Part shown: positions 1 to 40,140 of the stretch, piece after piece
Layout: the number at the start of each line of letters is the position of its first letter
How positions within the stretch are numbered: the first letter of the stretch is position 1
NCBI GenBank assembly: GCA_016930295.1
Contig: JAFGHE010000041.1
Coordinates: 1 to 40,140 of the forward strand
Reading direction: 5' to 3'
DNA from: Sedimentisphaerales bacterium
GTDB taxonomy: Bacteria > Planctomycetota > Phycisphaerae > Sedimentisphaerales > SM23-30
DNA length: 40,140 nt
Program-made: the position numbers and the translations under genes
The notes under the pieces: generated by a model
What the model was told of the DNA's origin: nothing
What the model saw: the letters and a program-made list of their open reading frames with translations, nothing else
The model's database searches: none

Positions 1-382
1 CTCTGCGGGCAGGCCAGGCGAGGAGTGAGGAATCAACCATTAAGGGCAACAAGACATTTTCTTCCAGGGTCAGTTCCGGCAGGAGATGATAAAACTGGAA
101 CACGAACCCAATTTTTTTTCTGCGGATTCTGTCCTGTTGGGAAGCGGACAGTAACAGAAGCTGCTGATCCTGGAATCGGACCTCGCCTTCATCGGGGGTA
201 TCCAGCAGGCCCAGGATATGCAGGAGTGTGCTTTTCCCTGAACCGCTGGCGCCGGTGATAGCGACAAACTCACCGGCGGGGATATCGAGATTCACGCCAT
301 TTAGAACCCGCTGTCGTGAGCGACCGATTCTATAGTGTTTATGAATATTTTTAGCGCTTAAGATGGTATTATTTTTAGTCAT
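1..382 (-). CDS. lolD: LolD-type ABC transporter ATP-binding protein, 3' part beyond window edge (partial)
   Basis: Reverse-strand translation from ATG at 382: MTKNNTILSAKNIHKHYRIGRSRQRVLNGVNLDIPAGEFVAITGASGSGKSTLLHILGLLDTPDEGEVRFQDQQLLLL...KIGFVFQFYHLLPELTLEENVLLPLM. Walker A GASGSGKST and Q-loop FVFQFYHLLPELT. Absent from the ORF track because it runs off the edge. Confidence 0.85.
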   Translation of the reverse strand, partial: MTKNNTILSAKNIHKHYRIGRSRQRVLNGVNLDIPAGEFVAITGASGSGKSTLLHILGLLDTPDEGEVRFQDQQLLLLSASQQDRIRRKKIGFVFQFYHLLPELTLEENVLLPLMVDSSLLAWPARR

Positions 383-387
383 ATTCA

Positions 388-1776
388 TTATTCCACGCGC
401 AGGGCTTCGATGACATTGAGCCGGGCGGCGCGCCGTGCCGGTATAATGGCTCCTGTCAGGCAAGCCAGGACCGCGGCGGCGGCAATGGCCGTTACCAGAT
501 TAAAATCCACTGTATTGGGGATTCGGTCAATAGGGTAAATCTCAGGCGGCCAGAGCCTGAACCCAACCAGATTATAGAGAAAATCTTCTATGGAGTTAAT
601 ATAAAAAACAAAAACGCAGCCCAATATCATGCCAAGCCCGGCTCCGACCAGTCCCACGAGCAGTCCGTAGCCCAGGAAGACCTGTGCCAGTGACCAGCGG
701 GACGAGCCCAGGCTCTTGAGGATTCCGAGGTCCTTGATTTTCTCAGTGACAATCATATAAAAGATGGCAAATATAATAAATATCGCGACCAGGGCGATCA
801 TGGAAAAGACAACAATCATCAGATTTTTTTCTTTTTCCAGTGGAGCGATATTGGCCCTGCGGTATTGTTCCCACGTCTGAACGGTCACATCGTTCATGAG
901 ATTCTGATGGATATTTTCCCTGCGGTCGGTGAATTGTTGCCATAAGTTTTCTATATGAGTTCGGGCGGCTTGCAGAGGGGTATCTGGTTTTAGTTTAATT
1001 CTGATTTCGCTGGTTCGGGGAGGTCTGCCGTCCTGTCCGGCCATCCAGCATAACTCCTGGAGGACATCAAAATCGACAAACATGGCACTGCCGTCCAGGT
1101 CCACCAGGCGGGTTTTGGCGTCGTCCACATACCAGAATTGCAGGGTGTCACCGATCTCTGAGCCGGTGAGCGTTCCTTTGCTGTCAATGGCAAAGACGGT
1201 AACGGTCTGCGTTTTTAAGACATACAGGGTATTTTCGTTTCGCCAGCGAGCCCATTCGATAGCCTCTCTATCCTGTGAATGAACACCATAGATACAGCCA
1301 CGGCGTTTCTGTTGTTGGGTTAATGTCTCGCGGTTTATGCGCGGGCCGGCGAGGTCCGGCACGTAAAATCGGGGATTGGGACTATCCTGCTGATAATGGA
1401 GGGTGCGGGCAAAGCTGGTAACCCGGCAGAATTCCGCCAGTCGCAGGCCGAACAGTTGCAGGGAATTATAGGTAACGTTTCTGGAATCCAGCAGGCCGAA
1501 CGTTTTAATGACCGGCGTGGCGGCCTGGACGGTATCCTGGAGTGTGAGCAGTTCCCGGATAAACTCGTCATAAAAAGGGAATCCCACCAGGGAAGCGCGG
1601 GAGATAACGATATCGCCGGACCAGTTGTGGTTGTGCCGGCGCGCCTCGTTGAGCAGGCCGGACATGACAGTAAGCACTACAATCACCACGGCTACCAGCA
1701 GCATGACTGACACGATGGCGATATAGGCAATGCGTTTTTTTAGAAAATAGCGCCAGATTAGTAGTAATTTAAACAT
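388..1776 (-). CDS. LolC/LolE-family (FtsX-like) ABC transporter permease
   Basis: N-terminal TM, large periplasmic region, then C-terminal FtsX-like part (EKIKDLGILKSLGSSRWSLAQVFLGYGLLVGLVGAGLGMILG). Stop is 5 bp before lolD. Start probably ATG at 1776 (MFKLLLIWRYFLKKRIAYIAIVSVMLL) rather than ORF start 1830. Confidence 0.85.
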   Translation of the reverse strand: MFKLLLIWRYFLKKRIAYIAIVSVMLLVAVVIVVLTVMSGLLNEARRHNHNWSGDIVISRASLVGFPFYDEFIRELLTLQDTVQAATPVIKTFGLLDSRNVTYNSLQLFGLRLAEFCRVTSFARTLHYQQDSPNPRFYVPDLAGPRINRETLTQQQKRRGCIYGVHSQDREAIEWARWRNENTLYVLKTQTVTVFAIDSKGTLTGSEIGDTLQFWYVDDAKTRLVDLDGSAMFVDFDVLQELCWMAGQDGRPPRTSEIRIKLKPDTPLQAARTHIENLWQQFTDRRENIHQNLMNDVTVQTWEQYRRANIAPLEKEKNLMIVVFSMIALVAIFIIFAIFYMIVTEKIKDLGILKSLGSSRWSLAQVFLGYGLLVGLVGAGLGMILGCVFVFYINSIEDFLYNLVGFRLWPPEIYPIDRIPNTVDFNLVTAIAAAAVLACLTGAIIPARRAARLNVIEALRVE

Positions 1777-1874
1777 AGTTACGTGGAGATTTATAACGTA
1801 TTCTGGGAGTAAAGGGAAGGGGAAAATCAAGAAGTTGGCAGCCGGGAATCAGGACCTCCTGAACCTTTCGTTTT

Positions 1875-2351
1875 TTATTCATCTTCTGGAAATTCAAATT
1901 CTTGTTGATAGGCAATATCAGGATAACATATATGAAGCGCAGGATTCCCTAATTGATTATCAAGTTTAATTAGACCTTCATCAAAAGTATTTAATGTGTC
2001 GATTTTTTGTAAAATAGCAGTAGCAACATGAATAGAGTCTTTGGGTTGTAATGCCGAATATTTCCACATTAGTTGCCTGGCCTTTGACGCTATTCTTCGG
2101 TCGACATTTATAACACTTATAAAATCATTTTTAAAAAAGTCTGATATGGTTTTTTCACTGGCCTGTGTTAAATGTGGTTTCTTTTTAAGCCTAATAACTT
2201 CAGCAATAGTAATGGCCGATATTACAATTATTAATGTGTTATTTTCGGCTGCCTGTATTGTTCCTTTGCATTTTTCAATTTTATCCACTTCTTTATTTAA
2301 AAGGCCCAAGAAACAATCCGAATCCCAGTAAATTATCCTTTTTTTTGCCAT
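1875..2351 (-). CDS. PIN-domain protein (putative toxin/RNase)
   Basis: MAKKRIIYWDSDCFLGLLNKE...ITIAEVIRLKK...KDSIHVATAILQKIDTLNTFDEGLIKL: PIN acidic-residue layout. Confidence 0.75.
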   Translation of the reverse strand: MAKKRIIYWDSDCFLGLLNKEVDKIEKCKGTIQAAENNTLIIVISAITIAEVIRLKKKPHLTQASEKTISDFFKNDFISVINVDRRIASKARQLMWKYSALQPKDSIHVATAILQKIDTLNTFDEGLIKLDNQLGNPALHICYPDIAYQQEFEFPEDE

Positions 2352-2352
2352 A

Positions 2353-3093
2353 TTAGTTTTTATATAATCCAATTATGTCTTTAAATTTTGGGAGTTCATT
2401 TTGGGGGGGAAATATATCAATTTCTTCTATATCAACACTGATAGGACTCCCATTTTTTTTATATCTTATCTGCCCATAAATAGACACACGTTTCCCCATG
2501 GCCGATATTATATAATCCAGCATGCTTTCATCAAAATAACACCTGATGGCTTTTCCGGTCAAAGCATCATATACGGATATTTTTGGTTTTGTGTGGATAT
2601 TAATTGCATCTAATTTACCTTCAATAGAACCATAATCAATATAATTAGTCCCCATTATATTATTTATATTGTCTATTAGTTTGTAATTTAATTCGAATTT
2701 CTTTCTATTGATACCTATATTAGAATCACCAATGGAACATAAATCACTTATTATTTTAAGTGAATCTATATTAAAATGCTCTGGATAAGCTTTATTTTTC
2801 TTATCAGTTATCATTCTTAGACCATTATCTAATATGCTAATGATATCGCTTTCAACTTTTTTAGAACCATTCAAACTCACCGGTCTTGCCTGTAATATGA
2901 TACTACCCGGTTTAACAGAAACTATCCAATTAATCTTGTTTTTATGGTTCAATGCCGCATCTGATACGTTTTTAATAAACGAAAAAAACAGATTCGTTTT
3001 TTTGATAAATTTATAAGCAGTAACTTCCTTATCAGTGATACGATATTCCACTGTCTTAGAAAGTATTCTGCTTTTATTGATATTTTTTTTCAT
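2353..3093 (-). CDS. Conserved hypothetical protein encoded directly upstream of the PIN gene
   Basis: ORF adjoining the PIN gene in the same orientation; C-terminal segment YGSIEGKLDAINIHTKPKISVYDALTGKAIRCYF...GKRVSIYGQIRYKKNGSPISVDIEEIDIFPPQNELPKFKDIIGLYKN. Start likely ATG at 3093. Confidence 0.6.
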   Translation of the reverse strand: MKKNINKSRILSKTVEYRITDKEVTAYKFIKKTNLFFSFIKNVSDAALNHKNKINWIVSVKPGSIILQARPVSLNGSKKVESDIISILDNGLRMITDKKNKAYPEHFNIDSLKIISDLCSIGDSNIGINRKKFELNYKLIDNINNIMGTNYIDYGSIEGKLDAINIHTKPKISVYDALTGKAIRCYFDESMLDYIISAMGKRVSIYGQIRYKKNGSPISVDIEEIDIFPPQNELPKFKDIIGLYKN

Positions 3094-3095
3094 TT

Positions 3096-3314
3096 TTACG
3101 ACTCCCGGCACATCAGTCGTTTTCTGTCAATACCTATAACCGCTAATTTAGTTCTTTCTGCATCATTTATTTTTCTCATATCATAACGAAAGTCAAATTC
3201 ATTTAAATAACTCGGTAAATTTTCTTTACTTACGTGATGATAAACACTGTTTATTCCACGTTTTAGGATACTAAAGAAAGCTAACTCAATAAAATTTCCT
3301 TGTTCTGCCATCAT
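3096..3314 (-). pseudogene. C-terminal remnant of an ISXO2-like (IS1595-family) transposase
   Basis: FIELAFFSILKRGINSVYHHVSKENLPSYLNEFDFRYDMRKINDAERTKLAVIGIDRKRLMCRES resembles the C-terminus of ISXO2-like transposases (xxFSLLKRGxxGxxHHVSxxHLxxYLxEFxFRYN). No catalytic N-terminal part in the window. Confidence 0.7.
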
Positions 3315-3458
3315 TATATCCCTTATGCTAATTATGTTCTATTAAAATTATAGCACAAGATTTGGGTTTGCCAAGTATATAATTTAGCTGTTTTTTATTA
3401 TAATATACATCCGATTACGATAGATATTAAGTTCCTCGATAGATGAGGGTTCGCAGCG

Positions 3459-3845
3459 TTGGCGCATCAAGTGATTGAGAAATTTAAGGAGAACCAACGG
3501 GGGTTCTGGCATGAGAACCGCTGGTATATCCTGATATTTACCATCGCTCTATTATGTGATGCGGCCAGTACGATATATTTTATGATGCAGGACGGCAATG
3601 CGGATTCGGAACTTCATCCGGGCATTCGCATAATTTCAAAAATTACGGGGCCGTTTATTGGCCCTTTACTGGGCGGGGCGTGCAAGGCACTGGGGGGGTT
3701 GGTGGTTGGTATCTATTGCCGGCGTTTTGCGCGGTATATCTTTATAGCGGCGTCGCTGATATCGTTTTGGGCGGCGTGGTATAATATCTGGGGAGTCAAC
3801 CTGTATGTACCCATGATTTTCAGGTGGCTCGTCTGGTTTTTTTGA
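3459..3845 (+). CDS. Small hypothetical integral membrane protein
   Basis: 128 aa ORF with several hydrophobic helices; TTG start proposed by ORF track. Confidence 0.5.
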   Translation: MAHQVIEKFKENQRGFWHENRWYILIFTIALLCDAASTIYFMMQDGNADSELHPGIRIISKITGPFIGPLLGGACKALGGLVVGIYCRRFARYIFIAASLISFWAAWYNIWGVNLYVPMIFRWLVWFF

Positions 3846-4105
3846 AGAAGACAGGGAAAGAGTGGATGAGCCAGGTCGGGACACAAAGGCGCAGGGTGGT
3901 GCAGGCCTGAGTGTCCTTCCGGCAATCTTGATTATCTATAGAAATGCGTTTAATGATTAACCGCATTCGTACCCACCCCGGTATCCATTTGATAAAGTTC
4001 TCTCATGATACCTATTCAGGGAATTTCCCTCACGGCCGTCACGGCCGTGGTACACATAGTATATCATTGGCACGAGAGGTTATTAAAACGCAGCCGGTTG
4101 AGCTG

Positions 4106-4324
4106 TTATAAAACTACCGGCCGGCCTTCTACTTCCTCGACATCTTCATCGTCAGTTGCATATGAGGATGGTGCGTTTTTGTCCAGAGGGGACCATTTTC
4201 TCCTGGCCTTGATGGCAATATCCACGGCCCGGGTGATAATAAGTTCCGGGGTATCGTCAAAAGGATCCACTACAAAATCTTTGAGCTTTTCATACAAATC
4301 GTCAGTAACCTGGATGGTTTTCAT
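4106..4324 (-). CDS. Small protein, putative ribbon-helix-helix-type DNA-binding
   Basis: MKTIQVTDDLYEKLKDFVVDPFDDTPELIITRAVDIAIKARRKW; N-terminus looks like SeqA-N/RHH-type domains. Confidence 0.45.
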   Translation of the reverse strand: MKTIQVTDDLYEKLKDFVVDPFDDTPELIITRAVDIAIKARRKWSPLDKNAPSSYATDDEDVEEVEGRPVVL

Positions 4325-4588
4325 GACTTGCCCCTCCTTCTGGAAAAGGTTGTGAAAAAAACACTACATTAAACAATAATCCGTTCAGACGTTATAGTGT
4401 AAAATTCACAGTGGCGATTTCCAAAAGCTGCGTGTGCTATTTAGGAATAAAATCCGATTTTTGCTCTCCCATAATCCCTGTAACTGTTATATTCGATATA
4501 CATTAACACGATCAGTCCGATAAAGGCTGATATGAAGTAAGGAGTCTTTTATAGGGCAGACCCATGAAGAAATTTCGCGTGTCATTAT

Positions 4589-4677
4589 GGCGCCGGCGTC
4601 AACAGTATGTGGCAGCTTTGATACTGAGTTATAAAGCCTGTTTTACATTGGAAAAAAAGACTTTTGACGGCGGCATC
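4589..4677 (+). repeat. 89-bp MITE-like element, copy A
   Basis: Starts GGCGCCGGCGTCAACAG, ends CTTTTGACGGCGGCATC; flanked by ATTAT on both sides. Confidence 0.7.
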
Positions 4678-4840
4678 ATTATACAATTGCTTAAGCCATT
4701 GCAGGTGTTATAATAAAGGTATTACAATATCATTAATTACTGTCTGAGGTGTCTGTTCAGGGACAAGGCTGTTTTATAATACGATAAGTATTTTGTGTGA
4801 AGCAAGTTATGTAATTCCTTGTATTTCAGGAGGAAAAGAT

Positions 4841-5944
4841 ATGAGTAGAAGAGTCAAAAGAAGTGTATGTTTACTGGTCGTGATTTTTTTGTTTTATGGC
4901 GGGCTGTTATCAGCCGAGACCAGTGTCTGTCCGGATGCGGATGTTACAGATGACTGCTGGGTAGGCCTGGAAGATTTTGCCCTGTTTGCCAGTCAGTGGC
5001 TTGCGGGCCGAGTTTATTGTGCCGGCGACCGGGAGGATTGTGACGGCTGGTTTGAGAATGGCTGTGAAACAGATATCGCTGGTGATCCGAACAATTGCAG
5101 TGCCTGTGGCTATGTCTGCAATCTCTCCCATGCCACGGCCGGCTGTGAGGATGCCAATTGCGTGGTTTTGGAGTGTCAGGATAACTGGGATGACTGTGAT
5201 GAAATAAGTCTGAACGGCTGTGAGGTTGATCTGGATACCGATCCGGATAATTGCGGCACATGCGATTATGTCTGTAACCTGCCGCATGCCATAAACGCCT
5301 GCGAGGAAGGGGAGTGTACGGTTGGCGATTGCCAAACCAGCTGGGGCGACTGTGATGAGATAAGTTCTAACGGCTGTGAAGTCAATGTCTGGAGCGATGT
5401 GGATAATTGTGGTTCGTGCGGTAATGAATGTGATTTGCCGAACGCCGTTGCGGAGTGCCTGAGTGGTTATTGTTTTATAGACAGTTGCTATAATTACTGG
5501 GCAGACTGCGATGGGAATCCGGCCACCGGATGCGAGTTTAACCTTCGTCCTTATGGTTCATGCGCAAGCGCGACCAGTTTGGGTTCGGTCTGCGGTGATG
5601 ATGGCTGTTATCTGGCATACACCCGGTATGGTCATGGTGAGCAATGGTTTGAAGTGTATGTCGAAGACTGTGATGCGGGCCAGTTCTTAATTACTGACGA
5701 GATGAAGCTCAGGGTGGAATTAGATGTTCCGGCCACGATGGATTATGATATTGTTTTGTATAATGAGAACTGTAGCCAGGTGGCACAAACATACGGAGAT
5801 ACGGGAGTCTATGAGATACTGGACTATTCCTGGGATGATGACTATGGCATAAATGACAGCCGATGGATGTATATCAAAGTAGAACATTACGGTGGCACAT
5901 TTTGTGCAGACTGGATACTGAAGATACGGGGCGATTGTCCTTAA
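4841..5944 (+). CDS. Secreted Cys-rich repeat protein with dockerin-like N-terminal segment
   Basis: Signal peptide MSRRVKRSVCLLVVIFLFYGGLLSA, then ADVTDDCWVGLEDFALFASQWL (dockerin-like motif), then repeats NGCE.D...D..NC..C...C.L.HA...C..G.C....C...W.DCDE. Confidence 0.65.
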   Translation: MSRRVKRSVCLLVVIFLFYGGLLSAETSVCPDADVTDDCWVGLEDFALFASQWLAGRVYCAGDREDCDGWFENGCETDIAGDPNNCSACGYVCNLSHATAGCEDANCVVLECQDNWDDCDEISLNGCEVDLDTDPDNCGTCDYVCNLPHAINACEEGECTVGDCQTSWGDCDEISSNGCEVNVWSDVDNCGSCGNECDLPNAVAECLSGYCFIDSCYNYWADCDGNPATGCEFNLRPYGSCASATSLGSVCGDDGCYLAYTRYGHGEQWFEVYVEDCDAGQFLITDEMKLRVELDVPATMDYDIVLYNENCSQVAQTYGDTGVYEILDYSWDDDYGINDSRWMYIKVEHYGGTFCADWILKIRGDCP

Positions 5945-5983
5945 GGCAGGATTACGTTTGAATTAATATTCTGAATCTTTATA

Positions 5984-6730
5984 ATGGATATTAGAATGTT
6001 TTTCCGAAGAAAAAAAGCTTTACGCACTCACTCATCGGGCACAGACGAGGTCTCCAGTCTGCCGGGCGATGTGCCGGGTGAAGAACCGTTAGATGAGATA
6101 GAAAAGGCCCGGCGTGATATTATGCTGGCGTGTCTGGAGTCAGCGCGTCAGGAACAGGCTCAGGAGAAGGTTGCGTCGACCGAACCGTCAGATGACCGGC
6201 CGGTCCGGCCGGGGATTGACCAGGAACGGCAGGCGCTTTTAGATAAGCCGGCACCGGCAAAAGTCGTACCCAAATCGGAAGGCCGGGCTCAGGTAAATGT
6301 CCGTCAGGAATTTATGAACAAAGGGCTGGAGCAGGAAAATGTAACCGCCAAAATCGTAGAGTCTCCGGGCGGGAATGTAAAACAGGAGATAAAAAAAGCT
6401 CCCCCTGCGTTACCGGTCGAGACGGCCGCAAAAAACAAGTCGCCGGTCACCCTGGCCGAGCAGATACGAGCCGCCGGTCAGGCGGAACAGAATAACAAGA
6501 ACGCGCCTCAAACGACCCCGACGAATTCAAGGGGACCCGGTTTACCCAAGCCGGCCCCTACTGCCGGGAGTCCTTCCCCCCCGGCGGGTGTGACCGAACA
6601 ACAACAAAAAATCTCCGCACCAGTAACCCGGGCTGAGGTATCCAATCCATTGTTGGATGTCATGATGACCGGGATCGTTTCAGACGATATCGCCCGGTTC
6701 CGCAAGCAACTGGCCGCCAAAAACCGCTGA
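5984..6730 (+). CDS. Hypothetical protein, low-complexity/disordered
   Basis: 248 aa ORF rich in P, E, Q, K; no recognisable domain. Confidence 0.5.
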   Translation: MDIRMFFRRKKALRTHSSGTDEVSSLPGDVPGEEPLDEIEKARRDIMLACLESARQEQAQEKVASTEPSDDRPVRPGIDQERQALLDKPAPAKVVPKSEGRAQVNVRQEFMNKGLEQENVTAKIVESPGGNVKQEIKKAPPALPVETAAKNKSPVTLAEQIRAAGQAEQNNKNAPQTTPTNSRGPGLPKPAPTAGSPSPPAGVTEQQQKISAPVTRAEVSNPLLDVMMTGIVSDDIARFRKQLAAKNR

Positions 6731-6956
6731 TTACGATGGATTCCCCCTGTCCGGTTAATAAAAACATTGAATCGGTCAAATCAAGGTGGTATAATAGTAT
6801 CCTGGGTATATGAGTTACGGTGATGCTTTTGTAACTCTTAAAGGCATAATAGATTACAACTCCATTATGACATACTGAGCATAGTGATTTGGTATAAGAG
6901 AAAATCAAGCACTGAAAATCTTTTAGTTGACCGATAAAGGCAGGACGAGAAGGAGA

Positions 6957-9077
6957 ATGAGTTTTTCGCAGTCTAACCAGTCTGGCCGCTGGGCGGCGGC
7001 ACTTTTGGGTGCGGTGATTGCCTGTACGATTGGCGGTTTTTTTTTGCTGTTTTGTCTGCCTAAGGATCAGGTGTTGTGCCAGGCATTTCGTTTTTCCGTG
7101 TCGGGTGATGTTGAGGTTGATCAGGAGCAGTGGGGATTTTTCGTTAAGGAACAGGAGCTGGTAATCGCCCGGCTGGTCCATGAGTCATGGCCTCATCTGA
7201 AAAACCGCTATGTCCTGGTAGATGGTCCGGAACCGTTCACACTGAACCTGCGATTCCGTTATGCCCAGAACGGGGATGACTGGCGTGGTGATTTCCGTCA
7301 CCTGGTGGCGGCTTATATTAGCGACCGTGCGGGCGTGGAGGCCGGCACTCATAACCCTGTTTCGCCGGTGGGGCCGCCGGATTACCGGGTGGCTTTGGAG
7401 AGTAAGCTGGAAGAGATAACCGCTGACTATCAGCTCTGGCAGGAGAAATTAGCACTTCTGCAGAGTGAATATTCGCGTCTGTCGGCCAGTTGCCTGGCGC
7501 TGGAGCATGAGTTGCGATCCAGGCAGTCGGATTCGGACCCGATGGATTTTGTCAACTTTGTTGAGCCTTATCAACAGCAGGTGTTAAGCAATGACGAGGT
7601 GTTAAAGCAATTACAGGAGAATATCAGTCAGTGGCAAAAGGAGATCATAGACCTTGATATGCAGGCGGGCCGGAGCGATTCGGATGAGGAACTGGACAGG
7701 ATTTTTCAGCAGCGTCGGCAGCTCAGGCGTCAGTGTGAACTGGAACGGGAAAAAATTAACACGCGTCGGGAGCAACTCAGCCAGACAGTCAGGGAAAAAT
7801 TCTGGCCGGAATATCAAAAGGCGATAAAGGGTGAGATTCGTGACAAACAAAAATTTCTGGAGGCCCTGTCTGATCGACAGTGGCTTATCAAGGCAGAGAC
7901 GAACCGTATCCAGGAAGATATTGAGCTGGTCAGGTCGCTGCTGGGTCCGGGTGTCACTCCGGAGTCAGCCCGTGTCGTACACGCATTGACGAACGATTTA
8001 CCTGCCGCTGGTAACGGTCTGGAGGAGGCGGAGTTTTGTCCTGTGTTAAACCAGCCGGTGGCGGAGATGGTCGGGTATAGTGTTTATAGCAGGGTCCAAT
8101 TCCTGATGCTGGCATTATCGTTATTAGTGGGTGCGGGGCTGGGCCTGATAATCTATTCCTCTATTATCCACGGCAAAAAAGAGCAGGCTCCGCCGGAGGA
8201 TCTTATGGAAATGGAACTATCAGACGACTTCAGGGACAGTTTGATCAGCGACGTTGACGATTTTGAGACGGAAGAGATGGCGGCCGATGAAGAACCCATG
8301 GCGACTGCTGAGCCGGAAGTGGCGACCAGGCCGGGTGCGCCGGCAGAACATGTTGAAGGCGCTTCCCTGTTGGATGATGAGGAAATTGAGGCGCTGTCAT
8401 CCGATGAAAGCAAATCGGCGGCGGGCGCAGAAGGAACAGCAAGGGAAAAACAGACACCTCGGCAGCAGGGCTGGTCGGTTCAGTATGATGATATGGCATG
8501 GATCGTTACGAAATTAAAAGAGCAGACCGGTTCGGCAGTTATCCTGATGAGTGCGGTCCGTTCGGACGAGAGTTCGCCGCGCCCGGTAGTGAATCTGGGG
8601 ATTTCCCTGAGCCGGCAGGGCCTGAAGGTATTGATTATCGAGGCCGACCCCGCCGGGCGTGATTTGGCGGAGATATTTGAGCGAGGGCCGGAGCCGGGCT
8701 TTTATGAATGGCGGCGCGGTGATATCTGGGCCTCGAAGGCTGTGGTGGACACGCCGCTGGGAGGCCTGAGCTTCATGCCGGCCGGCGTCCCGTCCGCACA
8801 GCAGCAAAGTGACGACCTGGACGTGAGCCGCGAACAGCATCGCTGGGGAAATCTGCGGCGCAATTATGAGGTTATATTACTTTACACACCCACCGGCCCG
8901 TTAGCTGATGACCTGACGCCGGGACACGGGGCAACCGTCAAACTGCTGCTCCTGGTGGACGGCGTCTTTATGTTAGCCGGCAAAAAATGCAATCAATCAA
9001 AGAGTCTGAAAAAACTGGAGCCTCTGCTCAAGGACCATAAAGCTCAGTTCCTGGGATTCGTGGATTTGGCGGTTTGA
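6957..9077 (+). CDS. Wzz/BY-kinase-like polysaccharide co-polymerase with degenerate P-loop domain
   Basis: N-terminal TM, periplasmic domain with coiled-coil, second TM (VQFLMLALSLLVGAGLGLIIY), acidic linker, C-terminal MinD/BY-kinase-like fold (VVNLGISLSRQGLKVLIIEADPAGRDLAEIF...). ATG at 6957 has an adjacent purine-rich AGGAG; TTG at 6927 is an alternative start. Confidence 0.6.
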   Translation: MSFSQSNQSGRWAAALLGAVIACTIGGFFLLFCLPKDQVLCQAFRFSVSGDVEVDQEQWGFFVKEQELVIARLVHESWPHLKNRYVLVDGPEPFTLNLRFRYAQNGDDWRGDFRHLVAAYISDRAGVEAGTHNPVSPVGPPDYRVALESKLEEITADYQLWQEKLALLQSEYSRLSASCLALEHELRSRQSDSDPMDFVNFVEPYQQQVLSNDEVLKQLQENISQWQKEIIDLDMQAGRSDSDEELDRIFQQRRQLRRQCELEREKINTRREQLSQTVREKFWPEYQKAIKGEIRDKQKFLEALSDRQWLIKAETNRIQEDIELVRSLLGPGVTPESARVVHALTNDLPAAGNGLEEAEFCPVLNQPVAEMVGYSVYSRVQFLMLALSLLVGAGLGLIIYSSIIHGKKEQAPPEDLMEMELSDDFRDSLISDVDDFETEEMAADEEPMATAEPEVATRPGAPAEHVEGASLLDDEEIEALSSDESKSAAGAEGTAREKQTPRQQGWSVQYDDMAWIVTKLKEQTGSAVILMSAVRSDESSPRPVVNLGISLSRQGLKVLIIEADPAGRDLAEIFERGPEPGFYEWRRGDIWASKAVVDTPLGGLSFMPAGVPSAQQQSDDLDVSREQHRWGNLRRNYEVILLYTPTGPLADDLTPGHGATVKLLLLVDGVFMLAGKKCNQSKSLKKLEPLLKDHKAQFLGFVDLAV

Positions 9078-9121
9078 TGTTGAAAAGTAGTCCAAGCATC
9101 CTGCATGAGATATGAATGGAT

Positions 9122-9210
9122 GACGCCAGCGTCAAAAGTGCTGCGAGCGTTTGTTTCTGGATTATAAACAGCGGTTTTATTTGCCAATATCCACTTTTGA
9201 CGGTAGCATC
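9122..9210 (+). repeat. 89-bp MITE-like element, copy B
   Basis: GACGCCAGCGTCAAAAG ... CTTTTGACGGTAGCATC; flanked on both sides by AATGGAT. Confidence 0.8.
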
Positions 9211-9329
9211 AATGGATACATTGAATAGCTTTGCTTTTAACAGAGACAAACATGCCACCCATTTTATGGGCTATTCGCGAAATTATGTCTCAAGGATTTA
9301 ATTATGGAACAGATACACGAGGGGAGATC

Positions 9330-10001
9330 ATGGATAAAATATATATACCTGCTCATCGTGCGGAGGATTGGAGTGAATTTCTGGCGGATCCGGAGAAACA
9401 CTGGAGAAAGGGTAATTCCGCTCGTACGCTTGCTTATTGCTGGCAAGAGGCGCAAGGCTTTCCCGCGGAAGTGAAACAGGTACTTTCACCTTTATATCCC
9501 GATATTCAACCGCTAATCATTATCCCTGAACATAAGGTAACACTGCCAGGAGGCGGCAAGCCATCACAAAATGATATTTTTATTCTGGCCCGGACAGAAT
9601 CGCAGTTGATTTCCATTACGGTTGAAGGAAAGGTTTATGAACCGTTCGGGCCCACGGTTGCAGAATGGCTGACAAACGTATCGTCCGGCAAACAGGAGCG
9701 ACTTGAGTTTCTATGTGATCTTTTAAATATTGATAATCCACCTGAAGATACTTTACGGTATCAATTACTTCATCGTACTGCTTCGGCTATCATAGAAGCC
9801 CGGCGGTTTCATGCTCAACAGGCCCTCATGATGGTTCATTCTTTCAGCCCGAACAATCATTGGTTTGAGGATTATGCCAACTTTGTACAACTTTACCATA
9901 AAGAAGTCCGGACAGACGAAATAATTACTATAGGGGAGATATCCAATATTACTCTTAGTGTGGTCTGGATAAGGGGTGATAAGAAATACCTGGATAAGTA
10001 G
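9330..10001 (+). CDS. Conserved hypothetical protein (possibly DUF6946-like)
   Basis: MDKIYIPAHRAEDWSEFLADPEKHWRKGNSARTLAYCWQEA...ITVEGKVYEPFGPTVAEWL...; family recalled from memory, not verified. Confidence 0.55.
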   Translation: MDKIYIPAHRAEDWSEFLADPEKHWRKGNSARTLAYCWQEAQGFPAEVKQVLSPLYPDIQPLIIIPEHKVTLPGGGKPSQNDIFILARTESQLISITVEGKVYEPFGPTVAEWLTNVSSGKQERLEFLCDLLNIDNPPEDTLRYQLLHRTASAIIEARRFHAQQALMMVHSFSPNNHWFEDYANFVQLYHKEVRTDEIITIGEISNITLSVVWIRGDKKYLDK

Positions 10002-10415
10002 AAAGAAATTCTATAAGGGTATTATCTAACAGGGATGCTATACGGTAAGAATTGGGGTAATGGATTAAATTCGATAGTATGGAAAAACACATCCTTCGAC
10101 TACGTTCAGGTCAGGATTTATCCGTGCCACGTCATGTGTGTTACTCTTAAGGTGCCATTTTGGAAACTCAAATTGTTGAGTTTGGGGGAATTTATCCTAT
10201 AAGGCGTAAGTGGGAGTTGGTTTCAGGTAAAAATTGCCGGATTTGGGGGGTGGAAATTGCGCAGGAATTGCGCCGGGGATATTGCTTTGGGAGTGATTAT
10301 CTTTTTTTTGAGGAAAATCGGGGTAAATTTAATATTTCATAAATGTTTTATGTATAGGCATTTACAAATTATCAGGGAAATATTTGGGAGGTTTTGGGCC
10401 TTAGTTATCGGCGTT

Positions 10416-10433
10416 TTGGCATGGTGGTTGCGT
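10416..10433 (+). promoter_or_regulatory. Candidate sigma-54 (-24/-12) promoter upstream of flagellar operon
   Basis: TTGGCATGGTGGTTGCGT: GG (10418-10419), exactly 10 nt, GC (10430-10431), close to TGGCAC-N5-TTGC. Confidence 0.5.
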
Positions 10434-10531
10434 TAGGTTACTGTCAACAAGGACTGTGAATGATTGAAACTTTCTTGCTGCCGCTCGGAGAGTAGCAGTA
10501 AGTTTATTGTTGAGCCTGAGAAGGTGTAGTT

Positions 10532-10828
10532 ATGAAACAAGACAACATTGACATAAGTGACAACAAGGAAAGCCGGGAAATGGATGTCCGGCAGTCAGTC
10601 ACATCAGCGTTGGAAAACTTTTTGAATAACAGCGAAGAGGTGGCCGAGCGAATCATGGATGTGGCTCGAATGGCCGGCGCGTATGAGATGTTGTTAAAGG
10701 CTCAAGAAATTCAGTCCTCCGTCGAGGCGGAGAACTCGACGCATGTCGGCTTAGAGATGGGCCAGCCAGTGGAAGGTTTACTTCTGGCAGGCCCAACGTT
10801 AGGAGAAAGTAAACGAGCTGCTCCATAG
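10532..10828 (+). CDS. Hypothetical protein, first gene of flagellar operon
   Basis: 98 aa ORF directly upstream of flgF, same strand. Confidence 0.5.
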   Translation: MKQDNIDISDNKESREMDVRQSVTSALENFLNNSEEVAERIMDVARMAGAYEMLLKAQEIQSSVEAENSTHVGLEMGQPVEGLLLAGPTLGESKRAAP

Positions 10829-10869
10829 ACGTTATGAATCTAAACGGCAAAGAAGCTTAAGGATGAGCT

Positions 10870-11625
10870 ATGTTATATGGAATGTATGTATCTGCAGCCG
10901 GTGCGATGGCCAATTCCTATCGACAGGATGTCATAGCGAATAATCTGGCCAACGTTGAGACAGTTGCTTTCAAGAGCGATCTGGCATTACTCCAGGCCCG
11001 TCGCACCGAAGCGCAATTAAGCGGGCAAAGAACGCACACCACCGCCATGCTAGAAGGCATAGGCGGTGGTATCTTCGCCCTGCCTACGGTCACTGACTTT
11101 TCTCCCGCCACACTTGAGCAAACCGATTCTCCCTATGATCTGGCCCTGACGGACAAAGGTTTTTTCCAGGTTCAAAAGGACGACCAGGTCTGTTACACCC
11201 GTGATGGTCGGCTCACCTACAACACGAATAATGAATTGGTAACGATTGCGGATAAACTGCCGGTGTTAAGTGACGCCGGAAGTCCTATAGTAATTGATCC
11301 TCAATCGGGCAAACTTCATGTGGATGAAGTGGGTAATGTAAGTCAGGGCGATACCGTTATCGCGAAACTGGGGATCGTGGATTTTGAAGATACCCGGGTT
11401 TTGCGTAAGCAGGGTAATAATCTATATATCTCAGAGGATGCTCCGGGTCAACCCACGGAGCCGGTTATCAAACAGGGATTTATCGAGACTTCGGGCGTTA
11501 ATCAGGTGGATCAGTTAACGGCCCTTATCGATACGTCCCGTCAGTTTCAAACCAATCTTACGATGTTACAGATTCAGGATCAGACCCTGGGTTTGGCGGT
11601 AACCCGATTAGGGTCCGTTAGCTAA
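10870..11625 (+). CDS. flgF: Flagellar basal-body rod protein FlgF-like
   Basis: MLYGMYVSAAGAMANSYRQDVIANNLANVETVAFKSD...; C-terminal ...GFIETSGVNQVDQLTALIDTSRQFQTNLTMLQ. Confidence 0.85.
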   Translation: MLYGMYVSAAGAMANSYRQDVIANNLANVETVAFKSDLALLQARRTEAQLSGQRTHTTAMLEGIGGGIFALPTVTDFSPATLEQTDSPYDLALTDKGFFQVQKDDQVCYTRDGRLTYNTNNELVTIADKLPVLSDAGSPIVIDPQSGKLHVDEVGNVSQGDTVIAKLGIVDFEDTRVLRKQGNNLYISEDAPGQPTEPVIKQGFIETSGVNQVDQLTALIDTSRQFQTNLTMLQIQDQTLGLAVTRLGSVS

Positions 11626-11661
11626 GCCAGGAAAGACAGCAACTATTAAACGGAAATAACT

Positions 11662-12468
11662 ATGGCAATCACAGCATTACATTCAGCGGCGACCGGCATG
11701 AAAGCGATGGACACCCAGTTGGATGTCATTGCCAACAACCTGGCCAATTCCAACACGCACGGGTTTAAATCGTCGCGTGTGAATTTTGAGGATCTTTTTT
11801 ACGAGGAGATGCGTCAGCCGGGCAGTTTAAACAGTCAGGGTTTATACAGCAGTACGGGATTGTTTGTGGGTCTGGGAGTTCGGGTATCCAACACGCAATT
11901 GAATATGGAGACCGGCTCGCCTGAGAATACCGGTCGTCCACTTGATATTGCCATTCAGGGAGAAGGATTTTTCCGGGTACAAACGCCGGAGGGGATAGGA
12001 GAAGGACAGGCATATACCCGGGCGGGCAATTTTATTGCGAACCAGGACGGGGACCTGGTGCTGGGCACCACGGCGGGGCCTCTGCTGGATCCTGCGATTA
12101 CCCTGCCGCAGGGTACGGATTTAAACAGCGTTACCATAGAACAGGATGGCACAATCACCGTGATGGTAGATGGTGTGGATCAGGAAATTGGACAAATTCA
12201 GTTGTTCCGGTTTCCCAATGCTCATGGTCTCCGTCAGGAAGGGGGCAATCTCTACACGGAAACCAACGCCAGTGGCTCACCCATTGCCGGGCTGCCGCTC
12301 GATGCGGGATTCGGTGGTCTGCTGCAGCGTCACCTGGAGGCCAGTAACGTGGATCCGGTTCGTGAGCTGGTACAGATGATTCGCACCCAGCGGAGTTTTG
12401 AGCTCAACTCGCAAAGCATTCGGGCCGCGGATGAGAATTTACAGGTCGTAAGTCGTTTACGGAGATAG
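11662..12468 (+). CDS. flgG: Flagellar distal rod protein FlgG
   Basis: LHSAATGMKAMDTQLDVIANNLANSNTHGFKSSRVNFEDLFYEEMRQPG...LEASNVDPVRELVQMIRTQRSFELNSQSIRAADENLQ. Confidence 0.95.
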   Translation: MAITALHSAATGMKAMDTQLDVIANNLANSNTHGFKSSRVNFEDLFYEEMRQPGSLNSQGLYSSTGLFVGLGVRVSNTQLNMETGSPENTGRPLDIAIQGEGFFRVQTPEGIGEGQAYTRAGNFIANQDGDLVLGTTAGPLLDPAITLPQGTDLNSVTIEQDGTITVMVDGVDQEIGQIQLFRFPNAHGLRQEGGNLYTETNASGSPIAGLPLDAGFGGLLQRHLEASNVDPVRELVQMIRTQRSFELNSQSIRAADENLQVVSRLRR

Positions 12469-12528
12469 GAGCTAAAGAAGGCACATAGGCACACAGGCAC
12501 ACAGAAACAAAGGTAATAGTAAGAATAG

Positions 12529-13686
12529 ATGATAGGCAGACATACTACAATTTGGTTTATTATGACAATAATCATTCCGGCAATTCTGTTGTCGGCTTCG
12601 AGTGCCGGCGGGCAGATGTGCCGGATTCGGGTAAAATCCAATGTTGATATGGAGAGCGGACCGGTACGACTGGGTGACATTGCCGAGGTTATCACCGAAG
12701 ACAGCCAGGTTAAAGAGCGTGTGGAGCAACTGAGCGTTTTCGAACCATCTGAAGGCATAACGGAAATTGAGCTGGGTTTATTTGAGATTTCGCGGGCTTT
12801 GGCGCGGGGGGATATCAACCCGGTGACGGTGGATATATACGGAGCGAATGTCTGCCGGCTGAGCCTGCCTGAGGTAACGGAGACAGAGAAGCCCTCCATT
12901 CATGAGATTATCGACACACCTGTCAATAAAGAACCGTCCGCCCGTACGCTGGCGACCGTTTTACAGCAACGTATATCCCAATCGACCGGCCTGGAGAGTG
13001 CCCGGCTGTGCATTACCTGGGATCCCCAGGATCAGGAATATCTGCAGCAGCCTTACGAGGAAAAGCGATTTGAGATAAAATATCTGCGGCACATTTCTCT
13101 GGGGCCGTTGAATTTTGAAATCAAGGACAATGATTTTTCGTCCGTGTCTGAGAATGACGCTATAACTAACGAGGGTAATAAATCAAGAAGGCGGGTGAGC
13201 GGCCGAGTGGAATATTTATGTGAGAGGTTAGTGGCGGCACAGCCGCTGCCGACCGGCCATAAAATATCCGCCGCGGATGTGAAGATTATACCTGCGCGCA
13301 TTGATTCCATGAAGGATCTGAGCACTGAGGACCTGGAATCCATCCTGGGTAAGGAAGTGGTGCGTCCGATTGCGGTCAATCAACCGATACGGGCGGAACT
13401 GCTGCGTAAATTACTTCTGGTGAAGCGCAGGGACCCGGTGAAAGTGGTTTCACGCAGCGGGTGTATCAATATCAGCTTAACCGGTGTGGCCCTGGAAGAC
13501 GGGTCAAAAGGTGATATTATCTCCGTGAGCAGTAATTCGGATCGGACCAAAATAATCCAGGCCCGGGTCACAGGGGTCAATATGGTCAGCGCCATAACAT
13601 ACCCAGAAGAGGTCCATGCCGGCGACGTGTCGAGTGTGCCGGTAGCCAAAGCAGAGGATTCCAATATATCTTTAACGAGGATGTAA
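12529..13686 (+). CDS. flgA: Flagellar P-ring assembly chaperone FlgA
   Basis: Between flgG and flgH; C-terminal SAF-like region (VVRPIAVNQPIRAELLRKLLLVKRRDPVKVVSRSGCINISLTGVALEDGSKGDIISV). Confidence 0.85.
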   Translation: MIGRHTTIWFIMTIIIPAILLSASSAGGQMCRIRVKSNVDMESGPVRLGDIAEVITEDSQVKERVEQLSVFEPSEGITEIELGLFEISRALARGDINPVTVDIYGANVCRLSLPEVTETEKPSIHEIIDTPVNKEPSARTLATVLQQRISQSTGLESARLCITWDPQDQEYLQQPYEEKRFEIKYLRHISLGPLNFEIKDNDFSSVSENDAITNEGNKSRRRVSGRVEYLCERLVAAQPLPTGHKISAADVKIIPARIDSMKDLSTEDLESILGKEVVRPIAVNQPIRAELLRKLLLVKRRDPVKVVSRSGCINISLTGVALEDGSKGDIISVSSNSDRTKIIQARVTGVNMVSAITYPEEVHAGDVSSVPVAKAEDSNISLTRM

Positions 13687-14475
13687 ATGAAACCTACAGT
13701 TAAATATTTATTATTGATTATGTTGACCTGGCCGGCGGCGTTATGCCAGGGGCAAAACAACAGTCTGTTTTTACGGGCGGAGCAGAAGTATCGGGCCGGC
13801 AGTATCCGGGGCAAGAATATGGATATGTCAACCGGCAGTCCCGCCGGCTCCGGTCCGGTGCAGGTATCGGCGACCGACAGTCGGGAATCCGCCAACAAGA
13901 TAGTACTTGACAAGAATATTACCCCGATTATGGAAGCCCACTGGTTTGCGGTGGAAGAGCCGGCCCCGAAGGATTTTCGGGTTCATGATCTGGTAACAAT
14001 CATTGTTAATGAGGTCAGTAAACATACGGTCAAGGCCGAGTCGGAAGCTCAGCGGGAGCATTCCATCGACTTTGCTCTGGAGGAATGGATACGTCTGACG
14101 GACGGGAATCTGCGTCCGGACAAACAATCGCGGGGCGATCCCAAGATAAAAGGGTCGGTGGAGCGTGAGTTCCAGGGTGAGAGCGACATTCAGCGGGAGG
14201 ACACCCTGATGGCCCGTATCCAGGCAAAGGTAATTGACGTGATGCCCAACGGGAATCTGATTCTGGAAGCCACACACACGGTGGTCGTGGATGATGAAGT
14301 GACCCGGATAACGCTGACCGGAACGTGTCGCAGCAAAGATGTGGGCATTGATAACAGTATTATCTCGTCGAAGATCGCCGACCTGGAGATACAGAAAAAG
14401 CATACCGGCATGGCGCGGGACGCGACCAAGCGCAGTGTGCTGATGGAAATACTGGATTTTCTTAACCCGTTTTAA
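13687..14475 (+). CDS. flgH: Flagellar L-ring protein FlgH
   Basis: FRVHDLVTIIVNEVSKHTVKAESEAQRE...IKGSVEREFQGESDIQREDTLMARIQAKVIDVMPNGNLILEATHTVVVDDEVTRITLTGTCRSKDV. Confidence 0.9.
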   Translation: MKPTVKYLLLIMLTWPAALCQGQNNSLFLRAEQKYRAGSIRGKNMDMSTGSPAGSGPVQVSATDSRESANKIVLDKNITPIMEAHWFAVEEPAPKDFRVHDLVTIIVNEVSKHTVKAESEAQREHSIDFALEEWIRLTDGNLRPDKQSRGDPKIKGSVEREFQGESDIQREDTLMARIQAKVIDVMPNGNLILEATHTVVVDDEVTRITLTGTCRSKDVGIDNSIISSKIADLEIQKKHTGMARDATKRSVLMEILDFLNPF

Positions 14476-14494
14476 TCAAGGACTATGAACACGA

Positions 14495-15655
14495 ATGAAA
14501 ACCAACCCTGACAATCCGGTTCATACCAGACTACGGATACGAATCACCGCGTTATTTATGGTGATTTTGCTGAGTACGTCCCCGGTATGGTCTCTGACAC
14601 GGGTGCGGGACATAGCCCGTCCGCTGGGGGAACGGAGTAATGAGCTTTGGAACTGGGGTCTGGTGGTTGGTCTCAATGGTACCGGAGACGGGGGCGATGT
14701 TCTGATCAAGGCGCGGGCGCTGATGACCTGGCTGGAGAATATGAACAATCCTCCCGGCAGCCTGGACGAGCTTAAAAGTGCCAAGAACGTGGCGATCGTA
14801 TCATTGAGCGTGGAACTGCCGCGTAACGGGGCGCGAAACGGTGATCAGCTTGATGTGAAGGTGGCCAGTTTTGGTAATGCCAGCAGTCTGGCCGGCGGCA
14901 TTCTGTTGATGACCCCGCTGCGCAGTAATCATCCGCTGGACGATACCATCTGGGCCTGGGCCCAGGGCGAGGTGAGTATCCCCGATCCGGATAATCCCAC
15001 CATGGGTATTGTCAAGAATGGTGCGGATATGGAATTCGATATTAAACATGATTATACGGCGGTCGATGCCAACAACCGGGTGTATTTCGATCTGGTTCTG
15101 GACGAGGAACAGGCCAACTGGCAGACGGCCAATGCCATTGCCATGTTTATTGACGAGATGAACACGGTGCCGGAAGCATTTGAAGATGAATCCCTGGTGG
15201 ACGCCGCCCTGATGACTCAGCGGACGGCGGAAGCGCTGGATCCGCGTACGGTACGCATTTATATTCCGGATAAGCAGGCCCGGAATCCGGCGTCGTTTAT
15301 CTCGCGGATTATGAGTATGGCCGTGGAACTGCCGGATCCGGAAGCGGTAATCGTCATTCATGAAAAGACCGGGACCATCGCGTTTTCTTATAATGTTGAC
15401 ATTGCCCCGTGTACGGTTGCGACCCGGGGATTATCGATTCGGATCGTGAATCCGCCGCCGCAGCCGGTGGCGGGCCAGCCGGTTATCACTCAAAGCGAGT
15501 GGGCGAAATTTGACACCAGCAAAGAAGGGACCGCCAAACTGGACGACCTGATAACAGCGCTGGATCAACTCAATGTATCGATAGATCAAAAGATAGCCGC
15601 CATTCATGCCCTGCGTAAGGGCGGCCATTTACGGGCACGGGTTATAACGGAGTAA
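14495..15655 (+). CDS. flgI: Flagellar P-ring protein FlgI
   Basis: TRVRDIARPLGERSNELWNWGLVVGLNGTGDGGD...; GGILLMTPLRS. Confidence 0.9.
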   Translation: MKTNPDNPVHTRLRIRITALFMVILLSTSPVWSLTRVRDIARPLGERSNELWNWGLVVGLNGTGDGGDVLIKARALMTWLENMNNPPGSLDELKSAKNVAIVSLSVELPRNGARNGDQLDVKVASFGNASSLAGGILLMTPLRSNHPLDDTIWAWAQGEVSIPDPDNPTMGIVKNGADMEFDIKHDYTAVDANNRVYFDLVLDEEQANWQTANAIAMFIDEMNTVPEAFEDESLVDAALMTQRTAEALDPRTVRIYIPDKQARNPASFISRIMSMAVELPDPEAVIVIHEKTGTIAFSYNVDIAPCTVATRGLSIRIVNPPPQPVAGQPVITQSEWAKFDTSKEGTAKLDDLITALDQLNVSIDQKIAAIHALRKGGHLRARVITE

Positions 15656-15666
15656 GTAACAGCATA

Positions 15667-16014
15667 ATGAATGCAGATTCAGTAAATAGTATCAACCAGC
15701 CGGCCGCGGCCTATGAGAAATACCGGCAGCTTCGTCAGAAGGCCTCTGAAGTGGTAAACCAGGTATTTTATGGCACGTTGTTACGCGAGTTTCGCGAAGC
15801 GCAGCAACCCACGCTCCTGGACAGCGGGCCCGGTGTCAAGACATTCATGCGTCAATTGGATATGGAACTAATCCATCGGATCTCCCAACGGGGCGATGCT
15901 CCGCTGGTGAAAGCTTTGATAAAGCAACTGGGAGGAGATCGATACAAACTGGAAAGTAATCTTTCTGAAGCCAAAGCCATCCGTCCGGTCACGGTAAGGA
16001 ACAGGATTCAATAA
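15667..16014 (+). CDS. Rod-binding protein (FlgJ N-terminal type, no muramidase domain)
   Basis: 115 aa; QKASEVVNQVFYGTLLREFREAQQPTLLDSGPGVKTFMRQLDMELIHRISQRGDAPLVKALIKQL; follows flgI. Confidence 0.75.
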   Translation: MNADSVNSINQPAAAYEKYRQLRQKASEVVNQVFYGTLLREFREAQQPTLLDSGPGVKTFMRQLDMELIHRISQRGDAPLVKALIKQLGGDRYKLESNLSEAKAIRPVTVRNRIQ

Positions 16015-16518
16015 ATGTTAAAGTCCGTCGACAATTTGATTCAGACTCTGCAGGACGATTTGCAGTGGCACAGCGATCTGGCCGTGGTGCTGGAGAACAA
16101 GCTGGATGCCATGCGTCATTTTGATTTATCGCGACTGGAGGCTCTGACCGGCAATGAACAGCGTCTGGCGCAGGCGATTGCACTGAATGAGAAGAAACGG
16201 CGGGACGCGGTTCGGGCGGCGACGATGGCGGTATGGCCCCAGCGACGTGGACAAACGGCCACGGCGAGCGAACTGGCTCAGGCATTAGCTGAGCCGCAGC
16301 GGTCAAGGCTTATGTCGCTGACATCGATGTTACGAGAAGTGATGGAGAGGGTGGGTCGGTTGAATCGAATCAACGCGATAGCCACCCATAAGATCATGGG
16401 GCATTTCGATCATATTTTTCAAATTATCGCCCAATCCGGCAGAGATATCGGGCTTTATGGTAAAAGTGGAAAGAAGTCGTACCTGGAACAGAATCGTCTG
16501 GTGGACGCCATGGCATAG
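16015..16518 (+). CDS. FlgN-like flagellar export chaperone
   Basis: 167 aa helical protein between the rod-binding protein and flgK; NLIQTLQDDLQWHSDLAVVLENKLDAMRHFDLSRLEALTGNEQRLAQAIA. Confidence 0.7.
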   Translation: MLKSVDNLIQTLQDDLQWHSDLAVVLENKLDAMRHFDLSRLEALTGNEQRLAQAIALNEKKRRDAVRAATMAVWPQRRGQTATASELAQALAEPQRSRLMSLTSMLREVMERVGRLNRINAIATHKIMGHFDHIFQIIAQSGRDIGLYGKSGKKSYLEQNRLVDAMA

Positions 16519-16623
16519 GCGGCAGAGGTCACAATCCAATGGTACTGACATCAGGTAACAAATGAATATAAAACAAAAAAGAAATATGAGTTTTTCAGGC
16601 AAGACATATAGAAAGGTGACGTT

Positions 16624-18348
16624 ATGGCACTGATTAACGGTGCATTACAAATTGGTCGCAGCGGATTAACGGCATCGCAGGCGGGCCTGGCCGTCACCGG
16701 TAACAACATGGCCAATGCGGCGACACCCAGTTATTCGCGTCAGCAGGCCCTGCTGGCGCCGACCCAGGCCACGGAGATTGTGCCGGGTAAATTCACCGGC
16801 ACGGGTGTGGCCCTTTATGATGTCTTGCGTAAGGTGGACGATGCACTTAATGGCCGGATCCGTACGGCGGTGGGGGATTCGTCATCCTATATGGTCCAGC
16901 AGCAGGCCATGACACGCGTGGAGGCGGCGTTCAATGAGCTGACCGAGCAGGATTTATCATCGCGGCTGAGTGCTTTCTTCAGTTCCTTCTCCGCCCTGCA
17001 GAGTCAGCCGCACGATATTGCCACGCGTAACGTCGTCTTACAGGAAGGGGCCAACCTGTGCAATTTCGTCGTGGAGCTTCGAGATGAACTGGATAGTATC
17101 CAGGAGGACCTTGATACCCAGGTTCGTTACCAGGTGGAACAGGCGGATGCTCTGGCCTCTCAGATAGCCGAATTGAACCAGCAGGTAGTAACGACGGAGG
17201 CGGGCCGGGCCGGGTCAGCCGCGGCCTTACGGGACCAGCGGGATGACCTTCTTAAACAATTAAGTGAACTGATCAATATTCATACGCGCGAGGTAGAGGG
17301 CGGCTCGGTAAATGTGTTTATCGGTAACGAACCGTTAATCCAGTATGCCGACAGCCGGGGAATTGAATATAAGGAAACCACGGATACCAATACGAACAAT
17401 CGGCTGGCGCAGGTGGTTTTCAGTGACAATAAGGAAGCGGTTGACCTGACCAGCGGCAAGATTCACGGTCTTATCACAGGACGGGACACACATCTGAGCG
17501 GTGTGATTTCAGACCTGGACACCTGGACGCAGTCCCTGATCCATGAGGTGAACAAACTGCATACCCTGGGTCGCGGGCTGGATAATCACACCTCCCTGAC
17601 GTCACAGTTTAATGTGGATGATCCGGACGCTTCCCTGGCCTTAATGGCCGATACGGACCTGAAGTGGGCGGCGGATAACGGTGTTTTTTACGTACAGGTG
17701 TTCGACAGCAACGGAGAGCCGGCCGACAGTCCCCAGATGGTCGAAGTCAGTATCGGGATGGATGCCAACGATACCACGCTGAATACGCTGGCGGCGTCCC
17801 TGGATGCCATCAATGGTATCTCGGCCACGGTTAACAGCAGTAATTACCTGGAGATTAACGCGGCGGCCGGCTACACGTTTGCCTTTTCCTCCCCGACGGA
17901 TGCCGACGATGCCAGCAATGTATTAGCGATCCTGGGGATCAACAGCTTTTTCGAGGGATACAATGCCGGCACCATTTCGGTCAATAGCGACCTGACCGCA
18001 CGCAAACTGGCGGCCGGCGCCAACAGCCTGACCGGAAACGGTGACGTTGCCGGTTCTATTGCCGACCTGGCCCTCAACGGGGTAGATTCTCTCAACGGCA
18101 TAAGCCTTACTCAGAGTTTCACCTCCCTGGTGGGCGAGGTCTCCACCAACAGCAAATCTGCCCAGGACAACTATACGGCCTCGAACGTGATCATGGAAAC
18201 ACTTGAATTAGAGCGCCAGACCATCAGCGGTGTATCCGTGGATGAAGAGGCTCTGAATATGATTACATTCCAGCGTGCCTTCCAGGGTTCGGCCCGTTAT
18301 ATCAACCTGGTGAACCAGATGATTGATGAGGTATTATCTCTACTATAA
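16624..18348 (+). CDS. flgK: Flagellar hook-associated protein 1 FlgK
   Basis: QIGRSGLTASQAGLAVTGNNMANAATPSYSRQQALL...; C-terminal SVDEEALNMITFQRAFQGSARYINLVNQMIDEVLSLL. Confidence 0.95.
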   Translation: MALINGALQIGRSGLTASQAGLAVTGNNMANAATPSYSRQQALLAPTQATEIVPGKFTGTGVALYDVLRKVDDALNGRIRTAVGDSSSYMVQQQAMTRVEAAFNELTEQDLSSRLSAFFSSFSALQSQPHDIATRNVVLQEGANLCNFVVELRDELDSIQEDLDTQVRYQVEQADALASQIAELNQQVVTTEAGRAGSAAALRDQRDDLLKQLSELINIHTREVEGGSVNVFIGNEPLIQYADSRGIEYKETTDTNTNNRLAQVVFSDNKEAVDLTSGKIHGLITGRDTHLSGVISDLDTWTQSLIHEVNKLHTLGRGLDNHTSLTSQFNVDDPDASLALMADTDLKWAADNGVFYVQVFDSNGEPADSPQMVEVSIGMDANDTTLNTLAASLDAINGISATVNSSNYLEINAAAGYTFAFSSPTDADDASNVLAILGINSFFEGYNAGTISVNSDLTARKLAAGANSLTGNGDVAGSIADLALNGVDSLNGISLTQSFTSLVGEVSTNSKSAQDNYTASNVIMETLELERQTISGVSVDEEALNMITFQRAFQGSARYINLVNQMIDEVLSLL

Positions 18349-18429
18349 TGGAGAATTGTGTAATTTTTATTAATTGTCAATGAGACATAAACAGGACTTA
18401 GAAAGGAATTCCGTAATCGGAACAGAACC

Positions 18430-20358
18430 ATGGCTTCAGCAGTAAGACCGACAAATGTATCGCGAGTGAGTATGTTGATGGGGACGAGTTTGCTTTTGAA
18501 CAATATTCGTTCGAATTCTGTTGACCTGCTCAAAGTACAGACACAGCTTACCACCGGTCTGAAACTGGCCCGACCCAGCGACAATCCTGCGGAAGCGTCC
18601 ACCATTATGCATCTGGACAGTCGTTTGGAGCAGCAGGAGCAGTTTTTTGATAATATCAGTTACGCGGCCGACTTTCTGGCGTCCACGGATGACGCTCTGG
18701 CCCAGGCGGGTCAACTGGCGGATGAGGCCCACACCCTGGCCCTGGCCAGTGTCGGCAGAAGTCAGGAGGAAAAGGCGAGTAACGCCGTCATGATCGACCA
18801 GATTCTGCAACAGTTAATTAATATCGGAAATTACACCTGTCGCGGCAGTTTTATCTTTGGCGGCCAGAATAATACGCAGGCGCCCTTTGAAGGGTATGAA
18901 GGCGGGGTCGTCTTTAACGGCGACATCTCCGACCTGCAGACACGAGTGGCCCAGTATAACATGATAGGTTTCAATACGGACGGCAACGATACCTTTGGCG
19001 CGTTAAGCTCTCAGGTGGAGGGTATTGTGGATCTGGATCCGGATATTGCCGTCGGGACCCTGTTAAGCGACCTGAACGGAGCTTTGGGCCAGGGTATCCG
19101 CAAGAGCAGTATTCTGGTTAGCGACGGGCTGGGTAACAGTGCCACGGTTGATCTGAGTAATTGCGTCACCGTGGGGGATGTTATCAAGAAGATAGAAGAT
19201 GCGGTGCCGACGATATCGGTTTCGGTAGCCGGGAACGGCTTAGATCTTACGGCCGCAGGTGGTAATATTTCTGTTTTAGAAGTGGGAACCGGTTACACGG
19301 CGCGCGATCTGGGTATTTACTCTAGCGGCGCCGGTGTAACCTTAAATGGCCAGGACGTCGATGCTCGCCTCACAGCGACTACGCCAATTGCGGCACTGCT
19401 GAGCGGGGCGGGCATCGATACTATTAATGGTCTGCAAATCACGAACAGTATGATGCCTCCGATCAGTCCGATTGACATTTCCGCGGCCCAGACACTGGGA
19501 GATGTGCTCAACGCCATTAATCTGGCGGATATCGGAGTTCGGGCGGAGATTAACGCCGATGCCACGGGTATCAATGTATTCAATCAACTGAGCGGTTCGG
19601 AAATGACCATCGCTGAAAACGGCGGTACGACCGCCGGCGACCTGGGGATCCGCTCCTTTCATGGCCAGACCCTGTTAGCCGATCTCAACGGCGGGACGGG
19701 CGTGGCCACTACGAATGACAATATCCCGGGGGCAATCCGTATTACCGACCGGACGGGCGCCACCTATGATGTGGACTTGAGCACGGCGGTGACCATTCAG
19801 GATGTTATCGATCTGATAAACGCGGCTACCGGCGGTAATGTAATCGCGGCCCTGGTATCGACGGGTAATGGCATTGAGCTGACGGATACTACCGCAGCCG
19901 TTGCGTCGAATCTGTCCGTAACGACCCTGAGTGAGAACGGCTATTTTGTGGCGGAACAACTGGGACTGAACAAATCGGTGGCCGCGAATGTCCTGACCGG
20001 TGATGATGTCAATCCGGTGAAACCGAACGGCTTGTTTTCCCATCTGATCGCCCTGCGGGATGCCCTGCTCTCCGATGACGACCAGGCGATTGAAGACATG
20101 GATAATGCCATACAGACGGACCGGGTGAATATCAGTAATTACCGGGGGGTGGCAGGCGCCACCTTACAGGCCGTGGAAGATCGACGGGATCACACGGAAG
20201 ACAATATCCTGGCGACGAAAACCCTGCGGTCAGATATCCGGGATATCGATTTTACGGAAGCCATCACGAAATACCAGAATCTCTACACGGCATTACAGGG
20301 AAATTTAATGACAGGCAATCAGTTAACCAATGTTTCTCTACTGGATTTTCTCATATAA
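18430..20358 (+). CDS. flgL: Flagellar hook-associated protein 3 FlgL with large central insertion
   Basis: RVSMLMGTSLLLNNIRSNSVDLLKVQTQLTTGLKLARPSDNPAEAS... and C-terminal DIDFTEAITKYQNLYTALQGNLMTGNQLTNVSLLDFLI; repeated flagellin hook-IN-like motifs centrally. Confidence 0.9.
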   Translation: MASAVRPTNVSRVSMLMGTSLLLNNIRSNSVDLLKVQTQLTTGLKLARPSDNPAEASTIMHLDSRLEQQEQFFDNISYAADFLASTDDALAQAGQLADEAHTLALASVGRSQEEKASNAVMIDQILQQLINIGNYTCRGSFIFGGQNNTQAPFEGYEGGVVFNGDISDLQTRVAQYNMIGFNTDGNDTFGALSSQVEGIVDLDPDIAVGTLLSDLNGALGQGIRKSSILVSDGLGNSATVDLSNCVTVGDVIKKIEDAVPTISVSVAGNGLDLTAAGGNISVLEVGTGYTARDLGIYSSGAGVTLNGQDVDARLTATTPIAALLSGAGIDTINGLQITNSMMPPISPIDISAAQTLGDVLNAINLADIGVRAEINADATGINVFNQLSGSEMTIAENGGTTAGDLGIRSFHGQTLLADLNGGTGVATTNDNIPGAIRITDRTGATYDVDLSTAVTIQDVIDLINAATGGNVIAALVSTGNGIELTDTTAAVASNLSVTTLSENGYFVAEQLGLNKSVAANVLTGDDVNPVKPNGLFSHLIALRDALLSDDDQAIEDMDNAIQTDRVNISNYRGVAGATLQAVEDRRDHTEDNILATKTLRSDIRDIDFTEAITKYQNLYTALQGNLMTGNQLTNVSLLDFLI

Positions 20359-20446
20359 GGAGAAACCTTAAGATGTATAAGGACACGATGTTATTTTTTA
20401 ATCCGAAACTCGTTCATTGTTTTACGAGACATGGAGGTTTAGCGCC

Positions 20447-20899
20447 ATGAAGGTAGAAACGACACGATTCGGCCAGATTGAAGCGGATGAGAATCGGCTG
20501 ATACAGTTTCCGCACGGGCTGCTGGGCTTTCCGGAACACCGGGAGTATGCCCTGGTCCAGACTAATGATGAGGGAAACTTTTTCTGGCTACAGTCGATTG
20601 ACAGGCCTGAGCTGGCCTTTGTGGTCTGCGATCCCCTGCTGTTTATTCCGGACTATCAGGTACCGGTCAAACAGGAAGATCTGGACAAGATCGACATCAA
20701 GAGTATGAATGATGTCCAGGTACTGATCATCATTAATAAGATTGATCGAACCCTGACCGGGAATCTGCAGGGACCGCTGGTCATTAACGTCGTCAATCGA
20801 CAGGGCCGCCAACTGGTTCTCTCAGAGAAGAAGTACAGTACGCGGCATCCCCTGATCGAACTGGAACCGACCGAACAGGTCATATCGAAGACCGCCTAA
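20447..20899 (+). CDS. fliW: Flagellar assembly factor FliW
   Basis: MKVETTRFGQIEADENRLIQFPHGLLGFPEHREYALVQ...FFWLQSIDRPELAFVVCDPLLFIPDY. ATG at 20447 preferred over ORF start 20417. Confidence 0.93.
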   Translation: MKVETTRFGQIEADENRLIQFPHGLLGFPEHREYALVQTNDEGNFFWLQSIDRPELAFVVCDPLLFIPDYQVPVKQEDLDKIDIKSMNDVQVLIIINKIDRTLTGNLQGPLVINVVNRQGRQLVLSEKKYSTRHPLIELEPTEQVISKTA

Positions 20900-21084
20900 C
20901 CACTGATTATCCGGTTTTCGTGTGGGTTGGCAGTTTGCCAGGGGAGCCTCGGACGGACAGGGTTCGCCAAGGCTGGCCACCATCAGGGTTCGCAAGGAAG
21001 CGAACTGTGTAACGTACAATTAATAACCGGCAAAGACTCCCATCATGGCGGGTTTTGCCCCCAAGGGCTTTAAGGAGCTAGAGG

Positions 21085-21372
21085 ATGCTGGTTCTAAGCA
21101 GACAAAAAGATCAAACGATTATGATCGGTGATAACATCGAGATCACAGTCGTCGATATCCGGGGTGATAAGGTACGAGTCGGTATTACCGCCCCGCAGAA
21201 TATACCGGTGCATCGTAAAGAAGTTTACGAAGCGATCAAACAGGAAAACAAGCAGGCCGCAACCATCAGATTGGAGGATATAACGAATCCCAAGATACCT
21301 TCTTCCTCTGATCAGGAAGGTAAAGACAAGCCGCCTGATAATAACGGACAGTCGCAAGCTGTATCGGAGTGA
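21085..21372 (+). CDS. csrA: Carbon storage regulator CsrA
   Basis: [55 protein letters not shown]; textbook CsrA with ~40 aa C-terminal extension. Confidence 0.97.
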
Positions 21373-21561
21373 TAGACGTTTTTAATGGAATTGAAAATGG
21401 ATAACTATTTAAAACTGAAACAATTAATTCATAGCAGCGTAAAGGCCCGGTCGGGCCCAGGCAGGACGCCGAAGGTTCCGGCCAGGACGGGTGATTTTCG
21501 CTGCCCAGTAGGCAAGATGCCACCACCGAAAGGCGGATTCTAGTCAAGGAGGATTATAACC

Positions 21562-23001
21562 ATGACCAGAATTAATACAAATGTACCGGCTTTAACCGCA
21601 CAGACTCATTTGAGACGTTCGAGCGAAGATATGAACGCCACCCTGAACCGGCTGAGCAGCGGCCTGCGTATTACGCGCGGTGCTGATGATCCGGCCGGGT
21701 TGATTGTCTCAGAGACACTGCGTTCGGAGATAGCCAGTGTAACCCAGGCGATTGACAATTCCGAACGGGCATCCAACGTGATTGCCACGGCGGAAGGCGC
21801 GTTGGCGGAAGTGGCCGCCCTGTTGGTCAACATTAAGGAGTTGACCGTAGAGGCCGCCAACTCCGGCGCTTTGAGCCGGGAAGAAATTCAGGCGAACCAG
21901 TTACAGGTGGATTCAGCGATCGAGAGTATCACTCGTATCGCTAACGCCACCACCTTCGCCGGTCTCCATCTACTCAATGGAAACCTTTCTTACGTCACCA
22001 GCGGGGTTGCCACCTCGGCGATCAAGGCACTGGATATCTACAGTGCCCATATACGCAATCAGAACTATTTCCCGGTTCGGATTTCCGGTGTCCAGTCGGC
22101 CCAGCGGGGTGAATTACAGTTCCGGCTCAGCTCCGTGGCCCAATCTGTTACTATTGAGGTTGCTTCCAACAACGGGGTTGAAGTATTTAGTTTCGTATCG
22201 GGGTTCCGGGCATCGAGTATGGTCTCTGCGATCAATGCCGTGACCGATGCGATTGGTGTTTCCGCCACGTTTATCAACGCGGCCAACTGGAATTCCGGTG
22301 TGTCCTTCCGCAGTATCGACTACGGTGGGGACGCCTATGTATCCGTGCGCCTGCTCCCCAGCAGCAATGGTACCTTTACGGTCTATGACAGTCTCGGTAC
22401 GGCCAAGCAGCGTGATTTGGGCCGGGATGTCTATGCCGTTATTAACGGAGCGGCAACGGTGGGTGACGGACATGAAATCACGTTAAACACGACCTCCCTG
22501 GATTTGAAGGTCAAACTGGACGCCCAGTTTGGCGCCGGCAATGTGACTAACTTTGCTGTTACCGACGGCGGCGCCATGTTCCAGTTGGGTCCGCATATCA
22601 ATTCCTCGGAGCAGGTCAGTTTCGGGATTAATTCCGTGGCCGCCAGTCGGCTGGGGTCCATTGAACTGGGTTACCTCAATGAAGTGGGTACCGGCGGTGC
22701 GTATTCTCTGGTGGGTGGTCAGTCCTCGCGAGCTGCAGATATTATCGAAAAGTCGATCCAACAGATATCCACCCTGCGCGGGCGTCTGGGTTCATTTGAG
22801 CGCAATACGATTGATACCAATATCAATTCTCTGCGGATTACGTTAGAGAACGTGACGGCCTCTGAATCGGCGATCCGGGATGCGGACTTTGCGGTGGAAA
22901 CCTCCAACTTAACGCGGGGCCAGATTCTGGTCAACGCCGGCACATCCGTTCTGGCGATGGCCAACCAGACACCTCAGTCGGTATTGGCCCTCTTACAGTA
23001 G
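21562..23001 (+). CDS. Flagellin 1
   Basis: MTRINTNVPALTAQTHLRRSS...LSSGLRITRGADDPAGLI...; C-terminal LRITLENVTASESAIRDADFAVETSNLTRGQILVNAGTSVLAMANQTPQSVLALLQ. Confidence 0.95.
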   Translation: MTRINTNVPALTAQTHLRRSSEDMNATLNRLSSGLRITRGADDPAGLIVSETLRSEIASVTQAIDNSERASNVIATAEGALAEVAALLVNIKELTVEAANSGALSREEIQANQLQVDSAIESITRIANATTFAGLHLLNGNLSYVTSGVATSAIKALDIYSAHIRNQNYFPVRISGVQSAQRGELQFRLSSVAQSVTIEVASNNGVEVFSFVSGFRASSMVSAINAVTDAIGVSATFINAANWNSGVSFRSIDYGGDAYVSVRLLPSSNGTFTVYDSLGTAKQRDLGRDVYAVINGAATVGDGHEITLNTTSLDLKVKLDAQFGAGNVTNFAVTDGGAMFQLGPHINSSEQVSFGINSVAASRLGSIELGYLNEVGTGGAYSLVGGQSSRAADIIEKSIQQISTLRGRLGSFERNTIDTNINSLRITLENVTASESAIRDADFAVETSNLTRGQILVNAGTSVLAMANQTPQSVLALLQ

Positions 23002-23179
23002 AGGTATTATCGGAATAATACCCTATAAACGACGTTCCCATAACATTCAACTGAATGACTGTTATGATTATGAATACAGCAATGAAACTGAGAATTACCC
23101 GAATGGGTCTCATTATGCTTATCCAATAGCTATCCCCGGAACTTTCGTCCTAAGTTCCCGGAAAACAGCTATCCTCCGT

Positions 23180-23218
23180 GACAAGGCACAACTTGCCCAG
23201 TTGTTCCTTGTCTTTTTT
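23180..23218 (+). terminator. Intrinsic terminator after flagellin 1
   Basis: GACAAGG-c-ACAACT-tgccc-AGTTGT-t-CCTTGTC followed by TTTTTT. Confidence 0.9.
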
Positions 23219-23393
23219 ATGCCTGCCTCTATACCTTATTTTCAGGGTATCCTTTCATTAAAAAGCCGCGCTTCTTATAGGACGTCTATAAAAATATTTT
23301 AAAAAAAACGTCCCCTAAAAGTCCTTTTTTGACCCTTTTATGGCCCATAACCGGCCTTTATCCGTCCCATAAGGGTGAAGGTCTTTATTTACC

Positions 23394-23420
23394 TAAAGTT
23401 GCCTATCTTCACAAGACGAT
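23394..23420 (+). promoter_or_regulatory. Candidate flagellar sigma-factor (sigma28-like) promoter of flagellin 2
   Basis: TAAAGTTG-N13-GACGAT; the same layout recurs upstream of flagellin 3. Confidence 0.35.
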
Positions 23421-23764
23421 GTGTGCCGTGCAAACATAATTTCCAAAAGCTTCTCGTGAAGCAGCCCAAATTTTGTTTGGAGAAAATGATGAAAACAAGA
23501 ACAGACAACAGAGAGTGGAATTCACAGAGGAGGGGCTGCCTATGAAGTAAACTCCGAGCCGTGTCTGGCGGAAAGCGCGACTCTTTCGTTATAGAATTTG
23601 GTTTGTAGAGTAAGTAAGAAAAAACACCCTGGTGCATACGGCTTTGGCTCTTGGACGGAAACAATAAAATAGTTGGTGTAAAATACTGCAAAAGAAAGCA
23701 GCCGTCAAACCCAAACCCAGCAAGATAAAGTCGTAGGTACCACAACCCGTGGAGGTTGATTACA

Positions 23765-25234
23765 ATGAGCAGAATAAACACTAACGTAACAGCATTAATT
23801 AGTTCTCGAATCTTGAATGACAACACCAAGTCATTAAACAGTTCTCTCGAAAAATTAAGTACCGGTCTTCGCATCAATCGTGGTGCGGATGATCCGGCCG
23901 GCCTGATTGCTTCCGAAAACCTGCGTAAGCAGATTAGAGGAACCGAGACGGCCATCAAAAACGCCGAGCGGGCCATTAATATTATCGGCACCGCGGAAGG
24001 CTCCCTGGGCGAAATCAACGATATGTTGGTCGAGTTACAGGCGATGTTAGGCGAGGCTGCCAATAAAGGTGGTATGAGCACGGAAGAGATCGATGCGAAT
24101 CAGTTGCAGGTGGACTCCATCCTCAACAGTATCGATCGGATTTCCAATGCCACCGAATTTGAGGGCATCAAGCTCCTCAACGGCAACCGGGCCTATAATA
24201 CCAGTTCGGTTAGTTCTACGTATATCGCAGAATTAAACGTCAATGCCGCCAAGCTGATCGACGGCGCCACCATGGGCGTAACCGTCACCGTCACCAGTGC
24301 CGCTGATACCGGCAAAGTGTACCTGAGTTCCAATGCTAGTTTAAAGCTTTCCGCCTCTCTGAGCATTCAAGTGGGCTCAAACCGCGGCACGACGGAGTTG
24401 ACCTTTGCAGCTTGTGCGACACTGACCTCAATAGTATATGGTATTAATCAGGTTAAGGAAGTAACCGGCGTATCCGCTGCCTTGAGTACGGACGGCGCCC
24501 AGGGCTGGGCCCGCCTGCGCAGTGTGGACTTTGGCACCGATGCTTATGTCAGTGTCAAGACCCTGGCAATCGGTGCAACCATGACCGGATTTGCCATCAA
24601 TACGACCGTGGCCGGCGCCAACAGCACCGATGCCAAGGATTATGGTGTCAACGCACGTGCTACTATTAATGGTACCAGTGCTACCGCTTCCGGTAAGGTA
24701 CTGACCGTTCGTACTGCCATGCTTGATGCAGAATTAGAGCTGACCACTGCTGCAGCCTTATCCACTGCAGATCAGACCACAACCTTTGGTATTACCGGGG
24801 GTGGCAGTGATTTTGCCTTAGGCGCCCTGGTCGATGCCATAGGTCTGGAATCCATAGGGTTGCAGAATGTTGCCTCAACCGCGCTGGGTAATCCCACGGA
24901 CGGGTATCTCAATACCCTCAAGAGTGGTGGCGCTCAGTCATTGAGCAGCAGCAACCTCTATACGGCCCAGAGAATCGTGACCGCAGCCATTAAGGATGTT
25001 TCCAAGATGCGTGGTCGTCTGGGTTCCTTCCAGAAGAACACTCTGGAGAAGACTATCAGCTCTCTGAAGGTTACTAATGAGAACCTCAAGTCAGCAGAAT
25101 CGGCTATCCGTGACACCGAGTTTGCCACGGAAACCTCGGCCCTGACTCGGTCTCAGATCCTGGTCCAGGCTTCTACGAATGTATTGGCCCAGGCAAACTT
25201 TGCACCCCAAAACGTATTGTCCTTGCTGGGATAA
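23765..25234 (+). CDS. Flagellin 2
   Basis: MSRINTNVTALISSRILNDNTKSLNSSLEKLSTGLRINRGADDPAGLIASENLR...; ORF start 23756 is a TTG; ATG at 23765 with GTGGAGG upstream is likelier. Confidence 0.95.
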   Translation: MSRINTNVTALISSRILNDNTKSLNSSLEKLSTGLRINRGADDPAGLIASENLRKQIRGTETAIKNAERAINIIGTAEGSLGEINDMLVELQAMLGEAANKGGMSTEEIDANQLQVDSILNSIDRISNATEFEGIKLLNGNRAYNTSSVSSTYIAELNVNAAKLIDGATMGVTVTVTSAADTGKVYLSSNASLKLSASLSIQVGSNRGTTELTFAACATLTSIVYGINQVKEVTGVSAALSTDGAQGWARLRSVDFGTDAYVSVKTLAIGATMTGFAINTTVAGANSTDAKDYGVNARATINGTSATASGKVLTVRTAMLDAELELTTAAALSTADQTTTFGITGGGSDFALGALVDAIGLESIGLQNVASTALGNPTDGYLNTLKSGGAQSLSSSNLYTAQRIVTAAIKDVSKMRGRLGSFQKNTLEKTISSLKVTNENLKSAESAIRDTEFATETSALTRSQILVQASTNVLAQANFAPQNVLSLLG

Positions 25235-25784
25235 AGTTTGATACATAATTCGGTTGACGGGTTCCTGTCTGACATGTTCGCATAAGTCCTCCAGCGGCAT
25301 GCCAGACAGGACCCGGCACTTTCCGAACGAGATAACTCATTTTCCTGACCGGTTTTCGGTTGCCTTGAGCGTAAGTAAAGGGTCCAAAAAGCCGGTATTT
25401 TTTTGTCTATATTATTTATTAGATAAAAAAATCCAGACGGGTATTCAATTATCGGGCTTAAAATTCCTTATTTATGCGATTATCAAAAACACCCATTTCT
25501 CATCTATCACCTCTCTGGCTTTCAGGATTCCAAATTTTATCTTACCACACGTGGACCTGTCCATTATTTGTATCTTGATGGCATTTAAGTCTATATTTTA
25601 CAATGAATTACAAAACTGGCCCTACTGTTTGTCCGGCCTGGTTAGGAAAACAGCGGGGAATTTCTCTAACCTCAATGGATTCAACATGTTACCAAGCCAG
25701 GGATTTATCGGACGCAATATATATAAACTATTTACCAAACACTCAGGTCCTATAAAACAATTTAAAAAATATTATCGCTCTTAC

Positions 25785-25812
25785 TAAAGTTTTTGCCACG
25801 GCCATGACGACA
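25785..25812 (+). promoter_or_regulatory. Candidate flagellar sigma-factor (sigma28-like) promoter of flagellin 3
   Basis: TAAAGTTT-N13-GACGACA, same spacing as the flagellin 2 motif. Confidence 0.35.
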
Positions 25813-25820
25813 ATCTCAAA

Positions 25821-26372
25821 GCAACAGGCATGATTGGAAAAACAATCAATACCGGGTTGATTGTTGGAGCCTAACATGTTGCGAGTCAGTTGAGACTCAA
25901 GGAAGAGCACCGGTTGACACTATTTCGGGCGAAATAGTACGCCGGCTGTGAAACGGAGTTTGCAACGGAGTTGCTACTCATTTCACCTGTCATATAAAGA
26001 TTCTGTCACATGATAGTGTACCGATAATTTCGGTACGATGCTTTCGTGAGGTGGAACCCACCACGCATCTTTAACTTATCTGAATCACTTTTTAAAAATT
26101 CCAAATAATGTGTATATGAATTGGTTTGCTCGCAATAGTAAACCGGTTCAACTGGACAGATTTGATCTGTTACGGCACAGGACGGCGATATCTTGAGATG
26201 CCACTCGAAGTACGAGTAATAGGACGCTAAGTGCATATAGAATTCGCGTCGTACAGATCAGAAAATGGTTTAGTTGCGTAATAACTAAACTGTATTTGGG
26301 CATTAGATCCGACAGACTTGTTCCAGGACGCGTAGTTAGGGTAACGGTCTGTTCACGACGAGGTAAACTCGT
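25821..26372 (+). ncRNA. Hairpin-tiled structured 5' leader of flagellin 3 (or independent structured RNA)
   Basis: Consecutive stems: 25821-25882, 25883-25898, 25910-25945, 25948-25986, 25987-26016, 26018-26036, 26037-26069, 26117-26150, 26155-26171, 26203-26217, 26223-26250, 26268-26290, 26311-26353, 26358-26372. Confidence 0.6.
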
Positions 26373-26396
26373 TCGCCTTGTCACGGAGGATAAGCC

Positions 26397-27866
26397 ATGT
26401 CACGTATCAATACGAACATAGCATCCATGAATGCGATGCACAAGTTGATCGCAAACAACGACGATCTGACTACCAGGATCCAACGATTGTCTTCTGGGTT
26501 GAGAATCAACGTAGGCAAAGACGATCCCGCCGGCCTGATAGGGTCTGAGAATCTCCGGTCTGAAATGGCCGGTCTCAGATCTGCGATAAATAACTCTATC
26601 CGGGCTTCCAGCGTGATCGCGACAGCAGAAGGTGCCTTGAATGAAATCTCCGCCCTACTGATAGACATAAAGGAACTGCTGGTCACATCCGCCAACAAGG
26701 GCGCCCTCTCTGATGAAGAGATAGACGCCAACCAGTTACAGGTAGATTCGGCGATTAGTAGTATTCAACGAATTGCCAATGCCACGGAGTTTGAGGGCAT
26801 CAAGCTACTGAATGGTAACCGGGCCTATACCACCAGTGCGGTCAGTTCCGGGTTTATATCCGAACTGAACATCAATGCCGCCAAGTTGATTGACGGCGCT
26901 ACGATGGGTGTGACGGTTACCGTCACCAGTGCCGCCGATACCGGCCAGGTCTATATCAGTACCAATGCCAGTCTCAAATTATCCGCGGCACTTAGCATTC
27001 GGGTCGGCTCCAATCGGGGTACCACCGATCTTACCTTTGCCGCCTGCGCCAGTCTGACCAATGTGATATATGGTATCAACCAGGTCAGAGAGATAACCGG
27101 TGTATCCGCGGCTTTGAGTACGGACGGCGCCCAGGGGTGGGCCAGGCTGCGCAGTGTGGACTTTGGCACTGATGCCTACGTAAGTGTTAAGACCTTAAAC
27201 GTGCAGGGCACGATGACAGGGACTGTTATTAACACGAGCGTGGCAGGCACTAACAACACCGACGCCAAGGATTATGGTGTCGATGCCAGGGCCAATATCA
27301 ACGGAACGTCAGCCATTGCCAAGGGTAAGAATCTGACAATTCGGACCAATATGGTAGATGCGGAGATTGAATTAACCGCGGCGATCGCCTTATCGACTAC
27401 AGATCAAACGACTCTCTTTGGCATTACCGCCGGGGGTTCTGATTTTGCCATTGGGGCACGGGTCGATGCTATCGGTCTGGAATCGGTAGGTATCGAAAGT
27501 GTGGCTCCCAGTCAGCTCGGACACCCGGACGATGGGTATTTACATACCCTCAAGAGTGGTCAGACAAACGCTCTCTCGGGAGACAACCTATACACCGCGC
27601 AACGGATCGTGGATTACGCGATCAAGGACATCAGTACGTTGCGGGGTCGGTTAGGCGCATTCCAGAAGAATGTTCTTGAGACGAACATTAATAGTCTCAG
27701 GGTGACTCTGGAAAATGTGACGGCATCCGAGTCGGCGATCCGAGATACTGACTTTGCCAATGAGACAGCTGCTTTGACAAGATCACAGATATTGGTCCAG
27801 GCCAATACGTCTGTGTTATCCATAGCTAACAGTTTGCCGCAGAGCGTCCTGGCGCTGCTCGGCTAA
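26397..27866 (+). CDS. Flagellin 3
   Basis: MSRINTNIASMNAMHKLIANNDDLTTRIQRLSSGLRINVGKDDPAGLIGSENLR...; SD CACGGAGGAT upstream. Confidence 0.95.
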   Translation: MSRINTNIASMNAMHKLIANNDDLTTRIQRLSSGLRINVGKDDPAGLIGSENLRSEMAGLRSAINNSIRASSVIATAEGALNEISALLIDIKELLVTSANKGALSDEEIDANQLQVDSAISSIQRIANATEFEGIKLLNGNRAYTTSAVSSGFISELNINAAKLIDGATMGVTVTVTSAADTGQVYISTNASLKLSAALSIRVGSNRGTTDLTFAACASLTNVIYGINQVREITGVSAALSTDGAQGWARLRSVDFGTDAYVSVKTLNVQGTMTGTVINTSVAGTNNTDAKDYGVDARANINGTSAIAKGKNLTIRTNMVDAEIELTAAIALSTTDQTTLFGITAGGSDFAIGARVDAIGLESVGIESVAPSQLGHPDDGYLHTLKSGQTNALSGDNLYTAQRIVDYAIKDISTLRGRLGAFQKNVLETNINSLRVTLENVTASESAIRDTDFANETAALTRSQILVQANTSVLSIANSLPQSVLALLG

Positions 27867-27990
27867 GTATCGACTCTCCGGGGAGAATTCCTCAGAGTTG
27901 ACCGCTTACCGGGCAAGCCATGATTGCCTCAGGTGTTCTCTGTAAGGTGAATTCTCTTGGTCCGTACTAAAGTCAGCAGTGTACCTTAAC

Positions 27991-28116
27991 GAATTGAGTT
28001 CACACGGCCAGGTGGACTCGATTCAAGACCGAGGCAGAGCAGGACGATTGCGGAGCTCGAAATTGGACTGCTCGCTCGGTTCGACGAGAGTTTCTTTACG
28101 GCATAGGAAATTCTCG
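27991..28116 (+). ncRNA. Hairpin-tiled structured RNA downstream of flagellin 3
   Basis: 13-bp stem 27991-28003/28012-28024 (2 G-U), 6+6 bp stem 28028-28080, 10-bp stem 28085-28094/28107-28116 (1 G-U), then directly the terminator. Confidence 0.55.
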
Positions 28117-28176
28117 AAGGCCCGGGCCTCCAGCAGGGAAGAATAAAACCTGTTGTGAGGCCTTGGCCGTTTTTAT
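28117..28176 (+). terminator. Intrinsic terminator after flagellin 3
   Basis: GGCC-cg-GGCCTC-CAGCAGG ... CCTGTTG-t-GAGGCC-tt-GGCC then GTTTTTATT. Confidence 0.8.
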
Positions 28177-28188
28177 TGCGCCTCGTCG

Positions 28189-28266
28189 GATGCCACCGTC
28201 AAAAGTGGATATTGCCACTTAAAATCGTTGTTTTAAAATCGTTCGAGATACTTTTGACGCTTGCAT
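28189..28266 (-). repeat. MITE-like element, copy C (inverted, 78 bp, ~11 bp internal deletion)
   Basis: GATGCCACCGTCAAAAG ... CTTTTGACGCTTGCATC; flanked on both sides by CGTCG. Confidence 0.7.
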
Positions 28267-28670
28267 CCGTCGAACCGCTATAATCATCCACACATTTCAA
28301 AGCCGCATTTCCTAGGATGGTATTTCTTCTATTTCAAGTATGAAGCATGCTAACGCATGCTATAAAGTGCACTGCGGGGTTAAAAAACTTTTCTCATTTT
28401 TTTATCCTTTATAATAAACAATGACGAAAAAGTAATAGAAGATCACGTAAAGAAATATTTTATCCAAGTATCGTATATTACCTATTTAACCTAATCTATA
28501 GATTTTTACACACATTGTTTTTTCAATGATAACTTGGGTAATAGCAAATACTTGTGAATAAAAAAAATTTAAAAATATCGAAATTTAATTTGCTTCATCG
28601 AAAATCTGTTATAATATTAAATAGAAGAAAAATATAGTTGAAATCGGAATTCTCTTTTCTCCTCCTTTGC

Positions 28671-28714
28671 TGGTGAGGCAGGGCAACCCCTCCTGTTCTG
28701 CTTCACCATTTTTT
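28671..28714 (+). terminator. Orphan intrinsic terminator upstream of uvrA
   Basis: TGGTGAGGCAGG ... TCTGCTTCACCA (12-bp stem, 2 G-U) followed by TTTTTT. Confidence 0.7.
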
Positions 28715-28904
28715 ATTCTATTATTTTCATAATCACTTTATTTACAATCAATTGCGGCATCTTTTTGCCTGTCGGGGTAAATTAATCAATGTTTATGCTT
28801 GTGTATAGTGTCCAAATCAAGATAAAATGGACGGAATATTTATACAGTATCAAGAGCATCAGTCAGGCAAATGATAATGATTTACAGTTTAACTGATAGT
28901 TTAT

Positions 28905-31715
28905 ATGGCACAAAAATACATAAGCATTAAGGGCGCTCGGGAACATAACCTTAAATCTATAGATATCGATATTCCCCGTGACATTCTGGTAGTAATAACC
29001 GGTCTGAGCGGATCGGGCAAGAGCTCTCTGGCATTTGACACTATTTATGCGGAGGGGCAGCGAAAATATGTTGAGTCACTGTCGGCCTATGCACGTCAGT
29101 TCCTCGAGCAAATGCAGAAGCCGGATTTTGAAAGCATTGAAGGCCTGCCACCGACAATTGCCATAGAACAACGAAGTGGCGGACATAATCCCCGATCCAC
29201 GGTTGCCACAACTACGGAAATATATGACTATCTGCGTTTATTATACGCCCGAGTGGGCGTACCACACTGTTGTATATGCGGCAAACCGATAAAGACGGTT
29301 CATGCCAGTCAGATTGTCGATGCGCTCATGGCTGAGCCGGAGGGCAAAAGAATCCAGATCGCAGCTCCCATCATCTCCGGCCAGAAGGGCGAGCACGTGG
29401 AGGTTTTAAGGCGTATCCAGAAAGAAGGTTTTGTCAGGGTGCGAGTGGACGGTAATGTCTGTGATCTCAAGGATATTACACCTCTGGGTCGAAACCAGAA
29501 ACATACTATTGAGATAATAGTTGACCGAATTATCATAAAATCCAGTGTACGGACTCGGCTGGCTGATTCGATAGAAATGGCCTTAAAACATTCGGAGGGA
29601 CTGGTCCTGGTTTTGAAGGAGGACAAACGGGGCCGATGGCGGGAAAGTTACTATAGCGAGCGTTATGCCTGTCTGGATCATCCGGAGGCCTCGATGCCGG
29701 AGTTGTCCCCGCGGTGTTTCAGTTTTAACAGTCCTTATGGCGCCTGCCGCAGTTGCGATGGCCTGGGCAATACCATGGAATTTGACGAAGAACTCATCGT
29801 GCCGGACGAGACTCTGTCATTAAATGAAGGCGCGATCGATGCCTGGCGCCGGGGGGGCAAGCGTATGAATATATTTTATAACCGCCTGATCCGCCGGTTT
29901 TGCCGGGAGTTCGATATCAGCCCGGATACGCCGTTTGCCAACATTCCCGCATCGATACGAAAAATATTCATGTACGGGACAAACGATGATTACGAGTATG
30001 GTATCAATTTTGAAGGCGTGATTCCCAACCTGATCCGACGTTTCAATAAAACCGACAGTGAATCGGTCAAGACCCGCCTGCACAGTTACATGTCGGTTCA
30101 GCCCTGTCCGGAATGCAAGGGGGCGCGTCTGCGTCCGGAATCACTGGCCGTGATGATAGACGGTAAAAATATTAACGATACGACCCGCATGAGTATCGGC
30201 CAGGCACAGCAGTTTTTTAAAGACTTAAAACTTATCGGGCAAAATCGCGAGATTGCCCATCCGATTATAAAGGAACTGCGCAACCGGTTGGAGTTCATGG
30301 TAAATGTAGGCCTGGATTATCTCACGCTCGACCGGATGAGCAGTACGCTATCCGGCGGTGAAGCGCAGCGTATCCGCCTGGCAACCCAGGTAGGTTCCCA
30401 ACTGGTGGGAGTCTGCTATGTCCTGGACGAACCATCGATTGGCCTGCATCATCGGGATAACCAGAAATTAATACAGACCCTGCGCCAACTGGTTGATCTC
30501 GGTAATACCGTGCTGGTGGTGGAGCACGATGAAGACACGATGTATGCGTCGGATCATCTGATAGATATCGGGCCCGGCGCCGGCACGCACGGGGGCGAGA
30601 TTGTGGCCCAGGGCCAGGTCAAGGATATTATTCAGGAACCGCGATCTATTACCGGTAAGTATCTCTCCGGCGAGCGGGAGATAGCCCTGCCGGAAAAAAG
30701 ACGAAAGGTCAATCTGAAATATTGCGTGGCTCTGCGCGGGGCACGCCAGAATAATCTCAAGAGTATCGATGTAGATTTTCCGCTGGGTACCTTTATCTGC
30801 GTGACCGGCGTAAGCGGATCGGGCAAAAGTTCCCTGATCCGGCAGGTGCTGCTGCCGGTTTTGCGGCGTAAACTCTATAACGCCCGTGAAAAACCGGGCC
30901 TGCATAAAAAGATACTGGGCACCATGCGGATTGATAAAGTGATCCAGATTGACCAGAGTCCGATCGGGCGCACGCCGCGTTCGAATCCGGCCACCTATAC
31001 CGGAGTTTTTGATCTGATCCGGCAGCTGTTCAGTAAAACGCGGGAAGCCAAGATTCGCGGTTACGCCCCGGGACGATTCAGTTTTAATGTCAAGGGCGGT
31101 CGCTGCGAGGACTGCCAGGGCCAGGGTACCAAAAAAATCGAAATGCACTTTCTGCCGGATGTGTATGTGGTATGTGACCAGTGTCAGGGCTCGCGCTATA
31201 ACCGGGAGACCCTGGAGATTAAATACCGGGGCATGAGTATCGCCCATGTGCTGGATATGCATATCCAGGAGGCGATGAGCTTTTTTGAGAATTTTCCCAA
31301 GATCAAGCAGTTGCTCAAGGCGCTCTATGACGTGGGACTGGGCTATATGTCCCTGGGCCAGTCATCCACCACGCTTTCCGGCGGCGAGGCCCAGCGAGTG
31401 AAACTGGCGACCGAACTGGGTAAGAGCAGTACCGGCCATACGCTTTATGTGCTGGACGAACCGACCACGGGCCTGCATTTTGCCGATATCCATAATCTGC
31501 TCAATGTGCTCAACCGGCTGGTGGATATGGGCAACACCGTTATTGTTATCGAACATAACCTCGACGTCATCAAGATGGCTGATTATATTATCGATCTGGG
31601 CCCGGAAGGCGGCGACGCCGGCGGCCGGATCGTGGCCCGGGGCCGGCCTGAAGAAATTACTCAGATAAAAGAAAGCTATACCGGACAGTTCTTAAAAAGT
31701 AAATTGAAGATGTAA
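28905..31715 (+). CDS. uvrA: Excinuclease ABC subunit A
   Basis: Two ABC domains: TGLSGSGKSSLAFDTIYAEGQRKYVESLSAYARQFL and TGVSGSGKSSLIRQVLLPVL; STLSGGEAQRIRLATQ; Zn motif CEDCQGQGTKKIEMHFLPDVYVVCDQCQG. Confidence 0.98.
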   Translation: MAQKYISIKGAREHNLKSIDIDIPRDILVVITGLSGSGKSSLAFDTIYAEGQRKYVESLSAYARQFLEQMQKPDFESIEGLPPTIAIEQRSGGHNPRSTVATTTEIYDYLRLLYARVGVPHCCICGKPIKTVHASQIVDALMAEPEGKRIQIAAPIISGQKGEHVEVLRRIQKEGFVRVRVDGNVCDLKDITPLGRNQKHTIEIIVDRIIIKSSVRTRLADSIEMALKHSEGLVLVLKEDKRGRWRESYYSERYACLDHPEASMPELSPRCFSFNSPYGACRSCDGLGNTMEFDEELIVPDETLSLNEGAIDAWRRGGKRMNIFYNRLIRRFCREFDISPDTPFANIPASIRKIFMYGTNDDYEYGINFEGVIPNLIRRFNKTDSESVKTRLHSYMSVQPCPECKGARLRPESLAVMIDGKNINDTTRMSIGQAQQFFKDLKLIGQNREIAHPIIKELRNRLEFMVNVGLDYLTLDRMSSTLSGGEAQRIRLATQVGSQLVGVCYVLDEPSIGLHHRDNQKLIQTLRQLVDLGNTVLVVEHDEDTMYASDHLIDIGPGAGTHGGEIVAQGQVKDIIQEPRSITGKYLSGEREIALPEKRRKVNLKYCVALRGARQNNLKSIDVDFPLGTFICVTGVSGSGKSSLIRQVLLPVLRRKLYNAREKPGLHKKILGTMRIDKVIQIDQSPIGRTPRSNPATYTGVFDLIRQLFSKTREAKIRGYAPGRFSFNVKGGRCEDCQGQGTKKIEMHFLPDVYVVCDQCQGSRYNRETLEIKYRGMSIAHVLDMHIQEAMSFFENFPKIKQLLKALYDVGLGYMSLGQSSTTLSGGEAQRVKLATELGKSSTGHTLYVLDEPTTGLHFADIHNLLNVLNRLVDMGNTVIVIEHNLDVIKMADYIIDLGPEGGDAGGRIVARGRPEEITQIKESYTGQFLKSKLKM

Positions 31716-31772
31716 ATGCAGTTGTGAGTTGTGAGCAAAAGGTAGAAATATAATTTTATCAGAGGAGTTGCC

Positions 31773-32036
31773 ATGGAGTTGAAGGAATTTCAACAATTAA
31801 TTAGTGATAAATACGAGCAGCGGGACCGGCAGCGGGGCACATCGGCCACATTTATGTGGTTTATCGAAGAAATCGGCGAACTGGCCACCGCTCTCTCCGG
31901 CGACGACCACGATAATAAAATTGAAGAGTTCGGCGACGTCCTGGCCTGGCTGTGCACTCTGGCCAATATTAATGATATCGACCTCATCGAAGCCATCCAG
32001 CGATACCGCGATAAAGACCATAAAACATTTAAATAA
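31773..32036 (+). CDS. MazG-like nucleotide pyrophosphohydrolase
   Basis: FMWFIEEIGELATALSGDDHDNKIEEFGDVLAWLCTLANINDIDL: EExxE...D MazG-like pattern. Confidence 0.8.
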   Translation: MELKEFQQLISDKYEQRDRQRGTSATFMWFIEEIGELATALSGDDHDNKIEEFGDVLAWLCTLANINDIDLIEAIQRYRDKDHKTFK

Positions 32037-32037
32037 C

Positions 32038-32074
32038 TCAAACTGACCGATTTTGTAGAAATCGTTCAGTTTGA
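32038..32074 (+). terminator. Strong hairpin directly after the MazG-like gene (no U-tract)
   Basis: TCAAACTGA-c-CGATTT-tgtag-AAATCG-t-TCAGTTTGA. Confidence 0.5.
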
Positions 32075-32112
32075 AAGGCACATCCGTCTTCGTCTGCGAC
32101 TACGACGGGACA

Positions 32113-32790
32113 GGAAGGCACAAAGAAGGAAAACAAGCCGGACTGGTTGGATATTATTAAATGAATTATTTATAACATCCTGTAAATACATTATTTAGTC
32201 TTCCTGTGCAAGTTGAAATATATTAATACAGTTAAAATTTTCCAAGTATCACCCCCTTAGCTATTAAAATTCTTCAAGCGTTACATATATCACTGTATTT
32301 TGATATTTTGTTTTGGAATCGTTGATATTTTGGAAAAATGGGGAAATCTGGGAAAGAGGGTAAACGGTTAGCACGTCCGATACGGCCGTGGTACACCCGT
32401 TTCAAACTTACTCTATTTACTTTTAAATGATCTGGTATTACGCGCAGAGATTTCAACCGCGAATGGACGCTAATAAACGCGAATTTATAAACCTTTAGTA
32501 ACGGTAATTATTGGGGGCGTGGGTTTGACTTGCTCCGTTAGCAGAGGTCGGTTCGGCCCTGATGTATGAAGTATAGCACGAGAAAGTTAAATGTCGAGTT
32601 AACTTTTAAATTAATTTATTATTTTTACCACAGAGGGCCCAGAGAGATTAACTATTTAATATTAATGGGTTTATGATTTTTATCCGCAGATTACGCAGAT
32701 TTACGCAGATTTTTTGCCACGAAAGGGCCCTTGGCACGATATCTACAATTCGTGAGATTCGTGGCCGAAATTCTTATTCTGAGGATCGTG
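32113..32790. repeat. Cluster of short boilerplate intergenic repeats
   Basis: GGAAGGCACAAAGAAGG; TTTCAACCGCGAATGGACGCTAATAAACGCGAAT; TTTTTACCACAGAGGGCCCAGAGAG; TTTTTATCCGCAGATTACGCAGATTTACGCAGATTTTTT; GCCACGAAAGGGCCC...CGTGAGATTCGTGGCCGAAATTC. Confidence 0.5.
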
Positions 32791-33100
32791 TAATCATGTC
32801 TAAAATGTTCTGGACAGGTGGGCGTGCCGGGGGGTAATATTGAGTTTATGACCTGAAGGCCGGAGGGGCCGAGGGTTGGTTTGAATTTATTATTTGTAAG
32901 TTAGGCATCTTGGAGAAGCATTGGGATTTAGTTCTTTTAGAGGAAGAAATAATAATAAAATAGACGAATGTCTGTTTTTAAGTTAAAACTAGGAAGAAAA
33001 ATCCTAAAGAGGTGTTATCTAGAAGCGTTATAAACAGAAGTTAGGTTGGAAGTACTAATATTTACTGTGAATGATACTAACCAAAGAGTGAAAAATAATT

Positions 33101-34066
33101 ATGAACCGTGCAAACTATTTTAACTTCATTGAAGAAAAACTCTGTTTGCTTGCTCTCCGCATAGAGATGCGAGGGGGCTTGAATATTCTGGACCATCATC
33201 TGCATTCAGAGAATTTTTATCTACACTTCTTCAACTTGCTCTTTGATTGGCAGCTTCTAAACATTAATACTGTACAACAAAATGCTGCAGGTATTGATTT
33301 AATTGATACTACAAATAAGATAATTGTACAGGTTTCTGCCACTGCAACAAAGCAGAAGATTGAATCAGCCCTTGCTAAAGACCTTTCTATCTACCAGGGC
33401 TATTCCTTCAAGTTTATATCCATCTCTAAAAACGCAAAGGATTTACGAACTAAAAAATTTATGAATCCTCATAATCTAATATTTTCACCCGAAAAGGACA
33501 TTTTTGACATCTCCTCTCTTTTAGCATTAATTAAGGAGCTGAAGGCAACCCGGCTGAAAGAGATCTATGAATTTATAAAAGATGAACTCAAGAGCGAACC
33601 TGATCCAGATAAAGTAGAGTCCAACCTGACGACAATCATTAAAATTCTGTCCAAAGTGGATTGGGAGCAAGAGATACTGGGCTTTGAAACTGTACCATTC
33701 GATATTGAAGCAAAGATTACGTACAATCAACTGGATACCGCCAGAATTCTTATCGACGAATACAAAATCCACCATAGTCGCATTAATAAGATCTACTCTG
33801 ACTTTAACAAACAAGGTGTGAACAAAAGTTTTTCAATTTTAAATGGCATTCGCAGTGAGTATTTAAGTCTTAATTCAGTTGATTCTCCCGATCAATGTTT
33901 CTTCACGATTATCAAAAAAGTTGTTGAGAAGATTCGTGCAAGCGCTAATTACACTCCTATTCCTGATGAAGAACTTGAGTTATGTGTGCAAATACTTGTT
34001 GTTGACGTCTTCATACGATGCAAAATATTTGAAAATCCTATAGGAAATAACAATGCTTGTTCCTGA
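33101..34066 (+). CDS. SMEK-domain protein of an ABC-3C system
   Basis: MNRANYFNFIEEKLCLLALRIEMRGGLNILDHHLHSENFYLHFFNLLFDWQLLNINTVQQNAAGIDLIDTTNKIIVQVSATATKQKIESAL: SMEK-type N-terminus. Confidence 0.7.
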   Translation: MNRANYFNFIEEKLCLLALRIEMRGGLNILDHHLHSENFYLHFFNLLFDWQLLNINTVQQNAAGIDLIDTTNKIIVQVSATATKQKIESALAKDLSIYQGYSFKFISISKNAKDLRTKKFMNPHNLIFSPEKDIFDISSLLALIKELKATRLKEIYEFIKDELKSEPDPDKVESNLTTIIKILSKVDWEQEILGFETVPFDIEAKITYNQLDTARILIDEYKIHHSRINKIYSDFNKQGVNKSFSILNGIRSEYLSLNSVDSPDQCFFTIIKKVVEKIRASANYTPIPDEELELCVQILVVDVFIRCKIFENPIGNNNACS

Positions 34067-34280
34067 TAATATACACCCCGAGCAGACCATTTACTACAAC
34101 GGTGCTTTTGTGCTGAAGGCGATTAAAACGCATCAGGTGATGGATATGCTCGATTTATACATCCAGACAAAGAGTGAGCGAGAAATGAGTATGCCTGTTT
34201 TTATACTATGTCTCGATTGGCTTTTTCTCCTTAATTTGGTTACAATGAATGACAACGGCAAGGTTGAACTATGTTCTTAA
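34053..34280 (+). CDS. ABC-3C middle component (MC6-like small protein)
   Basis: 75 aa MLVPDNIHPEQTIYYNGAFVLKAIKTHQVMDMLDLY...; overlaps both neighbouring genes. Confidence 0.65.
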   Translation: MLVPDNIHPEQTIYYNGAFVLKAIKTHQVMDMLDLYIQTKSEREMSMPVFILCLDWLFLLNLVTMNDNGKVELCS

Positions 34281-36001
34281 AATCACTAACAATTACTCAT
34301 GGCGATGGCGCAATAATCAGAGACATCCGATTCCACTCAGGTCTTAACCTTATAGTTGACGAAACTCCAGTAGTAAGCGGTAAAGAGACAGGAAACAACG
34401 TTGGTAAAACAACGGTCCTGAAATTGGTAGATTTCTGTCTTGGTGCTAAGGCAAAGGGAATATACTCAGACTACGAAAACAAACGGAACGAATACACGCT
34501 TGTCAAAGAGTATCTTATTAAGAACAAGGTGTGTATTATACTTGTTCTCACGGATGATCTTTTACATGAAGAGTCTCAGAAAGTATGCATTGAACGAAAC
34601 TTCTTGCCCCGTAAAGACAAAATATTACGCATAGACGGTAATAATAAAACTGAAGATGAGTTTGAAGAAACACTAACAGAACTTCTATTTCCAGGACATT
34701 ATGGCAGTAAACCAACATTTCGACAAATTATTGCTCATAATATCCGCTATAAGGATTTGAGTATTAATAATACGATTAAGAATCTCGACCACTATACCCG
34801 TGATGATGAGTACGAGACACTCTATCTCTTCCTTTTTGGTTGTGATTTTGAGCAAGGAGATACCAAGCAGGAACTGCGTTCTCAAATAAGTATCGAGGAA
34901 AAATTTAAGTCACGCCTCGAATCTGAACAGACTAAATCAGCATATGAGACTGCGTTAGCTCTTCTTCAAGCAGAAATTGAAGAAATTGAGCTCAAAAAGG
35001 CATCACTCAACCTTAATCCTAATTTTGAATCCGATTTGGACAAACTTAATAAAATCAAATATCAGGTAAATCTTACTTCATCTGAAATTAGTAGACTTGA
35101 ACTTCGGAAAGATTTGATTTTAGAAGCCCAAATGGAAATAAAATCGGGAGTTTCTACCATCGATTTGCAACAATTACAACAGATATATCAGCAGGCAACA
35201 TCTTTGGTAACTGGAATACAAAAGACTTTTCAGGAACTTCATGATTTTCACAATCGTATGGTGGAGGCCAAGATTCAGTTCATTACCCAGGATTTACCGA
35301 GGATTGATTCGAAACTTACTAAGCAACGTGAGCATTTGAACCGCCTTTTGGCTGAAGAAACCAAATTAAGTAAGACTATCATCCAAAGTGATTCCTTTGA
35401 TGTACTTGAGCAATTGATTACCGAGCTCAATGCAAAATACCATACAAAAGGTGAATATGAAAATACTCTGCGACAATTGAGTTCTGTAGAATCAAAGCTA
35501 ACCGAACTCAATAATAAACTTATCAAAATTGATGATGAACTATTTTCTGATGATTTCGCTCTTAAAATCCGAGAACAGGTCGATAAATTCAACATACATT
35601 TTGCATCTGTGTCACATGAACTTTATGGTGAAAAATATGCTTTGAAGTTTGATCAAAAAATAAAAAAAGGACGTCGTCTTTACGAATTCTCAGCGTTTAA
35701 CCTCAATTTCAGTACAGGAAAAAAACAGGGCGAAATATCCTGTTTTGATATCGCATATACGCTCTTTGCTGACGAAGAAAATATCCCTTGTATGCACTTT
35801 CTCCTTAATGATAAAAAAGAACTAATGCATGATAATCAACTCTTGAGAATATCCAATCTTGTCAATACAAAGGGGATACAGTTTGTAGCATCAATTCTGA
35901 AAGATAAGTTGCCAAAAGAGTTAAATAAAGATGAGTATGTGGTGCTGAAATTGTCACAGGACGACAAGCTTTTCAGGATTGAAAAGGAAGTTGATGCTTA
36001 A
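34271..36001 (+). CDS. DUF2326-type ABC/SMC-like ATPase of an ABC-3C system
   Basis: Walker A GNNVGKTT, long coiled-coil, C-terminal ATPase half (GEISCFDIAYTLFADEENIPCMHFLLNDKKELMHDNQLLRI). Confidence 0.8.
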   Translation: MFLKSLTITHGDGAIIRDIRFHSGLNLIVDETPVVSGKETGNNVGKTTVLKLVDFCLGAKAKGIYSDYENKRNEYTLVKEYLIKNKVCIILVLTDDLLHEESQKVCIERNFLPRKDKILRIDGNNKTEDEFEETLTELLFPGHYGSKPTFRQIIAHNIRYKDLSINNTIKNLDHYTRDDEYETLYLFLFGCDFEQGDTKQELRSQISIEEKFKSRLESEQTKSAYETALALLQAEIEEIELKKASLNLNPNFESDLDKLNKIKYQVNLTSSEISRLELRKDLILEAQMEIKSGVSTIDLQQLQQIYQQATSLVTGIQKTFQELHDFHNRMVEAKIQFITQDLPRIDSKLTKQREHLNRLLAEETKLSKTIIQSDSFDVLEQLITELNAKYHTKGEYENTLRQLSSVESKLTELNNKLIKIDDELFSDDFALKIREQVDKFNIHFASVSHELYGEKYALKFDQKIKKGRRLYEFSAFNLNFSTGKKQGEISCFDIAYTLFADEENIPCMHFLLNDKKELMHDNQLLRISNLVNTKGIQFVASILKDKLPKELNKDEYVVLKLSQDDKLFRIEKEVDA

Positions 36002-36201
36002 CATGGAGCAGCATCTAATTACTATTTTATTATCAACCAATAGCAGCAGTTGATCTTGGATGCTGAATAGCATGTTGATAATGCACTAGCGAAATTTTAA
36101 GAAAAGAACAGCATGAGCGTAGTAGCATATTATCGGGAAGTAAAATCCATGAGTGAGTATATTTGGAAAGTATATAAACAGGAAAATTGCAAGAGAAATA
36201 A

Positions 36202-36870
36202 ATGAAGATATTAATAGCAGTTATCGTAATTGTTGTGGCAATTTTGGTGATCTTGATGGTCAAAGGCGGTTTCCGTTTTAGTTCGAGTACGGACTCTGTT
36301 GCCAATCAGCAGATGACTCTGGAACAAAAGCTTGAGGTGCTGGCGGGCTGTGGTTTGAGACTGGCTGAGCCGTTTACAGTAGATGATCTCCTCACTTCAT
36401 GGAATCGTGAGGATTACGAAGGAGCGGGATTTAATTTGGTGCTGGTTGGTCTTGGTATGACGGAGGAACAAGAGCCATGGCGGAACCACTGTGTGAATCT
36501 CTGGCATTTTGATACGGAATGTATTCAAGATCATGGAGACTATAAACGGATTGTCGAACGTATGGCCGAAATGACACAGGGCTCTTTGCTTCTTGAGAAT
36601 ATCCAGGATTATGTTGACGTGGAGGAGGGGAAGGCCTGGTTTTCCTTCTCGTGCCAAGGGAAAGAGATAAAAGTAGACTGCAAGGTGGAAGATGATTGGG
36701 TGGATGGGAGCATCTTTGCCACCTTTATTGATCTTCTCAATACGACAGATCCGTCCATGATATACGTTTATTATGACCTTGGAGGTCAAGACTGTATCAT
36801 CGGATGTGTATCCAAAGAAAATTTGAAGGTATTGCAGGAGAATGGGATCAAGTTTGTCCCGTTGGCATAA
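36202..36870 (+). CDS. Hypothetical membrane-anchored protein
   Basis: 222 aa, N-terminal TM (ILIAVIVIVVAILVILMV). Confidence 0.5.
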   Translation: MKILIAVIVIVVAILVILMVKGGFRFSSSTDSVANQQMTLEQKLEVLAGCGLRLAEPFTVDDLLTSWNREDYEGAGFNLVLVGLGMTEEQEPWRNHCVNLWHFDTECIQDHGDYKRIVERMAEMTQGSLLLENIQDYVDVEEGKAWFSFSCQGKEIKVDCKVEDDWVDGSIFATFIDLLNTTDPSMIYVYYDLGGQDCIIGCVSKENLKVLQENGIKFVPLA

Positions 36871-36910
36871 CCAGTGAACAACGTGCTCATTAGTTGTAGA
36901 ATGGCGAAAT

Positions 36911-37168
36911 GATGGGACTGAGAAGGGGAGATGGGACTGAGAAAGGGGGACTGAGAAAGGGACATATACTTTCTAAAGACAACCACCCCGGCCTTCGGCC
37001 ACCCCTCCTTGGTAAGGAGGGGAGTTTGAAAAATTCTCCCCCAGACAAAGCGGAGGGGGATAAGCCCAAAAACTCTCCCCCTGTTTCAGGGGGAGTACCC
37101 GAAGAAGGGGGAGGGGGTAAAATGATGAATCGTCCTGGTACTGAGAAAGGGGTACTGAGAAAGGGACG
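36911..37168. repeat. Short tandem/interspersed repeats with GC-rich hairpin block upstream of lysS
   Basis: ACTGAGAA(A)GGGG units at 36913-36964 and 37138-37166 bracket CACCCCGGCCTTCGGCCACCCCTCCTTGGTAAGGAGGGG and further CTCCCCC/GGGGGAG hairpins. Confidence 0.6.
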
Positions 37169-37247
37169 ACTATTTAAAATTCCAGGCGCTAAGTTTATGT
37201 CGGTTTTTGTTTGACTGAGAACATTTTTCCGGTATGATGGCGGCACG

Positions 37248-38696
37248 ATGGAACATGACAGGACACCTGACGAATACGAACAGGCCCGTTTGGCTAAGCT
37301 TGAGCAACTGCGCCAGATGGGCGTGGATCCTTACGGCGGCAAATTCTCCGGCGCCGAAGCCCTCCAGGCCATAGCGGACAAATACGACCCAAACCATGAA
37401 GATCAAATCGTCTGCGGCGCCGGCCGGATTATATTACTGCGTGATATCGGCAAACTTATTTTTATTACCCTGCGTGACCGGACCGGCACGCTCCAGGCGG
37501 GATTAAGTAAAAAAATGCTCGGTGACGCCTGGGCCGTGGCCAGGCTGCTGGACCTGGGTGACCATATCGGCGTCGAAGGGATGCTGGGCAGGACCAAAAC
37601 CGGTGAAATTACGATATGGGCCAACACACTCACCCTGCTGTGCAAGGCAACCCTGCCTCCGCCGGAGAAGTGGCACGGCTTACAGGATGTGGAACTGCGT
37701 TACCGGCGTCGTTATGTGGATCTGTTCAGTAATCCACAGGTGCTGGCCACCTTTCAGGACCGCGTGGCCATTATTCAGACGATTCGAGAGTTCCTTCAGG
37801 ACCGGGGATTTCTGGAAGTGGAAACGCCGATGATGCACCCGATCGCCGGCGGCGCAGCGGCGCGCCCGTTCATTACCCATCACAATACCCTGGATATCGA
37901 CTTATACCTGCGGATCGCGCCGGAGCTGTATTTGAAACGCCTGCTGGTAGGCGGCCTGGAACGGGTATTCGAGATCAACCGCAACTTCCGGAACGAAGGG
38001 ATCAGTACCCAGCATAATCCGGAATTCACCATGTGTGAACTCTACCAGGCATACGGCGATTACCATGATATGATGGACCTGACCGAGGAGTTAATCTGTC
38101 TGCTGGTGAGCCGGCGCAGCGAGGATATGAAACTGGACTTTAACGGGCGATCCATCGATTATACGCCGCCCTGGCCGCGTAAGACCTATGCCGAGCTCTT
38201 TGCCGAACATGTCGGCTGTGAGATGTCGGATAGTGCCGCCGTCCGGCAAAAGGCCCGCTCCCTGGAAATCGGTGAGGCCAATATGGACGATACGGTCGTG
38301 GTCAATGAGATATTTGAGCATACCGTGGAAGATAAACTCATTAATCCCACATTTGTGATTGATTACCCGGCGGCCTTATGCCCGCTGACGCGGCGCAGGA
38401 AAGATAATCCGAATGTCGCCGAACGATTTGAACTGTTTATTTCTTCCATGGAGATTGGCAATGCCTATACGGAACTGAACGACCCGGCCGTGCAGGAAGA
38501 AAACTTCCGGCTGCAACTGCGCGGGCAGGAAGAGACCATGGCCACCATGGACGAGGATTTTATTCAGGCGCTCAAATACGGCATGCCTCCGGCCGGCGGA
38601 CTGGGAATCGGCATCGACCGGCTGGTCATGCTGCTGACCGATTCACCCTCGATCCGCGATGTCATCCTCTTCCCCCAGATGCGCCCGACCGAATAA
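37248..38696 (+). CDS. lysS: Lysyl-tRNA synthetase, class II
   Basis: RLAKLEQLRQMGVDPYGGKF...RYRRRYVDLFSNPQV...FLEVETPMMHPIAGGAAARPFITHHNTLDIDLYLRIAPELYLKRLLVGGLERVFEINRNFRNEGISTQHNPEFTMCELYQAYGDY. Confidence 0.97.
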   Translation: MEHDRTPDEYEQARLAKLEQLRQMGVDPYGGKFSGAEALQAIADKYDPNHEDQIVCGAGRIILLRDIGKLIFITLRDRTGTLQAGLSKKMLGDAWAVARLLDLGDHIGVEGMLGRTKTGEITIWANTLTLLCKATLPPPEKWHGLQDVELRYRRRYVDLFSNPQVLATFQDRVAIIQTIREFLQDRGFLEVETPMMHPIAGGAAARPFITHHNTLDIDLYLRIAPELYLKRLLVGGLERVFEINRNFRNEGISTQHNPEFTMCELYQAYGDYHDMMDLTEELICLLVSRRSEDMKLDFNGRSIDYTPPWPRKTYAELFAEHVGCEMSDSAAVRQKARSLEIGEANMDDTVVVNEIFEHTVEDKLINPTFVIDYPAALCPLTRRRKDNPNVAERFELFISSMEIGNAYTELNDPAVQEENFRLQLRGQEETMATMDEDFIQALKYGMPPAGGLGIGIDRLVMLLTDSPSIRDVILFPQMRPTE

Positions 38697-38697
38697 T

Positions 38698-38786
38698 GAC
38701 GCCAGCGTCAAAAGGATTGTGAACGCTTGTTTCTGGATTAAAAACAAAGATTTTAATCGCCAAAATCACCTTTTGACGGCGGCATC
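38698..38786 (+). repeat. 89-bp MITE-like element, copy D
   Basis: GACGCCAGCGTCAAAAG ... CTTTTGACGGCGGCATC; flanked on both sides by GAATAAT, which includes the lysS stop codon. Confidence 0.85.
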
Positions 38787-38810
38787 GAATAATATAATGC
38801 AGGATACTGT

Positions 38811-38898
38811 CATTCCTGCGAAAGGTTGTCACCCGCGCGCAGGCGGGGGCAGGAATCTAAATCGTAATGACGAGACCCCTGGCTGCGCAGGGGTGACA
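38811..38898. repeat. CATTCCTGCGAAAG/CAGGGGTGACA-type boilerplate repeat
   Basis: CATTCCTGCGAAAGGTTGTCACCCGCGCGCAGGCGGGGGCAGGAATC...TGGCTGCGCAGGGGTGACA; resembles dispersed palindromic repeats seen in many bacterial genomes. Confidence 0.5.
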
Positions 38899-38920
38899 AA
38901 TCAGGGGCAACTTAAAAGAC

Positions 38921-40140
38921 ATGCACCAGTTATTCTTAGCACTGCGTTTTTTATGCAAGAGGCGGATCGCCTTTTTTGGTATCGGCGCAGTGGCGTTGTG
39001 TGTGGCACTGCTGATAGTGATTACCAGCCTGTTCACCGGATTTCTGGACTCCTTTCATACCAGCTGGCAGAGCAAAATGGGCCAGGTTATCCTGGAACCC
39101 TACCGGCCTTTGTACCAGTGGCCGGCGCTGGCCGCTCATATCGAGTCACTTGACGACGTGGCCGACGCGACGGCGGTCGTGGAGACGGGCGGTCTTTTAT
39201 ATCTGGGCCGCGGCGACCTCCGCGCGGTGAATCTGGTCGGTATCGATCTGGATACATGGAGTGAGGATGATACGATAAAGCAGGGTTTACTCCTGTATAA
39301 TCAGCAGAATAAACCGCTCAGCTTCGAGCTATCGGATAGCCAGCAGCAAAGGGCCCGCCTCGTGTTGGAGAAAAAATTACGCCGGGCGGTTACCGATAAG
39401 GATATGCCGGTGGGAGCCATACTGGGTATCGGCCTGCTGGGCGAACCGGACGATTTGACCGATGAATACGACCAGACCGCGATAATCGAGTACCTCCGGA
39501 ACCTGGACCGGCCCATGACGATTATCATCGGCAAGGCGACCCAGCCGGCCGGAGATAATGTAACCGGATCCATAAAAAAGATGACCCGCACCTGCTGGCC
39601 GGTCGAAGTAGTACAGACCGGTATGTATGATGCCGATACCCAACAGGTCTATTTACCGTTCGATTATGTCCGGCAACTGACCGGGTCACCCGATGAGAAT
39701 GGTCAAATCCTCTGTGCGGGCCGTATCAAAATCGTTGGTGACAAAGGCGTGGACCAGGCAGCGCTCATCGAAAAAGTGCAGCAGGCGTGGGTGGAATTTG
39801 CCCTTATGGAATTAAAATGGCCGGGAGAAAAGATTATCTCCGTCAATATCTCTGCCTCTATGGAAGCCCCTCATGTGAAAATGCTGACCGCCGAAATCCG
39901 CAAGCAACTGTTCATCCTGCAGGGCATACTGGGGCTCATCTGTCTGGTGGCGGCCCTGCTGGTATTTGTCATTCTGCAAATGATCGTGATCCAGAAAATA
40001 AAGGATATCGGCATTATCCGTGCGCTGGGTTCGTCGCGCTGGTCGGTCGCCCAGGTATTCCTCTGGTGGGCCGGATTCATTGGTGTGGCCGGGGCCGGCC
40101 TGGGGCTGCTCCTGGGTGTCTGGGCCACGCACCATATCAA
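38921..40140 (+). CDS. LolC/LolE-family ABC transporter permease (partial, runs off window)
   Basis: Translation from ATG 38921: MHQLFLALRFLCKRRIAFFGIGAVALCVALLIVITSLFTGFLDSFHTSWQSKMGQVILEPYRP...IQKIKDIGIIRALGSSRWSVAQVFLWWAGFIGVAGAGLGLLLGVW. Missing from ORF track because it is open at the edge. Confidence 0.85.
   Translation, partial: MHQLFLALRFLCKRRIAFFGIGAVALCVALLIVITSLFTGFLDSFHTSWQSKMGQVILEPYRPLYQWPALAAHIESLDDVADATAVVETGGLLYLGRGDLRAVNLVGIDLDTWSEDDTIKQGLLLYNQQNKPLSFELSDSQQQRARLVLEKKLRRAVTDKDMPVGAILGIGLLGEPDDLTDEYDQTAIIEYLRNLDRPMTIIIGKATQPAGDNVTGSIKKMTRTCWPVEVVQTGMYDADTQQVYLPFDYVRQLTGSPDENGQILCAGRIKIVGDKGVDQAALIEKVQQAWVEFALMELKWPGEKIISVNISASMEAPHVKMLTAEIRKQLFILQGILGLICLVAALLVFVILQMIVIQKIKDIGIIRALGSSRWSVAQVFLWWAGFIGVAGAGLGLLLGVWATHHI

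Follow-up and report, generated by a model that had tools for sequence, protein, structure and literature searches.

A conserved structured 5' leader on a planctomycete flagellin message, with candidate CsrA sites

The flagellin locus and the stems of its leader

The window, by which we mean the whole 40,140-nt stretch of Sedimentisphaerales DNA that was analysed, carries fliW and csrA immediately 5' of a flagellin cluster. The third flagellin has a leader (25813-26396) that fills the space from a sigma-28-like promoter to the ATG. The landmarks of the locus are as follows.

20417-20899 (+): fliW (Pfam FliW); the listed ORF starts at TTG, the likely start being ATG 20448
21085-21372 (+): csrA (Pfam CsrA, 88.5 bits)
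21541-21556 (+): ribosome-binding hairpin of flagellin 1, UAGUC[AAGGAG]GAUUA; this hexaloop type repeats in three relatives checked
25785-25812 (+): sigma-28 (FliA)-like promoter, TAAAGTTT-N13-GACGACA, kept in 10/10 aligned leaders
26397-27866 (+): flagellin 3, the gene presumed to be under control, with Flagellin_N and Flagellin_C domains, both full

The promoter-like motif, already pointed out in the initial annotation, is present and conserved in relatives, where its common form is TAAAGTTTT-N-(G/A)(T/A)CGA, and an upstream block, AAATATTATCGC, is kept together with it in 10/10 aligned leaders. Transcription would start a few bases 3' of the motif. Homologues of the leader lie directly 5' of flagellin genes in 10 genomes, while the homologue in L064 comes after a flagellin gene, at the end of a contig. 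Conserved leader sequence continues unbroken into the flagellin start codon, with no sign of a stand-alone transcript with its own terminator, and the leader presumably belongs to the flagellin mRNA by co-transcription. A coding explanation was rejected: there is no conserved ORF, and the diverged stretches differ in length among relatives. That no ORF accounts for the region, as first proposed, agrees with the absence of any ORF of at least 60 aa lying wholly within the leader on the + strand.

Flagellin 2 (23394-23764, +) has a similar promoter-like motif and a leader of about 340 nt, which folds hardly better than shuffles (z -1.2) and is without a Shine-Dalgarno hexaloop. Elsewhere in the window, between uvrA and lysS, an SMEK/CTD10 protein adjoins a DUF2326 protein (33101-36001, +), a pair resembling the ABC-three-component type and possibly with a role in defence.

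The leader folds at -186 kcal/mol (z -5.20), and 0/100 shuffles were as stable in the comparison with shuffled controls for which the initial annotation had called; homologous leaders have z values from -2.4 to -7.1. Along the 40-kb window, however, 34 sampled segments gave a mean z of -1.9 (sd 2.0) with a few at -5 to -6.7. Because these few reach a similar z, fold energy alone is insufficient proof, and the case for structure is built on conservation and compensatory changes, not on energy. Two other segments of the window, 28081-28665 (intergenic, 3' of flagellin 3) and 10531-11115, have z values of about -5 and -6.7. The elements of the leader are listed below; P denotes stems, and HA, HB and HC are hexaloop hairpins.

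25818-25825 (+): 5' conserved block AAAGCAAC, (A/G)GC(A/G)A(C/U) in 11/11
25827-25880 (+): P1, irregular hairpin with a conserved CAAU-UCCGG-GUUG tip
25883-25898 (+): P2, GAGUC/GACUC hairpin, kept in 10/11; excludes HA
25896-25907 (+): HA, CUC[AAGGAA]GAG, ANGGAN hexaloop, candidate CsrA site
25910-25945 (+): P3, covarying hairpin flanked by HA and HB; 8/8 pairs changed on both sides
25947-25964 (+): HB, UGUGAA[ACGGAG]UUUGCA, ANGGAN hexaloop, candidate CsrA site
25948-25986 (+): P4, nested stem, placed by model in 11/11; middle pairs weak
26003-26016 (+): P5, CUGUC/GAUAG hairpin; double substitutions in 6/6 pairs, 11 leaders
26018-26036 (+): P6, GUACCGA/UCGGUAC hairpin; 9 leaders, 100% paired, 50% with swapped arms
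26037-26069 (+): P7, GAUGC..GGUGG-AAC-CCACC..GCAUC; base covaries, tip GAGGUGGAACC nearly invariant
26117-26150 (+): P9, 14-bp hairpin; double substitutions in 10/12 pairs, 9 leaders
26171-26253 (+): P10, two stacked stems around a 5' bulge that has CAGGACG (26178-26184)
26268-26290 (+): P11, GUUUAGUU/AACUAAAC hairpin; predicted in most relatives, alignment uncertain
26313-26351 (+): P12, CAGAC/GUCUG stem around CCAGGACG; 3/5 pairs double-substituted, 8 leaders
26358-26372 (+): P13, ACGAG/CUCGU hairpin; 10 leaders, 100% paired, 70% with swapped arms
26377-26394 (+): HC, CUUGUC[ACGGAG]GAUAAG, hexaloop with Shine-Dalgarno GGAGG, candidate CsrA repression site

The initial annotation had described an almost gap-free chain of hairpins. 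The chain exists, and of its stems those corresponding to P4, P6, P7, P9 and P11 are all present and, with the exception of P11, clearly conserved where they would be expected by homology; 'almost gap-free' slightly overstates it, since 26070-26116 is A/U-rich and mostly unpaired, both here and in relatives. The stem at 26117-26150 is real, but it has 14 bp instead of the 11 first reported, and a CTGTCAT/ATGATAG pairing proposed at 25987-26016 found no support, the conserved stem there being the shorter CTGTC/GATAG of P5. The G-U pairs once taken as a sign of selection on RNA are weak by themselves, and it is covariation that carries the argument.

The P4 tip, GCAAC-GGA-GUUGC (25962-25974), is near-invariant, and the loops of P1, P5, P6, P9 and P13 contain no conserved GGA. 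In this genome the tip of P10 bears an insert of about 40 nt with a further AGGACG (26221-26226), and the inner stem of P10 is weaker here than in other leaders. The possibility that P10 is a mobile or repeated element was rejected, as each genome has one strong copy, in the leader. Five or six pairs with GUUG(C/U) are possible for the 5' block in 11/11 leaders; speculatively, this block could pair with the GUUGCU of P4 once HB forms (P0).

Conservation and covariation of the leader

Homologous leaders of 500-600 nt were found, in single copy, in 11/13 genomes of one family (f1) of Sedimentisphaerales (Planctomycetota), of which the source genome is a member. A covariance model built from P2-P4 of five leaders recovered the six held-out leaders with one match per genome, and each of these gained 3-18 bits from structure relative to scoring without it. 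The same model gave no convincing match in the order's remaining 148 genomes, two weak matches outside the family being rejected as chance matches inside coding sequence, and the leader was found in none of 397 genomes sampled over the class. BLAST with the leader returned relatives within the family only, with identity as low as about 66% where BLAST can align. A scan for the conserved ribosome-binding block gave nine carriers, all uncultured Sedimentisphaerales or Phycisphaerae (Planctomycetota), and no match in viral contigs. The two family members without the leader are G005, which has no FliW, no CsrA and one divergent flagellin only, and G007, whose flagellin is cut off by the contig end.

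At gathering as well as lax thresholds, no Rfam family matched, including CsrB/RsmX/Y/Z, GOLLD/ROOL/OLE and all riboswitch models; the best lax match (SNORD47, E 0.11) is attributable to chance. Searches of open-access papers dealing with CsrA/FliW, leaders of flagellin genes, structured RNA and Planctomycetes brought up no mention of this RNA. The Rfam check proposed earlier thus left the leader unaccounted for by any known family, and the conjecture of an undescribed large RNA holds in that this is a new family, but not as regards a link to the GOLLD, ROOL or OLE types. We regard the leader as a new RNA family and as an enlarged form of a known type of regulation.

When leaders were aligned up to the start codon, the blocks AAAGCAAC, CCGGGUUG, GACUCANGGANGAGC, GUGAAACGGAGUUUGCAACGGAGUUGC, GAGGUGGAACC, CAGGACGGCGAA, CCAGGACG and CCUUGUCACGGAGGAU proved common to relatives. 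The stretches separating these blocks are strongly diverged in sequence, yet they form the same stems. Across 16 helix segments placed by hand, 846 of 883 cells (95.8%) hold standard pairs. Swapping arms between species brought pairing down to 47-70% for P1b, P3, P5, P6, P9, outer P10 and P13, in all of which most pairs are double-substituted; P1b is the extreme case, with 100% of cells paired and 47% after swapping. In the model-fitted alignment both sides had changed in 12/26 pairs (0/500 shuffles), and shifting the partner by one base lowered pairing from 91% to 40-44%. For P10, a sequence-only alignment of relatives gave 9/14 pairs changed on both sides (1/500 shuffles), and a longest-stem test per region lent moderate support (combined p 0.011, 0.0033 and 0.0013).

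The covariation among homologues to which the initial annotation had looked therefore appears as compensatory changes in the placed helices, but when 10 leaders in a plain MAFFT alignment were put to a tree-based, R-scape-like test, no pair scored below E 0.4, a result that we read as lack of power with ten diverged sequences. Because that test found none, the covariation case rests on hand- or model-placed helices, and placement by hand is a bias that cannot be fully removed. The recurrence of the same stems across very different sequences, with compensatory changes, is on this comparative evidence that of an evolutionarily conserved structure.

Candidate CsrA sites and the fliW-csrA neighbourhood

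A high-affinity CsrA site is a hairpin with an ANGGAN hexaloop, the CsrB repeat reads CAGGA(U/A/C)G, and CsrA can bridge sites 10-63 nt apart (PMC7652899). Each leader has 2-4 ANGGAN hexaloops, against 0.11-0.21 (about 0.15) expected from shuffles. HA occurs as CUC[A(A/U)GGAN]GAG in 10/11 leaders, its stem being constant and its N positions varying as in the CsrA consensus. HB is kept with 3-7 bp in 10/11 leaders, in most as GUGAA[ANGGAN]UUUGC, and is absent in L035. In L064 it reads GCAAA[AGGGAA]UUUGC, where two compensatory pairs improve HB while breaking outer pairs of P4, and HB is probably real for this reason. The most conserved element of the leader is HC, which overlaps the Shine-Dalgarno sequence and has an invariant ACGGAG loop in 10/10 leaders, closed as UC[ACGGAG]GA, on a stem of 3-6 bp.

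Nearly all leaders have CAGGACG, or a near variant of it, in the bulge of P10 and in the loop of P12. The P12 copy (26324-26330), a candidate CsrA site, is CAGGACG in 8/10 leaders, CGGGACG in L032 and CAGGACU in L031, and lies 59 nt from the Shine-Dalgarno GGA here and 59-69 nt in relatives, at the edge of the bridging range; HA and HB are spaced 54 nt apart. CAGGANG was rejected as evidence by itself, as it is too common in coding sequence (CAGGAHG has 34 matches in the window, often in coding sequence, against 13 expected). Altogether a leader has 6-8 candidate sites, or more, and its strongest conservation falls on the GGA elements. HA cannot coexist with P2, nor HB with P4. The computed cost of forming them, 0-5 kcal/mol for HA and 1-8 kcal/mol for HB, is within the range that protein binding could pay, which suggests a fold switch.

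Similar hairpins mark the neighbouring genes, and 6 of the 9 ANGGAN hairpins on the + strand of the window are at fliW, csrA, flagellin 1 and the flagellin-3 leader. The Shine-Dalgarno sequence of fliW lies within the hexaloop AGAC[AUGGAG]GUUU (20427-20440), and the ribosome-binding site of flagellin 1 has the same architecture as HC. The csrA leader contains GGUUCGC[AAGGAA]GCGAACU (20987-21006, +), and in 5 relatives its stem changes while the ANGGAN loop is kept (G006: GCUCAC[AUGGAU]GUGAGC), making it a likely site of CsrA autoregulation. CsrA of the window retains L4 and R44 (residues from PMC7652899), and one csrA gene only was found in the source genome.

FliW was present in 12/13 genomes of family f1 and in 0/55 from the other families of the order, whereas CsrA is nearly universal (63/68 genomes of the order examined). 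The leader occurs in 11/12 FliW genomes, the 12th being the one whose flagellin is cut by a contig end. Since FliW is limited to this family although CsrA is nearly universal, the leader tracks FliW. Among flagellins of the other families, 0/25 had a Shine-Dalgarno hexaloop, the sequence there being a plain Shine-Dalgarno.

Two further observations concern flagellin 1. Its leader has two CAGGACG motifs (21462 and 21483) within 21455-21492 (+). In the 3' region of its message, where the stem of the rho-independent terminator begins, TATCCTCCGTGACAAGGC (23170-23187, +) is perfectly complementary over 18 nt to the ribosome-binding site of flagellin 3, GCCTTGTCACGGAGGATA (genome-wide chance E 0.19). 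It could act in trans as an antisense element; the loci of relatives that were examined showed no counterpart.

Proposed role and comparison with known systems

What the analysis shows is conserved structure, conserved motif placement, the gene context and co-occurrence with FliW. We consider it likely that a flagellin mRNA transcribed through sigma-28 has this region as its 5' leader, and that the leader is the RNA component of a circuit in which FliW and CsrA keep flagellin in homeostasis, and we infer CsrA binding, repression, a switch and a sponge role from the candidate sites. CsrA dimers would occupy the ANGGAN hexaloops and CAGGACG elements, and at HC would cover the Shine-Dalgarno sequence and block translation, while the upstream sites would load and bridge dimers, P12 from about 59 nt away and HA and HB as a pair brought together by P3. 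Export of flagellin would free FliW, which would then strip CsrA from the message and allow translation to begin. On this reading the leader looks like a greatly expanded form of the RNA switch by which bacteria keep flagellin production in step with the building of the flagellum. In this circuit the covarying stems would be a scaffold that presents and spaces the CsrA sites, HA/P2 and HB/P4 may toggle between a closed and a CsrA-ready fold, and so abundant a message with 6-8 sites may in addition sequester CsrA. Two options of the initial annotation, 'regulatory leader' and 'CsrA-binding platform', fit best together, given the hexaloops, one of them on the Shine-Dalgarno sequence, the CAGGACG elements, the adjoining fliW-csrA and the tracking of FliW, with binding at what are candidate sites.

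CsrA repression alone does not explain 500 nt of conserved structure, because hag and flaA are controlled through two sites and have far shorter leaders. The extra structure may serve as a CsrA sponge within the message, may be a scaffold that includes a fold switch, or may have an unrelated part in stabilising or sensing. The sponge could even be the main job, as in a CsrB fused to an mRNA, with regulation of its own gene secondary, and this we regard as a possible but less favoured account; equally tentative is its consequence, that transcription of flagellin would relieve CsrA repression of other late flagellar genes. Having 6-8 or more candidate sites goes beyond one gene's need, two CAGGACG elements agree with the CsrB repeat, a single csrA gene was found in this genome, and titration has a precedent in Campylobacter flaA (PMC4894983). 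However, it is the Shine-Dalgarno hexaloop HC that is most conserved, which argues for cis control, and most stems are without a site.

Somewhat more doubtful is that the leader of about 580 nt is target, sponge and switch at once, a platform on which several CsrA dimers assemble and whose loading refolds the leader and passes to the Shine-Dalgarno hairpin. The mutual exclusion of HA and HB with P2 and P4 would suit such a design, as would the 5' AGCAAC, a possible alternative partner of GUUGCU. It is rather unlikely that the stems sense temperature, a metabolite or translation of a neighbouring message, or shield the abundant flagellin mRNA from nucleases, with the CsrA sites a minor add-on. 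P1, P5-P7, P9 and P13 do lack conserved GGA in their loops, and blocks without GGA (the CCGGG tip of P1, parts of the P7 tip) are strongly conserved, but no Rfam riboswitch is resembled, the GGA elements are conserved most strongly, and presence of the leader tracks FliW. Chance inverted repeats or a functionless relic of a mobile element can be practically dismissed, for although folding better than shuffles is also seen elsewhere in the window, the conservation data contradict it, with architecture, position and motifs alike in 11 genomes, compensatory substitutions and a single copy per genome.

This would be, as far as could be found, the first description of a structured flagellin leader from Planctomycetota, unusual also for its size, and it would extend the FliW-CsrA checkpoint to that phylum with an RNA far more elaborate than those of Bacillus and Campylobacter. 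Two questions become testable: what need a checkpoint on one gene has for 500 nt of structure, and whether organisms that have FliW but no CsrB carry a CsrA sponge inside the flagellin mRNA. For studying CsrA recognition, a set of covarying natural variants is at hand in the leader, the hexaloop ribosome-binding sites and the csrA hairpin.

GOLLD, ROOL and OLE are likewise large and highly structured, but the present RNA always lies directly 5' of one flagellin gene, matches none of them in Rfam and does not suggest an independent transcript. The sRNAs CsrB/CsrC and RsmX/Y/Z consist, as it does, of successive hairpins in which CAGGA(U/A/C)G or ANGGAN elements repeat; they are independent sRNAs with more sites, in contrast to an mRNA leader without an Rfam match. 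FliW is anti-correlated with the BarA-UvrY system, which transcribes CsrB (PMC4682653), and the host here has FliW. The flaA leader of Campylobacter jejuni, an organism with FliW and without CsrB-type sRNAs, likewise belongs to a sigma-28 flagellin and has GGA hexaloops close to the start codon; with its two hexaloops this leader is both target and titrator of CsrA (PMC4894983). The hexaloops are adjacent, 21 nt apart, and probably take one dimer, whereas the planctomycete leader could take several; titration of CsrA is shown for flaA alone. Similar in plan is the hag leader of the Bacillus subtilis FliW-CsrA-Hag checkpoint, where repression uses two CsrA sites, one of them on the Shine-Dalgarno sequence (PMC7652899). 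Both are flagellin leaders with a CsrA-type site on the Shine-Dalgarno sequence and another upstream, both have FliW and CsrA encoded with flagellar genes, and in both the C-terminus of CsrA is extended. CsrA binding is demonstrated for hag, while the sites in the planctomycete leader are candidates from sequence; and the hag leader is short, with two sites, whereas the planctomycete RNA has 6-8 candidate sites and at least 12 conserved helices in 500-600 nt.
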